Assembly (NCBI GenBank): GCA_014762505.1 | Contig: JABURS010000035.1 | Location: forward strand, 62,001 to 126,000 | DNA from: Chromatiales bacterium | GTDB lineage: Bacteria; Pseudomonadota; Gammaproteobacteria; SpSt-1174 | Direction: 5' to 3' | Length of the DNA: 64,000 nucleotides | Shown here: piece by piece, positions 1 through 64,000 of the stretch | Position numbering within the stretch: the first letter of the stretch is position 1 | Layout: each line of letters begins with the position of its first letter | Notes under the pieces: generated by a model | Databases searched by the model: none | Told to the model about the DNA's origin: nothing | What the model saw: the letters and a program-made list of their open reading frames with translations, nothing else | Program-made: the position numbers and the translations under genes

Positions 1-1005
<1,005 letters not shown>

Positions 1006-1071
1006 GCTGTTCCACAATGGCGACGACGGCCCGCCGCCACGCGGCCGGCCATCGGGAAATCGGGGCGGGCA

Positions 1072-1839
1072 TTATAACTGGAAAACGTCGCCGCTGCGCA
1101 GGCGGTGCAGCTCCCGGTCGGGAACGGCGGACGTAACCTGGGTCATGATGCGGTCCTCGTCACCGGACTTGAGATGGGTGATACAGGTCTGCGGATGGTG
1201 CCGCAGCTTGGCGAGGTCCGCGGCCAGGGTCTCGGGGCAATAGTGGCCGGCGATGTCGCTGAGTGCGCGTTCCTCGTTGGCGAAGGCGCATTCGACGATG
1301 AGCATGTCCAGCTGGGATTTGCGGTTCAGCGCGTCCCAGAGGCTGTCGTTGGTGGTGGTATCCCCGCTGAAGGCCAACACCGAGTCGCCGCCCTTCACGC
1401 AATAGCCCACGGCCGGGACGGCGTGATTCACCGGGATCATCTCCAGGGTCCGGCCGTCGATCACCACCGGCTCCCCCGGCGACATGGGGGCAAAGCGCAC
1501 CACCGGGTGCTCGCGATCCGGCAACTCGAAGAAGTCCGGCCAGATCTTCCAGTTGAAGATGTGCGCGCGCAGCACCTCGATGCTCTCGGGCTGGGCGTGC
1601 ACGGTCAACGGCCGCCCCTGCAGCTGGCCGAACAGGGTATCGATGAGCAGGGGCAGGGTCGCGATGTGATCGAGATGGGTATGCGTGATGAAGACGTGAC
1701 GCAGGCGCGCCATGGCCTCCAGGCTGAGCCGCCCCACCCCGGTTCCACAATCGATGAGGATATCGTCGTCGATCAGCAGCGAGGTCGTTCCCGACCCATC
1801 CCCGATTCCGCCGCTGCAGCCCAGTACCGTCAGCCGCAT
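1072..1839 (-). CDS. MBL-fold metallohydrolase, class II cAMP phosphodiesterase-like
   Basis: This 255-residue cytoplasmic protein has the metallo-beta-lactamase fold. The zinc motif HTHLDHI is at residues 53-59, a further metal-ligand region (FSGDTTTND) is near 158, and a late THLKSG histidine completes the site. The start MRLTVLGCSGG and the overall layout resemble the class II 3',5'-cyclic nucleotide phosphodiesterase group (PF02112), so hydrolysis of a cyclic nucleotide is a plausible role. Other phosphodiester or thioester substrates of the superfamily cannot be ruled out. It sits between ffh and a divergent ypjD-like gene, a position that is usually empty in gammaproteobacteria, so it looks like a local insertion. 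Confidence 0.8.
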   Translation of the reverse strand: MRLTVLGCSGGIGDGSGTTSLLIDDDILIDCGTGVGRLSLEAMARLRHVFITHTHLDHIATLPLLIDTLFGQLQGRPLTVHAQPESIEVLRAHIFNWKIWPDFFELPDREHPVVRFAPMSPGEPVVIDGRTLEMIPVNHAVPAVGYCVKGGDSVLAFSGDTTTNDSLWDALNRKSQLDMLIVECAFANEERALSDIAGHYCPETLAADLAKLRHHPQTCITHLKSGDEDRIMTQVTSAVPDRELHRLRSGDVFQL

Positions 1840-2012
1840 GATGCTGTATTCATTAAGGAATCCTCTGAATGAGGCAAATGCTACACGATGTCATGGAGGG
1901 TGACTATACAAAGGCGTCACAAACTCGGCAGCCGGAATGCCACGAGGTTCACGCCACGGGCCTAATATGCAATCATCGCGTACTTGCCAGGGATAACCAC
2001 ACGACGTACCCG

Positions 2013-2819
2013 ATGATCATCGCTCTCAGCCTGCTTGCCATTGCCCTCTATCTGGCCGCCACCGGGGCCATCGGACTACGCGTGCGGGCATTGGCCACCG
2101 GTCACGGGGCCATCCCGCGCGAACTCGTGCTGCTGGCCTGGGGGGGCGCCGTGTTGCTGCATGCCATCGTCGCCTATCGCGAGGTGCTCACCCCCGCCGG
2201 ACTCGACCTGGGCTTTTATCACGCCCTGTCCTCCGTCAGCTGGCTGATGGTTGCGCTGCTGCTGCTGGCCAGCCTGAAACGCCCGGTGGAAAACATCGGC
2301 CTGCTGCTGCTGCCGCTGGCGGTGGTCGCGCTGCTGCTGGAGATGCTGTTACCCGACGTGCGCTTCATTCCGGCCTCCACACGCCCCGGCCTCGACATCC
2401 ACATCTTCCTCTCGCTGCTGGCCTACAGCATGCTCGGCCTGGCCGCGCTGCAGGCGATGGTGCTCTGGTTCCAGGACCGCCACCTGCACACGCACCGCCC
2501 GGGCGGCCTGCTGCGCGCCCTGCCCCCCCTGCAGCACATGGAGAGCCTGCTGTTCCAGCTGCTCGGCGTCGGCTTCGTGCTGCTCAGCGCCGGCCTGATC
2601 ACGGGCTTCGTCTATCTCGAAGACATCTTCGCCCAGCACCAGGTCCACAAGACCGTGCTGTCGATCGTGGCCTGGGGCCTGTTCGCCACCCTGCTGTTCG
2701 GTCGCTGGCGCTTCGGCTGGCGCGGCCGCAAGGCCATACGCTGGACCCTGGGCGGCTTCGCCTTCCTCATGCTGGCCTACTTCGGCAGCAAGCTGGTGAT
2801 CGAACTCATCCTGCGCTGA
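2013..2819 (+). CDS. CcsA/YpjD-like inner membrane protein (cytochrome c assembly family)
   Basis: This 268-residue polytopic membrane protein belongs to the CcsA/CcmC-related family (PF01578). It is mostly hydrophobic, with about eight predicted segments. A longer in-frame reading begins near 1869, but the ATG at 2013 (MIIALSLLAIALYLAATGA) begins directly with a transmembrane helix and fits the family. Homologues next to ffh (ypjD in E. coli) have no proven biochemical role; haem handling is suggested by the family only. The downstream CorC-like gene follows after 84 bp, repeating the ypjD-yfjD order of enterobacteria. Function is inferred from family and context. Confidence 0.85.
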   Translation: MIIALSLLAIALYLAATGAIGLRVRALATGHGAIPRELVLLAWGGAVLLHAIVAYREVLTPAGLDLGFYHALSSVSWLMVALLLLASLKRPVENIGLLLLPLAVVALLLEMLLPDVRFIPASTRPGLDIHIFLSLLAYSMLGLAALQAMVLWFQDRHLHTHRPGGLLRALPPLQHMESLLFQLLGVGFVLLSAGLITGFVYLEDIFAQHQVHKTVLSIVAWGLFATLLFGRWRFGWRGRKAIRWTLGGFAFLMLAYFGSKLVIELILR

Positions 2820-2903
2820 GCGCCACCCGTGAGCCCGCGCCTTGACAGCCCCGGCACCGGCCTCGTCTAATTTCGAATCACCCACACACGGTTTCAAATC
2901 GTT

Positions 2904-4190
2904 TTGGATCAAATCCCTCTAGGCTTCCTGTTCGGCGGACTCTTCGTCCTGTTCCTGATGTCGGGATTCTTCTCGGGTTCGGAGACGGCATTGATGTCGC
3001 TGAACCGCTATCGCCTGCGGCACCTAGCCGACCAGGGCCATCCGGGCGCGATACGCGCCCAGCGCCTGCTGAATCAGCCCGACCGGCTGATCGGCCTGAT
3101 CCTGCTGGGCAACAACCTCGTCAACATCCTCATCACCCAGCTGGCCACCTTCATCGGGCTGCGCCTCTATGGCGATGCCGGCATCGCCATTGCCACCGGC
3201 GTACTGACGCTCGCCCTGCTGATCTTCGCCGAAGTGGCACCCAAGACGGTCGGCGCCCTGCACTCGGAAAAGATCGCCTTCCCGGCCGCCTTCGTCTACG
3301 TGCCCCTGCTGGTAGTCGCCTACCCCCTGGTGTGGCTGGTGAACCTGTTCGCCAACTCCATCCTGCGCCTGCTCGGCCTGCACGACGCGGGCGCCGGCGG
3401 ACAGGCACTGAGTCGTGAAGAACTCCGCACCGTGGTCGCCGAGGCCGGCAGCCTGATCCCGCGACGACATCGCAAGATGCTGCTCGGTATCCTCGATCTG
3501 GAAAAGATCACGGTCGAGGACATCATGATCCCGCGCAAGGACATCGTCGGCCTGGATCTGGACGAGGACTGGGACAAGGTGGTGGACCAGATCCAGCAGA
3601 GCAACTACACGCGTCTGCCGGTATACCGCGGCAGCATCGATCACGTGCTGGGCTTTCTGCACCTGCGCAAGGTGATGGATCTGATCCTCAACGACGAACT
3701 CACCCGCGAGCATCTCGAGGCCAACCTGCGCGAACCCTACTTCATTCCCGAGAGCACCCCGCTCAACCAGCAGCTGCTGAACTTCCAGAAAAAGCGCCGC
3801 CGCATCGGCCTGGTGGTCGACGAATACGGCGACATCCAGGGCCTGGTGACGCTCGAGGACCTGCTGGAGGAGATCGTCGGCGAATTCACCACCACGCCCG
3901 GCGACTACGGCAAGGACGTACACGAGCAGGAAGACGGCAGCTATCTGGCCGACGGTGGCACGCACATCCGCGCCATCAACCGGGCCCTGGGCTGGGAACT
4001 GCCGACCGACGGCCCCCGCACCCTCAACGGCCTGGTGCTGGAGCACATGGAGTCCATACCCGAGCCCGGCACCTCCTTCCTCATCGCGGGCTATCCCATC
4101 GAGGTCGTGCAGGTGAAGAACAACGCCATCAAGACACTACGCCTGCGTAACCGCCTGCCGCAGCACCGTGCCGACAAGGATGACGACTGA
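2904..4190 (+). CDS. HlyC/CorC (CNNM) family transporter, YfjD-like
   Basis: This 428-residue membrane protein of the CNNM/CorC group is implicated in Mg2+/Co2+ homeostasis. The order is a DUF21/CNNM membrane domain (about 5-180, with FSGSETALMSLNRYRLRHLA typical of the family), two CBS domains (about 205-325, IMIPRKDI and VVDEYGDIQGLVTLEDLLEEIVGEF) and a C-terminal CorC_HlyC domain (about 340-420). The reading frame opens with a TTG at 2904 (MDQIPLGFLFGG). This start keeps the first transmembrane helix, whereas the first ATG, about 20 residues in, would cut it. It ends 2 bp before radA, so the two are probably co-transcribed. Confidence 0.9.
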   Translation: MDQIPLGFLFGGLFVLFLMSGFFSGSETALMSLNRYRLRHLADQGHPGAIRAQRLLNQPDRLIGLILLGNNLVNILITQLATFIGLRLYGDAGIAIATGVLTLALLIFAEVAPKTVGALHSEKIAFPAAFVYVPLLVVAYPLVWLVNLFANSILRLLGLHDAGAGGQALSREELRTVVAEAGSLIPRRHRKMLLGILDLEKITVEDIMIPRKDIVGLDLDEDWDKVVDQIQQSNYTRLPVYRGSIDHVLGFLHLRKVMDLILNDELTREHLEANLREPYFIPESTPLNQQLLNFQKKRRRIGLVVDEYGDIQGLVTLEDLLEEIVGEFTTTPGDYGKDVHEQEDGSYLADGGTHIRAINRALGWELPTDGPRTLNGLVLEHMESIPEPGTSFLIAGYPIEVVQVKNNAIKTLRLRNRLPQHRADKDDD

Positions 4191-4192
4191 AC

Positions 4193-5554
4193 ATGGCGAA
4201 GGCGAAACAGCAATACCATTGCACCGCCTGTGGCGCCGTGGCCAGCAAGTGGGCCGGCCAGTGCGCCGAGTGCGGCGAGTGGAACACCATGGAAGAGGTG
4301 ACGGTGGCCGCCACCGCACCCGCCGCGGCGAAAGGCGCGCGCTTTGCCGGCTATGCCGGCGAGAGTCGCATCCGCTCGGTGGACGAGGTGGCCCTGGAGG
4401 CCGATCCTCGCAGCCCCACCGGCATGGACGAACTGGATCGCGTGCTGGGCGGAGGCCTGGTGCACGGCTCGGTGGTGCTGATCGGTGGCGACCCGGGTAT
4501 CGGCAAGTCCACCCTGCTGCTGCAGACACTGGCCAGCGTCACCGACCTGCGGAGCCTCTACGTCACCGGCGAGGAATCGCTGCAGCAGGTCACCCTGCGT
4601 GCGCGCCGCCTCGGCCTGCCGACCGAGGGCCTGCGGCTGTTCACCGAGACCTGTGTCGAACGCATCCTCGCCGCTGCCAGTCAGGAGCAGCCGCAGATGA
4701 TGGTGGTGGACTCGATCCAGACCATCTACACCGAGCTGCTGCAGTCGGCACCGGGATCGGTGGCCCAGGTACGTGAGGCCGCCGCCCAGCTCGTGCGCTA
4801 CGCCAAGCAGACGAACACGGCACTGTTCATCGTCGGCCATGTCACCAAGGAGGGCACGCTGGCCGGCCCACGGGTGCTCGAGCACATGGTCGACACCGTG
4901 CTCTACTTCGAGGGTGACCCGGGCGGACGCTACCGCGTGCTGCGTGCGGTGAAGAACCGCTTCGGCGCCGTCAACGAGCTCGGCGTGTTCGCCATGACCG
5001 AGAAGGGGCTCAAGCCCGTGAGCAACCCCTCGGCCATCTTTCTCTCGCGCCACGAAGAGCCGGTGTCCGGCAGCGTCATCATGGTCACACGCGAAGGCAC
5101 GCGACCGTTGATGGTGGAGGTACAGGCCCTGGTCGACGAGAGCCACACCAGCAATCCGCGCCGTGTGGCGGTGGGCCTGGAACAGAACCGCCTGGCCATG
5201 CTGCTGGCCGTGCTGCACCGGCATGGCGGTATCGCCATGTATGACCAGGACGTCTTCGTCAACGTGGTCGGCGGCGTGCGCGTAAGCGAGACGGCCGCTG
5301 ACCTGCCGGTGCTGCTGGCCGCCCTGTCGAGCTTTCGCAACCGCCCCCTGCCACACGACCTCGTCACCTTCGGCGAGGTGGGCCTGGCCGGCGAGATCCG
5401 CCCCGTACCGAACGGGCAGGAACGTCTGAAGGAGGCCGCCAAACACGGCTTCAAGCGCGCCATCGTGCCCCGGGCCAATGCCCCGAAAAAGCCGCTGCCG
5501 GACATGGAAGTGATCGTCGCCAACCGGCTGGACGAGGTCATCGAGCGCATCTAG
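4193..5554 (+). CDS. radA: DNA repair protein RadA
   Basis: RadA is a RecA-related, DnaB-like translocase that extends recombination intermediates during repair. The 453 residues show an N-terminal zinc finger (CTACGAVASKWAGQCAEC, residues 10-27), a RecA-like core with Walker A GGDPGIGKST, the diagnostic KNRFG motif (VKNRFGAVNELGVF) and a Lon-protease-like C-terminal domain. The length is normal for the family. The gene begins 2 bp after the CorC-like gene, so translation may be coupled. No defects are seen. Confidence 0.97.
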   Translation: MAKAKQQYHCTACGAVASKWAGQCAECGEWNTMEEVTVAATAPAAAKGARFAGYAGESRIRSVDEVALEADPRSPTGMDELDRVLGGGLVHGSVVLIGGDPGIGKSTLLLQTLASVTDLRSLYVTGEESLQQVTLRARRLGLPTEGLRLFTETCVERILAAASQEQPQMMVVDSIQTIYTELLQSAPGSVAQVREAAAQLVRYAKQTNTALFIVGHVTKEGTLAGPRVLEHMVDTVLYFEGDPGGRYRVLRAVKNRFGAVNELGVFAMTEKGLKPVSNPSAIFLSRHEEPVSGSVIMVTREGTRPLMVEVQALVDESHTSNPRRVAVGLEQNRLAMLLAVLHRHGGIAMYDQDVFVNVVGGVRVSETAADLPVLLAALSSFRNRPLPHDLVTFGEVGLAGEIRPVPNGQERLKEAAKHGFKRAIVPRANAPKKPLPDMEVIVANRLDEVIERI

Positions 5555-5677
5555 CCCGGCCATCCCGTATCCCGGCGGGTGCTGGCGCTTTGCAGCCGCG
5601 CCACCGACAGGCAGAATGTCCCGTACAAGAACATGCCGGCCCACGAGGCCCGGCAACCAATACCACCGGGAGACCCC

Positions 5678-6034
5678 ATGTCCGACGCGAATCGACGTCA
5701 GCACGAACGCCATGCGGCAGGCAGCATAAAGGCCAGTCTGCGCCCCGTGAACGGCGGGCTGCTCACGCGCCTGAAAAAACCCCAGGACTGCATGCTGCTC
5801 GACCTGTCCCGCGCCGGTGCCGGCATACTCTCGACCCAGGGACTGGAACCCAGCACGGAGATCCAGCTGGCCCTGGAGACCGAGGACGGCCTGCACCTGA
5901 ATGTACGAGGTGTCGTGCGCTTCACCAATCCTGTCGATGCCTCGCATTACCGCATGGGCATCCATTTCCACGGTGACCATACACCGGAGACGCTGCAGGC
6001 CCTGCAACAGATCGAGGCCCGGTTTCTTTCCTGA
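5678..6034 (+). CDS. PilZ domain protein
   Basis: This 118-residue PilZ protein is a probable cyclic-di-GMP receptor. The start at 5678 (MSDANRRQHERH) is preceded by a GGGAGA ribosome binding site; an upstream in-frame ATG near 5579 lacks one. The c-di-GMP signature is present: an RxxxR-type element (RRQHERH, residues 6-12) and a D-x-S-x-x-G element (DLSRAGAG, about residue 45). No other domain is attached, so it would act through partner proteins such as motility, pilus or polysaccharide machinery, none of which is adjacent. A strong terminator follows. Confidence 0.88.
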   Translation: MSDANRRQHERHAAGSIKASLRPVNGGLLTRLKKPQDCMLLDLSRAGAGILSTQGLEPSTEIQLALETEDGLHLNVRGVVRFTNPVDASHYRMGIHFHGDHTPETLQALQQIEARFLS

Positions 6035-6052
6035 CACTGGCACCCTGCCCAC

Positions 6053-6085
6053 AAAAAAAGCCCCGGGCGTAGCCGGGGCTTTTTT
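6053..6085. terminator. bidirectional intrinsic terminator
   Basis: The stem AAAAAGCCCCGG / CCGGGGCTTTTT with a GCGTAG loop is flanked by an A run on one side and a T run on the other. It can therefore stop both the PilZ transcript (+) and the convergent dienelactone-hydrolase-like transcript (-). Confidence 0.93.
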
Positions 6086-6106
6086 GCGGGATAGACCCGA
6101 TCAGTG

Positions 6107-6907
6107 CTACTTGCTGAAAACGTCTGCGAGAAAACGCTTCATCCCCGCCCAGGACGTGGCATCGGCCTCGGCATCGTAGGCCAGCGGCAAACCGAACTTC
6201 TCACCATTTTCCGTCGCCGCCGGGTTGGTGAAGCTGTGCTTCACGCCAGGGAAGTTCACCACCTCGAAGTCGGCACCGGCCGCCTTCATCTCCGCCTCGA
6301 AATTGGTGACGTCTTCGGGCTTGACCATCGGATCGGCAGCACCGTTGTAGACCAGGATATCCGCCACTACTCCACCCGGGGCTGCCGGCTTGATGGGTTT
6401 GAGCGAGCCATGGAAACTCACCACGCCATCGAGATCGGTGCCGACCCGCGCCATGTGCAGCACGATACCGCCGCCGAAGCAGTAGCCAATGGCCGCCACA
6501 CGCTCGGCATCCACGGCGGGATGCTGGCGCACGTAATCCATGGCCGCGTTGAAGCGTGCCTCACCCACGTCGATGTTCTTCGCGACCTGGCCCGCAAACT
6601 CGCCGGCCTGCTTGGGATGATCGGCGGTCTTGCCGTCGCCGTACATATCTACCGCCAGTGCCACGTAACCCATATCGGCCAGCATGTCGGCACGGCGCCG
6701 GGCATAGTCGTTATGCCCCCACCACTCGTGCACCACCAGCACCGCCGGGCGCTTTTCCTCGGTAGCCGGCAGGGCGAGATAACCCTTGAGGGTTTGTCCA
6801 TTGGACTCGTAGCTCACCTCCTGACTCCGCGTCTCCTTGGTGGCGGTGGCGCAGCCACTGAGCAGCAGGCCTACGATCAGCAGGCCCAGCATCTTGATGC
6901 GTACCAT
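6107..6907 (-). CDS. dienelactone hydrolase family lipoprotein
   Basis: This 266-residue alpha/beta hydrolase has a lipoprotein signal peptide: hydrophobic stretch 6-16 and lipobox LLLSGC with Cys19, so it is probably membrane-anchored in the periplasm. The DLH (PF01738) catalytic triad is visible as Cys143 in GYCFGGG, Asp192 in NGAADPMV and His224 in GVKHSF. The EWWGHNDY segment near residue 61 is typical of the family. The natural substrate is not clear; cytosolic DLH proteins open lactones, but secreted relatives are uncharacterised. It is single, convergent with the PilZ gene, and shares no operon with the downstream stress cassette, which ends in its own terminator. Confidence 0.88.
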   Translation of the reverse strand: MVRIKMLGLLIVGLLLSGCATATKETRSQEVSYESNGQTLKGYLALPATEEKRPAVLVVHEWWGHNDYARRRADMLADMGYVALAVDMYGDGKTADHPKQAGEFAGQVAKNIDVGEARFNAAMDYVRQHPAVDAERVAAIGYCFGGGIVLHMARVGTDLDGVVSFHGSLKPIKPAAPGGVVADILVYNGAADPMVKPEDVTNFEAEMKAAGADFEVVNFPGVKHSFTNPAATENGEKFGLPLAYDAEADATSWAGMKRFLADVFSK

Positions 6908-6945
6908 CTGGCTTCTCCTTCTTGTTGCTTGGGGGAATTTCGGGC

Positions 6946-6977
6946 CAAAAAATCAAAAACGGGCCCGCAGGCCCGTT
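6946..6977 (-). terminator. intrinsic terminator of the rubrerythrin/ferritin/DUF3501 cassette
   Basis: Read on the minus strand this is AACGGGCC-loop-GGCCCGTT followed by TTTGATTTTTT. It lies just after the DUF3501 stop codon and marks the end of the cassette. Confidence 0.9.
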
Positions 6978-6988
6978 CGAGTATAGCG

Positions 6989-7585
6989 CTAGTCCAGATC
7001 GCCGATCAGTGACTGGCGAACGTTGTCCGGCACCGGATCGACTTCGTGCCGGTAATTGTCGTGATCGACCCCGGCCACCAGCTTGGCGCCGTTCTTCAGA
7101 TCCGCGGCCATTGCATCGCTGAGCTCGAAGCGCAGGAAGTGCACCGAAGAGGTCTTCTCCTCGGTTTCTCGCTCGAGGTCCTCGTTGGCGATGGGATAGA
7201 CCCGTTCGTGATCGCCAATCTTGACGTAGGTCTTGCGCTCGATGCCGATGAGTTTCGACAGCTGCACCTTGCGTTCGGCCGGGTCGTCGAACTCGACCAT
7301 CATGGTCGCCTTCCAGTTGCGCCCATCCGGAATCAGCGGGTTGTAGGTATCCAGTTCCTCCTGGATGCCTTCGGCCTCGTAGATCCGCTCGGCACGCAGC
7401 ATCTCCTGGATCTGGTACTGCATGATCATGCGATCCTCGAAATGCAGCGTGACGTGCGGCCCGATCGGCAGGCGACGATCACGCTTGTGCGCCATCACCT
7501 GGGCACGGAATTCCGGGCGGATCTCGGCATACTTTTCCAGCGAGTACAGGTCGTCGCGTTTCAGCTTGGCATTGGCGCCACCCAT
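6989..7585 (-). CDS. DUF3501 family protein
   Basis: This 198-residue soluble protein matches the DUF3501 family, recognisable from the opening KLKRDDLYSLEKYAEIRPEF, from FEDRMIMQYQIQEMLRAERI, and from a repeated DHERVYPI / DHDNYRHEV pattern. No catalytic motif can be assigned. Known relatives occur beside rubrerythrin, a CCG-domain Fe-S protein and ferritin-like genes, exactly as here, which suggests a shared role in oxygen or iron stress. It is the last gene of the cassette, 12 bp after the ferritin gene, with a good ribosome binding site (GGAGG) upstream of the start and a terminator right after the stop. Function unknown. Confidence 0.85.
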   Translation of the reverse strand: MGGANAKLKRDDLYSLEKYAEIRPEFRAQVMAHKRDRRLPIGPHVTLHFEDRMIMQYQIQEMLRAERIYEAEGIQEELDTYNPLIPDGRNWKATMMVEFDDPAERKVQLSKLIGIERKTYVKIGDHERVYPIANEDLERETEEKTSSVHFLRFELSDAMAADLKNGAKLVAGVDHDNYRHEVDPVPDNVRQSLIGDLD

Positions 7586-7597
7586 AACTACCTCCGG

Positions 7598-7909
7598 TTA
7601 ACCCTTGTGTTCGTGTTCGAGGGAAGCGATCGGCTTGTCGGTAAACAGGTAATCGCGCAGCTCCTTGTCGAAGGTCTTGTCCTTGCGACGGATCCACTCC
7701 AGCACCATGGCAGCGTGTTCCTTCTCCTCGTCACGGTTGTGCGCAAGAATGGCCTTGAGCTCCTCGTCCTTGCAGGCATCGACACGCTGCTGGTACCAGT
7801 CCACCGCCTCCAGCTCTTCCATCAGCGAGATGATGGCGCGATGCATGTCGCGCGTCTCGTCCGACAGTTCCTCGTAAGGCTCGTGATAACCCTCATTCGA
7901 CATCGTCAT
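7598..7909 (-). CDS. EncFtn-type encapsulated-ferritin-like protein without a cargo tail
   Basis: This 103-residue two-helix ferritin-like protein aligns without gaps, from memory, to the encapsulin cargo ferritin of Rhodospirillum rubrum through EELEAVDWY, ILAHNRDEEKEHAAM and YLFT. The ferroxidase residues Glu32, Glu62 and His65 all fall at the same numbers. Known EncFtn proteins form a decamer (a pentamer of dimers) that oxidises Fe2+ but stores little iron by itself. This copy ends at ASLEHEHKG and lacks the C-terminal encapsulin-targeting peptide, and no encapsulin gene occurs in the window. It lies 11 bp after the Fe-S protein gene and 12 bp before the DUF3501 gene. A second start, MSNEG, lies two codons inside. 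Confidence 0.88.
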   Translation of the reverse strand: MTMSNEGYHEPYEELSDETRDMHRAIISLMEELEAVDWYQQRVDACKDEELKAILAHNRDEEKEHAAMVLEWIRRKDKTFDKELRDYLFTDKPIASLEHEHKG

Positions 7910-7920
7910 GTTCTCCGTTT

Positions 7921-9270
7921 TTATTCAAGGCCGTAGGCGATGCGCAGCAGGGTGAGCGGGTGCTCGGGCTCACGCTCGTCCTTCAGGCCATTTTCGATCT
8001 GGTGCCCCGCCATCGGGCAGTCGCTGGAATAGTGGTCGGCCTCGGCCTTCTGCACACGGGTGACCACCGGACGGCAGATCTTCATCGAGATCTCGTGGAA
8101 CTCGCTCTTCACCGCGTAGGTGCCGTCGTGGCCGGAGCAGCGCTCGATGGCCTCGATCCTGGTGTCCGGCACCTTTTCCAGCAGCTCGCGGGTCTTCAGG
8201 CCGATGTTCTGCACGCGCAGGTGACAGGCGGCGTGGTAGGCGATCTTGCCCAGCGAGTTCTTGAAATCGGTCTTCAGCTTGCCTTCCTTCTCGCGCAGCA
8301 TCAGGTACTCGAAGGGATCGAAGATATGCTGGCGCACCTTTTCCACTTCGGGGTCGTCCGGGAACATCAGCGGCAGCTCCTGCTTGAACATCAGCACGCA
8401 GGAAGGCACCGGGCCGACGATGTCCCAGCCCTCGTCGATCATCTTCGCCAGCACCGGGATATTGGCCTCCTTGGCCCGGGCCACGGCCTCCAGGTCGCCA
8501 AGCTCGAGCTTGGGCATGCCGCAGCACTGCTCCTTCTCGGCCAGCGTGACGGGGATACCGTTATGCTCGAAGACCTTGAACAGGTCCTCGACGATATGCG
8601 GCTCGTTACGGTTGCCGTAGCAGGTGGCGAACACGGCCACCTTGCCGGTGGTGCGACCGACAGGCTCGGCGCTGGCGGCATCGGCCTGGTGGCCGGACAC
8701 GCGCTTGCGACCGGTCTTGCTGTGGTACTTCGGCAGGATGGCATCCGGATGCACGCCCAGCACCTTCTCCAGCACCTTGCGGGCGGGCTTGGCCTGGTTG
8801 GCGGCATTCACGATGCCGGCCACCACCGGGATACCGGCCAGGCTGCCGACGGTATCGGTGGCGGAGAGAATCTTGTCGCGCGTCTTCGTCTCGCCCTTTT
8901 TGAACTTCACCGCCTTGGCGCGCAGCATCAGGTGGGGGAAGTCCACGTTCCACTCGTGCGGGGGAACGTACGGGCACTTGCTCATGTAGCACATGTCGCA
9001 GAGGTAGCACTGGTCGACCACCTTCCAGTAGTCCTCTTTCTTCACCCCATCGACTTCGAAGGTCGGCGATTCGTCGACCAGATCGAACAGCGTCGGGAAG
9101 GAATGGCACAGGCTGATGCAACGACGGCAGCCATGGCAGATGTCGTAGACGCGCTCCAGTTCCTTGAAGAGCGACTCTTCGTTGTAGAACTCGGGATCCT
9201 GCCAGTTGAGGGCGTGCCGGGTCGGCGCCTCGAGACTGCCTTCGCGCTTGCCTTCGGTGGGTGCGGACAT
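7921..9270 (-). CDS. two-cluster Fe-S protein with CCG domains (GlpC/HdrD-like)
   Basis: This 449-residue redox protein resembles GlpC and heterodisulfide reductase subunit D. Two [4Fe-4S] motifs are near the N-terminus: C45-x2-C48-x2-C51-x3-C55, and a second set at 88, 91, 94 and 99 whose last spacing is four residues instead of the usual three. Two cysteine-rich CCG domains follow, with CATCYGNRNEP and EQCCGMPKLE in the first and HAACHLR, ERCSGHDG and SDCPMAGHQ in the second. There are no transmembrane segments. Family knowledge suggests electron transfer or thiol/disulfide chemistry. It is probably the electron donor for the rubrerythrin encoded upstream. The start is supported by AAGGAGC upstream. 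Confidence 0.86.
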   Translation of the reverse strand: MSAPTEGKREGSLEAPTRHALNWQDPEFYNEESLFKELERVYDICHGCRRCISLCHSFPTLFDLVDESPTFEVDGVKKEDYWKVVDQCYLCDMCYMSKCPYVPPHEWNVDFPHLMLRAKAVKFKKGETKTRDKILSATDTVGSLAGIPVVAGIVNAANQAKPARKVLEKVLGVHPDAILPKYHSKTGRKRVSGHQADAASAEPVGRTTGKVAVFATCYGNRNEPHIVEDLFKVFEHNGIPVTLAEKEQCCGMPKLELGDLEAVARAKEANIPVLAKMIDEGWDIVGPVPSCVLMFKQELPLMFPDDPEVEKVRQHIFDPFEYLMLREKEGKLKTDFKNSLGKIAYHAACHLRVQNIGLKTRELLEKVPDTRIEAIERCSGHDGTYAVKSEFHEISMKICRPVVTRVQKAEADHYSSDCPMAGHQIENGLKDEREPEHPLTLLRIAYGLE

Positions 9271-9306
9271 GTACCTGCTCCTTGACTCTTTGAATTTTTC
9301 TAGAGA

Positions 9307-9333
9307 ACAGGGCCGGCAAGAGACCGGCCCTGT
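9307..9333. other. perfect 10-bp hairpin between rubrerythrin and the Fe-S gene
   Basis: ACAGGGCCGG and CCGGCCCTGT face each other across a 7-nt loop in the 89-bp gap inside the cassette. There is no U tract on the minus-strand side. It could be a partial terminator or an mRNA 3'-end stabiliser that lets rubrerythrin be made in excess over the downstream genes. Confidence 0.6.
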
Positions 9334-9359
9334 CTTTCAGGCGTATGAAACGACCTGGA

Positions 9360-9776
9360 TCAGGCCATGTCGTCCAGGGCCTTCTGGAAGCGGTTGGCGT
9401 GGGAACGCTCCGCCTTGGCCAGGGTTTCGAACCAGTCGGCGATCTCGTCGAAACCTTCGTCACGCGCGGTCTTGGCCATACCCGGGTACATGTCGGTGTA
9501 CTCGTGGGTCTCGCCGGCGATCGCGGTCTTCAGGTTGGACGCGGTGTCACCGAATGGCATGCCGGTGGCCGGGTCGCCGCAGTCTTCCAGGTATTCCAGG
9601 TGGCCGTGGGCGTGGCCGGTTTCGCCTTCGGCGGTGGAACGGAACACGGCCGCGACGTCGTTGTAGCCTTCAACGTCGGCCTTGCTTGCGAAGTACAGGT
9701 AGCGGCGGTTGGCCTGGGATTCGCCGGCAAAGGCTTCCTTCAGGTTGTTTTCGGTCTTGCTGCCTTTCAGAGACAT
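9360..9776 (-). CDS. rubrerythrin (erythrin type, no rubredoxin domain)
   Basis: This 138-residue diiron protein of the ferritin-like superfamily probably reduces hydrogen peroxide. The four-helix bundle carries the diiron ligands Glu in [14 protein letters not shown] (about 19), GETGHAH (about 52), AGETHEY (about 90) and [10 protein letters not shown] (about 125). The C-terminal rubredoxin-like domain of classical rubrerythrin is absent, so electrons must come from another protein, plausibly the adjacent Fe-S protein. The start has a strong GGAGG site. The gene is first in the minus-strand cassette, behind a TTGACA/TACTTT promoter with two overlapping palindromes just downstream. Confidence 0.93.
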
Positions 9777-9814
9777 GGATGTTTCCTCCGTACGGTTTTA
9801 TTGTGGATGAAACG

Positions 9815-9843
9815 CTAAATCGACGATTTAGAATGATTCTAAA
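9815..9843 (-). promoter_or_regulatory. two overlapping 17-bp palindromes, probable Fur/PerR-family operator
   Basis: CTAAATCGACGATTTAG (9815-9831) and TTTAGAATGATTCTAAA (9827-9843) are each perfect 8-1-8 inverted repeats sharing the five bases TTTAG, with centres 12 bp apart. The core TTAGAATGATTCTAA differs from the PerR box consensus TTATAATNATTATAA only at the two symmetric positions. The site lies immediately downstream of the predicted transcription start of the rubrerythrin gene, where a bound repressor would block the polymerase. The identity of the regulator is inferred. Confidence 0.72.
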
Positions 9844-9853
9844 ACGTGCGTTA

Positions 9854-9882
9854 AAAGTAGAGCATGCCTGAAATAATGTCAA
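9854..9882 (-). promoter_or_regulatory. sigma70-type promoter of the rubrerythrin cassette
   Basis: On the minus strand TTGACA (9882-9877) is followed after exactly 17 bp by TACTTT (9859-9854). The predicted start of transcription is about 9847, next to the double palindrome and about 70 bases before the rubrerythrin ATG. Confidence 0.72.
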
Positions 9883-9977
9883 CCGCCGGGGTGGGTTTCC
9901 ATGACCTGGGACAGGCCTGCGACGTTTGACCCCGCCGGGCCTTGCCATTACTTTAGCCGCTTTTCCGGAGTAAAGCC

Positions 9978-10223
9978 GTGCCCCGCAAGAAGACCGACAC
10001 CCCGCTGGATTTCGAGAAGGCGCTCGAGGAGCTCGAGCAGCTCGTGGAACGCCTGGAGGCCGGCGAGTTGCCGCTGGAGGCCTCGCTGGCCGAGTTCGAG
10101 CGCGGCATCACCCTCACCCGCCAGTGCCAGCACGCCCTGCGCGATGCCGAGCAGAAGGTACGCCTGCTCACCGCCGAGGACGAGGAGATCCCGTTCGCCG
10201 CCGGGGAGTCTGACGATGACTGA
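9978..10223 (+). CDS. xseB: exodeoxyribonuclease VII small subunit
   Basis: This 81-residue small subunit of exonuclease VII assembles with XseA to degrade single-stranded DNA. The family core [24 protein letters not shown] (residues 10-33) is intact, followed by an acidic tail. It starts with GTG at 9978, seven bases after a CGGAG ribosome binding site. Its end overlaps the ispA start by 8 bp, the usual xseB-ispA-dxs order of proteobacteria. The large subunit xseA is not in the window. Confidence 0.94.
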
Positions 10224-11109
10224 CATCGGCGCAGAGGTGAAGGCACTGCAGGACCGCATCGAGGGCGTACTGGAGCGCTGGTTGCCGGGGGCCGAGGTGC
10301 ATCCGGCCCGTCTGCACGAGGCCATGCGCTACTCGGTGCTGGGCGGGGGCAAGCGTATCCGCCCGGTCCTGGCCTACGCCGCCGGCCGCGCCCTGGGCGT
10401 ACCGGCGGAGCGCATCGACGGGGCCGCCGCCGCGCTGGAGCTGATCCACGTCTATTCGCTGATCCACGACGACCTGCCGGCCATGGACGACGACGACCTG
10501 CGCCGGGGCAAGCCCACCTGCCACAAGGCCTTCGACGAGGCCATGGCGATTCTTGCCGGCGACGCCATCCAGGCCCTGGCCTTCCACATCCTCGCCCATG
10601 ACCCGGACCTGGTCGACGACGCCGGGCGACGCCTGGAAATGATCGACAGCCTGGCCATGGCCGCCGGCTCGCGCGGCATGGCAGGCGGGCAGGCCATCGA
10701 CCTGGGCTCCGTGGGTCAGCAGCTGGACATCGCCCAGCTCGAGGACATGCACATCCACAAGACCGGGGCCCTGATCCGCGCCAGCGTGATGCTCGGGGCG
10801 CTGAGCGCGCCGCAGGCCGAGCCCGTGCAGCTGGAACGACTCGACCACTATGCCAAGTGCGTGGGCCTGGCCTTCCAGATCCGCGACGACATCCTCGACG
10901 TGGAGGGCGACACCGCGACCCTGGGCAAGGCCCAGGGGGCCGACATCGCGCTGAACAAGCCGACCTATCCCTCGATCCTGGGGCTCGAGGCCTCCAAGGC
11001 CCAGGCCCGCAGCCTGCACGCCGAGGCCCTGGACAGCCTGTCGGACTTCGATGCCGGCGCCGACATGCTGCGCTGGGTGGCCGACTTCATCGTCAACCGT
11101 CTGCACTGA
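10216..11109 (+). CDS. ispA: farnesyl diphosphate synthase (polyprenyl synthetase)
   Basis: This 297-residue cytoplasmic enzyme condenses isopentenyl diphosphate with dimethylallyl and geranyl diphosphate to make farnesyl diphosphate for quinone and undecaprenyl lipids. The first aspartate-rich motif [14 protein letters not shown] (about residues 85-98) and the second, [13 protein letters not shown] (about 220), are both complete. The start at 10216 ([11 protein letters not shown]) overlaps xseB; a longer in-frame reading from 9901 would run through xseB and is not credible. It is followed by dxs, so two steps of isoprenoid supply are co-located. Confidence 0.95.
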
Positions 11110-11192
11110 GCACAGCCATCCCGGGGCCGCCGGCATGGCCAGCGACGCCCCGGAGGACCTATAATTAGCGTTTGCTAAACTTCGCGAATCGC

Positions 11193-13094
11193 ATGACCGG
11201 CCCAGACTACCCCCTGCTCGAGACCATCAGCCGCCCGGCTGACCTGCGCGCCCTCAGCCCCCGCGACCTGCGCCAGGTCGCGGCCGAGCTGCGTGCGTTC
11301 CTGCTCGAGTCGGTATCGCGCACCGGCGGACACCTGTCCTCCAACCTGGGCACGGTGGAACTCACCATCGCGCTGCACTACGTCTTCAACACCCCGGACG
11401 ACCGCATCGTCTGGGACGTCGGCCACCAGAGCTATCCGCACAAGATCCTCACCGGCCGCCGCGAGGCCATGGCCGGCATCCGCCAGAAACACGGCCCGGC
11501 GGGCTTCCCCAAGCGCGAGGAGAGCGAGTACGACAGCTTTGGCGTGGGCCACTCCAGCACCTCGATCAGCGCGGCCCTGGGCATGGCACTGGCCGCACGC
11601 CAACAGGGCGAGAAGCGCGACTGCATCGCCGTGATCGGCGACGGGGCGATGACCGCCGGCATGGCCTTCGAGGCGCTGAACCACGCCGGCGACCAGGACG
11701 CCAACCTGCTGGTGGTGCTCAACGACAACGAGATGTCCATCTCGCCCAATGTCGGGGCCATGAACAAGTATCTGGCACGGGTGCTCTCGGGCAAGATCTA
11801 TTCGACCATGCGCGAGGGCAGCAAGCGCTTCCTCAAGGGGGTGCCGCCCATGTGGGAGCTGGCGCGCCGGGCCGAGGAACACGTCAAGGGCATGATCGTG
11901 CCGGGCACCCTGTTCGAGGAGCTGGGCTTCAATTACTTCGGCCCCATCGACGGTCACGACCTGCCGGCCATGGTGCAGATGCTCAAAAACCTCAAGGCCC
12001 TCAAGGGCCCGCGCCTGCTGCACGTGGTCACGCGCAAGGGCAAGGGCTATGCCCCGGCCGAGAGCGACCCCTGCACCTATCACGGCGTGGCGAAGTTCGA
12101 TCCCGAGGCGGGCATCCCCGCCTCCACCGGTGGCGCGCCCACCTACACCCGGGTGTTCGGCGACTGGCTCTGCGACATGGCCGCCCGGGACCCGCGCCTG
12201 GCCGCCATCACCCCCGCCATGCGCGAGGGCTCCGGCCTGGTGCGTTTCTCCGAGGAATACCCCGAGCGCTATCACGACGTCGGCATCGCCGAGCAGCATG
12301 CCCTGACGCTGGCCGCCGGCATGGCCTGCGAGGGCGTGAAGCCCGTGGTGGCGATCTATTCCACCTTCCTGCAGCGTGCCTACGACCAGTACATCCACGA
12401 CATCGCCCTGCAGAACCTGCCGGTGCTGTTCGCCATCGACCGCGCCGGCCTGGTGGGACCGGACGGGCCGACCCATGCCGGCAGCTTCGACCTCTCCTAC
12501 CTGCGCTGCATCCCCAACATCGTCATCATGACCCCGGCCGACGAGAACGAGTGCCGCCAGATGCTCTACACGGGCTTCGTCCACGACGGCCCCGCCGCCG
12601 TGCGCTACCCGCGCGGGCGCGGCCCGGGTGTGGCCGTCGAACCGACGATGACCGCCCTGCCCGTCGGCCGCGGTGAGCGTCGCCGCACAGGACGCGGCAT
12701 CGCCATCCTCGCCTTCGGCGCCCTGCTCGACCAGGCCCTGGCCGCCGGCGAGACGCTGGACGCCACCGTGGCCAACATGCGCTTCGTCAAGCCGCTGGAC
12801 GTGGCGCTGGTGCAGGAGCTCGCGCAGACACACGACCTGCTGGTGACGCTGGAGGACAATGCCGTCATGGGCGGGGCCGGCTCGGCCGTCAACGAGACCC
12901 TCGCGGCCCTGGGCCTGACCACCCCGGTGCTGAACCTGGGCCTGCCCGACCGCTTCCTCGACCACGGCAGCCGCGACGAGCTGCTGGCGGAGGCCGGGCT
13001 CGACGCCGCCGGGCTCTGCCGCGCCATCACCGCCCACCCCGCCGCCGCCGGCGCGGACGCCCCGGGGATTGCCCGGCGCCCCGCAAACGGTTAA
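11193..13094 (+). CDS. dxs: 1-deoxy-D-xylulose-5-phosphate synthase
   Basis: This thiamine-diphosphate enzyme makes DXP from pyruvate and glyceraldehyde 3-phosphate, the first step of the MEP isoprenoid pathway. About 633 residues show the N-terminal transketolase-like domain ([42 protein letters not shown] with the ThDP/Mg motif), the pyrimidine-binding domain ([30 protein letters not shown]) and the C-terminal transketolase domain. The ATG at 11193 ([12 protein letters not shown]) is preferred over an in-frame TTG seven codons upstream because it matches the family start; neither has a strong ribosome binding site. Confidence 0.96.
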
Positions 13095-13122
13095 TATCTT
13101 AGCGTTTTAGTCAGGATTAGCC

Positions 13123-13503
13123 ATGACCGCGAAGTACACCCTCAAGATCCTCACGGATTTTGCCGCCGCCCATACCCTGCGGGACTACCCGGGGAACTGT
13201 GCGCGCATGCACGGTCACAACTGGAAGGTGGAGGCGGAGGTGGAGGCCACCGCCCTGGATGACGTCGGCATGGCCATCGACTTCAAGCAGATGAAGAAGC
13301 TGACCAACGAGGTCTGCGACCGCCTCGACCACACCTACATGAACGACCTCGAACCGTTCGACAAGGTGAACCCCACGGCCGAGAACATCGCCGCCTATCT
13401 CTACCGGGAACTGGGCGCGCGGCTGAACGGCCCGACACTGCGGGTAAGCGCGATCACCCTGTGGGAAACCGATCGCGCCTGCGTGCGCTATACCGAAGAG
13501 TAG
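13123..13503 (+). CDS. queD: 6-carboxy-5,6,7,8-tetrahydropterin synthase QueD
   Basis: This 126-residue member of the PTPS/QueD family converts 7,8-dihydroneopterin triphosphate to 6-carboxytetrahydropterin on the queuosine/7-deazaguanine route. Zinc ligands are the His in DFAAAHTL and the two in MHGHNW, and the catalytic Cys lies in NCARMHGHNW. The late DHTYMND and ALWE-like LWETDRA segments complete the site. It lies 15 bp upstream of folE2, whose GTP cyclohydrolase product is its substrate, so the pair makes biochemical sense. Confidence 0.92.
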   Translation: MTAKYTLKILTDFAAAHTLRDYPGNCARMHGHNWKVEAEVEATALDDVGMAIDFKQMKKLTNEVCDRLDHTYMNDLEPFDKVNPTAENIAAYLYRELGARLNGPTLRVSAITLWETDRACVRYTEE

Positions 13504-13518
13504 AAGAGGACACGACCC

Positions 13519-14328
13519 ATGAGCAGCACCGCCCCCAAGGGCCAGTCGATCCCCGACGTCCAGAGCAGCGCCGACACGCGGCAGATCCCGATCAACAAGG
13601 TCGGCATCAAGTCCATCCGGCATCCGGTGCGCGTGGCCGACCGCACGGGCGGCGAGCAGCACACCATCGCCAGCTTCAACATGTACGTGAACCTGCCGCA
13701 CAACTTCAAGGGCACGCACATGTCGCGCTTCGTCGAGATCCTCAACCAGCACGAGCGCGAGATCACGGTGAAGTCCTTCAAGGACATGCTGCACGAGATG
13801 GTGGAACGCCTCGAGGCCGAATCCGGCCACATCGAGATGGCCTTCCCCTATTTCGTCAACAAGGCGGCCCCCATCTCCGGCGTGCAGAGCCCGATGGACT
13901 ACGACGTGACCTTCATCGGCGAGATCCACGACGGGCAGCCCGTCACCTGGGTGAAGGTGCTCATCCCGGTGACCAGCCTCTGCCCCTGCTCGAAGAAGAT
14001 CTCCGACTACGGTGCGCACAACCAGCGCTCGCACGTCACCGTGAATGCGCGGCTGAAGGAGTTCGTCTGGATCGAGGAGCTCATCGACCTGGTCGAGGAC
14101 GAGGCCTCCTGCGAGCTCTACGGGCTGCTCAAGCGCCCGGACGAGAAGCACGTCACCGAACGCGCCTACGACAACCCCAAGTTCGTCGAAGACATGGTGC
14201 GCGACGTCGCCGTGCGCCTGAACAACGACCCGCGTATCAGCGCCTACGTGGTGGAGTCCGAGAACTTCGAGTCCATCCACAACCACTCGGCCTACGCCCT
14301 GATCGAAAAGGACAAGGAGGCCGCTTAA
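13519..14328 (+). CDS. folE2: GTP cyclohydrolase FolE2 (type IB)
   Basis: This 269-residue GTP cyclohydrolase of the IB class forms 7,8-dihydroneopterin triphosphate from GTP for folate and queuosine. The class-specific segment [20 protein letters not shown] (about 154-173) with its Cys and His ligands, and the family opening [20 protein letters not shown], are intact. FolE2 can work with metals other than zinc and in many bacteria is favoured under zinc limitation; no Zur site is evident here. It follows queD after 15 bp, and a palindrome overlaps its stop codon. Confidence 0.95.
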
Positions 14329-14356
14329 GCGGCCTCCCGGGTAACGGGCGTTACCC
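14316..14356 (+). terminator. two GC hairpins across the folE2 stop codon, candidate terminator
   Basis: A perfect 22-bp palindrome (arms GGAGGCCGCTT/AAGCGGCCTCC, 14316-14337) contains the folE2 stop codon. It is followed at once by GGGTAACGGGCGTTACCC (14339-14356). A C-rich run, not a T tract, comes next, so this would be a non-canonical or Rho-assisted end. Confidence 0.5.
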
Positions 14357-14468
14357 CCCTCCCTTCCCTGTTCGCCCTGCCGATCCCGGCAAGGCGAATA
14401 CCGTCCCTTCACGCAGCTGCTACACTCTCCCCGCACACCCGATCATTCACGGACGGAGGAGTAAACGG

Positions 14469-15260
14469 ATGCAACTCAAAACGGGGCTGGCACTCATCGG
14501 TGCCATCGTCGCGGCAGGCGGCGTGGCGGGACTCTACTTCGGGATCGGGATCAGCTGGATCTCACTGGCAATCATCGTCTGCGTATCCCTGCTCGGCTAC
14601 CTGCTGGCAGCCATTGCCGCCACGGCGAATGCGGCGTCCGGTTTTGCGGAGTTCATGCGGGGCTGGCAAATCGGGATAAATACCGGGCTCAATGGCTTTC
14701 TCGGCTTTGTCATCGTCAACCTGCTGGCGGGCACCACCGCCGCCATCATCGTCGGGGCCATGCTCGGCCTGCTGAATCTGCTCACCGTCATCGGCCCGGT
14801 CTCACAGAGCGAGGTCTTCCAGGGCATACTCGGCTGGCTGACCTGGCTCATGCCCATGAGCTGGCTCGTCATCGGGATCGGGCTGCTGTTCTACCTCATC
14901 TGCTTTCTTGGACATGCCGTCACCGGCGGCAAGGTGGAATATCTCAAGGTGCAGGCCTTGTCAGCGGACTGGAAGACCGGGACCTTCTTCATCAAGGGCG
15001 GCCTCATCAGCAATCTCAACCCCCTGGACACGGCCTTCAATATGGGCAACTTCTCGTTCGTCGATTATCTTTCCGGGGACTGGCACAAGGAACACGAGGC
15101 GGGGCACACGCTCAACCTGGCCGCATTCGGCAGCCTGTTTCATCTCATCGGCGCGCTCGATGAGAACCTGCTGAGACGCATGGGCAATGCCTATTCCGAA
15201 CGTCTCGCGGAGAGCAACGACACCGGTACCGGCGGCAACAACATCCCCATGTGGTACTAG
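14469..15260 (+). CDS. uncharacterised membrane protein with a C-terminal HEAGH motif
   Basis: This 263-residue protein starts at 14469 after a GGAGGAG site. Four to five hydrophobic segments (about 5-28, 30-55, 72-108, 116-152) make it an inner-membrane protein. The C-terminal third is soluble and contains HKEHEAGHTLNLAAFGSLFH, with HEAGH at 209-213, a HExxH-type metal-binding pattern. The tail NAYSERLAES with Gly/Asn-rich end NNIPMWY is unusual. I do not recognise a named family. The HExGH pattern could mean a membrane metalloprotease or only a structural motif. It stands alone between folE2 and a convergent WalJ-like gene. Confidence 0.72.
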   Translation: MQLKTGLALIGAIVAAGGVAGLYFGIGISWISLAIIVCVSLLGYLLAAIAATANAASGFAEFMRGWQIGINTGLNGFLGFVIVNLLAGTTAAIIVGAMLGLLNLLTVIGPVSQSEVFQGILGWLTWLMPMSWLVIGIGLLFYLICFLGHAVTGGKVEYLKVQALSADWKTGTFFIKGGLISNLNPLDTAFNMGNFSFVDYLSGDWHKEHEAGHTLNLAAFGSLFHLIGALDENLLRRMGNAYSERLAESNDTGTGGNNIPMWY

Positions 15261-15276
15261 TCGCGACCGACCCGGC

Positions 15277-15309
15277 CGCTCCGTCGCGGGATCAGCGCGC
15301 GACGGAGCG
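15277..15309. terminator. perfect 12-bp hairpin between convergent genes
   Basis: CGCTCCGTCGCG and CGCGACGGAGCG are separated by a 9-nt loop, in the gap between the HEAGH membrane protein (+) and the WalJ-like gene (-). There is no T tract on either side. A role as a bidirectional transcript end is inferred. Confidence 0.55.
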
Positions 15310-15312
15310 CCC

Positions 15313-16077
15313 TCACCTCAACTCACGCCAGCCGAAGCCGTTCACCTGGCAGGCCACCTCGATCCACCCCTCCTCGCAGCCGACGGAATCGCACAGCGTG
15401 CGATGCGCCAGTTCCACGGTGTTGTTGTTCTCCGAGACATGCATGCCGATGAGATGACGCAGGCGGGTCATGTCGATGCGTCCGAGCAGTTCGCCGGCCT
15501 GGGTGTTGGCCAGGTGCCCGAGACCGCCGCCGACACGCTGCTTGAGCGCGGGCGGATAGGGTCCGGCGGCCAGCATGGCGGGGTCGTAGTTGCATTCCAG
15601 CAGCAGGGCATCGCAGCCATCCAGTGAGCGCTGGATGTGTGGCGTGATGTGGCCGGTGTCGGTGAGCACGCCCAGCCGCCACTGCCCGTCGCTGAAGACG
15701 AACTGGCAGGGCTCGCGGGCATCGTGGGGCACGGGGAAGGGATGCAGTTCGATGCCGTCGATGGCGAAGACGTCGTGGGCGTGGAAGCATTCGACGTCGT
15801 GGAAGTCACGATCGCGGGCGGCATTGAGGGTGCCGACCGTGAGCCATACCGGCAGACGGTACTTGCGCGAGAGGCGGGCCACGCCGCCGATGTGGTCGGC
15901 GTGCTCGTGGGTCACGACGACGGCACTCAGCGCCGCGGGATCGAGATCCAGCCGGGCGAGGCGACGCTCCAGCTCGCTGACGGAGAAGCCACAGTCGAGC
16001 AGCAGCCGGGTACCGTCGGCCTCGATCAGCGTGGCGTTGCCCTTGCTGCCGCTTCCCAGCGAGGCGAAACGCAGCAT
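15313..16077 (-). CDS. MBL-fold hydrolase, WalJ/YycJ-like
   Basis: This 254-residue cytoplasmic metallo-beta-lactamase-fold protein opens with MLRFASLGSGSKGNATLIE, typical of the YycJ/WalJ group. The zinc motif THEHADHI (about 56-63), a bridging Asp in LTDTGHI (about 140) and the late HVSENNN segment are all present. Relatives are proposed 5'-to-3' exonucleases or nucleases, but the substrate in proteobacteria is unproven. It lies 10 bp downstream of bamC on the same strand, so it is probably read with dapA and bamC. Confidence 0.88.
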   Translation of the reverse strand: MLRFASLGSGSKGNATLIEADGTRLLLDCGFSVSELERRLARLDLDPAALSAVVVTHEHADHIGGVARLSRKYRLPVWLTVGTLNAARDRDFHDVECFHAHDVFAIDGIELHPFPVPHDAREPCQFVFSDGQWRLGVLTDTGHITPHIQRSLDGCDALLLECNYDPAMLAAGPYPPALKQRVGGGLGHLANTQAGELLGRIDMTRLRHLIGMHVSENNNTVELAHRTLCDSVGCEEGWIEVACQVNGFGWRELR

Positions 16078-16087
16078 CGACCTCGCC

Positions 16088-17197
16088 TTACTTCAGCGCT
16101 TCCTGCAGGCGGGAGAGGATCTCGCCGCCAATCTCGTCGGACAGCGCCGCACCTTCCTCGTCGTAGGCCGTCACCTCGACATAGGAGCCCTGATCGAGCA
16201 CCTGCAGCTGATAGACCGTGTTCACGCTGAGCAGGTCCTTCTCGCCATCGCCGAACAGCCCCTTGAGGAAGCCGCGCTCATAACGCTCATCGCCCTTGTA
16301 GACGACGTAATAGGTGCCACCCGCACGGTTCTGGTCCTGCACCAGGAGGGCGATGCGATCCAGGGCGATGCCGATGCGACGCCAGCTGCGCACGAAACTG
16401 TCCTCGACGGTCAGCGTCGGCCGGCCGTCGCGTTCGGCCAGGCGCATGGTGATGGTCTGGTCGCGCGGGCTCTCCAGCGCCTTCTCCGCCGCCTCTTCTT
16501 CCATGCCGAGGAAGACCATCAGACGCCGCAACATCTCGGCCTCGAGCTCGGGGTCGCTCGGCCGCAGTTCCCACTTGATGATGTCCTCGTCCGCCACCAC
16601 CTCGCGTGCGCCGCGATGCGTGAGATAGACGGCGGTCACGCCCCCTTCCTCGCGTTCCAGACGCAGCCGGTACCGATCGCGCAGGCCGGCATCGTAGAGC
16701 TTGCCGAGATACTTGCGCAGGCCGCTGCGGGTGAGGCCCGCGCGGTTCTCTGCCCAGGCCGTCTCGATGATACCCAGGCGGGGCTGCTCCTGCTCGATCT
16801 CCAGGCCCTGCTGGCCGAGGAAGTCCCGCAGCTTCGGCCAGAGCTGCTCGGGACCGGCCTTCGCCTCCAGCCAGCGCAGCTGGCCGGCACGCTTCACCAC
16901 GATGTCGTCGTAGCGCGGCAGCACACCGGAGCGGGATTCGACCTGGCCGCCCCCCTGATCGACGCGTGCCGCGCTCACGCGGCCGCCGCCAGCGGGCATG
17001 GCATAGCTGTCGTCAACGTCCAGGGCGGAGAGGTCCGGAGGCACTTCCAGCGGCGGCAGCGTGGTGCTGGTCTCGTAATCGAGCGTGCGGGCATCGCCCG
17101 TGCTGGAACAGCCGGAGAGCTGCAGCGCAGCCAGCAGCAGGACCGAGGACAGGAGGGCCGGCGCCAGGCGGCCGGCGGTGGTGAATCGCATCATCAT
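16088..17197 (-). CDS. bamC: outer membrane assembly lipoprotein BamC
   Basis: BamC (NlpB) is an accessory lipoprotein of the BAM complex, which inserts beta-barrel proteins into the outer membrane. The 369 residues have a signal peptide and lipobox LQLSGC with Cys30, a long unstructured N-terminal stretch and two helix-grip repeats (about 90-215 and 260-369). Sequence conservation in this family is low, and the call rests partly on position directly after dapA, the classical dapA-bamC arrangement. Three in-frame ATG codons occur at the start; the first is used. Confidence 0.85.
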   Translation of the reverse strand: MMMRFTTAGRLAPALLSSVLLLAALQLSGCSSTGDARTLDYETSTTLPPLEVPPDLSALDVDDSYAMPAGGGRVSAARVDQGGGQVESRSGVLPRYDDIVVKRAGQLRWLEAKAGPEQLWPKLRDFLGQQGLEIEQEQPRLGIIETAWAENRAGLTRSGLRKYLGKLYDAGLRDRYRLRLEREEGGVTAVYLTHRGAREVVADEDIIKWELRPSDPELEAEMLRRLMVFLGMEEEAAEKALESPRDQTITMRLAERDGRPTLTVEDSFVRSWRRIGIALDRIALLVQDQNRAGGTYYVVYKGDERYERGFLKGLFGDGEKDLLSVNTVYQLQVLDQGSYVEVTAYDEEGAALSDEIGGEILSRLQEALK

Positions 17198-17205
17198 GTA
17201 ACCCG

Positions 17206-18084
17206 TCAGAGCGCGATGCCGCCGGCGCGCAGGGCGTCGCGCAGCGGCTCACGGTATGGTTCGGAAAGCGGTGTCATCGGCAGGCGGATGCCGGGAGAGA
17301 TCAGACCCATCTCGTGCAGGGCCCATTTCACCGGGATCGGATTCGCCTCCAGAAACAGTGCCTTGTGCAGCGGCTCCAGCCGGGCGTTGATTGCCTCGGC
17401 CGTCGCCCGGTCGCCACGCCGTGCGGCCTCGCACATCTCGTGCATGGCCTTCGGCGCGACGTTGGCGGTCACCGAGATGTCGCCCTTGCCGCCCAGCAGG
17501 ATGAACTCCATGGCGGTGGCATCATCACCGGTATACAGATCGATTTTGTCTCCGCAGCGCTCGAGAAGTTCGCGCGCGCGCTCGAGGTTGCCGGTGGCTT
17601 CCTTGATCCCGACGATGTTGGAGATGGCGGCCAGGCGCACCACGGTATCCGGCAGCATGTCCACGGCAGTGCGCCCCGGCACGTTGTAGAGGATCTGCGG
17701 GATGGCCACGGCCTCGGCCACGGCCCGGAAGTGCTGGTACAGCCCTTCCTGGGTCGGCTTGACGTAGTAGGGGCAGACCAGCAGGGCGGCATCGGCGCCC
17801 GCCTCCATGGCACAGCGCGTGAGCTCGATCGCCTCCTGGGTCGCATTGGAGCCGGTGCCCGCGATCACGGGGATGCGGTTGGCGGCCATCTCCACGGTCA
17901 GGCGTATGACCCGGCAGTGCTCCTCGAAATCCAGCGTGGAAGCCTCGCCCGTGGTGCCCACGGAGACGATCGCATCCGTGCCGTTCTCGACATGAAACTC
18001 GACCAGCCTGCGGAGCGCCTCCTCGTCGATCGCGCCATCCGGCGTCATCGGCGTGACAAGGGCCACCATACTGCCGTGGAACAT
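17206..18084 (-). CDS. dapA: 4-hydroxy-tetrahydrodipicolinate synthase
   Basis: This 292-residue TIM-barrel lyase condenses pyruvate with aspartate semialdehyde on the way to diaminopimelate and lysine. The start [14 protein letters not shown] has an ACGGAGA ribosome binding site. The GTTGEASTL motif, Tyr in [12 protein letters not shown] and the Schiff-base Lys in [10 protein letters not shown] are all present. The frame stays open upstream to 18597, but that extension lacks family similarity. Its stop is 8 bp before bamC, consistent with co-transcription. Divergent from gcvR across 247 bp. Confidence 0.96.
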
Positions 18085-18331
18085 GGAAATCTCCGTCAAA
18101 AACGCGAAACCGCCATGGTACTGATGCGGCCCTGGCAAGACAAGCTGAGCACCGCATGCCAGGGCGCCTGCGCCCGTATCGCCTGCGGCCATAACCCATT
18201 GAAAAAACAGCCTCATCGTGACGCCAGCCCCAATGACCGGCGCGCGGCCGTCATGCCGGGATGGCATTTTTCCGAGCATCCCTGATATTCTGGCCCCATG
18301 TACCCCTGTCACCCCTGCGAACCCTGACCCC

Positions 18332-18862
18332 ATGAGCAGCCTGCTGGTCATCTCGGCCCTGGGCGACGATCGTCCCGGCATCGTACAGTCCCTCTCCAGG
18401 GCCATCCTGGAAAATGGCTGCAACATCGAAGACAGCCGCATGTCGGTGCTGGGCGGCAGCTTCGCCGTCATCATCCTGGTTTCCGGCCAGTGGAACACCC
18501 TGGCCAAGCTGGAAGGCAGCCTGCCGGCACTGGGCGAGAAGCTGGGGTTGTCCGTCACCACCCGGCGTACTGAGCCACGCAAGCTCGCCGGCCACATGCT
18601 CTCCTACAGCGTCGACGTGATCTCGCTGGATCATCCGGGCATCGTCAACGAGCTGGCCACCTTCTTCTCGCAGCGCGGCATCAACATCCAGGACATGGCC
18701 ACGAGCAGCTACAGCGCGGCACACACTGCCACGCCCATGTTCGCCGTGCGCATGACGGTCGAGATCCCCTCCAACCTGCACATCGCCGCCCTGCGCGACG
18801 AGTTCCTGGATCTGTGTGACCGTCTCAACCTCGACGGTGTCATAGAACCGCTGAAGGGATAA
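18332..18862 (+). CDS. gcvR: glycine cleavage system regulator GcvR-like (double ACT)
   Basis: This 176-residue protein with two ACT domains starts [21 protein letters not shown] (domain one about 3-80) and repeats the pattern at [26 protein letters not shown] (domain two about 90-170). In E. coli GcvR binds glycine and antagonises the LysR regulator GcvA; no GcvA or glycine cleavage gene is in the window, so the target is inferred. The gcvR-bcp order is conserved in gammaproteobacteria. The bcp start follows 43 bp downstream. Confidence 0.9.
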
Positions 18863-18905
18863 AGGGCCGCCAGGGAATGAACCCGCAACACGTAAAGGAG
18901 CCCAC

Positions 18906-19373
18906 ATGAGTGTCGAGATCGGCAAGACCGTCCCCGACTTCGAACTGCCGGCCACCGGCGACAAGCACATCAGGCTGTCCGACTACCGCGGCGAAAAGAA
19001 CGTTGTGATCTATTTCTACCCCAAGGACAGCACGCCTGGCTGTACCACAGAGGGCCAGGATTTTCGCGACAACCATCGCAAGTTCACCAGCCGCAAGACC
19101 GTCATCCTCGGTGTCTCGCGCGACGGCCTGAAGTCACACGAGAACTTCAAGGCCAAGCAGGACTTTCCCTTCGACCTGCTCTCCGATAGCGACGAGACCG
19201 TGTGCAAGCTGTTCGACGTCATCAAGATGAAGAACATGTACGGCAAACAGGTTCGCGGCATCGAACGCAGCACCTTTCTCATCGACAAGCAAGGCGTGCT
19301 GCGCGCCGAATGGCGCAAGGTCAAGGTCAAGGGTCACGTCGAAGACGTACTGAATGCCGTCAAGGAACTGTGA
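18906..19373 (+). CDS. bcp: thioredoxin-dependent thiol peroxidase Bcp (PrxQ type)
   Basis: This 155-residue peroxiredoxin reduces peroxides in the cytoplasm. The peroxidatic Cys is in FYPKDSTPGCTTEG (about residue 45). The classical resolving Cys five residues later is Gln here (CTTEGQ), so it may work as a 1-Cys enzyme or use the Cys in DETVCKLF (about residue 100). Start with an AAAGGAG site. It lies 43 bp after gcvR and is followed by a long GC hairpin that separates it from phoH. Confidence 0.94.
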   Translation: MSVEIGKTVPDFELPATGDKHIRLSDYRGEKNVVIYFYPKDSTPGCTTEGQDFRDNHRKFTSRKTVILGVSRDGLKSHENFKAKQDFPFDLLSDSDETVCKLFDVIKMKNMYGKQVRGIERSTFLIDKQGVLRAEWRKVKVKGHVEDVLNAVKEL

Positions 19374-19379
19374 GCCGCC

Positions 19380-19415
19380 GGCAGGCGGATGGCAGGCACC
19401 TGCCAGCCGCCTGCC
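19380..19415 (+). terminator. 17-bp hairpin after bcp, no U tract
   Basis: Arms GGCAGGCGGATGGCAGG and CCTGCCAGCCGCCTGCC pair with one mismatch around a 2-nt gap, giving a very stable GC stem seven bases after the bcp stop. No T run follows. It is a likely transcript end or processing stop before phoH. Confidence 0.55.
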
Positions 19416-19526
19416 CGGATACCGACCACGCGACAGCGCCTGTTGTCGCCCGACCCCGCGTCCCTCGCGGTCCCGCAACGCCCCACCGTCCTTTCCGCTC
19501 CGTCACGACACATCGAGGAAACCCGC

Positions 19527-20942
19527 ATGGTAAGAAAAGAGCCCGTCGGTAAACGCCTCTTCGTCCTCGACACCAACGTGCTGATGCACGACCCGACCGC
19601 ACTCTTCCGCTTTCAGGAACACGACATCTATCTGCCCATGGTCGTGCTCGAGGAACTCGACCGCGGCAAGAAGGGCATGTCCGAAGTCGCACGCAACGTC
19701 CGCCAGGTCAGCCGCTTCATCGACGACCTGATGCTCCGGCTCGACCACAGCGAGATCGCCAAGGGCATCGAGCTGGGCAGCACCCTGTCGCTGCCGGACT
19801 CCGACTTCGCCCCCAGCGGACGCCTGCTGTTCCAGACCGAGGCGCTGGCCACCGAGCTGCCCGAGACCCTGCCGGGACATACCGCCGACAACACCATACT
19901 CGGCACCGCGCTTGCGCTGCAGAAGGCGCATCCGGACATCGACGTCACCCTGGTGTCCAAGGACATCAACCTGCGCATCAAGGCCGCGGTGGTCGGCATC
20001 CGCGCCGAGGACTACTACAACGATCAGGTACTGGACGACGTCAACCTGCTCTACCTCGGCATCAGCGACCTGCCAGCCGACTTCTGGGAGCATCACAGCA
20101 AGGACATGGAATCCTGGCAGGAACAGGGACGCACCTTCTATCGCCTGCAGGGACCGATGACCGGTGACTGGCATCCCAACCAGTTTCTCTCGCTGGAGGG
20201 CGAGCAGCCGTTTCGCGCCATCGTGCGCCGGGTCGAAAAGGACTCCGCCATCATCGAGACCATCACCGACTACAGCAATCCGCGTCACACGGTCTGGGGC
20301 ATCAATGCACGCAACGCCGAACAGAACTTCGCCCTCAACCTGCTGATGGACCCGGAGATCGACTTCATCAGCCTGGTGGGTGCCGCCGGCACCGGCAAGA
20401 CCCTGCTCACCCTCGCCGCGGCGCTGGCGCAGACACTGGAGCAGAACATCTACAAGGAAATCATCATGACCCGCGTCACGGTACCCGTGGGCGAGGACAT
20501 CGGCTTCCTGCCGGGTACCGAGGAAGAGAAGATGACGCCCTGGATGGGCGCCCTGATGGACAACCTCGAGGTGCTTACCCACTCCGAGGAGGGCGGTGAA
20601 TGGGGACGGGCGGCCACCGCCGACATCCTCAAGAACCGCATCAAGATCCGCTCGCTCAACTTCATGCGCGGGCGCACCTTCCTCAACCGCTTCGTCATCC
20701 TGGACGAGGCCCAGAACCTGACCGCCAAACAGATGAAGACGCTCATCACCCGTGCCGGTCCCGGCACCAAGATGATCTGTCTCGGCAACATCGCCCAGAT
20801 CGACACGCCCTACCTGACGGAAACCACCTCGGGACTCACCTTCGTGGTCGACCGCTTCAAGCAATGGCCCCACAGCGGTCATGTCACGCTGCGCCGCGGT
20901 GAGCGCTCGCGCCTGGCCGACTACGCCTCGAGCGTTTTGTAA
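19527..20942 (+). CDS. PhoH family protein with N-terminal PIN domain
   Basis: This 471-residue PIN-PhoH fusion (PhoH2 type) is a predicted ATP-dependent RNA helicase with ribonuclease. The PIN domain (about 10-145) has the acidic residues in FVLDTNVLMHDP, the nearby EELDRGKKG and the HTADNTILG segment. The PhoH ATPase (about 260-460) has Walker A GAAGTGKTLLTLAAA and Walker B VILDEAQNLT. The start at 19527 follows a GAGGAA site; longer upstream readings overlap the bcp terminator region. It is probably monocistronic, ending before a perfect 17-bp hairpin. The cellular target is unknown. Confidence 0.93.
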   Translation: MVRKEPVGKRLFVLDTNVLMHDPTALFRFQEHDIYLPMVVLEELDRGKKGMSEVARNVRQVSRFIDDLMLRLDHSEIAKGIELGSTLSLPDSDFAPSGRLLFQTEALATELPETLPGHTADNTILGTALALQKAHPDIDVTLVSKDINLRIKAAVVGIRAEDYYNDQVLDDVNLLYLGISDLPADFWEHHSKDMESWQEQGRTFYRLQGPMTGDWHPNQFLSLEGEQPFRAIVRRVEKDSAIIETITDYSNPRHTVWGINARNAEQNFALNLLMDPEIDFISLVGAAGTGKTLLTLAAALAQTLEQNIYKEIIMTRVTVPVGEDIGFLPGTEEEKMTPWMGALMDNLEVLTHSEEGGEWGRAATADILKNRIKIRSLNFMRGRTFLNRFVILDEAQNLTAKQMKTLITRAGPGTKMICLGNIAQIDTPYLTETTSGLTFVVDRFKQWPHSGHVTLRRGERSRLADYASSVL

Positions 20943-20960
20943 CGGGATACCCGCAGCCCA

Positions 20961-21000
20961 CAGAAGGCGTGTAGTGCAAAACGGCACTACACGCCTTCTG
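20961..21000. terminator. perfect 17-bp hairpin between phoH and the sNOR-like operon
   Basis: CAGAAGGCGTGTAGTGC is followed by loop AAAACG and then its exact reverse complement ending at 21000. The stem is unusually long and perfect, and no T tract follows it. Probably the phoH transcript end; a protein-binding inverted repeat is the alternative. Confidence 0.6.
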
Positions 21001-21080
21001 CCCCGCCCTCTGCCTGCCGGGCTGCCGCCGCGGGACAATGGCACCGCGACCCATTTGACATTCCCCTACTCGCCCCGCGC

Positions 21081-21127
21081 TTGACATTTGTTCGCGCGGC
21101 CATAAAGATGCGCAACACATACATGTT
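21081..21127 (+). promoter_or_regulatory. norS promoter with NsrR-like operator
   Basis: TTGACA (21081-21086) is followed after 16 bp by a weak -10, TAAAGA (21103-21108). Overlapping the -10 is AAGATGC, nine bases, then ACATGTT (21105-21127). This has the 7-9-7 geometry of the NsrR operator (AAGATGC-N9-GCATCTT), with the left half exact and the right half differing at two positions. NsrR is the nitric-oxide-sensing repressor, which suits the gene it precedes. Computational match only, done by eye. Confidence 0.6.
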
Positions 21128-21146
21128 ATGGCGAAGGAGCTGATTC

Positions 21147-21674
21147 ATGGAACAAACGCTGGCCTGGTATCTGTCCCTGCTGTTCATCGGCCTGGTGGCG
21201 GCAGTCTTCCTCTGGGTGCGCCTCCATTCGCGCGAAGCGGCCGAGTTCGCGCCCATCCGCGATCGGGCCTATCGCCTGCGTCCGCACCTGTTCTGGGCGC
21301 TGGTCGTGGTCGGCATCCCGGTCATGGTGGTGACGCTCATGATGACCCCCTACGAGAGCGCACAGGGCCTGCCGGATGACGCGCTGCACGTCGACGTGCA
21401 GGGCCAGCAGTTCGCCTGGACCCTGAGCGAGACCGGCGCCCGCGCCGGACAGACCGTGGTCTTCAACGTGACCAGTGCCGACGTGAACCATGGCTTCGGC
21501 ATCTACGACGCCGACATGCGCCTGGTGGCACAGACGCAGGCCATGCCCGGTTACAGCAACCGCCTGGTCCACGTCTTCGAGAAACCCGGCAGCTATCGCA
21601 TCCTCTGCCTCGAATACTGCGGCATGGCCCATCACGTGATGGAAGCCCGCTTCGAGATCACCGAAGCGCGCTGA
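21147..21674 (+). CDS. norS: CuA-containing subunit of a heme-copper enzyme (sNOR subunit NorS-like)
   Basis: This 175-residue membrane-anchored cupredoxin has two transmembrane helices (about 7-26 and 48-68) and a periplasmic CuA domain. The CuA ligands His115, Cys154, Glu156, Cys158, His162 and Met165 are complete, in DVNHGF and CLEYCGMAHHVM. Family-wise this is cytochrome oxidase subunit II. Its pairing with a catalytic subunit that lacks the oxidase tyrosine, and with senC and a small membrane gene, matches NorS of the norSY-senC-orf1 type nitric oxide reductase. The start at 21147 has an AAGGAG site. The alternative is a ba3-like oxidase subunit. Confidence 0.8.
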   Translation: MEQTLAWYLSLLFIGLVAAVFLWVRLHSREAAEFAPIRDRAYRLRPHLFWALVVVGIPVMVVTLMMTPYESAQGLPDDALHVDVQGQQFAWTLSETGARAGQTVVFNVTSADVNHGFGIYDADMRLVAQTQAMPGYSNRLVHVFEKPGSYRILCLEYCGMAHHVMEARFEITEAR

Positions 21675-21705
21675 GCGCTCCGACCGGAATAAAGGGAGAA
21701 GAACA

Positions 21706-23142
21706 ATGACTGATTCGACGATGACCCAGACACGACCGCACACCGGCGTGCTGGCCTATCTCGTGGTAGCCGGCGTCGTCATCCTGCTGATGATGCTGCT
21801 CGGCCTGCTGATGCGCCTGGACCAGGCCACCGCCCTGGATCTCGGCCTGGCCGGCTTCTACCGGGTGATGACCGCCCATGGCGCCGGCATGGTCGGCATC
21901 ATGGCCCTGGGCGGCGCCGCCGTGATGTGGCACTTCCTCTCGCGCCACGTGCAGCTGTCGGGCGCCATCCTCTACATCAACCTGCTGCTGTTCCTGGTGG
22001 GCGCAGTGATGGTGCTGGGTAGCGTGTTCATCGGCGGCTATGCCGGCGCCTGGACCTTCCTCTACCCGCTGCCGGCGCAGGCCGCAGGGGCCTGGTCGCC
22101 ACACGCCGCCGCCGTGTTCACCGGTGGCCTGCTCGCCATCGGCACCGGTTTCCTGCTGCTGCACCTGGATACGGCCCGCGCCATCATCCAGCGCTACGGC
22201 AGCCTCCCGCGCGCGCTGGGCTGGCCGCAGCTCTTTGGTGGCGACAGCAGCGAACCGCCGCCGGCCGCGGTGGTGGCCAGCACCATGGTCCTCATCGTCA
22301 ACATCCTGGGCATTACCGCCGGTGCCGCCATCCTGGTGATGACGCTCGTGAATCTCTATGTGCCGGCCTTCGACATCGACCCCCTGCTGGCGAAGAACCT
22401 GATCTATTTCTTCGGCCACGTCTTCATCAACGCCACCATCTACATGGCGGTGATCGGCGTCTACGAGATACTTCCCGTGTACACCAAACGGCCGTGGAAG
22501 GTGAATCGCGTGTTCCTCGCCGCCTGGACCGCCTCCACCATCATGGTCATCATCGTCTATCCGCATCATCTGCTGATGGACTTCGCCATGCCGACCTGGA
22601 TGCTGGCCATGGGTCAGATCATCTCCTACACCAGCGGCCTGCCGGTGCTGGTCGTCACCGCCTATGGCGCCCTGCTGCTGGTGCACCGTTCCGGCATCCA
22701 GTGGAACACCGCCGCCAGCCTGCTGTTCCTGTCCGTGTTCGGCTGGGCGGCCGGCGTCATCCCCGCCATCATCGACGCCGTCATCCCGGTGAACACCGTG
22801 ATGCACAACACCCTGTGGGTGCCCGGTCACTTCCACTTCTACCTGCTGCTGGGCGTGGCCGCGATGGTCCTCGGTTTCATGTATCACCTGCGCGCAGCCA
22901 ATCATCATGATGGCGTGCTGGACCGCGCCGCCTTCTGGGCCTACATGATCGGTGCCCTGGGCTTTGTCATGAGCTTTCTCTACAGCGGCAACCAGAGCGT
23001 GCCGCGCCGCTACGCCGACCACGCCCCGCAATGGGTGGCCTATGACCAGATCGCCTCGGCCTTTGCCATCCTGGTGGTCGCGGCCATGGCCGTGTTCCTG
23101 CTGCGCTTCCTCACCGGCCTGCGGCCCCGCGCCGCCCGCTGA
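21706..23142 (+). CDS. norY: heme-copper catalytic subunit, sNOR-type nitric oxide reductase (NorY-like)
   Basis: This 478-residue, about 12-helix subunit has every haem and copper ligand: low-spin haem His58 (TAHGAGM) and His377, high-spin haem His375 (GHFHFYLL), and CuB ligands His238, His287 and His288 (GHVFIN, YPHHLLMD). Oxygen reductases of the A and B families have a Tyr four residues after the first CuB His; here it is Asn242. Loss of that Tyr together with a CuA partner and the senC-orf1 neighbours is what is described for sNOR, which reduces NO to N2O with electrons from cytochrome c. Oxygen reduction cannot be excluded from sequence. Confidence 0.78.
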   Translation: MTDSTMTQTRPHTGVLAYLVVAGVVILLMMLLGLLMRLDQATALDLGLAGFYRVMTAHGAGMVGIMALGGAAVMWHFLSRHVQLSGAILYINLLLFLVGAVMVLGSVFIGGYAGAWTFLYPLPAQAAGAWSPHAAAVFTGGLLAIGTGFLLLHLDTARAIIQRYGSLPRALGWPQLFGGDSSEPPPAAVVASTMVLIVNILGITAGAAILVMTLVNLYVPAFDIDPLLAKNLIYFFGHVFINATIYMAVIGVYEILPVYTKRPWKVNRVFLAAWTASTIMVIIVYPHHLLMDFAMPTWMLAMGQIISYTSGLPVLVVTAYGALLLVHRSGIQWNTAASLLFLSVFGWAAGVIPAIIDAVIPVNTVMHNTLWVPGHFHFYLLLGVAAMVLGFMYHLRAANHHDGVLDRAAFWAYMIGALGFVMSFLYSGNQSVPRRYADHAPQWVAYDQIASAFAILVVAAMAVFLLRFLTGLRPRAAR

Positions 23143-23741
23143 TGCGCACCCTGCTGTCCCTGCTGCTGATCGCCAGCCTGGGTAGCACCGTGCTCTACCA
23201 GGCCACGGACGGCCTGCGGGCACTGACTAGCGAAGGCGCCCGGCGGGTGGCCGTCACCGACGCGGCTCGACCGGTGCCGGATGTCATCCTGCAGGACCAG
23301 CACGGCGACCGTTTCTCCCTGGCCGAACTCCAGGGGCAGGCCCTGGTGATCAACTTCATCTACACGCGCTGCCCCACGGTGTGCCTGGCCCTGGGCGATG
23401 CCCTGCAGCAATTGCAGCGCGCCCTGCCGGCCGGAGGTCCGGGCGGGGACGTGCTGCTGCTGAGCATCAGCTTCGACCCGGCCAACGATACGCCGGCGCG
23501 TCTGGCGGCCTATGCCGAGTGGTTTCGTGCCGGTGAGGGCTGGCGGGTGACGCGCCCCCTGAACGAGGCGGACCTGGAACTCCTGCTCGAGCGGTTCGGC
23601 GTGGTGGTGATCCCGGACGGGCGCGGCGGTTTCGAGCACAACGCCGCACTGCACCTGGTCGACCGCGAGGGACGGCTGGTAGCGATCCGGGATCTCGATG
23701 ACGTCGAGGGGGTACGCCGCTGGCTGGGTGAGGCCTCATGA
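23142..23741 (+). CDS. senC: SCO1/SenC family copper chaperone
   Basis: This 199-residue thioredoxin-fold protein is anchored by an N-terminal hydrophobic segment (residues 3-18) and faces the periplasm. The copper-binding motif is Cys77-Pro-Thr-Val-Cys81, with a His in FEHNAALH (166 or 171) as third ligand. SCO proteins deliver or reduce copper at CuA sites, so the expected client is the CuA subunit two genes upstream. The start codon overlaps the catalytic-subunit stop, showing tight coupling. A senC gene at this place is part of the norSY-senC-orf1 pattern. Confidence 0.92.
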   Translation: MRTLLSLLLIASLGSTVLYQATDGLRALTSEGARRVAVTDAARPVPDVILQDQHGDRFSLAELQGQALVINFIYTRCPTVCLALGDALQQLQRALPAGGPGGDVLLLSISFDPANDTPARLAAYAEWFRAGEGWRVTRPLNEADLELLLERFGVVVIPDGRGGFEHNAALHLVDREGRLVAIRDLDDVEGVRRWLGEAS

Positions 23742-24370
23742 GACACGCAACGCGGTCCGGTCTGGCCGGCATTGCGCTGATCGTGATCCTCGCCCCGCCG
23801 TGGATGCGCGCACTGCTGGAGTCGGGCATGGCGGGCCACATGCTGCTGCAGATCCCGCTGCTGGTACTGGCCGGCATCCTGCTGGCCGGTTTCGTGCCCG
23901 ACCGCTGGCGTGCGCGCCTGGCCGACTGCAATGCCTACGGCCTCAGCGGCCTGCTGCTGGCGCTGCTCACACTGGGCTACTGGATGCTGCCGCGCAGCCT
24001 CGACCTCGCCCTGGAATCCGGCTGGGCGGAGCTGCTGAAGTTCACCACGCTGCCGCTGCTCGCCGGTCTGCCGCTGGCACTCAGCTGGCGACCGCTGGGC
24101 ATGATCGGGCGCGGCGTCGTGTGGAGCGAACTCGTCGCCAAGCTCGCCGTGCTCGGCTGGCTGTATCTCGAGGCCCCGGTACGGGTATGCACGCGCTACC
24201 TCGTCGCCGACCAGGAACAGGTGGGACAGGCCCTGCTCGTCATCGCCCTGCTGCTGGCCGTGGTGCTCACCCTGCGGGCCTTTCTGTTCGACCATGGCCG
24301 CAGCGGGGAACCCGCAGAGGAAGAGGCCGGTCCCCGGGAACGGAAGGCACCGGCGGCACATGTCGTGTAG
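23738..24370 (+). CDS. small polytopic membrane protein of the sNOR-like operon (orf1)
   Basis: This 210-residue hydrophobic protein has about six predicted helices, starting with an overlap of 4 bp on senC. The segment SGMAGHMLLQIPLLVLAG recalls the H-M-x-x-Q region of the caa3 assembly factor CtaG, but the similarity is short and I do not claim homology. The C-terminal 25 residues are charged and cytoplasmic-like. Its place as the fourth gene is where orf1 lies in described sNOR clusters, so a role in assembly or copper loading is the best guess. Function unproven. Confidence 0.72.
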   Translation: MRHATRSGLAGIALIVILAPPWMRALLESGMAGHMLLQIPLLVLAGILLAGFVPDRWRARLADCNAYGLSGLLLALLTLGYWMLPRSLDLALESGWAELLKFTTLPLLAGLPLALSWRPLGMIGRGVVWSELVAKLAVLGWLYLEAPVRVCTRYLVADQEQVGQALLVIALLLAVVLTLRAFLFDHGRSGEPAEEEAGPRERKAPAAHVV

Positions 24371-24403
24371 AACGCCCCGGGCGATCATCGCCGCATAGCA
24401 GAC

Positions 24404-25522
24404 TCAGTCCTGACTCGGCTCTGCCGCCTCCATGCGGGCGCGGCGGGTGGCGGTAGGCCAGGACTTGATGATGGCGTTGACCAGCGTCGCCAGCGGGATG
24501 GCGAAGAAGACGCCCCACAGGCCCCACAGTCCGCCGAAGATCAACACGGCCGCGATGATGGCGACCGGGTGCAGATTGACCACCTCGGAGAAGAGCAGCG
24601 GCACGAGCAGGTTGCCGTCGAGGAACTGGATGATGCCGTAGGCCACCAGCACATAGACGAACTCGGAGCCGAGCCCCCACTGGAAATAGGCGATGAAGGC
24701 CACCGGCACGGTGACCACCGCGGCGCCGACATAGGGCACGATGACGGAGATGCCGACCAGGAAGGACAGCAGCATGGCGTAGTTGAGCCCGAGCAGCTTG
24801 AAGGTGACGTAGGTGACCACCCAGACGATGAGGATCTCCCAGAACTTGCCGCGGATGTAGCTCGCGATCTTGACGTTGACCTCGCGCCAGACGTCGCTGG
24901 CCAGCTGACGTTCGGTCGGCAGGAAACCGGACAGCCAGGCGATGATGCTTTCCTTGTCCTTGAGGAAGAAGAACACCATCAGCGGCACCAGCACGAAATA
25001 CACCATGAGCGTGATCAGCCCGGTGACCGAGGCCAGCGAGAAGCGCAGCACCTGCTGGCCGAAGGCGGTGAGCTCGGCCTGGATCGCGGCCAGGATGTTG
25101 TTGACCTGCTGTGCCGAGATCAGGTTGGGATACTGTTCGGGCAGATGCAGGAGCGCAGCCTGCCCCTGCGCCAGCATCCGCGGCAGCTCGCCGAAGAACT
25201 GCGTGACCTGCTGGGAGAGCAAGGGCCCCAGCGAGAACAGGGCCAGCAGCATCATCGCCAGCCAGACACAGAATACGAGGATACTGGCCAGCAGCCGCGG
25301 CAGGCGCAGCCCTGTGAGCCAGGCGACGGCGCCATCGAGGATATAGGCGATGACCAGCGCGGCGAGCAGCGGGGCGAGCACTTGGCCGAAATAGATCACG
25401 AGCGCGAAGCCCGCGAACAGCAACAGGGCAAAGCTCAGGACCTGCGGCTCGGGAAAGAACCGCCGGTACCATTCCTGCAGGACATCAAGCATGGGCTGTG
25501 CTTCGCTAAAGAGGTTATTCAC
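24404..25522 (-). CDS. AI-2E family (PerM-like) transporter
   Basis: This 372-residue inner-membrane protein of the AI-2E_transport family (PF01594) has about eight helices, a long central periplasmic or amphipathic region (about 95-160), and the family segments VPLMVFFFLKDKE and GISVIVPYVGAAV. Annotated relatives are called autoinducer exporters or permeases, but several are Na+/H+ antiporters, so the substrate is open. A second in-frame ATG lies at codon 11 (MLDVLQEW). It overlaps the preceding small gene by 8 bp, making a three- or four-gene minus-strand run with the LysR regulator. A second family member occurs near 45 kb. Confidence 0.85.
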   Translation of the reverse strand: MNNLFSEAQPMLDVLQEWYRRFFPEPQVLSFALLLFAGFALVIYFGQVLAPLLAALVIAYILDGAVAWLTGLRLPRLLASILVFCVWLAMMLLALFSLGPLLSQQVTQFFGELPRMLAQGQAALLHLPEQYPNLISAQQVNNILAAIQAELTAFGQQVLRFSLASVTGLITLMVYFVLVPLMVFFFLKDKESIIAWLSGFLPTERQLASDVWREVNVKIASYIRGKFWEILIVWVVTYVTFKLLGLNYAMLLSFLVGISVIVPYVGAAVVTVPVAFIAYFQWGLGSEFVYVLVAYGIIQFLDGNLLVPLLFSEVVNLHPVAIIAAVLIFGGLWGLWGVFFAIPLATLVNAIIKSWPTATRRARMEAAEPSQD

Positions 25523-25901
25523 CGGACTGGTCGTCGACGATGCGACGGTAGTGGCGCTCGAACAGGATCTCCAGCTCGTCGATCACCTCGATGGCCGGCC
25601 GGCCCTGCATCACGTGCTCGGCCATCAGCGAGGAGGTCTCGTTGAGCATCTTGCTCTTGTCGAGCATGTGATAGGTGGCCGACAGGCGACGCATGGCCTT
25701 GATCACGCTCTCGTTCTCGGGGCGCGGAATCGGTTTGGGCTCGGGCAGCTCGAGACTGGCCCCTTCGCTGCGTTCGACCAGGAATTCGGCGAAGGCGAGC
25801 AGGGTCTGGCGCTCGCCCTCGGGCAGGGCCTTGAACAGCCTGACCAGTCGCTTCTCGGGCTTCTTGTCCGCACCCGCGGTGCCGGGCATCGGGATCATCA
25901 T
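25515..25901 (-). CDS. conserved hypothetical protein, 128 residues
   Basis: This small soluble protein starts at 25901 with an ATGA overlap on the upstream gene's stop; a longer frame up to 26009 lies inside that gene. After a short Pro/Lys linker it is largely helical (RLVRLFKALPEGERQTLL; SVIKAMRRLSATYHMLD; PAIEVIDELEILFERHYRRI). I do not recognise a family. The segment ERQTLLAFAEFL resembles short helical motifs in antitoxin-like and regulator-like proteins, but no toxin is adjacent. It is translationally coupled to both neighbours, so it belongs to the pseudo-amidotransferase/AI-2E unit. Confidence 0.65.
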   Translation of the reverse strand: MMIPMPGTAGADKKPEKRLVRLFKALPEGERQTLLAFAEFLVERSEGASLELPEPKPIPRPENESVIKAMRRLSATYHMLDKSKMLNETSSLMAEHVMQGRPAIEVIDELEILFERHYRRIVDDQSGE

Positions 25902-26635
25902 TCCACCTTGAGGCTGAATACCGGCATCTTGTGCCGCTCCTGCATCAGGTCGCATTCCTTGACCAGGGCCACGACCACCTGGTCGGTGGTCTCCTGCATA
26001 TTGCCCCACTCCATGCGGGCCTCGCCCAGGAGTTCGCCGATGTGATCCGGCGGATTGTGGCCGTCTTCCATGATGATGTCCTCCAGCATACCGGGCTTCA
26101 TTTCCGGACGGAACAGCAGACCATAGGTATGCGGCTCGGGGTGGATGGCCAGCCAGTTGCCGTCCTCGTCCACCAGGATGGGTTCCAGGCCTTCGGGCAG
26201 CACGACCGAGCCGTTGTACATCACCAGCACCCGGCGCCCGGCCATGGCCTCGGCCAGCTCGTCACCCTCACCGGCCGCGGTCTTGCGTGCGGTGACGAAC
26301 TTCGCCACATGCGCGGGCTCGGCCCTCGGCGTGCCGCCGGCCGCCTGGGCCACCAGCAGGCCGCCCATGCCGATACCGATCACCGGGCGCCGGGCCTTCT
26401 GGAAGATCTGGATCAGGTTGAGTTCGCCCTCCACCGCCGGATTGTGTTCCTCATCGGTGGTCGGCCAGGCACCGGCCAGAAAGAACACGCCGTCGAACTG
26501 GCCGACATTGCCCGGCAGGTCCTGCCCGGTAAAGGGGCGAAAATAGCTGAAGCCGATGTCGCGCTTTTCCAGCTGGCTCTCGATCAGGCCGAGAAATTCC
26601 GAATAGGTGTGCTGAATGACGAGATAGTTTTTCAT
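25898..26635 (-). CDS. class I glutamine amidotransferase-like protein lacking catalytic residues
   Basis: This 245-residue protein has the class I GATase fold pattern, with a Rossmann-like opening MKNYLVIQHTYSEF and FDGVFFLAGAW. The nucleophile elbow reads VIGIGMGGLL, so the expected Cys is Gly89. The usual QFHPE motif reads LLFRPE, so the catalytic His is Arg176. With both residues gone it cannot be a normal glutaminase and is more likely a ligand-binding or regulatory protein. It is read from the same strand as the LysR gene 14 bp upstream and overlaps the 128-residue gene downstream. Family call moderate, loss of residues seen directly. Confidence 0.75.
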   Translation of the reverse strand: MKNYLVIQHTYSEFLGLIESQLEKRDIGFSYFRPFTGQDLPGNVGQFDGVFFLAGAWPTTDEEHNPAVEGELNLIQIFQKARRPVIGIGMGGLLVAQAAGGTPRAEPAHVAKFVTARKTAAGEGDELAEAMAGRRVLVMYNGSVVLPEGLEPILVDEDGNWLAIHPEPHTYGLLFRPEMKPGMLEDIIMEDGHNPPDHIGELLGEARMEWGNMQETTDQVVVALVKECDLMQERHKMPVFSLKVE

Positions 26636-26649
26636 GTATCACCCTGGTC

Positions 26650-27603
26650 TCACGAATGCGTGGCCTGCGCACCGGCTGTTGCCGGGGCGCCGGTTTCCTG
26701 ACGTTGTATGTCGCAGTAGGAGCGTGCGAAATCGAGCAGCTCCTCCATCGCCCGCAGGCGGAATTTCTGCCGCTGGCGCACGAAGGAAAAGGGCCGCTCC
26801 AGCGGCGGGTCCAGCGGCACCGCCCGCAGCGTACCGAGCTGCAGCTCCTTTTCGATGGTGGCGCTGGAGAGTATGGACACACCCATGCCCGCCTCCACGG
26901 CCCCCTTGATGGCCTCCGAGCTGCCGAGTTCCAGGCAGACGCTGAGGTCGTTCTTGTCCAGCCCCTGTGCGGCCATGTATTCCATGATCACCTCGCGCGT
27001 GCCAGACCCCTCTTCGCGACAGATGAAGGGGTAGCGTGCGAGTTCCGCCATGCTCACGGTCGGCCGCTCGGTCAGCTCGTGTCCGGTCGGCACGATCACC
27101 ACCAGCTGGTCGACGCGGCAGACCTCCACCAGCAGGTTCTTGTTCGTGACCGGGGCCTCGACCACGCCGAGGTCGATGACATTGTTCTCCACCATGGAGA
27201 CGATGCCCTCGGTGTTGGAGACCTTGAGCCGGATGTTCACATCCGGGTACTTCGATTTGAAATCGCCGAGCAGCGACGGCAGCATGTACTCGGCGATGGT
27301 GGTGCTGGCCCCCATGGTCAGGGCGCCGCGCACATCCCCCGTCATCTCGCGGACGGCATTTTCCATTTCCGCGTACAATTCGAAGATGCGCTCGGCATAG
27401 CCGAAGACCCGCTTGCCCGCCTCGGTGAGCGAGACCCGGTTGTGGGTGCGATCGAAGAGCCGGGTGTTGAAATGATCCTCCAGCTGCCGGACCTGGAAGG
27501 TCACGGCCGGCTGGGTCATGTGCAAGGCATCTGCAGCCTTGGTGAAGCTCAGTAGCCGGGCGACGGTGTAAAAGACCTGCAGGCGGCGGTCGGCCATGGG
27601 CAC
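26650..27603 (-). CDS. LysR family transcriptional regulator (CbbR/YeiE-like)
   Basis: This 317-residue LysR regulator has an N-terminal winged helix (about 4-63: LLSFTKAADALHMTQPAVTFQVRQLE) and a periplasmic-binding-like effector domain (about 90-300). Subfamily features (GASTTIAEYMLPSLLGDF, EEGSGTREVIMEYM) are those of the CbbR/CysL/YeiE branch. No carbon-fixation or sulfite gene is adjacent; the downstream genes on its strand are the pseudo-amidotransferase and the AI-2E permease, which it may control. A second ATG lies two codons inside. A dyad in the upstream gap may be its own operator. Confidence 0.88.
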   Translation of the reverse strand: MPMADRRLQVFYTVARLLSFTKAADALHMTQPAVTFQVRQLEDHFNTRLFDRTHNRVSLTEAGKRVFGYAERIFELYAEMENAVREMTGDVRGALTMGASTTIAEYMLPSLLGDFKSKYPDVNIRLKVSNTEGIVSMVENNVIDLGVVEAPVTNKNLLVEVCRVDQLVVIVPTGHELTERPTVSMAELARYPFICREEGSGTREVIMEYMAAQGLDKNDLSVCLELGSSEAIKGAVEAGMGVSILSSATIEKELQLGTLRAVPLDPPLERPFSFVRQRQKFRLRAMEELLDFARSYCDIQRQETGAPATAGAQATHS

Positions 27604-27625
27604 CTACCCTGTTGTAACAGCCATT

Positions 27626-27644
27626 CGATAAGCTGAGTTAATCG
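27626..27644. promoter_or_regulatory. possible LysR-type operator
   Basis: CGATAAGCTGAGTTAATCG is an imperfect dyad 23 bp upstream of the LysR start, in the divergent gap with the TM2 gene. It has the T-N11-A form of LysR boxes. Weak evidence. Confidence 0.35.
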
Positions 27645-27783
27645 GCGATGGTAGCAGCTTGCCCCGGCGTGTAAAACCACGCCACTCAAGTGCCTATTTC
27701 AACTGGGGTTACTGGCACAGGGGGCGGGCATTGAAATATAAGTCCGTTTTATAGACCAAAATCCTGATGAAGGGGATTACCGC

Positions 27784-28356
27784 ATGAGCCAGGCCTGGAA
27801 AAAACTCGATCTCGGTGGGGCGGGCCTGCAAACCGTCAACGCCCGCATCACCAGCCAGATGCGCCGCCATCGCGTGGCCTATCCGCTGGCCCTGCTCCTG
27901 TTCCCGCTGGGGGCGCACCGCTTCTACCTGGGCACGCCGCTGGGCGGTCTCGCCTACCTGGCTCTGGGCGCGGCAACACTCCTCCTGGTCCTGCTGGCAC
28001 CGGCCTGGACGGCCCTGATCCCGGCCGCGCTCATGCTGGCCTTCCTGGTCTTCGACCTGTTCTGGATGGACCGCTACATCCTGCGCTTCAACAAGCAGCT
28101 GCGCATGGCGCAGTTCATGCAACCGGGCACGAAACCGCCGAAGCACTTCCGCGGCCGCTACACTGACGAGACGGACCTCGAGGACTACACGAAGGAGAAG
28201 GAACGCGAACGCGCCGGCCATCAGCCGGTGGACTTCGAGGCGCTGGCGGAATTCGGCCAGAAGCAGTACATCGCCTCGTTCAACGAGCAGGAGGCCATGC
28301 TGCGGGAGCTGGCCAGGCAGCGCAAGGGATCGGGCGGGGACGACGAAGGGAAATAA
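27784..28356 (+). CDS. TM2 domain membrane protein
   Basis: This 190-residue protein has a TM2 domain (about 36-90): LFPLGAHRFYLGTPLGGLAYLALG, a second helix and the LVFDLFWMDRYIL end. The last 80 residues are charged and probably helical. TM2 proteins are widespread but their function is unknown. Start ATG at 27784 is preceded by AAGGGGAT. It is divergent from the LysR gene and convergent with mtnC 16 bp away, without an evident terminator. Confidence 0.85.
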   Translation: MSQAWKKLDLGGAGLQTVNARITSQMRRHRVAYPLALLLFPLGAHRFYLGTPLGGLAYLALGAATLLLVLLAPAWTALIPAALMLAFLVFDLFWMDRYILRFNKQLRMAQFMQPGTKPPKHFRGRYTDETDLEDYTKEKERERAGHQPVDFEALAEFGQKQYIASFNEQEAMLRELARQRKGSGGDDEGK

Positions 28357-28372
28357 CCCCCCCGCAGGGAAA

Positions 28373-29056
28373 CTAGAGACTCTCGAGGTCGATCTGGCCG
28401 AAGTCGCCCACCACCGGGTGTCCGATGTCCTCTTCGGGCAAGGCCTCCCGGGCGAGGCAGACGGTCTTCATACCGGCCTTTGCGGCGGCATCGAGTTCCT
28501 CGCGAATATCGGAGAGAAAGAGGATGGCACTGCCGGCCAGGCCGAGTTCATCGCGGATCCGGACATAGGAATCCGCCTCGCGCTTGTGACCGATGCGGGT
28601 GTCGTAGTAACCGGAGAACAACGGCGTGAGGTCGCCGTATTCCGTATGCGCGAACAGCAGCTTCTGCGCCGCGACCGAACCCGATGAATACACATACAGC
28701 ATGATGCCCTCGTCATGCCAGGCACGCAGGGCCTTTGCCGCATCGGGATAGACATGCCCGGTAAAGTCGCCATGCCGGTAGCCCGCCTCCCAGATCATCC
28801 CCTGCAGGGCCTTGAGCGGCGTGATCTTCTGGTCCTCGGCGATCCAGCGCAGCAGCCGGCCGATCACCACCTCGTCGTCGGCATCGCCGCCGATCTCCGC
28901 CCGCACGGCATCGAGCTGCTCGCGCACCGCGGGCTCGTCGGCATGGGCACGCACGAAGGCCGGCAGGTTCTCGGCGGCATAGGGGAACAGCACGTCCTTG
29001 ACGAAGGACAGGCTGGAGGTGGTGCCCTCGATGTCGGTGAGGATGGCGCGGATCAT
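28373..29056 (-). CDS. mtnC: enolase-phosphatase E1
   Basis: This 227-residue HAD-family enzyme enolises and dephosphorylates 2,3-diketo-5-methylthiopentyl-1-phosphate in methionine salvage. The HAD motif reads [12 protein letters not shown] (residues 4-15; nucleophile Asp), with YVYSSGSV (motif II Ser), a Lys in GHKREADSY and [12 protein letters not shown] at the end. It is third in the minus-strand order mtnB-mtnD-mtnC, 12 bp after mtnD. Length is normal. Confidence 0.96.
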
Positions 29057-29068
29057 CGAAGCCTCGTC

Positions 29069-29611
29069 CTATTCGCCGAAGCGCGGGTAGTCGTCGGCGA
29101 TGGCATCCCCGGTGAAGTTGGCCTGCCAGCCATCGGGGGTGGTAAAGAGCCGGATCGCCTTGAAGAACGGCTCCGGCCCCATGTCGAACCAGTGGCGCGT
29201 GCCGGCCGGCACGCTGATCAGGTCACCCCGGTCGCAGCGCATCATGTACACCGCATCCCCCGGATGCAGGTAGAACATGCCGCTGCCGTCGACGAAGAAG
29301 CGTACCTCGAAGTCGTCATGTGTGTGTTCGGACAGGAACATCTGGCGTAACTCACCCTTCTTCGGGTTGTCGGGCGTCAGGGCCACTACGTCCACGGACT
29401 GGAAACCGTACTGTTGCGTCAGACGGGCCACGTCCTCCTTGTAGGCCTCCAGCACCTCTTCCTGGCCGGCATCCGCCGCCAGCGGCTTGCTCGCCTCCCA
29501 GCGCTCGAAGCCCACGCCAATGGCGTCGAGATGATCGCGAATGCTCTCGAAATCGGTGAATACCTGTGGCGCGGGATCATCCGGCCGGGCATAAATCGTC
29601 AGTTCGCTCAT
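29069..29611 (-). CDS. mtnD: acireductone dioxygenase
   Basis: This 180-residue cupin enzyme oxidises acireductone to the keto acid precursor of methionine plus formate (Fe form). The metal ligands are in the run HTHDDFEVRFF (two His and Glu, about 97-103) and in AGTRHWFDMGP (His about 141). The stop of mtnB and the start here overlap in an ATGA arrangement. Together with mtnB and mtnC it forms a compact methionine salvage unit; mtnA and mtnN are elsewhere. Confidence 0.96.
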   Translation of the reverse strand: MSELTIYARPDDPAPQVFTDFESIRDHLDAIGVGFERWEASKPLAADAGQEEVLEAYKEDVARLTQQYGFQSVDVVALTPDNPKKGELRQMFLSEHTHDDFEVRFFVDGSGMFYLHPGDAVYMMRCDRGDLISVPAGTRHWFDMGPEPFFKAIRLFTTPDGWQANFTGDAIADDYPRFGE

Positions 29612-30222
29612 AATCCCAGTCTCCGTGACAGCACTTCACATTCGAACAAAAACTCGAAGGCCTCCACATGCCGGCGCGCGTCCGTCAGGGTGGCGCCCCA
29701 GGTGTAGAACCCATGGCCTTCGATCAGATAGCCGGGCATGGGTTCATTCGCCTGCATGTAGGCCTCCACCTTCGCCGCCAGGCGCGCGATGTCCTGGTCG
29801 TTCTCGAAGATGGGCACCCGCACGCTGGTGCTGTGGGTGGTTACCGAGGGGAAGGCCTTGAGTACCTCGTAGTCGCGCAGCTCCAGGTGATCGCGATGCA
29901 GGCGCGAGAGCACGGTGGCATTCACCGAGTGCACGTGCAGCACCGCGCCGACGGCCGGGTCGCGCCTGTACAGCTGGCTGTGCAGACCGGTCTCGGCCGA
30001 GGAGCGCTTGCCCGGTTCCAGCGAATTGCCATCCAGGTCCGCCAGCATGATGTCCTCGGGGCGCAGCTCGCCCTTGTGGCGGCCCGAGACCGTGATCGCC
30101 ATGCGCGTTTCGTCCACCCGCGCCGAGAAGTTCCCCGAGGTCGCGGGCACCCAGCCACGGGACGCGAAAAAGCGGCCGGCATCGATCAGCTCGGTGGTCA
30201 GGCGTTCCATGGTCTTGTGCAT
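29608..30222 (-). CDS. mtnB: methylthioribulose-1-phosphate dehydratase
   Basis: This 204-residue class II aldolase-fold enzyme dehydrates methylthioribulose-1-phosphate in methionine salvage. Zinc ligands are HVHSVNATVLSR (two His, about residue 90) and a later His in GHGFYTWG. The start chosen is ATG 30222 (MHKTMERLTTEL), behind a CCGGGAG-like site; the frame continues 26 codons upstream without family similarity. First gene of the mtnB-mtnD-mtnC unit. Confidence 0.95.
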   Translation of the reverse strand: MHKTMERLTTELIDAGRFFASRGWVPATSGNFSARVDETRMAITVSGRHKGELRPEDIMLADLDGNSLEPGKRSSAETGLHSQLYRRDPAVGAVLHVHSVNATVLSRLHRDHLELRDYEVLKAFPSVTTHSTSVRVPIFENDQDIARLAAKVEAYMQANEPMPGYLIEGHGFYTWGATLTDARRHVEAFEFLFECEVLSRRLGL

Positions 30223-30290
30223 GACGGCTCCGGGAGACGGGTGGCAATGGGGCGATACTCTACCTGATTTTGGGCCGCGATAAACACCGG

Positions 30291-30312
30291 GGCGGGCCAT
30301 GCCCAGCCCGCC
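30291..30312 (-). terminator. GC hairpin after the glutamate dehydrogenase gene
   Basis: On the minus strand GGCGGGC and GCCCGCC enclose an 8-nt loop right after the gdhA stop, followed by a weakly T-rich GGTGTTTAT. A modest intrinsic terminator. Confidence 0.45.
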
Positions 30313-30317
30313 GTTTT

Positions 30318-31745
30318 CTAGACCGAGACGCCGAGATCCGCGTAGGAGCGTGCGATCTTCTGTACCGCGACCATGTAGGCCGCGGTGCGGTAGTCATGGC
30401 GGCCACCGGCGATCTCGCGCACGGCGCGAATATCCTGGAAGGCCAGGCGCATGGTGTCGTCCAGGCCCGAGTACACCAGGTCGTTCTCGTCGGCGCCGCG
30501 TACCAGCTCGGTGTGCATCCAGTCCGGCGCCTTCTCGCCGGTCATCATCTCCAGGGCGGAGACGATGTGCTGGCCGCGCACCTCGTCGAAGCGCCGCTCC
30601 ATGCGGCCGAAACGCATGTGATGGATGTTGCGTATCCACTCGAAGTAGGAGACCACCACCCCCCCGGCGTTGAGATAGGCATCGGGCAGGATGACGATGC
30701 CGCGCGAACGCAGGATCTCGTCCGCCTCGAAGGTGACCGGGCCGTTGGCCGCCTCGGCCACGAGCTTCGCCTGGATGCGCGCGGCATTGCCGGTGTGGAT
30801 CACGCCCTCCAGGGCCGCCGGCAGCAGGATGTCGCATTCCTTCTCCAGTACGGCCGCCCCGTCCTCGACGTAGGTCGCGCCGGGAAAGTCCCGGATGCCG
30901 CCCGTCTCGTTCATGTACTGGCGCACCTGCTCCACCGCCAGGCCATTGTCGTCGACCAGCGCACCGTCGCGTTCGATGATGGCGACGATCTTCGCCCCGT
31001 CCTGCTCCTGCAGAAACTTGGCGGCGTGGTAGCCGACGTTGCCCAGCCCCTGCACGATGATGCGCTTGTCGGCCAGCCCGCCCTCCAGACCGGCGGCCTT
31101 CACGTCCTCGGTGTGGCGGAAGAACTCGCGCAGCCCAAGCTGCACGCCCCGCCCCGTGGCCTCGACGCGGCCCTTGATGCCGCCCTGGGCCACCGGCTTG
31201 CCGGTCACGCAGGCGACGTAGTTGATGTCCTCGGGATGCAGGGTCTTGTAGGTGTCGAGAATCCAGCCCATCTCGCGCTGGCCGGTGCCGACATCCGGCG
31301 CCGGCACGTTGGTGGCGGGACTGAGGAAGCCACGGCGCGCGAGCTCGCGGGCGAAACGCCGGGTGATGAGTTCCAGTTCATCGCGGTCGTACTCCCGCGG
31401 GTCGATATGCAGGCCGCCCTTGGAGCCGCCGAAGGGCACGTCGACGATGGCGCACTTGTAGGTCATCAGCGCAGCCAGGGCCTCGACCTCGTCCTGGCAG
31501 ACCTTGAGGTCGTAACGGATGCCACCCTTGGCCGGCAGCCGGTGGATGCTGTGCACGGCACGCCAGCCCTTGAAGACCTCGATCTTGCCGCGGATACGCA
31601 CCGGGAAGGAGACCTGCAGCACCGAGTTGCAGGCCTTGATGGCGCTGGCCAGTCCCGGCTCGATGCCCAGCGCCATGAGGGCGCGATCCACCATGTGGTT
31701 CACGCTTTGACGAAACGAAAGGCCTTCGGTCTTGACGTCGTTCAT
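30318..31745 (-). CDS. gdhA: glutamate dehydrogenase (Glu/Leu/Phe/Val family)
   Basis: This 475-residue enzyme interconverts glutamate and 2-oxoglutarate with ammonia. The substrate domain shows PAKGGIRYDLKVCQDEVEALAALMTYKCAIVDVPFGGSKGG-type residues (catalytic Lys in the AKGGIR and TYKCA blocks, about 73 and 95). The dinucleotide domain has VQGLGNVGYHAAKFL (about 240) and the EAANGP motif. It is longer than the common 420-residue type by about 50 residues, mainly after position 330. Coenzyme preference is not decided. It is a single gene between mtnB and the RND pump. Confidence 0.9.
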   Translation of the reverse strand: MNDVKTEGLSFRQSVNHMVDRALMALGIEPGLASAIKACNSVLQVSFPVRIRGKIEVFKGWRAVHSIHRLPAKGGIRYDLKVCQDEVEALAALMTYKCAIVDVPFGGSKGGLHIDPREYDRDELELITRRFARELARRGFLSPATNVPAPDVGTGQREMGWILDTYKTLHPEDINYVACVTGKPVAQGGIKGRVEATGRGVQLGLREFFRHTEDVKAAGLEGGLADKRIIVQGLGNVGYHAAKFLQEQDGAKIVAIIERDGALVDDNGLAVEQVRQYMNETGGIRDFPGATYVEDGAAVLEKECDILLPAALEGVIHTGNAARIQAKLVAEAANGPVTFEADEILRSRGIVILPDAYLNAGGVVVSYFEWIRNIHHMRFGRMERRFDEVRGQHIVSALEMMTGEKAPDWMHTELVRGADENDLVYSGLDDTMRLAFQDIRAVREIAGGRHDYRTAAYMVAVQKIARSYADLGVSV

Positions 31746-31805
31746 GCACGACTCCCCTGGTCTGAAAAGCCATCCACCCGTCGGTCGACGGGAGGACGGT
31801 CTGGA

Positions 31806-34800
31806 CTACGCCCGCTCGCCGGTGATCAGATGCAAACGATCACGCACGTAGACGTAATACAGCATCGGGATCAGCATCAGCGTGAGCACCGTGGAGACGA
31901 GAATACCGAAGATCAGCGAGATCGCCAGCCCGCTGAAGATCGGATCGTCCAGGATGAAGAAGGCGCCGGCCATGGCGGCCAGCCCCGTGAGGATGATGGG
32001 CTTGGCACGCACCGCCCCGGAACGGATCACGGCCTCCTCCAGCCCCATGCCTTCGCGCACCTGCTCGTTGACGAAATCCACCAGCAGGATGGAGTTGCGC
32101 ACGATGATGCCGGCCAGCGCGATCATGCCGATCATCGAGGTGGCGGTGAACTGCGCACCGAGCAGCGCGTGCCCGGGCATCACGCCGATGATGGTGAGCG
32201 GGATCGGCGCCATGATGACCAGCGGTACCACGTAGGAGCGGAACTGCGCCACCACGAGCAGGTAGATGAGGATGATACCCACCGCGTAGGCGATACCCAT
32301 GTCACGGAAGGTCTCGTAGGTCACCTGCCACTCGCCGTCCCACTTCAGGCTGTAGAGATAGGGATCCTCAGGCTGGGCGATGAAGTACTGGCCGATGGGT
32401 TCGCCATAGACGAGCGCCATGTCGTCCAGCGTCGACTTGATGGCAAACATGCCGTAGAGCGGACTGTCGATGTTCCCCGTCATGTCCCCGGAGACCATGA
32501 CCACGGGCAGCAGGTCCTTGTGCATGATCGAGTGCTCGCGCTGCGTCTCTTCCACGGTCACGAGCGCCGACATGGGGACCAGCGCACCAGTCTGGCTGCG
32601 CAGACGCAGGGCCAGCACGGCCTCGATATCGGCCTTCTCGGCCACCGGGTACTCCAGGCGGATCGGTACGGCGTACTTGATGCCCTCTCCGTGCAGGTAA
32701 CCCACATCCTCGCCGCGCAGCACGGTATCGATGGCCTGTACGATGTCGCTCTGGGAGACACCGAGCAGGGCCGCCTTCTGGCGGTCGACGTGCACCACCA
32801 GCTGCGGGGCCGCATGCTCGACGCTGTCGTCCACATCGACGATGTCGTCGGTGGATTCGAAGACCTCGCGTATCGCACGTGCAATGCGGATCTGGCCCTC
32901 GTAATCCGGGCCATAGATCTCGGCCACGACGGGGGACATCACCGGCGGACCGGGCGGCACCTCCACCACCTTCACGCGACCGCCGTGCCCGCTGGCCACC
33001 GCGAACAGCTCGGGGCGCAGGCTGGCGGCGATCTCGTGGCTCTTGCGCTCGCGATGCTTCTGGTCCACCAGGTTGACCTGGATGTCACCGACGTTCGGTC
33101 CTTCACGCAGGTAGTACTGGCGCACCAGGCCGTTGAAATTGATCGGCGAGGCCGTGCCGGCATAGACCTGGTAATCGCTCACCTCCGACACCTGCGCCAG
33201 CACCGCACCCATCTCCTCCAGCACGCGCGTGGTCTGCTCCAGGCTCGTGCCCTCGGGCATGTCGAGCACCACCTGGAACTCGGACTTGTTGTCGAAGGGC
33301 AGCATCTTCAGCACCACCACGCGGAACCCCACCAGCGCCAGCGAGAGCAGGATAAGGACGCCGACCACGGCATAGAGGATGCGCCTGCGACGCCGGGCGT
33401 CATCGGCACTGAGGAAGGGACCGATGTGGCGCTGGAAGAACCCGTACAGCCGCTCTCCACCACCGGCATGTGAACCGCCCGAAGTCGACGCATGCGCCAT
33501 GCCGCCTCTGCTGAACACGCGATAGGTGAGCCAGGGGGTGACCACGTAGGCCACCGCCAGCGAGATCAGCATGCCCATGCTGGCATTGATCGGGATCGGG
33601 CTCATGTACGGCCCCATCAGTCCGGTGACGAAGGCCATTGGCAGCAGGGCCGCGATCACCGTGAAGGTGGCGAGTATGGTAGGCCCACCCACCTCGTCCA
33701 CCGCCACGGGGATGGCCTCGCGCAGGGTCTTGCCCCCCATCTGCATGTGCCGGTGGATGTTCTCCACCACCACGATGGCATCGTCCACCAGGATGCCGAT
33801 GGAGAAGATGAGCGCGAACAGCGACACGCGGTTGAGCGTGAAGCCATAGGCCCAGGAGGCGAACAGGGTGATGGCCAGCGTGATGACCACGGCCACACCG
33901 ACGATGAAGGCCTCGCGCCGACCGAGTGCGATCCACACCAGCACCACCACGGACAAGGTGGCGAAGAACAGTTTCTGGATGAGTTTCTTGGCCTTGGCGT
34001 CGGCCGTCTCGCCGTAGTTGCGCGTGATGGTGGCCTGCACCGACTCGGGCACGTAGATGCCTTCGAGCTGATGAAAGCGCTCGATGACGCGGTTGGCGAT
34101 CTGTACGGCATTGGTGCCGGGCTTCTTGGCCACGGCCAGGGTCACCGCCGGGAACTGCCCGCTGACCTCGATGCCCTTGGTTTCCGCCGCCGGGCCGGTA
34201 CCCAGCCAGACATAGGACTCAGGCTGATCGGCACCGTGGCTGACCTCGGCCACGTCGCGCAGATAGACGGGGCGGCCGTCATGCACGGCGATGACCAGAT
34301 CGCCGATGGCCTCCGCCGAGGTGAGGAAGCTGCCCGCCCGCACCTGCACGTCCTGGTTGTCACGCACCAGGGAGACCGCATCGCGGGCCTCGTTGCCGGC
34401 GGACAGCGCCATGCGCAGGTCGTCCAGCGCCACACCGTAGCCGGCGAGCTTCTGCGCATCCAGCCTGACGTGCACCACGCGCTCGGGGCCGCCGATGGTG
34501 TAGATATCGCGCGTCCCCTTCACGCGCTTGAGCTCGGCCTCCACCGCGTGCGCCACCTGCAGGAGCTCGGCCGAGCCACCCCTCGCGTCATCGGACCAGA
34601 GCGTGATGGCCACGATGGGGACGTCGTCGATACCCTTGGGCTTGATGATGGGCTGCAGCACGCCCAGATTGGGCGGCAGCCAGTCCTCGTTGGAGAAGAC
34701 CTTGTTGTACAGGCGCACGATGGCCTCGGTGCGCTTCTCCCCCACCTCGTACTGCACGGTGAGCACCGCCATCCCCGGCTGTGACAGCGAGTAGACGTGT

Positions 34801-35057
34801 TCGATACCCTCGATCTCGGAGAGCACCTGCTCGGCCGGGGTGCTGACGAGATTTTCCACCTCCATCGCACTGGCGCCCGGGTAGGGGATGAAGACATTGG
34901 CGAAGGTCACGTCGATCTGTGGCTCTTCCTCGCGTGGGGTCACCCCCACGGCGAAGACCCCCAGCAGGAAGCCTACCAGGGCCAGTAGCGGCGTGATCTC
35001 GGAGAGCAGGAACTTGCGGGCGACGCGGCCCGAGATTCCAAGGCGCGACTCACTCAT
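31806..35057 (-). CDS. efflux RND transporter permease
   Basis: This 1083-residue inner-membrane proton-driven exporter of the AcrB/MexB type has twelve transmembrane helices and two large periplasmic loops. The proton-relay aspartates are in SIGILVDDAIVVVENIHRHM (about 425), and the family segment GIIVRNSILLVDFVNEQVREG is near the C-terminus. It pairs with the periplasmic adaptor gene, which overlaps it by 8 bp; no outer-membrane channel gene is here. The subgroup (YVWLG, PYSA-type features) suggests export of hydrophobic compounds, but the substrate is unknown. Confidence 0.93.
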   Translation of the reverse strand: MSESRLGISGRVARKFLLSEITPLLALVGFLLGVFAVGVTPREEEPQIDVTFANVFIPYPGASAMEVENLVSTPAEQVLSEIEGIEHVYSLSQPGMAVLTVQYEVGEKRTEAIVRLYNKVFSNEDWLPPNLGVLQPIIKPKGIDDVPIVAITLWSDDARGGSAELLQVAHAVEAELKRVKGTRDIYTIGGPERVVHVRLDAQKLAGYGVALDDLRMALSAGNEARDAVSLVRDNQDVQVRAGSFLTSAEAIGDLVIAVHDGRPVYLRDVAEVSHGADQPESYVWLGTGPAAETKGIEVSGQFPAVTLAVAKKPGTNAVQIANRVIERFHQLEGIYVPESVQATITRNYGETADAKAKKLIQKLFFATLSVVVLVWIALGRREAFIVGVAVVITLAITLFASWAYGFTLNRVSLFALIFSIGILVDDAIVVVENIHRHMQMGGKTLREAIPVAVDEVGGPTILATFTVIAALLPMAFVTGLMGPYMSPIPINASMGMLISLAVAYVVTPWLTYRVFSRGGMAHASTSGGSHAGGGERLYGFFQRHIGPFLSADDARRRRRILYAVVGVLILLSLALVGFRVVVLKMLPFDNKSEFQVVLDMPEGTSLEQTTRVLEEMGAVLAQVSEVSDYQVYAGTASPINFNGLVRQYYLREGPNVGDIQVNLVDQKHRERKSHEIAASLRPELFAVASGHGGRVKVVEVPPGPPVMSPVVAEIYGPDYEGQIRIARAIREVFESTDDIVDVDDSVEHAAPQLVVHVDRQKAALLGVSQSDIVQAIDTVLRGEDVGYLHGEGIKYAVPIRLEYPVAEKADIEAVLALRLRSQTGALVPMSALVTVEETQREHSIMHKDLLPVVMVSGDMTGNIDSPLYGMFAIKSTLDDMALVYGEPIGQYFIAQPEDPYLYSLKWDGEWQVTYETFRDMGIAYAVGIILIYLLVVAQFRSYVVPLVIMAPIPLTIIGVMPGHALLGAQFTATSMIGMIALAGIIVRNSILLVDFVNEQVREGMGLEEAVIRSGAVRAKPIILTGLAAMAGAFFILDDPIFSGLAISLIFGILVSTVLTLMLIPMLYYVYVRDRLHLITGERA

Positions 35058-36114
35058 CGCTCGCCCCCGCCTGGCCGGTCTTCAGGTAGATGCCCGCCCG
35101 CACCGGGTCGAGTGCGACACGCTCGCCCGCCGACAGACCCGCCAGCACCTCGCGCTGACCATCCTCCAGCTCCCGCCCCAGGCGCACGTGTCTCAGGGCG
35201 ACCCGTCCATCGTTGTGGACCACGTAGACGCCCGTCACCTCGCTGCGGTACACCACCGCCTCGCGCGGCACCACCAGACGCTCCACCTCGCCGACCGCAA
35301 AGGCCACCTTCACGAACATGCCCGGGAACAGGCCCTGCACGCCCTGCTCGAGCTCCAGGCGCACCTTGAAACTGTTGGTGGCCGGGTCGGCATAGGGGAA
35401 GAAGGTCATCTCCCCTGCCGTCACCGGCGCCACCCCATCGAGCAGGATGCGGGCCTGGCCCGACTCGCGCACGGCATTGATCAGGCGCTGCGGAACCTGC
35501 GTCACCACGCGCAGCCGATCCAGCGAGATCCCGGTGATGAGAGGCTGACCCACACCGGCGTTCTCGCCCACCTCCACGTGCCGCTCGGTGACGATGCCAC
35601 TGTAGGGGGCGCGCACGCGCGTGTATTCGAGCTGTTCCTCGGCACTCTTGAGGCCGGCCTGGGCGGACTCCAGCCGGGCGCGTGCCGACTTCAGCTCCGC
35701 CGTGGCGGCATCCATCTGTGCCTTTGCCACCAGCTGACGCTCGTAGATGTCCTTGATGCGTTCGTATTCACTGCTGGCCTGATTGAAGCGGGCCCGTGCC
35801 TCCTCCAGCGCTGCCTGGGCCTGCGCGTAGGCCGCCTGCTGCTCAGTATCGCGAAAACGGATGATGACCCCGCCCTCGGGCACGAAGTCATCCACGTCAT
35901 AGAGGATCTCGACGATGCGCCCGGAGGTCTGCGCCGTCATGGTGGCCTGGTGCACGGCCTCCACGGTCCCGTCCAGCACCTGCTCCTGCGTGACCGTGGC
36001 GGGCTCCAGCATCAGGGTCTCGAAGGGCAGCTCGGCTGCCGCCGGCAATGCCAGCAATAACAGGCCGAGCCCATAGAGGCGGGGAAGGCAGGATCGATAC
36101 GAGGACCGGGGCAT
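35050..36114 (-). CDS. RND efflux periplasmic adaptor (membrane fusion protein)
   Basis: This 354-residue adaptor links the permease to an outer-membrane channel. A signal peptide (about 1-27, LYGLGLLLLALPAAA) is followed by the lipoyl-like half TMTAQTSGRIVEILYDVDDFV (about 57-77), a long coiled-coil hairpin (about 90-165, rich in Ala/Glu: AQAALEEARARFNQASSEYE) and a beta-barrel domain. The ATG at 36114 (MPRSSYRSC) is used because it begins the signal sequence; an in-frame ATG at 36171 adds 19 unrelated residues. First gene of the two-gene efflux unit. Confidence 0.92.
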   Translation of the reverse strand: MPRSSYRSCLPRLYGLGLLLLALPAAAELPFETLMLEPATVTQEQVLDGTVEAVHQATMTAQTSGRIVEILYDVDDFVPEGGVIIRFRDTEQQAAYAQAQAALEEARARFNQASSEYERIKDIYERQLVAKAQMDAATAELKSARARLESAQAGLKSAEEQLEYTRVRAPYSGIVTERHVEVGENAGVGQPLITGISLDRLRVVTQVPQRLINAVRESGQARILLDGVAPVTAGEMTFFPYADPATNSFKVRLELEQGVQGLFPGMFVKVAFAVGEVERLVVPREAVVYRSEVTGVYVVHNDGRVALRHVRLGRELEDGQREVLAGLSAGERVALDPVRAGIYLKTGQAGASDE

Positions 36115-36277
36115 GTCACATCTCCACACGCTGGATTCATCGGCGGGCCGCCCCCTCAGGCTGCGACCCATTCGTTATTTCTTATGGTTTTTATGTAGTA
36201 TATCAACGCAGTAACAGGGCCTCGGTGACCAGGTCACCCTGCTGCCCGCGCCCACACCACCACCACCGGGGAACGAC

Positions 36278-36721
36278 ATGACACGCATGACAGGTCTGCT
36301 GGCCGCACTGATCCTCGGCCTCCTCACCGTACCGGCAGCAGCCGCGATGTACAAATGGGTTGATGAAGAGGGCAATACGCATTATTCCCAGACCCCGCCC
36401 CCCGACCGGCCGGTGGAGACCATCGCCGCACCCAAGGCGCCCCCTGCCCCGCCACAGCGCGAGACCACTGCAGAGGAGACGGCGGACGGAGAGGGTGAGA
36501 CGGGCGCCACGGAGGGGAGCGGCCCCAGCGAGGCCGAGCGCCGCCGTGTCGAGCGCGAGAACGCGGCGCGCTGCCGCGAGGCCCGCGAGGTGCTGCAGCG
36601 CTACGAGACCACCGCCCGTATCCGCGTGCCGGATGGCGACGGCTTCCGCTACCTCTCCGAAGAGGAGCGCCAGCAGCACATTCGCGACGCACGCAGGATC
36701 ATCCAGAAACACTGCAAATAG
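36278..36721 (+). CDS. DUF4124 domain protein
   Basis: This 147-residue secreted protein has a signal peptide (1-22) and then the DUF4124 core MYKWVDEEGNTHYSQTPPP. A Pro/Glu-rich low-complexity linker leads to a charged helical C-terminus with two Cys (about 107 and 146). The family is common in gammaproteobacteria and its function is unknown. The following MIF-like gene starts 8 bp later, so the two are probably co-transcribed. Confidence 0.86.
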   Translation: MTRMTGLLAALILGLLTVPAAAAMYKWVDEEGNTHYSQTPPPDRPVETIAAPKAPPAPPQRETTAEETADGEGETGATEGSGPSEAERRRVERENAARCREAREVLQRYETTARIRVPDGDGFRYLSEEERQQHIRDARRIIQKHCK

Positions 36722-36729
36722 GATTCGCC

Positions 36730-37074
36730 ATGCCCCTGCTCAGCATCGAGACCAACGCCCGCTTCGACGACACCACCGCCGACGAACTCACCACCCGGGC
36801 CTCGGCCCGGGTGGCCGAACTGCTCGGCAAGCCCGAGCGCTACGTCATGGTCCGGCTCGTCCGGCAGCCGCACATGCGCTTTGCCGGTGACGATGCCCCG
36901 CTGGCCTATCTCGAACTCAAGAGCATCGGCCTGCCCGAGGACAGCACACCGGCCCTCTCACAGGCGCTCTGCGATCTGGTAAGCTCTGCGCTTTCGATCG
37001 CGAGCGACCGGATCTATATCGAGTTCGCCAACGCCCCGCGGCATCTGTGGGGCTTCGACGGCGGCACGTTCTAG
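36730..37074 (+). CDS. MIF-family tautomerase-like protein
   Basis: This 114-residue protein matches the macrophage migration inhibitory factor family (PF01187): the catalytic Pro2 (MPLLSIETN), [10 protein letters not shown] and the C-terminal [22 protein letters not shown]. Homologues have phenylpyruvate/D-dopachrome tautomerase activity; the bacterial role is unclear. It lies 72 bp before proS. Confidence 0.87.
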
Positions 37075-37145
37075 CGCCCTGCGATCCCCATGCGGGCCGC
37101 CACCGGCGGCCCGCGGTATCTGACCCCAGACGACGAACCGACCCC

Positions 37146-38858
37146 ATGCGCGCATCCCGATTCCCGCTCTCCACCACCAAGGAAACCCCCGCCGACGCCG
37201 AGGTCATCAGCCACCAGCTGATGCTGCGCGCCGGCCTGATCCGCAAGCTGGCCTCCGGGCTCTACACCTGGCTGCCCTTCGGCCTGCGGGTGCTGCGCAA
37301 GGTGGAGGCCATCGTGCGCGAGGAGATGAACCGCGCCGGGGCGGTGGAGGTGCTGATGCCGGCAGTGCAGCCCGCCGAGCTGTGGCAGGAATCGGGCCGC
37401 TGGGAGAAATACGGCCCCGAACTCCTGCGCCTGACCGACCGGCACGACCGCGAGTTCTGCTTCGGCCCCACGCACGAGGAGGTCATCACCGACCTCGCCC
37501 GGCGCGAGATCCGCAGCTACAAGCAGCTGCCGATCAACTTCTACCAGATCCAGACCAAGTTCCGCGACGAGATCCGCCCGCGCTTCGGCGTGATGCGCGC
37601 GCGCGAATTCCTGATGAAGGACGCCTACTCCTTCCATCTCGACCAGGACTCGCTGCAGGCCACCTACGACACCATGTACGAGACCTACTGCCGCATCTTC
37701 GAGCGCATCGGCCTGGACTTCCGTCCCGTGCAGGCGGACACCGGCTCCATCGGCGGCCAGTCCTCGCACGAGTTCCACGTGCTCGCGGCCTCCGGCGAGG
37801 ACGCCATCGCCTTCTCGGATGCCAGCGGCTACGCCGCCAACGTCGAGCTCGCCGAGGCCGTGGCTCCGGCCGGCGAACGCCCGGCCCCGGGCGCGTCGAT
37901 GCAGGCCGTCGACACCCCGGACCAGCACAGCATCGAGGAGGTGAGCGCGTTCCTGGGCGTGGACGCCGGCCGCTGCGTGAAGACCCTGCTGGTGGAGGGC
38001 GAGGACGGCGGCGTGGTGGCCCTGGTCCTGCGTGGCGATCACGCGCTCAACGAGATCAAGGCCGAGAAGCTGCCGGGCGTGGCCAGCCCGCTCGCCTTTG
38101 CCAGCGAGGCCGAGGTCGTGGCCGCCGCCGGCTGCAAGCCCGGCTCGCTCGGCCCGGTGGGCCTCAAGGTGCCGGTCTTCGTCGACCACGCCGCCGCGCA
38201 GCTCGCCGACTTCGTCTGCGGTGCCAACGAGGACGGCCGGCACCTCACCGGCGTGAACTGGGGCCGCGACCTGCCGGAACCGCAGACGGCCGACCTGCGC
38301 AACGTTGTGGAGGGCGACGCCAGTCCCGATGGCCAGGGCACGCTCTCCATCGTGCGCGGCATCGAGGTCGGACACATCTTCCAGCTCGGGCAGAACTACA
38401 GCGCCGCCCTGCAGATGACCGTGCTCGATGAGGGTGGACGCAGCATCACCCCCACCATGGGCTGCTACGGCATCGGCGTCTCCCGCGTCGTGGCCGCCGC
38501 CATCGAGCAGAACCACGACGACAACGGCATCATCTGGCCCCAGGCCATCGCCCCCTTCCAGGTCGCACTCGCGCCCATCGGCATGCAGAAGTCCCAGCGC
38601 CTGGCCGAGGCCGCCGAGGCCCTCTACCAGCGCCTGCTCGACGCCGGCTTCGACGTCCTGTTCGACGACCGCGGCGCCCGCCCCGGCGTCATGTTCGCCG
38701 ACCTCGAACTCGTCGGCATCCCGCATCGCATCGTCCTCAGCGAACGCGGCCTGGACAGCGGCGAACTCGAATACAAGGGCCGCCGCGACGCCGAATCCAG
38801 CCAGGTACCGATGGACGGGATCGAGGCCTTCCTGCGGGAAAAACTGGGGCAGCGCTAG
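37146..38858 (+). CDS. proS: prolyl-tRNA synthetase
   Basis: This 570-residue class II synthetase charges tRNA-Pro. Class II motif 2 ([19 protein letters not shown]) and motif 3 ([17 protein letters not shown]) are present. Between them is the bacterial INS/YbaK-like editing domain (about 225-395), which hydrolyses Ala-tRNA-Pro ([25 protein letters not shown]). The anticodon-binding domain ends the protein. ATG at 37146 ([13 protein letters not shown]) fits the family start. A CACAGAG repeat fills the gap to the convergent gspE-like gene. Confidence 0.97.
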
Positions 38859-38863
38859 GCTCC

Positions 38864-38993
38864 AGACGTGAAAGTCTGAGCGCCACAGAGGGCACAGAGT
38901 ACATAGAGGAAAAACCTAGCCCGGTTCGTCTCTGTACACTTGTGGCCACTTGCCACTTCCTCTGTGGCGCTCAGGCTTTCACCCCTCACGCCT
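38864..38993. repeat. CACAGAG hairpin repeat, copy A
   Basis: Terminal arms of 24 bp (38868-38891 and 38959-38982) match at 23 of 24 positions: GTGAAAGTCTGAGCGCCACAGAGG against the reverse complement of CCTCTGTGGCGCTCAGGCTTTCAC. Inside are further CACAGAG/CTCTGTG units. It lies between the convergent proS and gspE-like genes; its right edge supplies the gspE stop codon. Confidence 0.88.
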
Positions 38994-40770
38994 CGATCGG
39001 CGCCACCTTCAGGATCTCCTCCACCGTGGTCATCCCGGCCGCGACCTTCTTCGCGCCGTTGATGCGCAACGGCCTCATGCCGGAGCGGATGGCCTCCTGG
39101 CGCAGCGTGTCCATGCCCGGTGCCGCGGTGACGAGCTGCTTCAGGTCCGGGGTGACGGGCATCATCTCGTAGACCCCGACGCGCCCGAGATAACCGGTCT
39201 GCCGGCACTCCAGGCAGCCCTTTGGCTCGAAGGCGCCCTGCGGCTCCGCCACCTTCCAGGGCGACACCAGTGACTTCCACAGGGCCGCATCCACCGTCGT
39301 CGGCTGCTTGCAGTGGGGACAGAGCGTGCGCACCAGCCGCTGGGCGAGGACACCGAGCAGGGTGGCACTGATGAGATAGGGCGGCACGCCGAGGTCCAGC
39401 AGGCGGGTGATGGCCGCCGGGGCGTCGTTGGTGTGCAGGGTGGAGAACACCAGGTGGCCGGTGAGCGCCGCCTGGATCGCCATCTCCGCGGTCTCCAGGT
39501 CGCGAATCTCGCCAATCATGATGATGTCGGGGTCCTGGCGCAGCAGCGTGCGCACGCCGCTGGCGAAGTCCAGGCCGATGGCGTGATGCACCTGCATCTG
39601 GTTGAAGCTCGGCTCCACCAGTTCGATGGGGTCCTCCACCGTGCACACGTTCACCTCGGGCTGCGCCAGGGCCTTGAGCGTGGAATAAAGCGTGGTGGTC
39701 TTGCCCGAACCGGTCGGGCCGGTGACGAGGATGATGCCCGAGGGCTGGTGGATCAGTTCGCGCCACTGCTCTTCCTCGGCGACGGAGAATCCCAGGGCCT
39801 GGTAGTCCTTCACCAGCACATCGGGATCGAAGATACGCATCACCAGTTTCTCGCCGAAGGCGGTGGGCATGGTGGACAGGCGCAACTCCACCTCCTTGCC
39901 CTCGGGCGTCAGCGTCTTGATACGTCCATCCTGTGGCTTGCGCTTCTCCGCCACGTCCATGCGACCGAGGATCTTGATACGACTGGTCACCGCCGTCATG
40001 ACCTCCGGCGGCACCTGGTAGACCAGATGCATCACGCCGTCGATACGAAAGCGGACGTTCCCCTGATTGCGACGCGGCTCGAGGTGGATGTCACTGGCGC
40101 GCTGGTCGAAGGCGTACTGCAACAGCCAGTCGACGATGCTGACGATGTGCTGGTCGTTGGCATCCAGCTGCCCGCGCCGCCCCAGCTCCATCATCTGCTC
40201 GAGGTTCTGGATGGCATTCACCGCCGGTGCCCCCTCCTCCCGGCTTGCCCCCTTTACCGAACGCGACAGGGAATAGAACTCGAGCAGATAGCGGCGGATA
40301 TCGTCGGGATTCGCCACCACGCAGCGGATCTCCTTGTGCAGGATCTCGCGCAGCTCGTCCTGCCATTCGGTGACGAAGGGGTCTGCCGTGGCAACCACCA
40401 CTTCGTTCGCACGCACCTCCACTGTCAGCACCTGGAAGCGCGCGGCATAGGCATAGGACATCACGGCCGTGACGGCGGGCACATCGATCTTGAGCGGATC
40501 GATGCGGTAATACGGCAGGCCCGCACGCTCGGCCAGACGGCGGGTAAGAAAATCGAGCGTGATGACACGCGAGGGATCATCGGCGAACCCCCAGTTGCGC
40601 TCGGCAACGATCACGAAGGGATGCTTTTCCTTGCGGTCCTTCGGCAGCACCACGGCCTTGAGCGTACGCGCACGCTCGGCATCCAGTACGCCCTCGGCAA
40701 CCAGCTCGTCGAGCAAGGCGGTCAATTCCAGGCGCTGGCCTGGCAGGTGACGTTCCCCGGGATTCAGCAT
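38986..40770 (-). CDS. GspE/PilB-type secretion or pilus ATPase
   Basis: This 594-residue cytoplasmic AAA-type ATPase of the type II secretion/type IV pilus family has an N-terminal MshEN-like domain (about 30-200), a linker, then the ATPase core with Walker A GPTGSGKTT (about 352), Asp box VEDPIE, Walker B IGEIRD and the tetracysteine zinc motif CPHC...CLEC (about 480-520). No GspF, pilin or secretin gene is near, so the partner system is elsewhere. Its last codons lie inside the CACAGAG repeat, which forms the TGA. The acylphosphatase gene is 18 bp upstream on the same strand. Confidence 0.92.
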   Translation of the reverse strand: MLNPGERHLPGQRLELTALLDELVAEGVLDAERARTLKAVVLPKDRKEKHPFVIVAERNWGFADDPSRVITLDFLTRRLAERAGLPYYRIDPLKIDVPAVTAVMSYAYAARFQVLTVEVRANEVVVATADPFVTEWQDELREILHKEIRCVVANPDDIRRYLLEFYSLSRSVKGASREEGAPAVNAIQNLEQMMELGRRGQLDANDQHIVSIVDWLLQYAFDQRASDIHLEPRRNQGNVRFRIDGVMHLVYQVPPEVMTAVTSRIKILGRMDVAEKRKPQDGRIKTLTPEGKEVELRLSTMPTAFGEKLVMRIFDPDVLVKDYQALGFSVAEEEQWRELIHQPSGIILVTGPTGSGKTTTLYSTLKALAQPEVNVCTVEDPIELVEPSFNQMQVHHAIGLDFASGVRTLLRQDPDIIMIGEIRDLETAEMAIQAALTGHLVFSTLHTNDAPAAITRLLDLGVPPYLISATLLGVLAQRLVRTLCPHCKQPTTVDAALWKSLVSPWKVAEPQGAFEPKGCLECRQTGYLGRVGVYEMMPVTPDLKQLVTAAPGMDTLRQEAIRSGMRPLRINGAKKVAAGMTTVEEILKVAPIEA

Positions 40771-40787
40771 CGGCTACTCCTGCGCAT

Positions 40788-41063
40788 CTAACGCGTCTCG
40801 AATCCGGCAATACCCGGTGGCTCGGCCGCAGATTCCTCCACCGCGGTGACTTCGGCCAAGCGTGGCCCCTGATGCAACCAGTCCCGCAATGAAGCCAGCG
40901 CCGCCGCCGTACCACAGGCGATGACTTCCACGCGGCCATCCGGCAGGTTGCGCGCGTATCCATCGAGCCCGAGTGCCAGGGCCTGCTCGCGGGTGGAGGC
41001 GCGGAAGAACACCCCCTGCACGCGCCCGCTCACCAGAAAACACCTGCAGTCTCTCGTGCCCAT
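40788..41063 (-). CDS. acyP: acylphosphatase
   Basis: This 91-residue enzyme hydrolyses acyl phosphates. The active-site Arg lies in GRVQGVFFR (about residue 16) and the Asn in ARNLPDGRVEV (about 37). The ATG at 41063 (MGTRDCRCFLVSGR) follows GAGGAGC; the open frame reaches further up but without family similarity. It probably shares a transcript with the GspE-like ATPase gene downstream, perhaps only by chance. Confidence 0.92.
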   Translation of the reverse strand: MGTRDCRCFLVSGRVQGVFFRASTREQALALGLDGYARNLPDGRVEVIACGTAAALASLRDWLHQGPRLAEVTAVEESAAEPPGIAGFETR

Positions 41064-41100
41064 GGCGTGCTCCTCTACTGCATTGAACCGGCATCCAACA

Positions 41101-41137
41101 TACAAACAAAAAGGGGCCCTCACAATGGAGGGCCCCT
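41101..41137 (-). terminator. intrinsic terminator of the LysM lipoprotein gene
   Basis: On the minus strand AGGGGCCCTC and its complement form a perfect 10-bp stem (41112-41121 / 41128-41137), followed by TTTTTGTTTGTA. Confidence 0.93.
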
Positions 41138-41176
41138 CATCAACCGACGTATTCGTCAGTCAGGCATTACCCGCAC

Positions 41177-41905
41177 TTAGCGCGCCAGGTAGGCCTTGTC
41201 GCTTTCCTCGACCGCGCCGACGCTCCAGGCACCGCGGGTCTTGGCATGGTTGACGGCGGCGTCAACGGCAGCGGCGCTCGGGTTGCGATCGATGCTGAAG
41301 GTCTGACCCGGGTAGATCAGGTCGGCATCCTGGATCTTGTCCGAGTTGGCCTTGTAGATCAGCGGCCACTGGTACGGGTTGCCGTAGACGCTGCTCTTGC
41401 CGGCGATGTTCCAGAGGTTGTCGCCACGGGCCACGGTGTAGCTGATGCTGCTGGCGGCCAGGGCAGCCTCGAGACGGCTGGCCAGATCGTAGGCCTCGCG
41501 ACCCTGCTGGGCGGCGTAGGCGGCGTTGGCCTGGGCCAGCAGGTCGCGCTGGTCGGCGGTCAGGCCGCTCATCTTGTTCAGCGCGTCCAGCTTGAACTTG
41601 GCCTGCTGGAGGTAGTACTGGTCTTCGGCGATGGCACCCTGTTCCTGGGCCTTGCGGGCCAGCTCGGTGGCCTTGGCGTAGTCGCCGGCATCATAGGCGG
41701 CCTGGGCCTCGTCGATCATCTTGGCCATATCGCGCCATTCGTAACCGACTTCCGCTGCACGCTTCTGGGCAGCCTTGGCATCAGCGATCGCCTGCTCGGC
41801 TTCGGCCTTGGCGCTGGTATCGGTATCGCCGGTGGTGGCACAGCCAGCGGCCAGTACGAGCGACAGAAGCCCGATGGCGATCAGCCGGAGGAAATTCATT
41901 TTCAT
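41177..41905 (-). CDS. lipoprotein with DUF4398-like coiled coil and LysM domain
   Basis: This 242-residue lipoprotein has lipobox LAAGC (Cys about 22), a helical Ala/Glu-rich region (about 30-140) with the DUF4398-type pattern MIDEAQAAYDAGDYAKATELARKA, and a LysM peptidoglycan-binding domain (about 153-205: YTVARGDNLWNIA ... YPGQTFSI). It would tether to the cell wall. The start MKMNFLRL follows TGGGAG; an upstream in-frame ATG is five codons away. The smaller relative lies immediately upstream. Strong terminator after the stop. Confidence 0.86.
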   Translation of the reverse strand: MKMNFLRLIAIGLLSLVLAAGCATTGDTDTSAKAEAEQAIADAKAAQKRAAEVGYEWRDMAKMIDEAQAAYDAGDYAKATELARKAQEQGAIAEDQYYLQQAKFKLDALNKMSGLTADQRDLLAQANAAYAAQQGREAYDLASRLEAALAASSISYTVARGDNLWNIAGKSSVYGNPYQWPLIYKANSDKIQDADLIYPGQTFSIDRNPSAAAVDAAVNHAKTRGAWSVGAVEESDKAYLAR

Positions 41906-42000
41906 GGTAAGGACTCCCAAGGGTTTGTTGTTTTCCGAAGTTCCTGGATACAGCCTGTGAAAAAGCTAACACCCTGAAAAGAATAGTGTCAAGAAAGGGG

Positions 42001-42309
42001 TCAGGGGTTTGAGGTCTGGTTCACAGCCTCGCTACGCGCCGCCAGCGCTGCTGCCTTGGCGGCCAGTGCACGCTCGCGCGCCAACGTATATTCACCCCGA
42101 TTCAGCGCCTCTTCCGCTTCACGCATCAGTTCCAGTGCATAAGTATAGCTGTCCCTGGCATCACGCTGTGCACCGACATCCGCCGCAGCCTGCAGCGCCT
42201 GACGCGCATCGCTCATCTCCTGCACCGGCGCACTCACGCAACCGGCCGCGAAGGCGGCCAGCAGGAGACTGACGACGAGATAAGGCCTGATGATCTTGGT
42301 AAGATGCAT
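42001..42309 (-). CDS. DUF4398 domain lipoprotein
   Basis: This 102-residue small lipoprotein has lipobox FAAGC (Cys about 23) and a helical DUF4398 domain (MSDARQALQAAADVGA, YTYALELMREAEEALNRGEYTLARERALAA). The start MHLTKIIRPYLV at 42309 is chosen because it begins a signal peptide; the open frame extends 34 codons further. The same helical pattern recurs in the LysM lipoprotein next door, so the two look like relatives. Function unknown; probably envelope structure. Confidence 0.8.
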   Translation of the reverse strand: MHLTKIIRPYLVVSLLLAAFAAGCVSAPVQEMSDARQALQAAADVGAQRDARDSYTYALELMREAEEALNRGEYTLARERALAAKAAALAARSEAVNQTSNP

Positions 42310-42447
42310 GATGTTTTTGCTGCCGGCACCGATCAGGTAATTGTTATGGTGTGACCGCGCTGATCTGATCAACTCAACGTAACACCGGGCCCGGGGGGCG
42401 TCAAGCAGCAAAACCCCAGCAATATGAAGCGCCTAGAGGATGAATTG

Positions 42448-43801
<1,354 letters not shown>

Positions 43802-43823
43802 CCGCGCGTCGAAGAACGACCGG

Positions 43824-44531
43824 CTAGGACGACAACAGCTTGCGGATGAAGGGAATGGTCACGCGGCGCTGTTCCTCCAGCGTCGCGCGATCGATGCGCT
43901 CCAGCAGGTCGATGAGCGAACCCAGGTCGCGCGGGCAGTTGTTCAGCAGGTAACGACCCACCTCTGCCGGCAGCTCGAAACCGCGTCGTTCGGCACGCCG
44001 TTGCAGGACCGCCAGGCGATCGGCGTCCGATAGCGGCTGCAGGCGGAATACCGCCCCCCAGGACAGGCGCGAGACCAGGTCCGGCAACTGCATCGCCAGC
44101 CCCGCCGGACGCTCCGTCGCCGCGAACACCAGGCTGTTGCCGGCTGCGCGGCTGGCGTTGACGAGATTGAACAGCCCGCGCTCCCAATCCGCGTCGCCGG
44201 CCACCACCTGCAGGTCGTCGAGACAGACCAGGGCGACCTGTTCCAGCCCCTCCAGCACCCCGGCGCCCATGCCCGGCATGTCTGCCAGCGGCAGGTAGCT
44301 CGCTGTCAGGCCGGCCTGGTTGGCCGCCTGACAGGCGGCCTGCAGCAGGTGGCTCTTGCCGGAGCCGCCGGTGCCGTGCACGAAAACCTGGGCCTCGCCC
44401 TCCCCGGCGGCCTGGGCCTTGAGCAGCTGGACCAGGGCGGCGTTGTCGCCGGCGACGAAGCCATCGAACACGGCCCCGTCGCGCAGCCCCACGTCCAGCA
44501 CCAGCTGGCGGGCGACGGCCGGCGCGCTCAT
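43824..44531 (-). CDS. hda: DnaA regulatory inactivator Hda
   Basis: This 235-residue AAA+ protein of the DnaA family, without the DNA-binding domain, works with the sliding clamp to hydrolyse DnaA-ATP and prevent over-initiation. P-loop GTGGSGKSHLLQAA (about 53), VALVCLDDLQVV (Walker B) and the sensor region LSWGAVFRLQPL are clear. The N-terminus SAPAVARQLVLDVGL holds a short clamp-binding-like stretch. It overlaps the AI-2E gene by 4 bp and ends the minus-strand run from the DUF2066 gene. Regular length. Confidence 0.92.
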   Translation of the reverse strand: MSAPAVARQLVLDVGLRDGAVFDGFVAGDNAALVQLLKAQAAGEGEAQVFVHGTGGSGKSHLLQAACQAANQAGLTASYLPLADMPGMGAGVLEGLEQVALVCLDDLQVVAGDADWERGLFNLVNASRAAGNSLVFAATERPAGLAMQLPDLVSRLSWGAVFRLQPLSDADRLAVLQRRAERRGFELPAEVGRYLLNNCPRDLGSLIDLLERIDRATLEEQRRVTIPFIRKLLSS

Positions 44532-45604
44532 CCGCCAGGCGCCTCCGGGTCGCGATAGAAACGGCTGGCGCGGTAGCCGGTATCCGCATGGCGCATGACC
44601 ACCACCAGCACCGCCGCCACCGGCAGGGCCAGCAGCACGCCGAAGAAGCCGAACAGCTGTCCACCGGCCAGCACGGCAAAGATCACCGCCACCGGATGGA
44701 GGCCGATGCGATCACCCACCAGCAGCGGGGTGAAGACCACGCTCTCCAGCAGCTGTCCCACGCCGAACACCGCCAGCACCCACACCAGCGGCAGCAACTC
44801 GCCGGCCTGCAGATACATGGCCACCCCGGCCACCAGCATGCCGACGATGAAGCCGAGATAGGGCACGAAGCTCACCACCCCTGCCAGCATGCCGATCAGC
44901 AGGGCGAACTCCAGCCCGATCAGCCAGAGCCCGACCGAGTACACCGTGCCCAGGGCCACCATCACCGACAGCTGGCCACGCAGGAAGGCGCCCAGGGTCT
45001 CGTCGGACTCGCGTGCCAGGGTCGAGACCGCGGGTTCGATATGCCGCGGCAGCAGATCGTGGATGCGCGCCACCAGGAGATCCCAGTCGCGCAGCAGGTA
45101 GAAGGTCACCACCGGGATCAGCAGCAGATTCGTCAACCAGCCGGCCAGGGCCATGCCGGAGGTGGACACCGATTTCATCGCCCAGGCCGCCACGCCCCCG
45201 GCCTCCTTCCAGTGATTCAGCACGGCCTGCTTGGCCATCTCCATGTCCAGCGTGCCGGCCTCAACGCCGAAGGTGTGCTGCACCCAGGGCACGACGCGGG
45301 TACTCACCCAGTCGAGGTATTTCGGCAGTTTCTCGACAAAGGCGGAGATCTGCCCCTCGAGCAGCGGGACCAGCAGCAGGACCACCAGGGCGAGCGAGAG
45401 GAACAGGACCAGGAAGACCACCGTCACGGCCAGGGTGCGTGACAGGCGCCACCGTTCCAGGCGATCCACCAGCGGATCGCCCAGATAGGCCAGCAGGGCC
45501 GCCACCACGAAGGGTGTGAGGATCGGTGCGAGCAGGTACAGCAGCCCGCAGGCGATCAGTCCCGCCGTGAGATAGAACCAGGCCCTCGAATCACCCATGA
45601 CCAC
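44528..45604 (-). CDS. AI-2E family (PerM-like) transporter
   Basis: This 358-residue second AI-2E/PerM-type protein in the window has about eight helices, with a central amphipathic region (about 90-140) and the family segments TFYLLRDWD and LAGVVSFVPYLGFIVGM. The closest gammaproteobacterial context is perM near hda, as here. Substrate unknown. A second ATG lies at codon 3. It overlaps pgsA-like upstream by 14 bp. Confidence 0.88.
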   Translation of the reverse strand: MVMGDSRAWFYLTAGLIACGLLYLLAPILTPFVVAALLAYLGDPLVDRLERWRLSRTLAVTVVFLVLFLSLALVVLLLVPLLEGQISAFVEKLPKYLDWVSTRVVPWVQHTFGVEAGTLDMEMAKQAVLNHWKEAGGVAAWAMKSVSTSGMALAGWLTNLLLIPVVTFYLLRDWDLLVARIHDLLPRHIEPAVSTLARESDETLGAFLRGQLSVMVALGTVYSVGLWLIGLEFALLIGMLAGVVSFVPYLGFIVGMLVAGVAMYLQAGELLPLVWVLAVFGVGQLLESVVFTPLLVGDRIGLHPVAVIFAVLAGGQLFGFFGVLLALPVAAVLVVVMRHADTGYRASRFYRDPEAPGG

Positions 45605-46148
45605 GTCGCACCTCCGTTGCCCGTCGGCTCCATACCCACACGTAATGCCCCCCGCTGGCGAAGGTGGTGATCACCATGAGGGCCGACAGCCCGAGCACCA
45701 CGTTCGCGTCGATGGGGTAATAGGAAAGGTTCAGCAGCACCAGCAGCACCAGGGCCACCTGCACCACCGTGTTGAACTTGCTGAGCACGCTGGGGTGCAT
45801 TTCCAGGCGTCGCGTCACGTGCTGGTAGGCAAGCGCCCCGCCGATGATCACCACGTCGCGCACCACCACCAGGGCCGCGATCCACCAGGGCAGCTGCCCC
45901 TGCAGGCCCAGCAGCAGATAGGTGGTGATCATGAGCGTCTTGTCGGCCAGCGGATCGAGGATCGCGCCGAGCCGGGTGCGCCAGTCGAACCAGCGCGCGA
46001 GGAAGCCGTCCACGCCGTCCGACAGCCCGGCCAGCAGGAACAGCAGCAGGGCCCAGGCGTATTCGCCCTCGATGATGAGCCAGGCCACCGGCGGTACCAG
46101 CAGGAACCGCAGGACGGTGATGAGATTGGGGATGTGCTCCGGCTTCAC
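45591..46148 (-). CDS. CDP-alcohol phosphatidyltransferase family (PgsA-like)
   Basis: This 185-residue membrane enzyme has the CDP-alcohol motif D-G-x2-A-R-x8-G-x3-D-x3-D visible in SDGVDGFLARWF followed by RLGAILDPLADK (about 43-70). It uses CDP-diacylglycerol, probably with glycerol 3-phosphate to make phosphatidylglycerophosphate, or a related polyol. Five to six helices. The operon DUF2066-pgsA-like-perM-hda is a usual gammaproteobacterial order, in which the product is often called a second PgsA. Confidence 0.9.
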   Translation of the reverse strand: MKPEHIPNLITVLRFLLVPPVAWLIIEGEYAWALLLFLLAGLSDGVDGFLARWFDWRTRLGAILDPLADKTLMITTYLLLGLQGQLPWWIAALVVVRDVVIIGGALAYQHVTRRLEMHPSVLSKFNTVVQVALVLLVLLNLSYYPIDANVVLGLSALMVITTFASGGHYVWVWSRRATEVRRGHG

Positions 46149-47251
46149 CGCAGCAGCCGGAAGGCGGGCGATGCCGCCTGTCCGCCAGGCCCCATCGGGC
46201 TGTCCTGGCGTTCCTCGCTCACCAGCACGTTGCCCAGCATCACCAGCCGTTGCAGGTCGCGCGCCTCGCCACGCATCTGCACCAGCATCTCCACCGTATC
46301 GCCCTGCAGACCGAAGGGGCGCGCCGAGGCCACCGGCGCCAGACTGGCCAGGTAGTCGCTGATGCGGTTGAGCTCGGCGTGACTGCGTACGTCGCGCACC
46401 GTCACCAGCAGGCCCTGCGTCATCTCCGCGAAGCGGCTGCTGGCGTTGCGCCGGGCCAGGGTATCGGCCATCTCGTGCAGCCCCTCGGCGAGTGCCGCCT
46501 GCAGGTTGGCGCCCCGGCTCGTCCAGGTCAGGGGCTGCTCACCCTGCGAGAGGGTCCAGCGGGCCTCCCAGCCGCCCGACAGGGGCGCGACCTGGGCGAT
46601 GAGGGTGGCCTCGGGACGGTAGCGGCGCGAGGCCTCGTGCACGGCCTCGTGAAAACCGCCGGTGATGTCGGCAAAGGTCACCCGCGACTGGTCCTCGATG
46701 TCCAGCAGGGGATACAGCAGGGCCAGGCCGCGTTCGCGGGCCACGCCGTCCAGCGCGCGCCGGGCCGGCGACAGGCTGTCGCCCCCCACCAGATACCGGT
46801 TGCCGCGCTCGGTGACGGCCAGCCACACCAGCACGCCGGGGCGGTCGCGCCCCCACACCGGCAGGCTGCGTTCCGCCACCGCGCGCTCCAGCGCCGGACC
46901 ATCGTAGGTCACGCGCAGGCGATAGGGATTCTCCTCGTCGGCACGGCCGTCGGCGCGCCGGTTCTCCATGTACTCGAAGCGCTGCACGTAGCGCGATGCG
47001 GTCTCCAGCAGGGAGTCCAGCCCGGCATAGGGCTCCAGGCTGCGCGCGCCGATCACCCGCACCAGCACCTGTGACAGACCGGCCTTGAAGGCCTCCTGGC
47101 GCTCGGGCCGGTCGCGCGTGGGCACGGGCAGCTCCACGGTGTAGAGGTTCTCCACGGGTACCGCGCCGACCCCGGCCGGGATGGCGAGCAGTAGCAACAG
47201 CCAGGCGAGGCTCAGCCTGTACCCGATCCTGGAACGCTGATGCATGGGCAT
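46145..47251 (-). CDS. DUF2066 domain protein
   Basis: This 368-residue secreted or periplasmic protein starts at 47251 or 47245 (MPMHQRSRIGYRLSLAW), with a signal peptide (about 10-30). The DUF2066 core follows: VENLYTVELPVPTRDRPERQEAFKAGL and then LVRVIGARSLEPYAG. Function unknown; it regularly precedes pgsA-like and hda. It is divergent from purM with 136 bp between, where the promoters must lie. The frame extends upstream to 47407 over the purM start and is not used. Confidence 0.85.
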   Translation of the reverse strand: MPMHQRSRIGYRLSLAWLLLLLAIPAGVGAVPVENLYTVELPVPTRDRPERQEAFKAGLSQVLVRVIGARSLEPYAGLDSLLETASRYVQRFEYMENRRADGRADEENPYRLRVTYDGPALERAVAERSLPVWGRDRPGVLVWLAVTERGNRYLVGGDSLSPARRALDGVARERGLALLYPLLDIEDQSRVTFADITGGFHEAVHEASRRYRPEATLIAQVAPLSGGWEARWTLSQGEQPLTWTSRGANLQAALAEGLHEMADTLARRNASSRFAEMTQGLLVTVRDVRSHAELNRISDYLASLAPVASARPFGLQGDTVEMLVQMRGEARDLQRLVMLGNVLVSEERQDSPMGPGGQAASPAFRLLR

Positions 47252-47387
47252 GGGATTCCGGTTCTCCGCCGTTAACAATCGAGGCGTACGATAACATACA
47301 ATAACGGGCCGCAGACCAGCCTGCCCCGGTTTACACCCCGGCGGCCGGCGGCTACCATCAACCGCTTTTTCGCGAGCCCAGATCGCC

Positions 47388-48440
47388 ATGTCCGAAGCCA
47401 ACGACAAGCCCTCCCTGAGCTACCGCGACGCCGGTGTCGACATCGACGCCGGCGCCGCGCTGGTCGAACGCATCAAGCCCCACGCCAAACGCACCCAGCG
47501 CCCGGGCGTGCTGGCGGGCCTCGGCGGCTTCGGCGCCCTGTTCGAACTGCCGCTGGACCGCTACCGCCAGCCGGTGCTGGTCTCCGGCACCGACGGCGTC
47601 GGCACCAAGCTCAAGCTCGCCATGGACATGGGCAAGCACGACACCATCGGCATCGACCTGGTCGCCATGTGCGTGAACGACATCGTCGTCACCGGCGCCG
47701 AGCCGCTGTTCTTCCTCGACTACTACGCCACCGGCAAGCTGGACGTGGACGCGGCCGCCGACGTGGTCAAGGGCATCGCCGATGGCTGCGAACAGGCCGG
47801 CGCCGCACTCACCGGCGGCGAGACCGCCGAGATGCCCGGCATGTACGCCCCGGGCGACTACGACCTGGCCGGCTTCTGCGTGGGCATCGTGGAGAAGGAC
47901 GGCATCATCGACGGCAGCCGGGTCGCCCCGGGCGACGTGCTCATCGGCCTGGCCTCCTCCGGCCCGCACTCCAACGGCTACTCGCTGGTACGCCGCATCC
48001 TCGCCCACAGCGGCGCGTCGCTCGCCGACGCCTTCGACGGACGCACCCTGGGCGAGTGCCTGCTGGAACCGACCCGCATCTACGTCAAGCCGCTGCTGGC
48101 GCTGATCGAGAAGCTGCCGGTGAAGGCCCTGGCCCACATCACGGGCGGCGGCCTGACCGAGAACCTGCCGCGCGTGCTGCCGGCCAGGAGCCTGGCCGCC
48201 GTCGACCCCGCGAGCTGGACCCGCCCGGCCGTGTTCGACTGGCTGCAGGAGGCCGGCAACGTGACGGACGCCGAGATGCTGCGCACGTTCAACTGCGGCA
48301 TCGGCATGGTGGTGGTGATCGGCGCCGAACAGGCCGCCGCCACCCTGGAGCACTTCGCGGAAAACGGCATCGACGCCTGGCAGATCGGCGAGATCCGCAG
48401 CGGCACGGCCGACGAGCCGAGCGTCGAATACCCCGGATGA
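47388..48440 (+). CDS. purM: phosphoribosylformylglycinamidine cyclo-ligase
   Basis: This 350-residue ATP-dependent cyclo-ligase forms aminoimidazole ribonucleotide in purine synthesis. Signature segments [42 protein letters not shown] and [14 protein letters not shown] are present. Length and start normal. Its stop overlaps the purN start (ATGA), so the two purine genes are translationally coupled. Confidence 0.97.
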
Positions 48441-49147
48441 CGGGAACACCCGCCTCCATCGTCGTCCTGGTCTCGGGCGGCGGCTCGAATCTGCAGGCCA
48501 TCCTCGATGCCTGCGCGCGCGGCGAGATCGACGGCCGCGTCACCGCCGTGATCAGCAACCGCCCGCAGGCCGGAGGCCTGGAGCGCGCACGCCGGCACGG
48601 GGCGGCCGCCGAGGTGGTCGAGCACGGGCGCTTCGAGAGCCGCGAGCACTTCGACGCCGCGCTGATGGCCGCCATCGACGCCCACCGCCCCGACCTGGTG
48701 GTGCTGGCCGGCTTCATGCGCATCCTCACGCCCGGTTTCGTCGCGCACTACGCCGGACGGCTGCTCAACATCCACCCCTCTCTGCTGCCGGCCTACCGCG
48801 GGCTAAACACCCACGCCCGCGCCCTCGCCGACGCGGTCAGCGAGCACGGCGCCTCGGTGCATTTCGTCACCGGCGAACTCGACGGCGGCCCGGTGATCCT
48901 GCAGGCCCGCATCCCGGTGCAGGCCGGCGACACCCCCGCGGCGCTGGCCGCGCGCGTCCTGGAAAAGGAACACATCATCTACCCGCTGGCGGTGCGCTGG
49001 TTCTGCGCCGGGCGGCTGCGGCTAGATGACCACCGGGTGGTCTTCGACGGCCGGCCGCTGAGCGCGCCGCTGCAGCTGGAAGACCCGGCGGTGCAGGCCG
49101 AACTCGCCGCCCCCGTCGCCAGCCGCAATGCCAGCCCCGGCCGCTAG
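48437..49147 (+). CDS. purN: phosphoribosylglycinamide formyltransferase
   Basis: This 236-residue enzyme transfers formyl from 10-formyltetrahydrofolate to GAR. The PRPP-like loop [14 protein letters not shown] (about 11), the catalytic Asn/His/Asp set in [18 protein letters not shown] (about 105-122) and [14 protein letters not shown] (about 142, catalytic Asp) are intact. The start overlaps purM by 4 bp. The C-terminus is about 20 residues longer than E. coli PurN. Confidence 0.96.
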
Positions 49148-49186
49148 CCTCCCCACAAACCCCGCAAGACACACGCGAGCAGGACC

Positions 49187-50599
49187 ATGACCGAGACCAA
49201 CAACCACTTCGACCTGGCCGTGATCGGCTCCGGCCCCGGCGGCTACCGCGCTGCCATCCTCGCCGCCCTGCGCGGCCTGTCCGTCGCCATCATCGAGAAG
49301 GCCGACTGGGGCGGCTGCTGCCTCAACCGCGGCTGCGTGCCGAAGAAGGACTGGTACCACACCGCCCGCCTGGTCGCCGCCAGCCGCCACTTCGCCGGCC
49401 GCGGCATCAGCGGCGAACTCGCCGCCGACATGGACAAGGCCTGGGACCACCAGGAAGCCGTGGTGAAGACCGTGCAGGAGAGCTACGTCGACTACATGAA
49501 GCGCCTGAAGGTGACAAGCTTCGAGGGCCACGGCCGTTTCGTCGACGCCACCACGATCGCCATCGACGGCCAGGACGGCACCCGGGAGATCCACGCGAAG
49601 CACAGCATCATCGCCACCGGCGGCACCGCCTACATCCCGGAGGGCTTCGAGGCCGTGCCGGGCAAGGTGCTCACCAGCGACATGCTGTTCGACGAGCGCC
49701 CGCCCAGCGGCAAGCGCGTGGCCATCATCGGCAGCGGCGTGATCGCCACCGAGTTCGCCTACATCTTCTCCCTGCTCGGCAAGGAGGTCGTGTGGCTCGC
49801 ACGCTCGCCCATGCTGCGCAAGCTCCCCTTCAGCCCGCAGGCCATGGGCACGCTCAGGTCCGCCCTGGAGACCCACGGCATCGAACTGCGCCAGGGCTGC
49901 CGGTTCGAGTCCATCGACACCTCGGGCGAGGGCGTCACCATCCACCGCGGCGACGGCGAGACCGTGGAGGTCGACTGGGTGTGCCTGGGCACCGGGCGCG
50001 TGCCGCACACCGAGGGCCTGGACCTGGAGAACGCCGGGGTGGAGACCGATGCCCGCGGCTTCGTGAAGCGCAACGACCAGCTGCAGACGGCCGCCGGGAA
50101 CATCTACGCCATCGGCGACGTCGCCAGCGACTGGATGACCGCCAACCACGCCCTGTCCGACGCCACCGTGGCGGTGGACAACATCATCGACGGCAACACC
50201 CGCAAGCAGGACGGCCTGTGGGTGCCGCTGGTGGTCTACAGCGCGGTGGAGCTGGCGCGCCTGGGGATGGACGAGGACATGGCCGAGGACGAGGAACTGG
50301 AGCCGGCGGTGGGCTTTGCCGCCTTCGAGACCAACCCGCGTGCCATGGGCCAGGACGAGACCGAGGGCTTCGTGCGCCTGATCGGCGACATGGATTCCGG
50401 CGCCCTGCTCGGCGGCGAGATCATCGGCGCCGACGCCGGCGAGATCATTCACCTGCTCTCGCTCGCCCCCGACCGCCACACCGCGCTCAAGTGGCTGGCC
50501 AGCGGCACCTACAACCACCCGGCCCGCGCCGAGGAACTCCTCAACGCCACCGAGACGCTGGCGAGCAAGTGGGGACTGGCGGACGAGATCTTTGGGTAA
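49187..50599 (+). CDS. dihydrolipoamide dehydrogenase-like flavoprotein
   Basis: This 470-residue pyridine nucleotide-disulfide oxidoreductase has an FAD motif GSGPGG (14-19), redox pair Cys45-x4-Cys50 (CCLNRGCVPKKDW), NAD motif GSGVIATEFAYIF and a C-terminal interface domain with a HPARAEE catalytic-dyad region. The usual GCIPSK reads GCVPKK, and no pyruvate or 2-oxoglutarate dehydrogenase E1/E2 gene is near. It may serve another lipoyl protein or a different disulfide. It could be lpdA, but the group is large. Directly followed by repeat copy B. Confidence 0.85.
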   Translation: MTETNNHFDLAVIGSGPGGYRAAILAALRGLSVAIIEKADWGGCCLNRGCVPKKDWYHTARLVAASRHFAGRGISGELAADMDKAWDHQEAVVKTVQESYVDYMKRLKVTSFEGHGRFVDATTIAIDGQDGTREIHAKHSIIATGGTAYIPEGFEAVPGKVLTSDMLFDERPPSGKRVAIIGSGVIATEFAYIFSLLGKEVVWLARSPMLRKLPFSPQAMGTLRSALETHGIELRQGCRFESIDTSGEGVTIHRGDGETVEVDWVCLGTGRVPHTEGLDLENAGVETDARGFVKRNDQLQTAAGNIYAIGDVASDWMTANHALSDATVAVDNIIDGNTRKQDGLWVPLVVYSAVELARLGMDEDMAEDEELEPAVGFAAFETNPRAMGQDETEGFVRLIGDMDSGALLGGEIIGADAGEIIHLLSLAPDRHTALKWLASGTYNHPARAEELLNATETLASKWGLADEIFG

Positions 50600-50730
50600 G
50601 ACGTGAAAGTCTAATCGCCACAGAGGTCACAGAGAACACAGGGGGAATGCGTGACAGGTTTTACTCTGTGATCTCTGTGTCCTCTGTGGCTAAAACGCCT
50701 TTGACACCCATCCCCTGACGCCCGACGCCT
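50600..50730. repeat. CACAGAG hairpin repeat, copy B
   Basis: Left: GTGAAAGTC then CACAGAG GT CACAGAG AA CACAG in 9-bp steps (50602-50640); right: three CTCTGTG units (50664-50690) followed by TAAAACGCCTTTG. It shares sequence outside the CACAGAG core with copy C in reverse orientation, so it is a real family, not chance. It starts one base after the flavoprotein gene's stop, between convergent genes. Confidence 0.88.
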
Positions 50731-50738
50731 CCCGACCG

Positions 50739-51002
50739 CTACCCGTTCACGACGGCATCCAGGTGCCGTACCGCCTCGGCCCATTCCGGCGTGCGGTTGC
50801 CGCCCGCCACGTAGAGTTCCATCAGGTCGTAGGCCAGCTGGCGCTGGTCGCAGTCGAGGTCGCGCAGGCGCGCGAGGCCGAAGACACAGCCGCGCTGGTC
50901 GAGGGTCATCATCTTGATGAGCCCGTAAAACACGAGCGGCACCCCACGATCGGGTGCCGCCTCGATGAGTTTCACGGCCCGTTCGAGCGCGGTGAAATCC
51001 AC
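50739..51002 (-). CDS. small hypothetical protein
   Basis: This 87-residue protein begins with GTG at 51002, eight bases after GAGG, and reads MDFTALERAVKLIEAAPDRG, then LVFYGLIKMMTLDQRGCVFGLARLRDLD and LAYDLMELYVAGGNRTPEWAEAV. Mainly helical. The frame is open further upstream inside the rhodanese gene but that part reads as a shadow of it. I do not know a family. The rhodanese gene ends 10 bp upstream, so they may be one transcript. Confidence 0.6.
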   Translation of the reverse strand: MDFTALERAVKLIEAAPDRGVPLVFYGLIKMMTLDQRGCVFGLARLRDLDCDQRQLAYDLMELYVAGGNRTPEWAEAVRHLDAVVNG

Positions 51003-51012
51003 GGGAACAACC

Positions 51013-51393
51013 TCAGCCGCAGATGGCCGGGTCTTTCTCCACCGCCTGACCGGCGCCCACCCAGCCCTCGAAACCGCCGGCCAGCGAGTGCACGTTGGCA
51101 TAGCCCATGCGCTGCAGGTTCTGGCAGGCCAGGGCCGAACGGCCGCCGGTGCGGCAGTAGACGACGTAGGTGGCGTCCCGGTCCTGGGTGGCCGGGTGCT
51201 CGTTGACCTTGAATTCCAGTACGCCGCGCGGGATGTTCACGGCGCCGGACAGATGCCCCTGGGCGGCCTCGGCCGGCTCGCGCACGTCCAGCACGATGGC
51301 CTTGTCGGCCATCAGGCGCTTGGCGCCCTCCACGTCGACTTCCTTGATCACCTTCCTGGCTTCCGCCACCAGGTCCATTGCCGTCATGCTCAT
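51013..51393 (-). CDS. rhodanese-like domain protein
   Basis: This 126-residue single-domain rhodanese has active-site loop CRTGGRS with Cys about residue 87, and an Asp-Val-Arg-Glu stretch (LDVREPAEAAQGHLSGAVNIPRG) typical of the fold. Start MSMTAMDL at 51393 follows an AGGTTAAGC site. Rhodaneses move sulfane sulfur; this short type could be cytoplasmic sulfur transfer. A small unknown gene follows and pmbA is upstream on the same strand but 93 bp apart. Confidence 0.88.
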   Translation of the reverse strand: MSMTAMDLVAEARKVIKEVDVEGAKRLMADKAIVLDVREPAEAAQGHLSGAVNIPRGVLEFKVNEHPATQDRDATYVVYCRTGGRSALACQNLQRMGYANVHSLAGGFEGWVGAGQAVEKDPAICG

Positions 51394-51485
51394 GTGCTTA
51401 ACCTCCGGTCGAATCAGGAAAAGGAATGGCAGCAGTATATTAGCCAACCCTAATACGGGCAAATAACCGCGTCGAATCCGCGCGA

Positions 51486-52829
51486 TTATTCCCCGGCCAC
51501 CGTCATGCGTTCGATGAGGATGGAGCCGGTGCGGATGTTGCCGCGCCGGTCCACGTCGGTGCCCACGGCGCGGATGCCCATGAACATGTCCCGGAGGTTG
51601 CCGGCGATGGTGATCTCCTCCACCGGATAGACGATCTCCCCGTTCTCCACCCAGAAACCGGCCGCCCCGCGCGAGTAGTCGCCGGTGACGTTGTTCACGC
51701 CGTGGCCGATGAGTTCGGTCACGAGCAGGCCGGTGCCCATCTCGCGCAGCATGCCGGCAAAGTCCAGCGTGCCCGGGTCGATGGTGAGGTTGCGGGTGCC
51801 GCCGGCGTTGCCGGTGCTGGTCATCCCGAGCTTGCGCGCTGCGTAGCTGTCGAGCACATAGCTCCTGAGCACCCCGTCCACCACCAGGTCGCGGTTGCGG
51901 GTGGCCACGCCCTCGTTGTCGAAGGGGGCGCTGCCGAGCGCGCGTGGCAGCAGGGGCTGTTCGTGGATGTGCACGAAGTCGGGAAACACGGGCTTTTCCA
52001 GATGATCGAGCAGGAAGCTCGCCTTGCGGTACAGGGCGCTGCCGCGGATCGCACCGACGAAATGCCCGAGCAGGCTGCGCGCGACGTCCGGTGCAAACAT
52101 CACCGGGGCCTGGCGTGTGGACAGGCGCCGCGAGCCCAGGCGGTGCACGGTACGCAGGGCCGCCTCGCGGCCGACGTCCTCGGGGCTCTCCATGTCGGCG
52201 TGGTTGCGCGCCACCGTGTACCAGTAGTCGCGCTGCATGGCGCCGTCCTGCTGGCCGATCACCGAGCAGCTGAGCGAGTGACGGGTGGCCGAGTAGCCGC
52301 CGATGAAGCCATGGGAGTTGCCGTAGAAGGCGGTGCCGCGGAAGCTGTTCACGCTGCCTCCCTCGGAATTGGTGATGCGGGCGTCCTGGCCACGGGCTGC
52401 ATCCTCGCAGGCCCGTGCGATCTCGATGGCCGCCTCCGCCGCCACCTCCCAGGGGTGGTCGAGATCAAGGTCCGGGTAGTCGGTCGCCATCAGCCGGGCA
52501 TCGGCCAGGCCGGCGCAGCCGTCCTCGGCGGTGTGGCGCGCGATGCGGCTGGCGGCCGTCACGGCCTCGCGCAGCGAGGTGCGTGACAGGTCCGAGGTAC
52601 TGGCACTGCCCTTGCGCTGACCGAAGTATACGGTGATGCCCACGCCCTGGTCCTTGTGGTACTCCAGCGTCTCCACCTCGCCCAGGCGCACCGTCACCGA
52701 CAGGCCGCTGTCCACGCTCACCGCGGCTTCGGCCGCCGTCGCTCCCTGGGCCTTCGCCTCGTCCAGCACCTGGGAGACCAGGGATTCGAGTTCCGATCTG
52801 GAGCGCAGGGCCCCGCGTGATTCCGCCAT
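51486..52829 (-). CDS. pmbA: metalloprotease subunit PmbA/TldE
   Basis: This 447-residue partner of TldD in the heterodimeric TldD/TldE peptidase cleaves unfolded peptides, for example microcin precursors and CcdA. Family segments YHKDQGVGITVYFGQRKGSAST, TRNLTIDPG, GVNNVTGDYSRGAAGFWVENGEI are present. The start MAESRGALRSRSEL at 52829 is used; 11 extra codons upstream have no family support. The tldD gene is 1.3 kb away on the same strand with yjgA and a small gene between. Confidence 0.93.
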   Translation of the reverse strand: MAESRGALRSRSELESLVSQVLDEAKAQGATAAEAAVSVDSGLSVTVRLGEVETLEYHKDQGVGITVYFGQRKGSASTSDLSRTSLREAVTAASRIARHTAEDGCAGLADARLMATDYPDLDLDHPWEVAAEAAIEIARACEDAARGQDARITNSEGGSVNSFRGTAFYGNSHGFIGGYSATRHSLSCSVIGQQDGAMQRDYWYTVARNHADMESPEDVGREAALRTVHRLGSRRLSTRQAPVMFAPDVARSLLGHFVGAIRGSALYRKASFLLDHLEKPVFPDFVHIHEQPLLPRALGSAPFDNEGVATRNRDLVVDGVLRSYVLDSYAARKLGMTSTGNAGGTRNLTIDPGTLDFAGMLREMGTGLLVTELIGHGVNNVTGDYSRGAAGFWVENGEIVYPVEEITIAGNLRDMFMGIRAVGTDVDRRGNIRTGSILIERMTVAGE

Positions 52830-52891
52830 GTAGCAACCTCTGTGTGACAACGCACAGGACAAGACGGCCGCCAGCCGCTACCCTATGCGCC

Positions 52892-53392
52892 ATGAATGAA
52901 TTCGATCCGGATTTCGAGCCGCCGAGCAAGTCGCAGCTGAAGCGCGAGGCCGAGGCCCTGCAAAAACTCGGCGAGGCCCTCATCGACCTCTCACCCGAGC
53001 TGCTGGCGCCCCTTTCCCTGCCGGACAACCTGCTCAACGCACTCGATCAGGCGCGGCACATCAAACAACATGGCGCCCGCAAGCGTCAAATCCAGTATAT
53101 CGGGAAACTGATGCGAGGTATCGACCCGGAGCCGATCCGGGCCATGCTGGAGGAGCGTCAGCGGGCGCAGCGCCAGCAGGCGAAGCGGCTGCACGTCATC
53201 GAGGCCTGGCGTGACCGCCTCATCGCGGAGGGCGACGAGGCCATGGCTGCGCTGATCGACACCTACCCCGAGGTCGATCGCGCCGAACTGCGCCAGCTCG
53301 TCCGCCATGCCCGGCAGGAACGCGACACCGGCAAACCCGCCGGCGCCGGCCGCAAGCTGTTCCGCTTCGTCCAGGCGCTGGATGGGACTTAG
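52892..53392 (+). CDS. yjgA: ribosome-associated protein YjgA (DUF615, DarP)
   Basis: This 166-residue mostly helical protein opens with MNEFDPDFEPPSKSQLKREAEALQ and carries ARKRQIQYIGKLMR, the DUF615 core. YjgA/DarP associates with late 50S assembly intermediates. The start ATG at 52892 is 24 codons inside an open frame and fits homologues. It is divergent from pmbA with 62 bp between, a common gammaproteobacterial pair. It ends directly in repeat copy C. Confidence 0.93.
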   Translation: MNEFDPDFEPPSKSQLKREAEALQKLGEALIDLSPELLAPLSLPDNLLNALDQARHIKQHGARKRQIQYIGKLMRGIDPEPIRAMLEERQRAQRQQAKRLHVIEAWRDRLIAEGDEAMAALIDTYPEVDRAELRQLVRHARQERDTGKPAGAGRKLFRFVQALDGT

Positions 53393-53532
53393 GCGCTGGG
53401 TGTGTGATGCAAAGGCGTTTTAGCCACAGAGAACACAGTGATCACAGAGGAAGAATAAAGCCCGGTTTTCCTCTGTGTACTCTGTGACCTCTGTGGCGAT
53501 TTGGACTTTCACGCCTGACGCCTTTCCCCTCA
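53391..53532. repeat. CACAGAG hairpin repeat, copy C
   Basis: Two 31-bp arms (53421-53451 and 53469-53499) agree at 25 of 31 positions around a 17-nt loop. The right arm in reverse is CACAGAG GT CACAGAG TA CACAGAG, a 9-bp period. Flanked by AGGCGTTTTAG on one side and GACTTTCACGCCTGACGCC on the other, which match copy B reversed. The 304-bp gap between yjgA and the next gene holds this copy and partial copy D. Confidence 0.9.
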
Positions 53533-53594
53533 CACCTCCTGGCTACCCAAGACCGCTATCGCCGAGGGGGCTCGGCTTCTACGTGTAGGGCTTT

Positions 53595-53623
53595 TACCTC
53601 TCTGTGGGCTCTGTGGCGAGCGA
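53595..53623. repeat. CACAGAG repeat, half copy D
   Basis: Only one arm: TACCTCTCTGTGGGCTCTGT followed by GGCGAGCGA. It has two CTCTGTG units nine bases apart and no partner arm. It looks like a remnant, or an element whose other half was lost. Confidence 0.7.
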
Positions 53624-53696
53624 TCTTTCTGAAAACAACCTCCCATCCGCTGTGCTATACCATGCCTGTACCCTTTCATCCGGAGGAGAAAGGCCC

Positions 53697-53960
53697 ATGC
53701 AGGACATCGACATACTCTCGCACGAACTGAACCTGCCCGAGGGGCACGGTCACGACCGCGTCGTGCAGTGGCACGTATTCCGCTCGCAGGACAAGGCCAG
53801 ACACTTCATGGAAAACATCCGCCTGGGCGAGGGCCAGCAACTGGTCGGCGGTCGCACCCGTGACAGCGTCGGCGCACTCTGGTGGATCGGCGTACAGGTG
53901 GACGACCTCGCCCGCTGGGGCAACGGTCAGGCGGTGAACAAGCACGCAGCGAGCTACTAG
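53697..53960 (+). CDS. small hypothetical protein between repeats
   Basis: This 87-residue protein starts at 53697 (MQDIDILSHELNLPEG) after GGAGGAG. The middle VVQWHVFRSQDKARHFMENIRLGEGQQLVGGRTRDS is charged and the end is short and polar. No family known to me. A frame upstream to 53604 covers repeat D and is not used. It is bracketed by repeat copies C/D and E, so it may sit in a repeat-rich, changeable stretch; codon use looks like that of the neighbours. Confidence 0.55.
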   Translation: MQDIDILSHELNLPEGHGHDRVVQWHVFRSQDKARHFMENIRLGEGQQLVGGRTRDSVGALWWIGVQVDDLARWGNGQAVNKHAASY

Positions 53961-53993
53961 CCCGGGTCAGGCGCAGGTACCGTGCTCGATACA

Positions 53994-54101
53994 AAACCGC
54001 TCTAGCCGCAGAGGGCACACCTCGCTCGCGATCATCCCTGTGACCTCTGTGGCGCCTGGACTTTTCGCCTGACGCCTATCCCCTCAGGCCTCACTGCCCC
54101 C
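53994..54101. repeat. CACAGAG hairpin repeat, copy E
   Basis: TAGCCGCAGAGGGCACAC (left) and CCTGTGACCTCTGTGGCGC (right) form imperfect arms, with GACTTTTCGCCTGACGCC beyond, in the same orientation as copy C. It is shorter and more diverged. It lies between the small gene (+) and tldD (-). Confidence 0.75.
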
Positions 54102-55547
54102 TCAGGCGCTCGTCCCACCCACGGTCAGGCCATCGATGCGCAGCGTCGGCTGGCCCACGCCCACGGGCACGCTCTGCCCTTCCTTGCCGCAGGTTCCGAC
54201 GCCGCTGTCGAGTTCCAGGTCGTTGCCGACCATGGAGACGCGGGTGAGGACGTCCGGGCCGTTGCCGATCAGCGTGGCCCCCTTCACCGGGCGGGTGACC
54301 TTGCCGTTCTCGATCAGGTAGGCCTCGCTGGCGGAGAACACGAACTTGCCGGAGGTGATGTCCACCTGGCCGCCGCCGAAGTTGACGGCATAGAGCCCCT
54401 TGTCCACCGAGGCGATGATCTCCTGCGGGTCGTGCTCGCCGGCGAGCATGTAGGTGTTGGTCATGCGCGGCATGGGCAGGTGGGCATAGGACTCGCGCCG
54501 ACCGTTGCCGGTGGAGGCCACGCCCATCAGGCGCGCGTTCATGGCATCCTGCATGTAGCCCTTGAGCACCCCGTCCTCGATCAGCGTGGTGCACTGGGTG
54601 GGATTGCCCTCGTCGTCGATGTTGAGCGAGCCGCGGCGATTGGCCAGCGTGCCGTCGTCGACCACGGTGACACCGCGCGCTGCCACCTGCTCGCCGATGC
54701 GCCCGGCAAAGGCGGAGGTGCCCTTGCGGTTGAAATCGCCCTCCAGGCCATGACCGATGGCCTCGTGCAGCAACACGCCGGGCCAGCCCGGGCCCAGCAC
54801 CACCTTCATGCTGCCCGCGGGGGCGTCCACCGCCTCCATGTTGACCAGGGCCTGGCGTACGGCCTCGCGGGCATAGCCGAAGGCGCGGTCGTTCTCGATG
54901 AAGTAGTCGTAGCCCACGCGCCCGCCGCCGCCGGAGGAGGCCTGCTCGCGCCGGCCCTTGTCCTCGACGATCACGGTCACGTTCATGCGCACCAGCGGAC
55001 GCACGTCGGCGGCCAGGGTGCCCTCGCTGTTGGCCACCAGCATCACCTCGTGCGTGCCGGCCAGGCTCACGATCACCTGGTTCACGCGCGGGTCCTGGCG
55101 GCGCGCCTCGGCGTCCACGCGCTGCATGAGGTCGAGCTTGTCGGCCTCGCTGAGCGTGCCGATGGGGTCCATGGGCAGGTACAGGGCGCGACCCTCGCGC
55201 GGCTGCCAGGCCCTGAGGGCGCCGTCGGCGTGCGAACGGGCGATGGCGCGGGCGGCCTGCGAGGCATCCAGCAGGGCCGGCAGCACGATCTCGTCGGAAT
55301 AGGCGAAGCCGGTCTTCTCGCTGCTCATGGCACGCACGCCCACGCCCTGCTCGATGTTATACGAGCCGTCCTTGACGATGCCGTCCTCCAGCACCCAGGA
55401 CTCCTGGCGGCTCACCTGGAAGTAGAGGTCGCCGGCGTCGACGGCCCCGCCCAGCATGCGGCCGAGCACGTCGTTGAGCTCGTTCTCGCCGATACCGGCG
55501 GGTGACAGGATGCGTTCGCGGGCGATGTCGAGGGCGTGTTGGGTCAT
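54102..55547 (-). CDS. tldD: metalloprotease TldD
   Basis: This 481-residue catalytic subunit of the TldD/TldE peptidase has the zinc site in [14 protein letters not shown] (HExxxH, about 264-273) and the later Cys-containing segment [23 protein letters not shown] (about 450). It degrades or processes flexible peptides. A normal length. The gene stands downstream of the nitrilase-like gene on the same strand, 7 bp apart, so they are probably co-transcribed. Its 3' end abuts repeat copy E. Confidence 0.95.
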
Positions 55548-55554
55548 GCGTTCC

Positions 55555-56379
55555 TCACGTTATCTTGCAGGTCAGGCGGCGGTGCGCGATGGTCGGGAAG
55601 CTGCGGCGCGTGCTGTGCAGGCGATCGAGGTCGACCTTGCCGAGCACCACGCCGCTGCCCCGTGGCAGGCGATTGAGCACCGTACCCCAGGGATCGACCA
55701 CCATACTATCGCCGTAGGTCTCGCGGCCACTCACGTGGTAGCCACCCTGGGCGGCCGTCACCATGTAGATCAGGTTCTCGATGGCGCGGGCGCGGATCAG
55801 GCTTTCCCAGTGCGCCTTGCCGGTGATGGCGGTGAAGGCCGCCGGCAGCGCCACGATCTCCACCCCCCGATCCAGCATGCCGCGAAACAGCTCCGGGAAG
55901 CGCAGGTCATAGCACACGGCCAGGCCCAGCTTGCCGACCGGGGTATCCACCACCACGATCTCCGACCCGTGCTGAAAGGTGGCCGACTCGTTGTAGCTCT
56001 CGCCGCTCTCTTCCAGGGTCACGTCGAACAGGTGGATCTTGTCGTAGCGTGCGACACGCTTGCCCTGGTCGTCGAAGAGCAGGCAGGCGGAACGCACGCG
56101 ATCGGAATCGGTCACCCGCAGGGGGATGGTGCCCCCCACCAGCCAGATGCCATGCTGGCGCGCCTGGGCGGCGAGGAAGGCCTGCAGCGGTCCGCCGCCG
56201 TCGTCCTCGCGGATCTTCAGCACGTCCTTTTCGGACATGCCCATGAGGGCGAAGTTCTCCGGCAGCACGACCAGGCGCGCGCCGGCCTTCGCGGCCTCGG
56301 CGATGAGGCGCTCGGCCTCCGCCAGGTTTGCCTGCAGGTTGGGGCCAGAGGCCATCTGTATGGCGGCGACCAGATTCAC
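55555..56379 (-). CDS. carbon-nitrogen hydrolase (nitrilase/omega-amidase-like)
   Basis: This 274-residue nitrilase-superfamily enzyme has catalytic Glu in [10 protein letters not shown] (about 41), Lys in [10 protein letters not shown] (about 113) and Cys in [15 protein letters not shown] (about 155). The group next to tldD in gammaproteobacteria (YbeM/Nit1-like) includes deaminated glutathione amidases, so hydrolysis of a small amide is likely. It overlaps the next upstream small gene by 4 bp. Confidence 0.92.
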
Positions 56380-56729
56380 GGTGTTCGATCCTCGCGGGTA
56401 TGGAATATGAGATCAATGTTGGCCGCATCCGGACTCCCGGACTCGGTCTCGATGCGCGCCGACGACATGCCCAGTGCGATCAGCCAGTCTCGCAGTTCCT
56501 CGGCCCACAGCTCGCCGGCCTCGCCGGCCGGGTAGCGGATGCGCAGCCGGTCAGCGCCGTGCTGGCTCCATTCACGCACGGCCTCGTTGAGGCCCGGGTA
56601 GGCCACGAGCTGGTCGCCCTGGCGCGGACGGGACCATTCCTCGGCGCTGAGCTGGAACTGGCGCTCGGCGGCCTCTGCCGTACAGAGGACGCAGGCGAAC
56701 AACAGGATGGTGGGGGCAAGTCGTGTCAT
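56376..56729 (-). CDS. secreted hypothetical protein
   Basis: This 117-residue protein has a signal peptide (1-20, LAPTILLFACVLCTAEA) and then a folded domain of about 95 residues: FQLSAEEWSRPRQGDQLVAY, LNEAVREWSQHGADRLRIRYPAGEAGELWAEELRDWLIALGMSSARI. Probably periplasmic. The start at 56729 follows GGGAG. No family recognised; the alternation of strands and helices recalls OmpA-like folds, but key residues are missing. It overlaps the nitrilase-like gene by ATGA. Confidence 0.68.
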   Translation of the reverse strand: MTRLAPTILLFACVLCTAEAAERQFQLSAEEWSRPRQGDQLVAYPGLNEAVREWSQHGADRLRIRYPAGEAGELWAEELRDWLIALGMSSARIETESGSPDAANIDLIFHTREDRTP

Positions 56730-56796
56730 CGGAATCTCCCGCGGCAGTATACCAGCTGCCTGCCGGACTGAGTGGGGGGTGAACAGGAACTGCCGC

Positions 56797-59700
56797 CTAT
56801 GGCCAGGGACTGGTGGCGTCGGCAGCAGGAGGCGGAGGCGCGGATACCCGGGTGATGACGGGATCATCCCAGCTGCCGGTGACGCGATATTCGATGCCGC
56901 CGTCATCGTCGGAAGACCGGGCCGGCAGGAGCTTTTGCAGGAAGAACACGGCAGCGCCCACACCCGGACCGCCCACCAGCGCGCCGGCCACCGGCAGTGT
57001 GCCGCCGACCTGTGGATGCACCACCACCGTCTGGTCGTAGCTGCGCTCGGCGATGCCGGTGCGACCGGTGAGCTGGAGCCGGGCCGCCGGCCCCTCGATA
57101 CGCAGGTCGTTGGTATACATGGACTGGTCGGCGAAGCGCAGATTGCCCTCGATACGGTCGAAGGCGAATCCCTCGCGGAAGATGTCCGAGAAATCCAGAC
57201 TCAGCCGCCGAGGCAGGTTCGACAAATTGAACAACCCCAGCAACCGTCCGGCCCCCGGGTCGACCTGGGTGAGCTGTCCCTTCTCCACCACGAGATGCAC
57301 CTTGCCCGTGAGGCCCTCGGGGCTTATTTCCTGGGGGGCACCGGACCAGGCGAGATCGCCGCTAGCCTGCGCCTGCCCGCGGGAGATCCCGGTCGCGAAT
57401 CCGAGCTGGGTGACCAGTTCGCCCAGGTCCGAGCTGCCCGCCTCGAAACGGAAGCTCGAGCGCTGCCCACCGTCCCGCAGCACCCGCCATTCCCCCCAGG
57501 CACGCAGCTCGCCATGGGCATGCGCGACCTGGAAGGCATGGATCTGCTGGCCGCTGGACTGGCGGGCCGTTTCCAGCTTGAGGTCACGGTAGCGTTGCCC
57601 CTGGAAGACCACCAGCCCGCTGGCAACCCGCAGCGAGGGCAGCGCACGGGGGTCCTGCCGGGCAGCGCCCCCATTCTCCCCGGCAACCATATCGCCGCCT
57701 TCTCCGCCGCCCAGCCGGTCGAGGTCCAGGTGCTCGAGTTCCAGCTGCAGCGGTACCGCCGCGCTCAGGGTATGTGGCAGGGTGATCAGGCCCGAGATCG
57801 CCGGCGCGCTCACCAGGGCACGCCAGGCCTGCGGCTCGCGTTCGGCACTGATGCGCAGGTCATGGAGCGGTCGACCGAACACCTCGGTCTCGCCGATCTC
57901 GAGCTCCAGCTCCGTGACCCAATCCGGCAGGCCCTCGCCCTCGCCTGCGGGCGCCGCTTCCCCCGGAGTCGATGCGGGGGCCAGTGCCTGCCGCCAGTCG
58001 TCCGGATCGAAATGGGCCAGGCGACCGGCCAGGCGCACGCCGCGCGCCGGCAGCTGCGCCGGGCCGTCACCCAGCCGGATCTCGGCCCGCGAGATGCCCG
58101 CCTCGCTCCCCTTGCCGAGGGTGAAGACACTCTCGAGGCGGGCGCCGTAGCTTACCCGGAAGCGCGGTTCGGCCTGCCCTTCGAACCAGGCCCTCAGCTG
58201 CAGGTTACGGCCCTCCCCCGGCGACTTGCCGAGTGGCGACGGCAGGGCCACACGCACACCCTCGAGATCGGAGCTCAGCGCCAGCTCGGTGGCATTGCCG
58301 CTGCGCAACGGCAGCACCAGGTGGACCAGCCAGGTGGACGACCCTTCGAAGGCGTTGGCCAGCGTCGGTGCGTAGGGGGCCAGCAACCCGGACGGCGGCA
58401 TCGCGCCCTCCCCCCGGATCAGCAGGTCGCCATTGTCCTGGCGCCTGGCGGACAGCTGCAGCGGGGCGTCGCCGAAACGGGCCTGCAGGCCATCGGCACG
58501 GATGTCGTCACGGGTGATGGTCAGCGGGCCCTGCAGGTCGGTCAGCGTGACCTGGGCATCCGGCAGCTCGAGCCGTACCCCCTCAAGCTGCAGGCGGCTG
58601 TCGAGACTGAGTTCGCGCCCGAGCCGGCGCGACAGGGGGATCTCCAGCCCCAGCTCGTAGACGGCCGGGCCAGTGGCTTGCAGCCGGGCGAGCTGGTCGG
58701 CCTGGGCACGGGCCAGCGGACTCTCGGCCAGGTAGCGCAGCATGTCGCCGGCCGGGCCGCGGGAGCGCGCCCCGATCACCAGCAGTGGAGAACGGAAATC
58801 GTCGATGTGCACGGTCCCGCCCTGGATCTGGCTGTCGAACAGGCGTCCGCCCGAGACCGACACCGCGAGCCCCGGGCCATCGAAGACGACCTCGGCGGCG
58901 AGATCCCGTATCAGGGGCCAGTCGGGCCGATAGCGCAGCGTGGTATCCGCGACATCGAAGCGCACCTCGAATTCGCCGCCGCCATCCCGATAGGGGAAAC
59001 GATCCAGCGGTCCCTTCATGCGCAGCTGCCCCTGCGCGATACGCCCCTCTACCAGGGCGGTCTCCAGCCAGGCGCGCACGTTCGGTCGCAGGATCTTGGG
59101 CAGATAACGCGGGGCGGCCTGCAGCTGTCCTTCCTCGAAGTCCAGCCGCAGGTCGATGGCCGGGCTCTCGCCCTTCCGCCCCGCGAGCTCAAGGGTACCG
59201 GCGAGCCGCAGATCGGCATTGGCCAGCGCCAGGCGGTCGGTCTGTACACGCCAGCCAGCGTCGCCATGGCTCCAGTGTAGGGTGCCGAACAGCTCGTCGA
59301 CCGCCAGCGGCTGCTCGAACACCTCGGGGTACTCCAGCTGCAGGCCGCCGGTGGCCAGCAGCAGTTCACCCGCTTCGCGCGTGAACGCGAAGTGTGCGTC
59401 GACGCCACTCACCCCCGGCAGACGCAGCTCCGGCAGCGGCGCAAACCCGAGATTGCCCACCCTCCCGTCGGCCTGCAGCCAGCCGAGCTCGCCATCCCGC
59501 CAGGTCAGCTCCAGCCACAGGTCACGCAGATCACCCTGTGGCGCCAGGCGAACGAGACGCTCGCGCGTCAGGACCGGCAGGTGTTCGCCCACCCCGGCCA
59601 GGGGGGCCACGTCTTCCAGGCGCAGCATATCGGCGGATAGCGCGAGGGAGCGCTCGCCCTCGCCTGCACGAAAGGCGGCCTCGAAACCACTCACCGGCCA

Positions 59701-60687
59701 GCGCCGGCCAGCCCGCTCCACCGTCAGCTCACGACCCTGCAGCCACCAGCCCTCGGCGGCGCGGTCCTCCCACAGAAAGGCGCCGGACACCCGCTCCAGG
59801 CGATGCGTGCCGGCGTCCGCCGCGAGGCGGAACCGCAGGTCCTCCAGCGTCACCTCGCCCGCGATGCGTACGGGGCGCCCATTGCGCCAGCGACTCCATA
59901 GCTCCACCGAACCCCGGCCTTCCTCCAGACCCTGTTGCTCGAGCAGCGTGGCGGCAGGCAGCAACGGGAAGTGCAGCGAGTCGCCCCGGGCATAGAGACT
60001 GCCGGACCAGCCACCCGGGCGGTGCAGGTCGCCGCGCAGGTCGGCCACCAGCTGCAGCGACTCGCCCATCTCCGTCGGCGGGGTCAGACGGCCGGCCACA
60101 CGCAGGCGCTGGCCGTCGCGTGCAATCGCCAGCTGGATGTTCTCGAACACCAGGTCACGGCCGGTGGGCTCGTCCACCCAGTGCACTCGGCTCTCGCCCA
60201 CGTTGAAGCGCAGATCCCTGAGCCCCTCCCAGCCGGCACCGACCTCGCCCGGCCGCTTCCGCGCCGCCTCGCTGAGCGACTGCTCCCAGACACCCAGTAC
60301 CACGAGGCGGTTGTCCGTCGTGCGCGTGACCTCGAGATCCACGCCGCGCACGCTCACCTGGCGAATCCGCGGCGCCAGTGCCAGCAGGCTGTCCAGGGGA
60401 TCGATATCGACGATGAACTGCTCCGCCTCGAGCAATACCTGCTCACCTGCCGGGTCCAGCATCTGCACCGACTGCAGGTGGATGCGGGGGATCAGCCAGC
60501 GGATCTCGGCCTCCACCGCGGCGATGCGGATGGGCTGGCCGAGCATCTCCCCCACCCGTGCCTCGACCAGGGCACGCTCCTCGGCCAGCAGCGGCAGGAA
60601 GGCACGCGCCACACTCACCGTCACCGCGAGCAGGATGAAGGCGAGTGCAATGGTCCAGGTTGTGATGGCGTAAAGCCGTTTCAGCAT
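56797..60687 (-). CDS. yhdP: YhdP family AsmA-like protein
   Basis: This 1296-residue inner-membrane-anchored protein has one N-terminal helix (about 8-28) and a long periplasmic beta-rich body. The family end AGALVGGPGVGAAVFFLQKLL (about 1250) and GLEIPLSRRLGRELSLDSRLQ are typical of YhdP. E. coli YhdP helps move phospholipid to the outer membrane and is a bridge-like lipid-transfer protein of the AsmA group. It is immediately downstream of rng with 104 bp between. High-GC antisense frames across it are shadows. Confidence 0.92.
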   Translation of the reverse strand: MLKRLYAITTWTIALAFILLAVTVSVARAFLPLLAEERALVEARVGEMLGQPIRIAAVEAEIRWLIPRIHLQSVQMLDPAGEQVLLEAEQFIVDIDPLDSLLALAPRIRQVSVRGVDLEVTRTTDNRLVVLGVWEQSLSEAARKRPGEVGAGWEGLRDLRFNVGESRVHWVDEPTGRDLVFENIQLAIARDGQRLRVAGRLTPPTEMGESLQLVADLRGDLHRPGGWSGSLYARGDSLHFPLLPAATLLEQQGLEEGRGSVELWSRWRNGRPVRIAGEVTLEDLRFRLAADAGTHRLERVSGAFLWEDRAAEGWWLQGRELTVERAGRRWPVSGFEAAFRAGEGERSLALSADMLRLEDVAPLAGVGEHLPVLTRERLVRLAPQGDLRDLWLELTWRDGELGWLQADGRVGNLGFAPLPELRLPGVSGVDAHFAFTREAGELLLATGGLQLEYPEVFEQPLAVDELFGTLHWSHGDAGWRVQTDRLALANADLRLAGTLELAGRKGESPAIDLRLDFEEGQLQAAPRYLPKILRPNVRAWLETALVEGRIAQGQLRMKGPLDRFPYRDGGGEFEVRFDVADTTLRYRPDWPLIRDLAAEVVFDGPGLAVSVSGGRLFDSQIQGGTVHIDDFRSPLLVIGARSRGPAGDMLRYLAESPLARAQADQLARLQATGPAVYELGLEIPLSRRLGRELSLDSRLQLEGVRLELPDAQVTLTDLQGPLTITRDDIRADGLQARFGDAPLQLSARRQDNGDLLIRGEGAMPPSGLLAPYAPTLANAFEGSSTWLVHLVLPLRSGNATELALSSDLEGVRVALPSPLGKSPGEGRNLQLRAWFEGQAEPRFRVSYGARLESVFTLGKGSEAGISRAEIRLGDGPAQLPARGVRLAGRLAHFDPDDWRQALAPASTPGEAAPAGEGEGLPDWVTELELEIGETEVFGRPLHDLRISAEREPQAWRALVSAPAISGLITLPHTLSAAVPLQLELEHLDLDRLGGGEGGDMVAGENGGAARQDPRALPSLRVASGLVVFQGQRYRDLKLETARQSSGQQIHAFQVAHAHGELRAWGEWRVLRDGGQRSSFRFEAGSSDLGELVTQLGFATGISRGQAQASGDLAWSGAPQEISPEGLTGKVHLVVEKGQLTQVDPGAGRLLGLFNLSNLPRRLSLDFSDIFREGFAFDRIEGNLRFADQSMYTNDLRIEGPAARLQLTGRTGIAERSYDQTVVVHPQVGGTLPVAGALVGGPGVGAAVFFLQKLLPARSSDDDGGIEYRVTGSWDDPVITRVSAPPPPAADATSPWP

Positions 60688-60791
60688 GGGAAGGGGCCGG
60701 GCCGGGTACGTTTATGAAGCATTAAAGACGAGCCGGGCAGGGAAAGCCCGGCATTGCGTCACGCGGCCGACGGAAGGTCGGCCATCAGGGA

Positions 60792-62273
60792 TTAGAGCAG
60801 CACCACGTCGAACTGTTCCTGGGTATAGAGCTGCTCGACCTGGAACTTGATGGGGGTGTCGATGAACTCCTGCAGCTCCGCCAGGCTCGCCGACTCCTCG
60901 TCCAGCAGCAGATCCACGACCTCCTGCGAGGCCAGCACCAGCAGCTCCCGGGCGTCGAACTGCCGCGCCTCGCGCAGGATCTCGCGGAAGATCTCGTAGC
61001 ACACGGTCTCGGCGGTCTTGAGGAAACCCCGCCCGGCGCAGGTGCCGCAGGGCTCGCAGAGCACGTGCTCCAGGCTCTCGCGGGTGCGCTTGCGCGTCAT
61101 CTCCACCAGGCCCAGCGGCGAGACGTCGCAGAGCTGGCTCTTGGCGTGGTCCTTCTCCAGGGCCCGCTCCAGGGCGCGCAGCACCTGGCGCTTGTGCTCG
61201 TCCTGGGTCATGTCGATGAAGTCGATGATGATGATGCCGCCGAGGTTGCGCAGCCTGAGCTGGCGCGCGATGGCCTGGGCCGCCTCGAGGTTGGTCTTGA
61301 AGATCGTCTCCTCGAGGTTGCGGTGGCCGACGAAGGCGCCAGTGTTGACGTCGATGGTGGTCATCGCCTCGGTCTGGTCGATGATCACGTAGCCGCCGGA
61401 CTTGAGCTGCACCTTGCGCTCCAGCGCCTTCTGGATCTCGTCCTCCACGCCGTAGAGGTCGAACACCGGCCGCTCGCCAGGGTAGTGCTCGATGCGCGAG
61501 GCGATGCCCGGCACGTAGGCCTGGGCGAACTCGATGGCCTTTTGCGCGGTCTCGCGCGAGTCGATGCGCACCTTCTCGATGTCGGCGCCCACCAGGTCGC
61601 GCAGCATGCGCAGCACCAGCGGCAGGTCGGCGTAGATCTCGGAACCGGCGTGGGCGTTGGCGGCGCGCTGCTGCAGGCGCTCCCAGAGCTTGTGCAGGAA
61701 GGTCATGTCGCGCAGCAGGGCGTCCTCGTCGGCCGTCTCGGCCACGGTGCGCACGATGTAGCCGTAGTCGCCACCGAGTTCGGCCGCACCGCGCTCGACG
61801 ATGCCGCGCAGGCGCTCGCGCTCGGTCTCGTCCTCGATGCGGGTGGAGACGCCGATGTTCTTCGCCCCGGGCATGAGCACCAGGTAGCGCGAGGGCACGG
61901 TGATGTGCGTGGTCAGGCGCGCGCCCTTGGTGCCGAGCGGGTCCTTGATCACCTGTACCAGCAGCTGCTGGCCCTCGTGCAGCAGGCGTGTGATGGGCTC
62001 CTGCCCATTGCCGTTACCGTTGCCGCTGGCGAGCTCCTCCTTCTCCACCACGGCCACGTCCGAGGCATGCAGGAAGGCGGCGCGGTCCATGCCGATGTCG
62101 ACGAAGGCGGCCTCCATGCCGGGCAGCACGCGGCTCACACGGCCCTTGTAGATGTTGCCGACGATGCCGCGCTTGCGGGTGCGCTCGATCCACAGCTCCT
62201 GCAGCACGCCGTTCTCGACCACGGCGCTGCGCACTTCCTGTGGGGTCACGTTGATGAGGATCTCGGAACTCAT
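60792..62273 (-). CDS. rng: ribonuclease G
   Basis: This 493-residue endoribonuclease processes 16S rRNA and mRNAs. S1 RNA-binding domain about 37-125 ([23 protein letters not shown]), RNase H-like and catalytic DNase-I-like region with Asp in IIIIDFIDM and TIDVNTG, and the zinc-link [11 protein letters not shown] (about 405). Length fits RNase G rather than RNase E, since no long C-terminal scaffold is present. It overlaps maf by 4 bp. Order rsfS-rlmH-maf-rng-yhdP is the standard gammaproteobacterial run. Confidence 0.96.
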
Positions 62274-62893
62274 GATGCCTGTGCGTCTCCGTGCGTCGAT
62301 TCGTGCAGGACGTTGATCTGGAAGGCCGACAGCAGCTGGGCGGTCTCGAACAGCGGCAGGCCCATCACGCCGGAAAAACTGCCTTCCAGCCGCGCGACGA
62401 ACACCGCGCCCAGCCCCTGGATGGCATAGCCGCCCGCCTTGTCGGCCGGCTCGCCGCTGGCCCAGTAGGCCGCCGCCTCGGCCGGGTCGATGGCGCGGAA
62501 GGTCACCAGGCTCTCGCTCAGCCGTACTTCGTGTCGCGCACCGTCCACCACCGATACGGCGGTGAGCACCCGGTGTGTCCGGCCGGCGAGCCGGGCGAGC
62601 ATGGCCAAGCCATCGGCCCGGTCGCGCGGCTTGCCCAGGATGTGGCCCTCGAAGACCACCGCCGTGTCCGAACCCAGCACCGGCAGGCGGCCGTCGCTGG
62701 CCGCGAGCCCGGCCCGCGCCTTTTCGCAGGCCAGCCGGCGCACGAAATCCTCGGGGGATTCGTCAGGATGCGGTGTCTCGTCGATGTCCACCGCGCGCGC
62801 CTCGTGAACCACGCCGATCTGGTGCAGCAGCTCGCGACGGCGCGGGGAGCCGGAGGCGAGCAGCAGGCGGGGACGGGTCGGTGATGTACTCAT
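62270..62893 (-). CDS. maf: Maf-type nucleoside triphosphate pyrophosphatase
   Basis: This 207-residue Maf/YhdE-like enzyme hydrolyses noncanonical or pyrimidine nucleoside triphosphates to monophosphates. Substrate motifs [17 protein letters not shown] (about 10-26), [18 protein letters not shown] (about 71) and [15 protein letters not shown] (about 151) match dTTP/UTP-type members. It ends in a 4-bp overlap with rng and begins 7 bp from rlmH. Confidence 0.94.
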
Positions 62894-62900
62894 GCCGCCA

Positions 62901-63371
62901 TTATGCGCGGTGATAGGGATGGTTCGCCAGAATGCTCCAGGCGCGGTAGAGCTGTTCGGCCAGGATCACCCGTACCAGCGGGTGCGGGAAGGTGAGCGGC
63001 GAGAGCGACCAGAGCTGGTCGGCGGCGGTCCGGCAGGCATCGGTCAGGCCCTCGGGGCCGCCCACCAGCAGGGCCACGTCGCGCCCGTCCAGCGCCCACT
63101 GCTGCATCTGTTCACTGAGCCCTTCGGTGCTCAGGCCCCTGCCCTTCACGTCCAGCGCGATCACGCGCGCGCCCTTCGGCACGGCGTCGAGCAGCTTCTG
63201 TGCCTCGCGTTCCTGGATGCGGCGGGTGTCGGCGTTCTTGCCACGCTTCTCGGCGGGGATCTCGTGCAGGACCAGTGCATACTCGGGCGGCAGGCGCCCG
63301 GCGTACTCGTCGAAGCCCGCCTGGACCCAGGCGGGCATACGCGTACCCACCGCGAGCAGATGGATACGCAT
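62901..63371 (-). CDS. rlmH: 23S rRNA pseudouridine(1915) N3-methyltransferase RlmH
   Basis: This 156-residue SPOUT-fold methyltransferase modifies the 23S helix 69 pseudouridine. The knot region with [16 protein letters not shown] (about 100-115), the end [22 protein letters not shown] and the GIPYHRA-like tail (NHPYHRA) are all present. It follows rsfS by 6 bp, the usual coupling. Confidence 0.97.
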
Positions 63372-63377
63372 GGCGGG

Positions 63378-63749
63378 CTACGGGGTGTCGTCGGCCCCGG
63401 CGGCCTGCGGCGGGGTCTCGGCGTCTTCCTCGGCCAGCCAGAGCTTTTCGAGGTTGTAGAAGTCGCGGATGCGCGGCAGCATCACGTGTACGACGATGTC
63501 GACGAGATCGACGAGGATCCACTCGCCCTCGCGCTCGCCCTCAACGCCCAGCGGCTGCACACCGGCAGCCTTGGCCTTGAGCACCACGTTGTCGGCAATG
63601 GATTTCACGTGGCGGCTGGAGGTGCCGCTGGCCACGAACAGCAGGTCGGTGAGCGAGGTCTTGTCGCGCACGTCGATCTCGCGGATGTCCTGCGCCTTCA
63701 TGTCCTCCAGCGCGTCGATCACCAGGGTTCTCAGTTCATCGATAGTCAT
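63378..63749 (-). CDS. rsfS: ribosome silencing factor RsfS
   Basis: This 123-residue RsfS/YbeB-family protein binds uL14 and stops 30S/50S joining under starvation. Segments [27 protein letters not shown] and [28 protein letters not shown] are typical. Its start overlaps the nadD stop (ATGA). The order nadD-rsfS-rlmH is conserved. Confidence 0.97.
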
Positions 63750-64000
63750 CAGTCGTCGTCTCGGACCGTATCGTCGGCCGCTTCGGGGCGATACAGCCCG
63801 TGTTCGTGAATGTAGTCGCGCACGGCCTCGGGCAGCAGGAAGCGCGCGTCCCGCCCGCCCGCGAGCAGGTCGCGGATCTGCGTGGCGGAGATGTCCAGTG
63901 CCGTGACCGGCTGGTACCAGAGGCAGCCGGCCGGACGTGCAGCGAGCTCCCCCGCCGTTTCGGTGCGATGGTCCGCCGCCCAGTCGCGCATCTCGTCCGG
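63749..64000 (-). CDS. nadD: nicotinate-nucleotide adenylyltransferase NadD, partial (N-terminus beyond the window)
   Basis: The last 80-plus residues of NadD, which adenylates nicotinate mononucleotide for NAD synthesis. The visible part has the [13 protein letters not shown] motif (the ISSTxIR signature) and the end [16 protein letters not shown]. The gene is cut by the right edge of the window; its nucleotidyltransferase HIGH motif lies outside. Nothing suggests damage. Confidence 0.93.

Follow-up and report, generated by a model that had tools for sequence, protein, structure and literature searches.

A 23-bp palindrome upstream of the norS-like gene in the analysed window (the whole 64-kb stretch of Chromatiales DNA) is, judged by its sequence, very probably an NsrR operator lying on the -10/start region of the norSY-senC-orf1 operon, through which NsrR would repress the operon until NO relieves that repression. 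In the mechanism that we propose, a dimer of NsrR, whose gene lies at another place in the genome, would bind the 11-1-11 palindrome while its Fe-S cluster is intact and block RNA polymerase at the norS promoter; NO would then attack the cluster, NsrR would leave the DNA, and the NorSY made after its release would reduce NO to N2O. Binding, repression, relief by NO and NorSY activity are all steps that we infer. The preliminary description had already suggested an NO-sensing repressor on an NO reductase operon, and this picture gains support from the site itself, the presence of an nsrR gene, the recurrence of the site in relatives and further sites at NO-type genes of the same genome.

Table 1. 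Features of the norS upstream region and the operon, in window coordinates.
Feature	Position	Strand	Basis
TTGACA, candidate -35	21081..21086	+	Direct read; spacing kept in relatives
AAAGAT, weak candidate -10 (3/6), under the left half of the operator	21104..21109	+	17 nt past TTGACA; conserved spacing only
Putative NsrR-type operator, AAGATGCGCAACACATACATGTT	21105..21127	+	Direct read, consensus and matrix scans, recurrence in relatives
AGGAG, likely norS ribosome-binding site	21135..21139	+	Direct read, 7 nt ahead of ATG
norS-like, CuA-type COX2 subunit, 175 aa	21147..21674	+	Pfam COX2, E 6.9e-6; CLEYCGMAH CuA motif
norY-like, haem-copper subunit I, 478 aa	21706..23142	+	Pfam COX1, E 1.3e-49
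senC/SCO1-like, 199 aa	23142..23741	+	Pfam SCO1-SenC, E 1.7e-16
orf1, hydrophobic, 210 aa	23738..24370	+	Position as orf1 of norSY-senC-orf1

The palindrome, AAGATGCgcaacacatACATGTT at 21105-21127, ends about 19-20 nt ahead of the norS ATG and belongs to a class (23 bp, 11-1-11) close to the NsrR consensus gATGyAT-N5-ATrCATc (PMC1274295), from whose extended form it departs by three mismatches. The AAGATGC-N9-ACATGTT geometry described earlier was recovered by direct reading, the left half being exact and the right half departing from GCATCTT in two letters (in one if R is permitted). For the scans, AA/TT ends were added to the published consensus to give AAGATGYATN5ATRCATCTT, with at most three mismatches; these ends are in line with the E. 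coli sites given in PMC5320621. The resulting literature pattern gave a single match in the window (shuffle mean 0.03) and two places in the 2.77-Mb genome, namely the norS site and a site on contig C43, both adjoining NO-type genes, with none for the reversed control, which bears out the view that the site is more than chance. A matrix built from the 26 distinct published NsrR sites of E. coli (PMC5320621, Table 4) gave the norS site the top score of the window (13.9, with 6.4 for the runner-up), within the span of those E. coli sites (12.0-31.3), and at lenient thresholds (4 and 6) the same matrix yielded no gain over a mirrored control. With a second matrix, made from the norS sites of 20 relatives with the window sequence left out, the site scored 22.8 bits (next in window, 13.2), compared with leave-one-out scores of 18.5-36.6 bits for the relatives' own sites. 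A looser pattern fitted to the site itself was circular as a uniqueness test and did not discriminate: it matched the window 31 times with up to three mismatches allowed, and the genome 55 times forward and 47 times in reverse with up to two. It was replaced by the literature consensus.

The operator had further been placed on the -10 behind a consensus TTGACA, and the spacing supports this: TTGACA is present at a distance that relatives keep, while the -10 hexamer is weak (3/6) and no sigma-70-like site was called at norS by a consensus promoter scan. The operator begins 18 nt past TTGACA in the window, and a TTGAC whose hexamer ends 17-20 nt ahead of the operator occurs at 12 of 21 distinct promoter-near norS sites (hexamer ends counted from 15 to 21 nt ahead; background, 1.3% of positions). 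It is because of this conserved spacing, and despite the poor hexamer, that the operator is placed on the candidate -10. Two other repeats were noted upstream of norS: a perfect 17-bp inverted repeat at 20961-21000 (CAGAAGGCGTGTAGTGC - AAAACG - GCACTACACGCCTTCTG), which lies between the phoH-like gene and norS and resembles a terminator stem but has no T run, and the word TTGACATT, which occurs twice (21055-21062 and 21081-21088, 26 bp apart).

The presence of an nsrR gene in the genome was borne out by a protein encoded at L003:1459-1893 on the reverse strand, whose best NCBIfam equivalog is NsrR. It reaches 161.3 bits to that model (RirA, 104; IscR, 50), which puts it 57 bits ahead of the next equivalog and below the curated NF008240 cut-off of 182 bits, a value reached by none of the 92 searched genomes and by one of 14 control genomes. 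The protein is thus called NsrR-like on its predicted cluster ligands and its context, and not as a member of the NCBIfam equivalog. Its closest PDB match is Streptomyces NsrR (E 2.8e-21); the cluster cysteines C92, C97 and C103 are invariant in 24 aligned proteins, two of which are IscR, and Asp8 and Arg12 (MQLTRYTDYSLR) are missing from those two IscR. All five residues correspond to residues of S. coelicolor NsrR, in which the Asp8/Arg12 pair ligates and couples the cluster (PMC5411485). Four Rrf2 proteins of the genome lie above the Pfam cut-off (two IscR, the NsrR-like protein and one other, of the L004 type), and nsrR is the last gene of a globin - ferredoxin-reductase - nsrR operon.

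Examination of other NO-type genes in the genome returned comparable sites. Two lie upstream of the globin-reductase-nsrR operon (15.3 and 14.9 by the E. coli matrix), and both are kept, with changed letters, in the same-genus genome G001, where the relatives' matrix gives them 21.8 and 20.4 bits. Another NsrR-like site, TATATGTAAATGTTATATATGTT at L143:3818-3840 (G000:C19), stands 118 bp ahead of norC (at 3958) in a norCB pair whose NorB matches 4xyd (E 6.5e-180), and it scores 25.4 bits with the relatives' matrix and 11.6 with that from E. coli. The second consensus place, C43:158678-158700 (L023:8679-8701), has genes for short COX1-like and thioredoxin/NnrS-like proteins on one flank and a divergent DUF2249-hemerythrin gene on the other; the short COX1-like protein, at 132 aa, is odd. 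Putative operators of one motif are in this way common to four NO-type loci of the genome.

The order of the genes in the window (CuA subunit, haem-copper subunit I, SCO, orf1) is that of the sNOR-type norSY-senC-orf1 cluster, and orf1 has no Pfam or NCBIfam match. The Tyr of the oxidase motif GHPEVY is required for O2 reduction, and sNORs are marked by the lack of a cross-linkable Tyr after the CuB His. NorY of the window reads GHVFIN against GHPEVY, with Asn at the position of the cross-linked Tyr, as in 90 of 91 NorY loci (the remaining one is unreadable). Part of the sNOR-class features used here come second-hand via PMC11388526, and the cluster name follows PMC4940428. The label of NO reductase operon in the preliminary description is likely right, with the qualification that the role of sNOR is debated between NO reductase and high-affinity terminal oxidase, the latter having been proposed for N. 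europaea from induction at low oxygen (PMC6967387). NirS was not found in the genome, and the sole match to the NirK model proved to be a copper-resistance multicopper oxidase. The search thus turned up no nitrite reductase that would form NO, a result that suits defence better than denitrification.

The distribution of the site was investigated across relatives carrying norSY. Searches recovered NorY from 3 of 94 relatives and from 13 of 369 class genomes (own genome included in both), and a named-genome set contributed 80 stretches kept of 416 confirmed. Altogether 91 norSY loci and 90 norS upstreams were examined, L089 being dropped from upstream counts as it has no norS. Each upstream was searched up to 330 bp from the norS start and given its highest agreement with the 22 informative positions of the consensus. 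This best score reached a shuffle p of 0.05 or lower for 30 upstreams out of 90 (reversed motif, 8 of 90). A site of at least 15/22 stood ahead of norS in 28 of 66 NsrR-bearing and in 0 of 24 NsrR-less norSY genomes (Fisher 2.5e-5, a test that treats rows as independent although tree neighbours are kin, at a threshold chosen after the scores were seen), and the control motif gave 2 of 66 and 2 of 24. At 14/22 the counts were 34/66 and 6/24 (p 0.03), at 16/22 they were 24/66 and 0/24, and at 17/22 they were 17/66 and 0/24. Two row pairs carry the same sequence (L035/L075 and L039/L120). The position of the site is also confined, 23 of the 28 falling between -95 and -20 of norS; the far matches (L109 and L112 at about -125, L040 at -139, L046 at -216 and L053 at -173) are kept in the 28/66 but do not enter the spacing test or the relatives' matrix.

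Close relatives and gene neighbourhoods add to this distribution. Ordered by NorY identity, the site is present in L031 (75%), L052 (69%) and L033 (68%), and not in L034 (64%); L031, the nearest with a readable upstream, has AAGATGCATCCGCTATACATCTT at -44 and an nsrR adjoining divergently. The expected recurrence upstream of norS is thereby seen in some of the close relatives, with the same-genus genome G001 unreadable at this point: its contig breaks inside norY and the norS upstream is missing. In a check of 13 G genomes for NsrR, each of the 12 that carry norSY has one above 117 bits, and the same-family G002 has no NorY match and a best NsrR match of 43 bits. An nsrR gene adjoins norSY in 22 of the 91 loci (11 divergent upstream, 10 downstream and G173 by coordinates), and 19 of these 22 have the site. 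Where nsrR is divergent, the site might act on nsrR; autoregulation fails to explain the sites of 13 loci because these have no upstream nsrR in reach (the window, L033, L039, L052, L054, L074, L076, L080, L093, L098, L099, L105 and L118). Taxa with the site include Thiohalomonas, Thiohalobacter, Thioalkalivibrio, Thiohalophilus, Mariprofundus, a Nitrospinaceae bin and alphaproteobacterial bins. Seven Aromatoleum loci (L044, L045, L047, L048, L051, L073 and L096) have a one-mismatch FNR/Dnr-like box, ATGATN4ATCAA, at -100 to -102 of norS, and the NsrR site is missing there though NsrR is present.

These results bear on three other explanations. NsrR might bind the palindrome and have little effect on norS, the site being decayed or weak and the operon driven mainly by other means. 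We regard this as quite unlikely: the right half is off consensus, the -10 is poor, the E. coli matrix scores the site below the C43 and globin-operon sites of the same genome, and 38 of the 66 NsrR-bearing norSY genomes have no site of at least 15/22 (L034 and two Nitrosomonas, L101 and L119, among them), yet the score falls inside the ranges of both the listed E. coli sites and the relatives, and the spacing from -35 to operator is conserved. That the palindrome is a chance AT-rich match in a short intergenic stretch, read by no regulator, appears extremely unlikely in view of the genome consensus scan, the counts in relatives, the E. coli matrix rank and the window shuffle, even with no second instance readable in the genus.

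Control by a different protein, either another Rrf2 regulator (IscR or the L004 type) or an activator of the Dnr/FNR or NorR type, is highly unlikely. The two IscR and one other Rrf2 protein encoded in the genome speak for it, as does the FNR/Dnr-like box ahead of norS in the seven Aromatoleum loci. At the norS of the window, however, the best FNR/Dnr box has four mismatches and a search for a sigma-54 element gave nothing; comparable sites are missing around the IscR and L004 genes (L027-L029), and across norSY genomes the site tracks the presence of NsrR. Repression of norSY by the NsrR-like protein is the reading that we retain.

On a broader scale, we lean slightly towards norSY-senC-orf1 together with NsrR being a widespread NO-defence module, in which Aromatoleum-type betaproteobacteria would have swapped the operator for an FNR/Dnr-like box. 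In this reading nsrR accompanies sNOR in a Nitrospinaceae bin and in members of the Gamma-, Alpha- and Zetaproteobacteria, nearly always with an operator close to the norS promoter. If true, sNOR would serve chiefly to detoxify NO by reducing it, rather than as a high-affinity oxidase, and the NsrR regulon would gain a copper-containing NO reductase. That a dedicated NO sensor would control sNOR in many lineages speaks for NO being its substrate; likewise, NsrR control favours NO as the substrate of NorSY, short of proof. Under such control, NO and not low oxygen would be expected to induce sNOR.

No NsrR operator at norS was found in the open-access literature, including the available portions of PMC4940428, PMC3764937 and PMC6967387. 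An arrangement close to ours is that of Nitrosococcus oceani Noc2967-2971, where the locus tag of NsrR (Noc2967) neighbours those of SenC, NorY and NorS (Noc2969-2971), and for which the available portion of PMC3772326 gives expression ratios and states neither an operator nor NsrR regulation of norS. The sNOR of ammonia oxidisers (PMC4940428, PMC6967387) has the same gene order, CuA subunit and B-type haem-copper subunit as the operon described here; the present host is not known to be a nitrifier, and the Nitrosospira and Nitrosomonas loci in our set are without the site, many of their genomes being without nsrR. Compared with the gamma- and betaproteobacterial NsrR regulon (Rodionov et al. 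2005, PMC1274295; PMC5320621), the norS site has the same palindrome, half-site letters and promoter overlap, and the targets there are likewise for NO detoxification. In the available part of Rodionov et al. 2005 (PMC1274295), norSY-senC-orf1 was not found among the targets, whereas norB is under NsrR in Neisseria and others, and the Legionella glbN-lpg2536 pair is a globin-reductase operon under NsrR, like the globin-reductase operon of this genome.

Follow-up and report, generated by a model that had tools for sequence, protein, structure and literature searches.

The closest described systems are the sNOR of ammonia oxidizers, whose published gene order is norSY-senC-orf1 (PMC3764937) and which corresponds to coxB2A2 of Nitrosomonas, and the bNOR of Bacillus azotoformans (formerly qCuANOR). 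The latter is a purified NO reductase in which the active-site tyrosine is changed to asparagine, and a shorter type II qCuANOR, with two N-terminal helices in subunit II, has also been described (PMC3475470). NO reduction by sNOR is a proposal (PMC11388526), and the literature searched contained no biochemical demonstration of NO reduction by any sNOR. In Nitrosomonas europaea, sNOR transcription rose 2.7- to 10.8-fold under O2 limitation, and a possible O2 reductase role was suggested (PMC6967387). Whether NO or O2 is the substrate of sNOR is a disputed question, on which the operator evidence presented here bears. The published consensus of NsrR is gATGyAT-N5-ATrCATc (PMC1274295), and nsrR is listed beside norSY-senC in Nitrosococcus oceani (PMC3772326).

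Organization and subunits of the operon

The window analyzed is a 64-kb stretch of DNA from a Thioalkalivibrio-affiliated gammaproteobacterium that resembles sulfur oxidizers; a MAG named Thioalkalivibrio sp. SpSt-1174 belongs to the same genus as this host. Examination of the open reading frames (ORFs) of the window revealed four intact, coupled genes on the plus strand at positions 21147 to 24370, in agreement with the sequence-only reading, which had described a CuA subunit, a catalytic subunit, an SCO chaperone, and a small membrane protein. The first gene, norS (21147 to 21674), encodes a subunit II that carries CuA; its N-terminal part contains two hydrophobic stretches, a feature shared with type II qCuANOR. 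It is followed by norY (21706 to 23142), assigned by Pfam COX1 and by phylogeny as the heme-copper catalytic subunit (478 aa), by senC (23142 to 23741), encoding an SCO1/SenC copper chaperone, and by orf1 (23738 to 24370), which encodes a polytopic membrane protein distantly related to DUF1404 and conserved in the operon. The gap between norS and norY is 31 bp, whereas norY and senC overlap by 1 base and senC and orf1 by 4 bases, a pattern expected of one transcript. An NsrR-like operator, AAGATGCGCAACACATACATGTT (21105 to 21127, no strand assigned), lies 19 bp upstream of the start codon of norS. The operon is interpreted, with a probability of about 0.8, as a norSY-senC-orf1 operon for an sNOR, a heme-copper superfamily nitric oxide reductase that contains CuA, the activity being predicted from sequence. 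This family is known and its four-gene order has already been published; the operon is a further member of it, and the operator evidence is the new part.

NorS matched Pfam COX2 above the cut-off (E = 7e-6) and CoxB with an E value of 2e-20, yet under the NCBI cut-off; all NCBI curated oxidase models were under their cut-offs for both NorS and NorY. The full set of CuA ligands noticed at the outset is present (H115, C154, E156, C158, H162, and M165), with 99 to 100% conservation among 79 NorS sequences. SenC matched Pfam SCO1-SenC (E = 2e-16) and has the motif C77-x3-C81 together with H166, all three residues being invariant in 76 sequences. No Pfam family was assigned to the Orf1 of the window; DUF1404 was matched by 13 of 47 Orf1 members (best E value, 4e-6) and not by the copy in the window. 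Invariant residues of Orf1 include R149, C151, and Q159, and its model (pLDDT, 91.7) matched none of the solved folds searched. A role in assembly or as an additional subunit is probable for Orf1.

Phylogeny and annotation of NorY

NorY shares pairwise identities of 61 to 66% with the NorY proteins of Nitrosospira and Nitrosovibrio. In a 63-row tree of the heme-copper superfamily, it joined these ammonia-oxidizer proteins in a single 34-row clade with a support of 100/100. This clade excludes the A, B, and C oxygen reductases, cNOR, qNOR, and the bNOR-like and eNOR-like groups, the last two of which were named from motif alone, and no B oxygen reductase fell inside it. The placement that the sequence-only reading had named as supporting its proposal, with NorY and outside the B-family oxygen reductases, was thus recovered. 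At a deeper level, a topology in which sNOR groups with the B, bNOR-like, and eNOR-like rows was not rejected (AU test, p = 0.43). One row labeled B in advance (L156) was placed among the A enzymes, and its label was taken as wrong.

The expectation that such a locus would be annotated as a cytochrome oxidase also proved correct: NorY relatives are called "cbb3-type cytochrome c oxidase subunit I" in RefSeq, and those in the plasmid collection carry the same annotation. Annotation places this operon and those related to it among the cytochrome oxidases (COX1 or "cbb3-type"), so that the N2O-forming potential of such bacteria would be undercounted.

Active site of NorY

NorY matched Pfam COX1 (E = 1e-49), and the best fold matches of its model (pLDDT, 87.5) are cytochrome oxidase subunit I proteins. 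The ligands comprise H58 and H377 of the low-spin heme, H375 of the active heme, and H238, H287, and H288 of CuB. The surroundings of the active site were judged from alignment, in which N242, four residues after H238 (H+4), occupies the position of the cross-linked tyrosine in the A and B oxidases. Asparagine stands at H+4 in every readable member of 98 NorY relatives. The aligned position is tyrosine in three B oxidases and aa3, glutamine in the eNOR-like group, asparagine in the bNOR-like protein L183, and glutamate in cNOR and qNOR. The C-family oxygen reductases use a helix VII tyrosine instead, placed six residues N-terminal to the HH pair; the corresponding residue of NorY is V281, at least 90% conserved. 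The missing active-site tyrosine inferred at first is therefore borne out, with Asn242 in its place and no substitute of the C-family type. Two other tyrosines, Y246 and Y253, are also invariant, and Y253, which aligns with the K-path tyrosine at H+15 common to the B oxidases, may belong to a proton path.

The relationship to known enzymes can be described further. The operon resembles the ammonia-oxidizer sNOR in gene order, CuA subunit, replacement of tyrosine by asparagine, and the high identity of the catalytic subunit, and it differs in its host and in the presence of an NsrR-like operator. Bacillus azotoformans bNOR likewise has a CuA subunit II, asparagine in place of tyrosine, and SenC and a membrane protein in its cluster; however, the bNOR-like L183, assigned by motif, falls into a different clade beside the B oxidases and has 565 residues, compared with 478 in NorY. 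The B-family (ba3) oxygen reductases share with NorY the HNTxW motif, the acidic residue after the CuB histidines, and the K-path tyrosine, but they keep the cross-linked tyrosine and form a separate clade. A polar residue replaces this tyrosine in the eNOR-like group as well, although there it is glutamine, and this group, whose name comes from motif only, is also a separate clade. Unlike cNOR and qNOR, whose clade is separate, NorY lacks the active-site glutamates of NorB, the columns of which are occupied by asparagine and tyrosine.

These features bear on whether the enzyme could be a B-family-related terminal oxidase of high affinity, for which O2 would be the substrate under low oxygen and NO a side substrate. 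Such an enzyme would fit the O2 role that was proposed when the N. europaea sNOR was found to be induced under O2 limitation (PMC6967387), the deep placement beside B-family enzymes allowed by the AU test, and the HNTxW motif and Y253 that NorY has in common with the B oxidases. It is nevertheless improbable, given that the cross-linked tyrosine is asparagine in all readable relatives, that the C-family position is a conserved valine, that the sNOR clade holds no B oxygen reductase, that aa3 and two cbb3 oxidases are already encoded in the genome, and that the operators described below indicate NO rather than O2.

NsrR-like operator

AAGATGCGCAACACATACATGTT agrees with the full-length NsrR motif at 16 of 22 positions, and none of 1,000 shuffles was as good. 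A pattern derived from it had one match in the 64 kb of the window (0 expected) and a single exact match in the 2.77-Mb genome, with eight other sites at two mismatches. Compared with the published consensus (PMC1274295), the site shows two mismatches in the left half-site and one at the outermost base on the right; the inner right half-site, ATACAT, agrees fully. Sites matching at least 16 of 22 positions were found before 24 of 82 related operons (approximately 30%), whereas in the same 82 upstream regions the reversed motif gave 0 and 20 scrambled palindromes gave at most 5. In addition, the sites co-occur with a nearby Rrf2-family gene (18 of 25 operons versus 6 of 57; p = 6e-8, a generous value since the 82 loci are related by descent). 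No good NsrR-like operator was detected in the Nitrosospira and Nitrosovibrio sNOR operons scanned.

The genome encodes an NsrR homolog on another contig. With 158.6 bits against a curated cut-off of 182, it scores under the threshold, NsrR being its best match among the Rrf2 models, and it is 54% identical to the Rrf2 protein adjoining the operon in genome G021.

The site could also be a chance palindrome or the operator of another Rrf2 regulator, with the operon under O2 or copper control. The two mismatches in the left half-site are compatible with this, as are the failure of a simple scan to find a promoter at the site and the fact that the gene context is known for one of the eight two-mismatch sites in the genome. 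This explanation is unlikely, however, in view of the shuffling result, the recurrence of the sites and their Rrf2 association over 82 operons, and the position of nsrR beside norSY-senC in Nitrosococcus oceani (PMC3772326). Comparative genomics thus lends support to the NsrR-like operator that had been proposed from the window. The operators and their Rrf2 link constitute comparative evidence, independent of the active-site residues, and they favor an NO role for sNOR.

The two-mismatch site with known context (G000:C43:158678-158700) lies in locus L006 and is flanked by a hemerythrin/DUF2249 gene and a small COX1-like gene, the flanking genes being at 1390 to 1788 (minus strand) and 2027 to 2731 (plus strand); this neighborhood was taken as further support for the sNOR reading. 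The product of the COX1-like gene, a 132-aa membrane protein, matched only a COX1 fragment (positions 346 to 400), under the cut-off.

Genome context and proposed function

Besides the aa3 and two cbb3 oxidases, the genome carries norCBQD (cNOR). Neither NirS nor NirK was found in this genome, which is rated 100% complete; the controls of the NirS search were positive. The sole NirK match, far under the cut-off, is CopA and was rejected. A search for AmoA-type monooxygenases gave no match in the genome and none in the control genomes either.

The same reaction could serve respiratory denitrification, in which NO produced by the cell's own nitrite reductase would be reduced for energy. The coexistence of cNOR and sNOR would be consistent with that role, but the lack of detectable NirS and NirK makes it doubtful. 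The presence of an NsrR homolog and cNOR without detected NirS or NirK renders NO removal likelier than denitrification, and the operon would accordingly draw electrons from the cytochrome c pool to remove NO. Against an NO reductase role stand the induction of the N. europaea sNOR under O2 limitation (PMC6967387), the lack of the NorB glutamates, the cNOR already present, the undetected NirS and NirK, and the occurrence of the operator before only about 30% of the operons and not before those of the ammonia oxidizers scanned.

In the proposed mechanism of NO reduction, a periplasmic cytochrome c (or cupredoxin) would deliver electrons to the CuA center of NorS, which SenC would load with copper. 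The electrons would then pass to the low-spin heme of NorY (H58 and H377) and on to the heme-CuB center (H375; H238, H287, and H288), where two NO molecules would be converted to N2O. With the cross-linked tyrosine absent, the usual fourth electron for O2 splitting would be missing. NsrR, an NO sensor, would bind the operator and repress the operon, and NO would lift the repression. As a tentative generalization, with less than an even chance of being right, sNOR outside the ammonia oxidizers may be an NsrR-controlled system for respiratory NO removal in bacteria without NO production by NirS or NirK, and Orf1 may be a subunit or assembly factor dedicated to it.

Distribution and synteny

The distribution of sNOR is patchy. 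Among near relatives, 2 of 93 genera have it; it was also found in 13 of 369 genomes of a class-level sample and in 6 of 399 of a phylum-level sample, and 397 candidate sNOR stretches were retrieved from the species-level collection. No relative was found in viral contigs. The norSY-senC-orf1 order, recognized in the window as that of the ammonia oxidizers, matches the published one (PMC3764937). It is shared by 75 of the 80 named loci, including those of Nitrosospira, Alkalibacillus, and a Thermomicrobiales bacterium; it also occurs on a megaplasmid of Ruegeria pomeroyi.

In G002, a genome of the same family, the flanking genes have the same order and the operon is missing. ORFs of 378 and 172 aa occupy its slot, which is bounded by phoH and the AI-2E transporter gene, and this indicates a gain or loss of the operon at that place. 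Within this slot (L210, 2692 to 4371), the 378-aa ORF appears by eye to begin with a signal-peptide-like stretch, and the 172-aa ORF resembles a macro-domain protein.

Some variation was observed among the related loci. In L054, L064, and L066, norS, norY, and orf1 are present, and an SCO gene was not detected between norY and orf1. A 35% identical relative in genome G149 (L019) has the CuA motif and asparagine at H+4; it lies outside the main sNOR clade, where it pairs with the Thermomicrobium roseum protein (98/88). In L155 (4339 to 8133), the locus of the Thermomicrobium roseum relative (approximately 37% identity), genes for a CtaG-type assembly protein and a formate/nitrite transporter take the place of the SCO gene and orf1. 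A formate/nitrite transporter-like gene also lies near the operon in 30 of the 80 named loci (L025 to L104).
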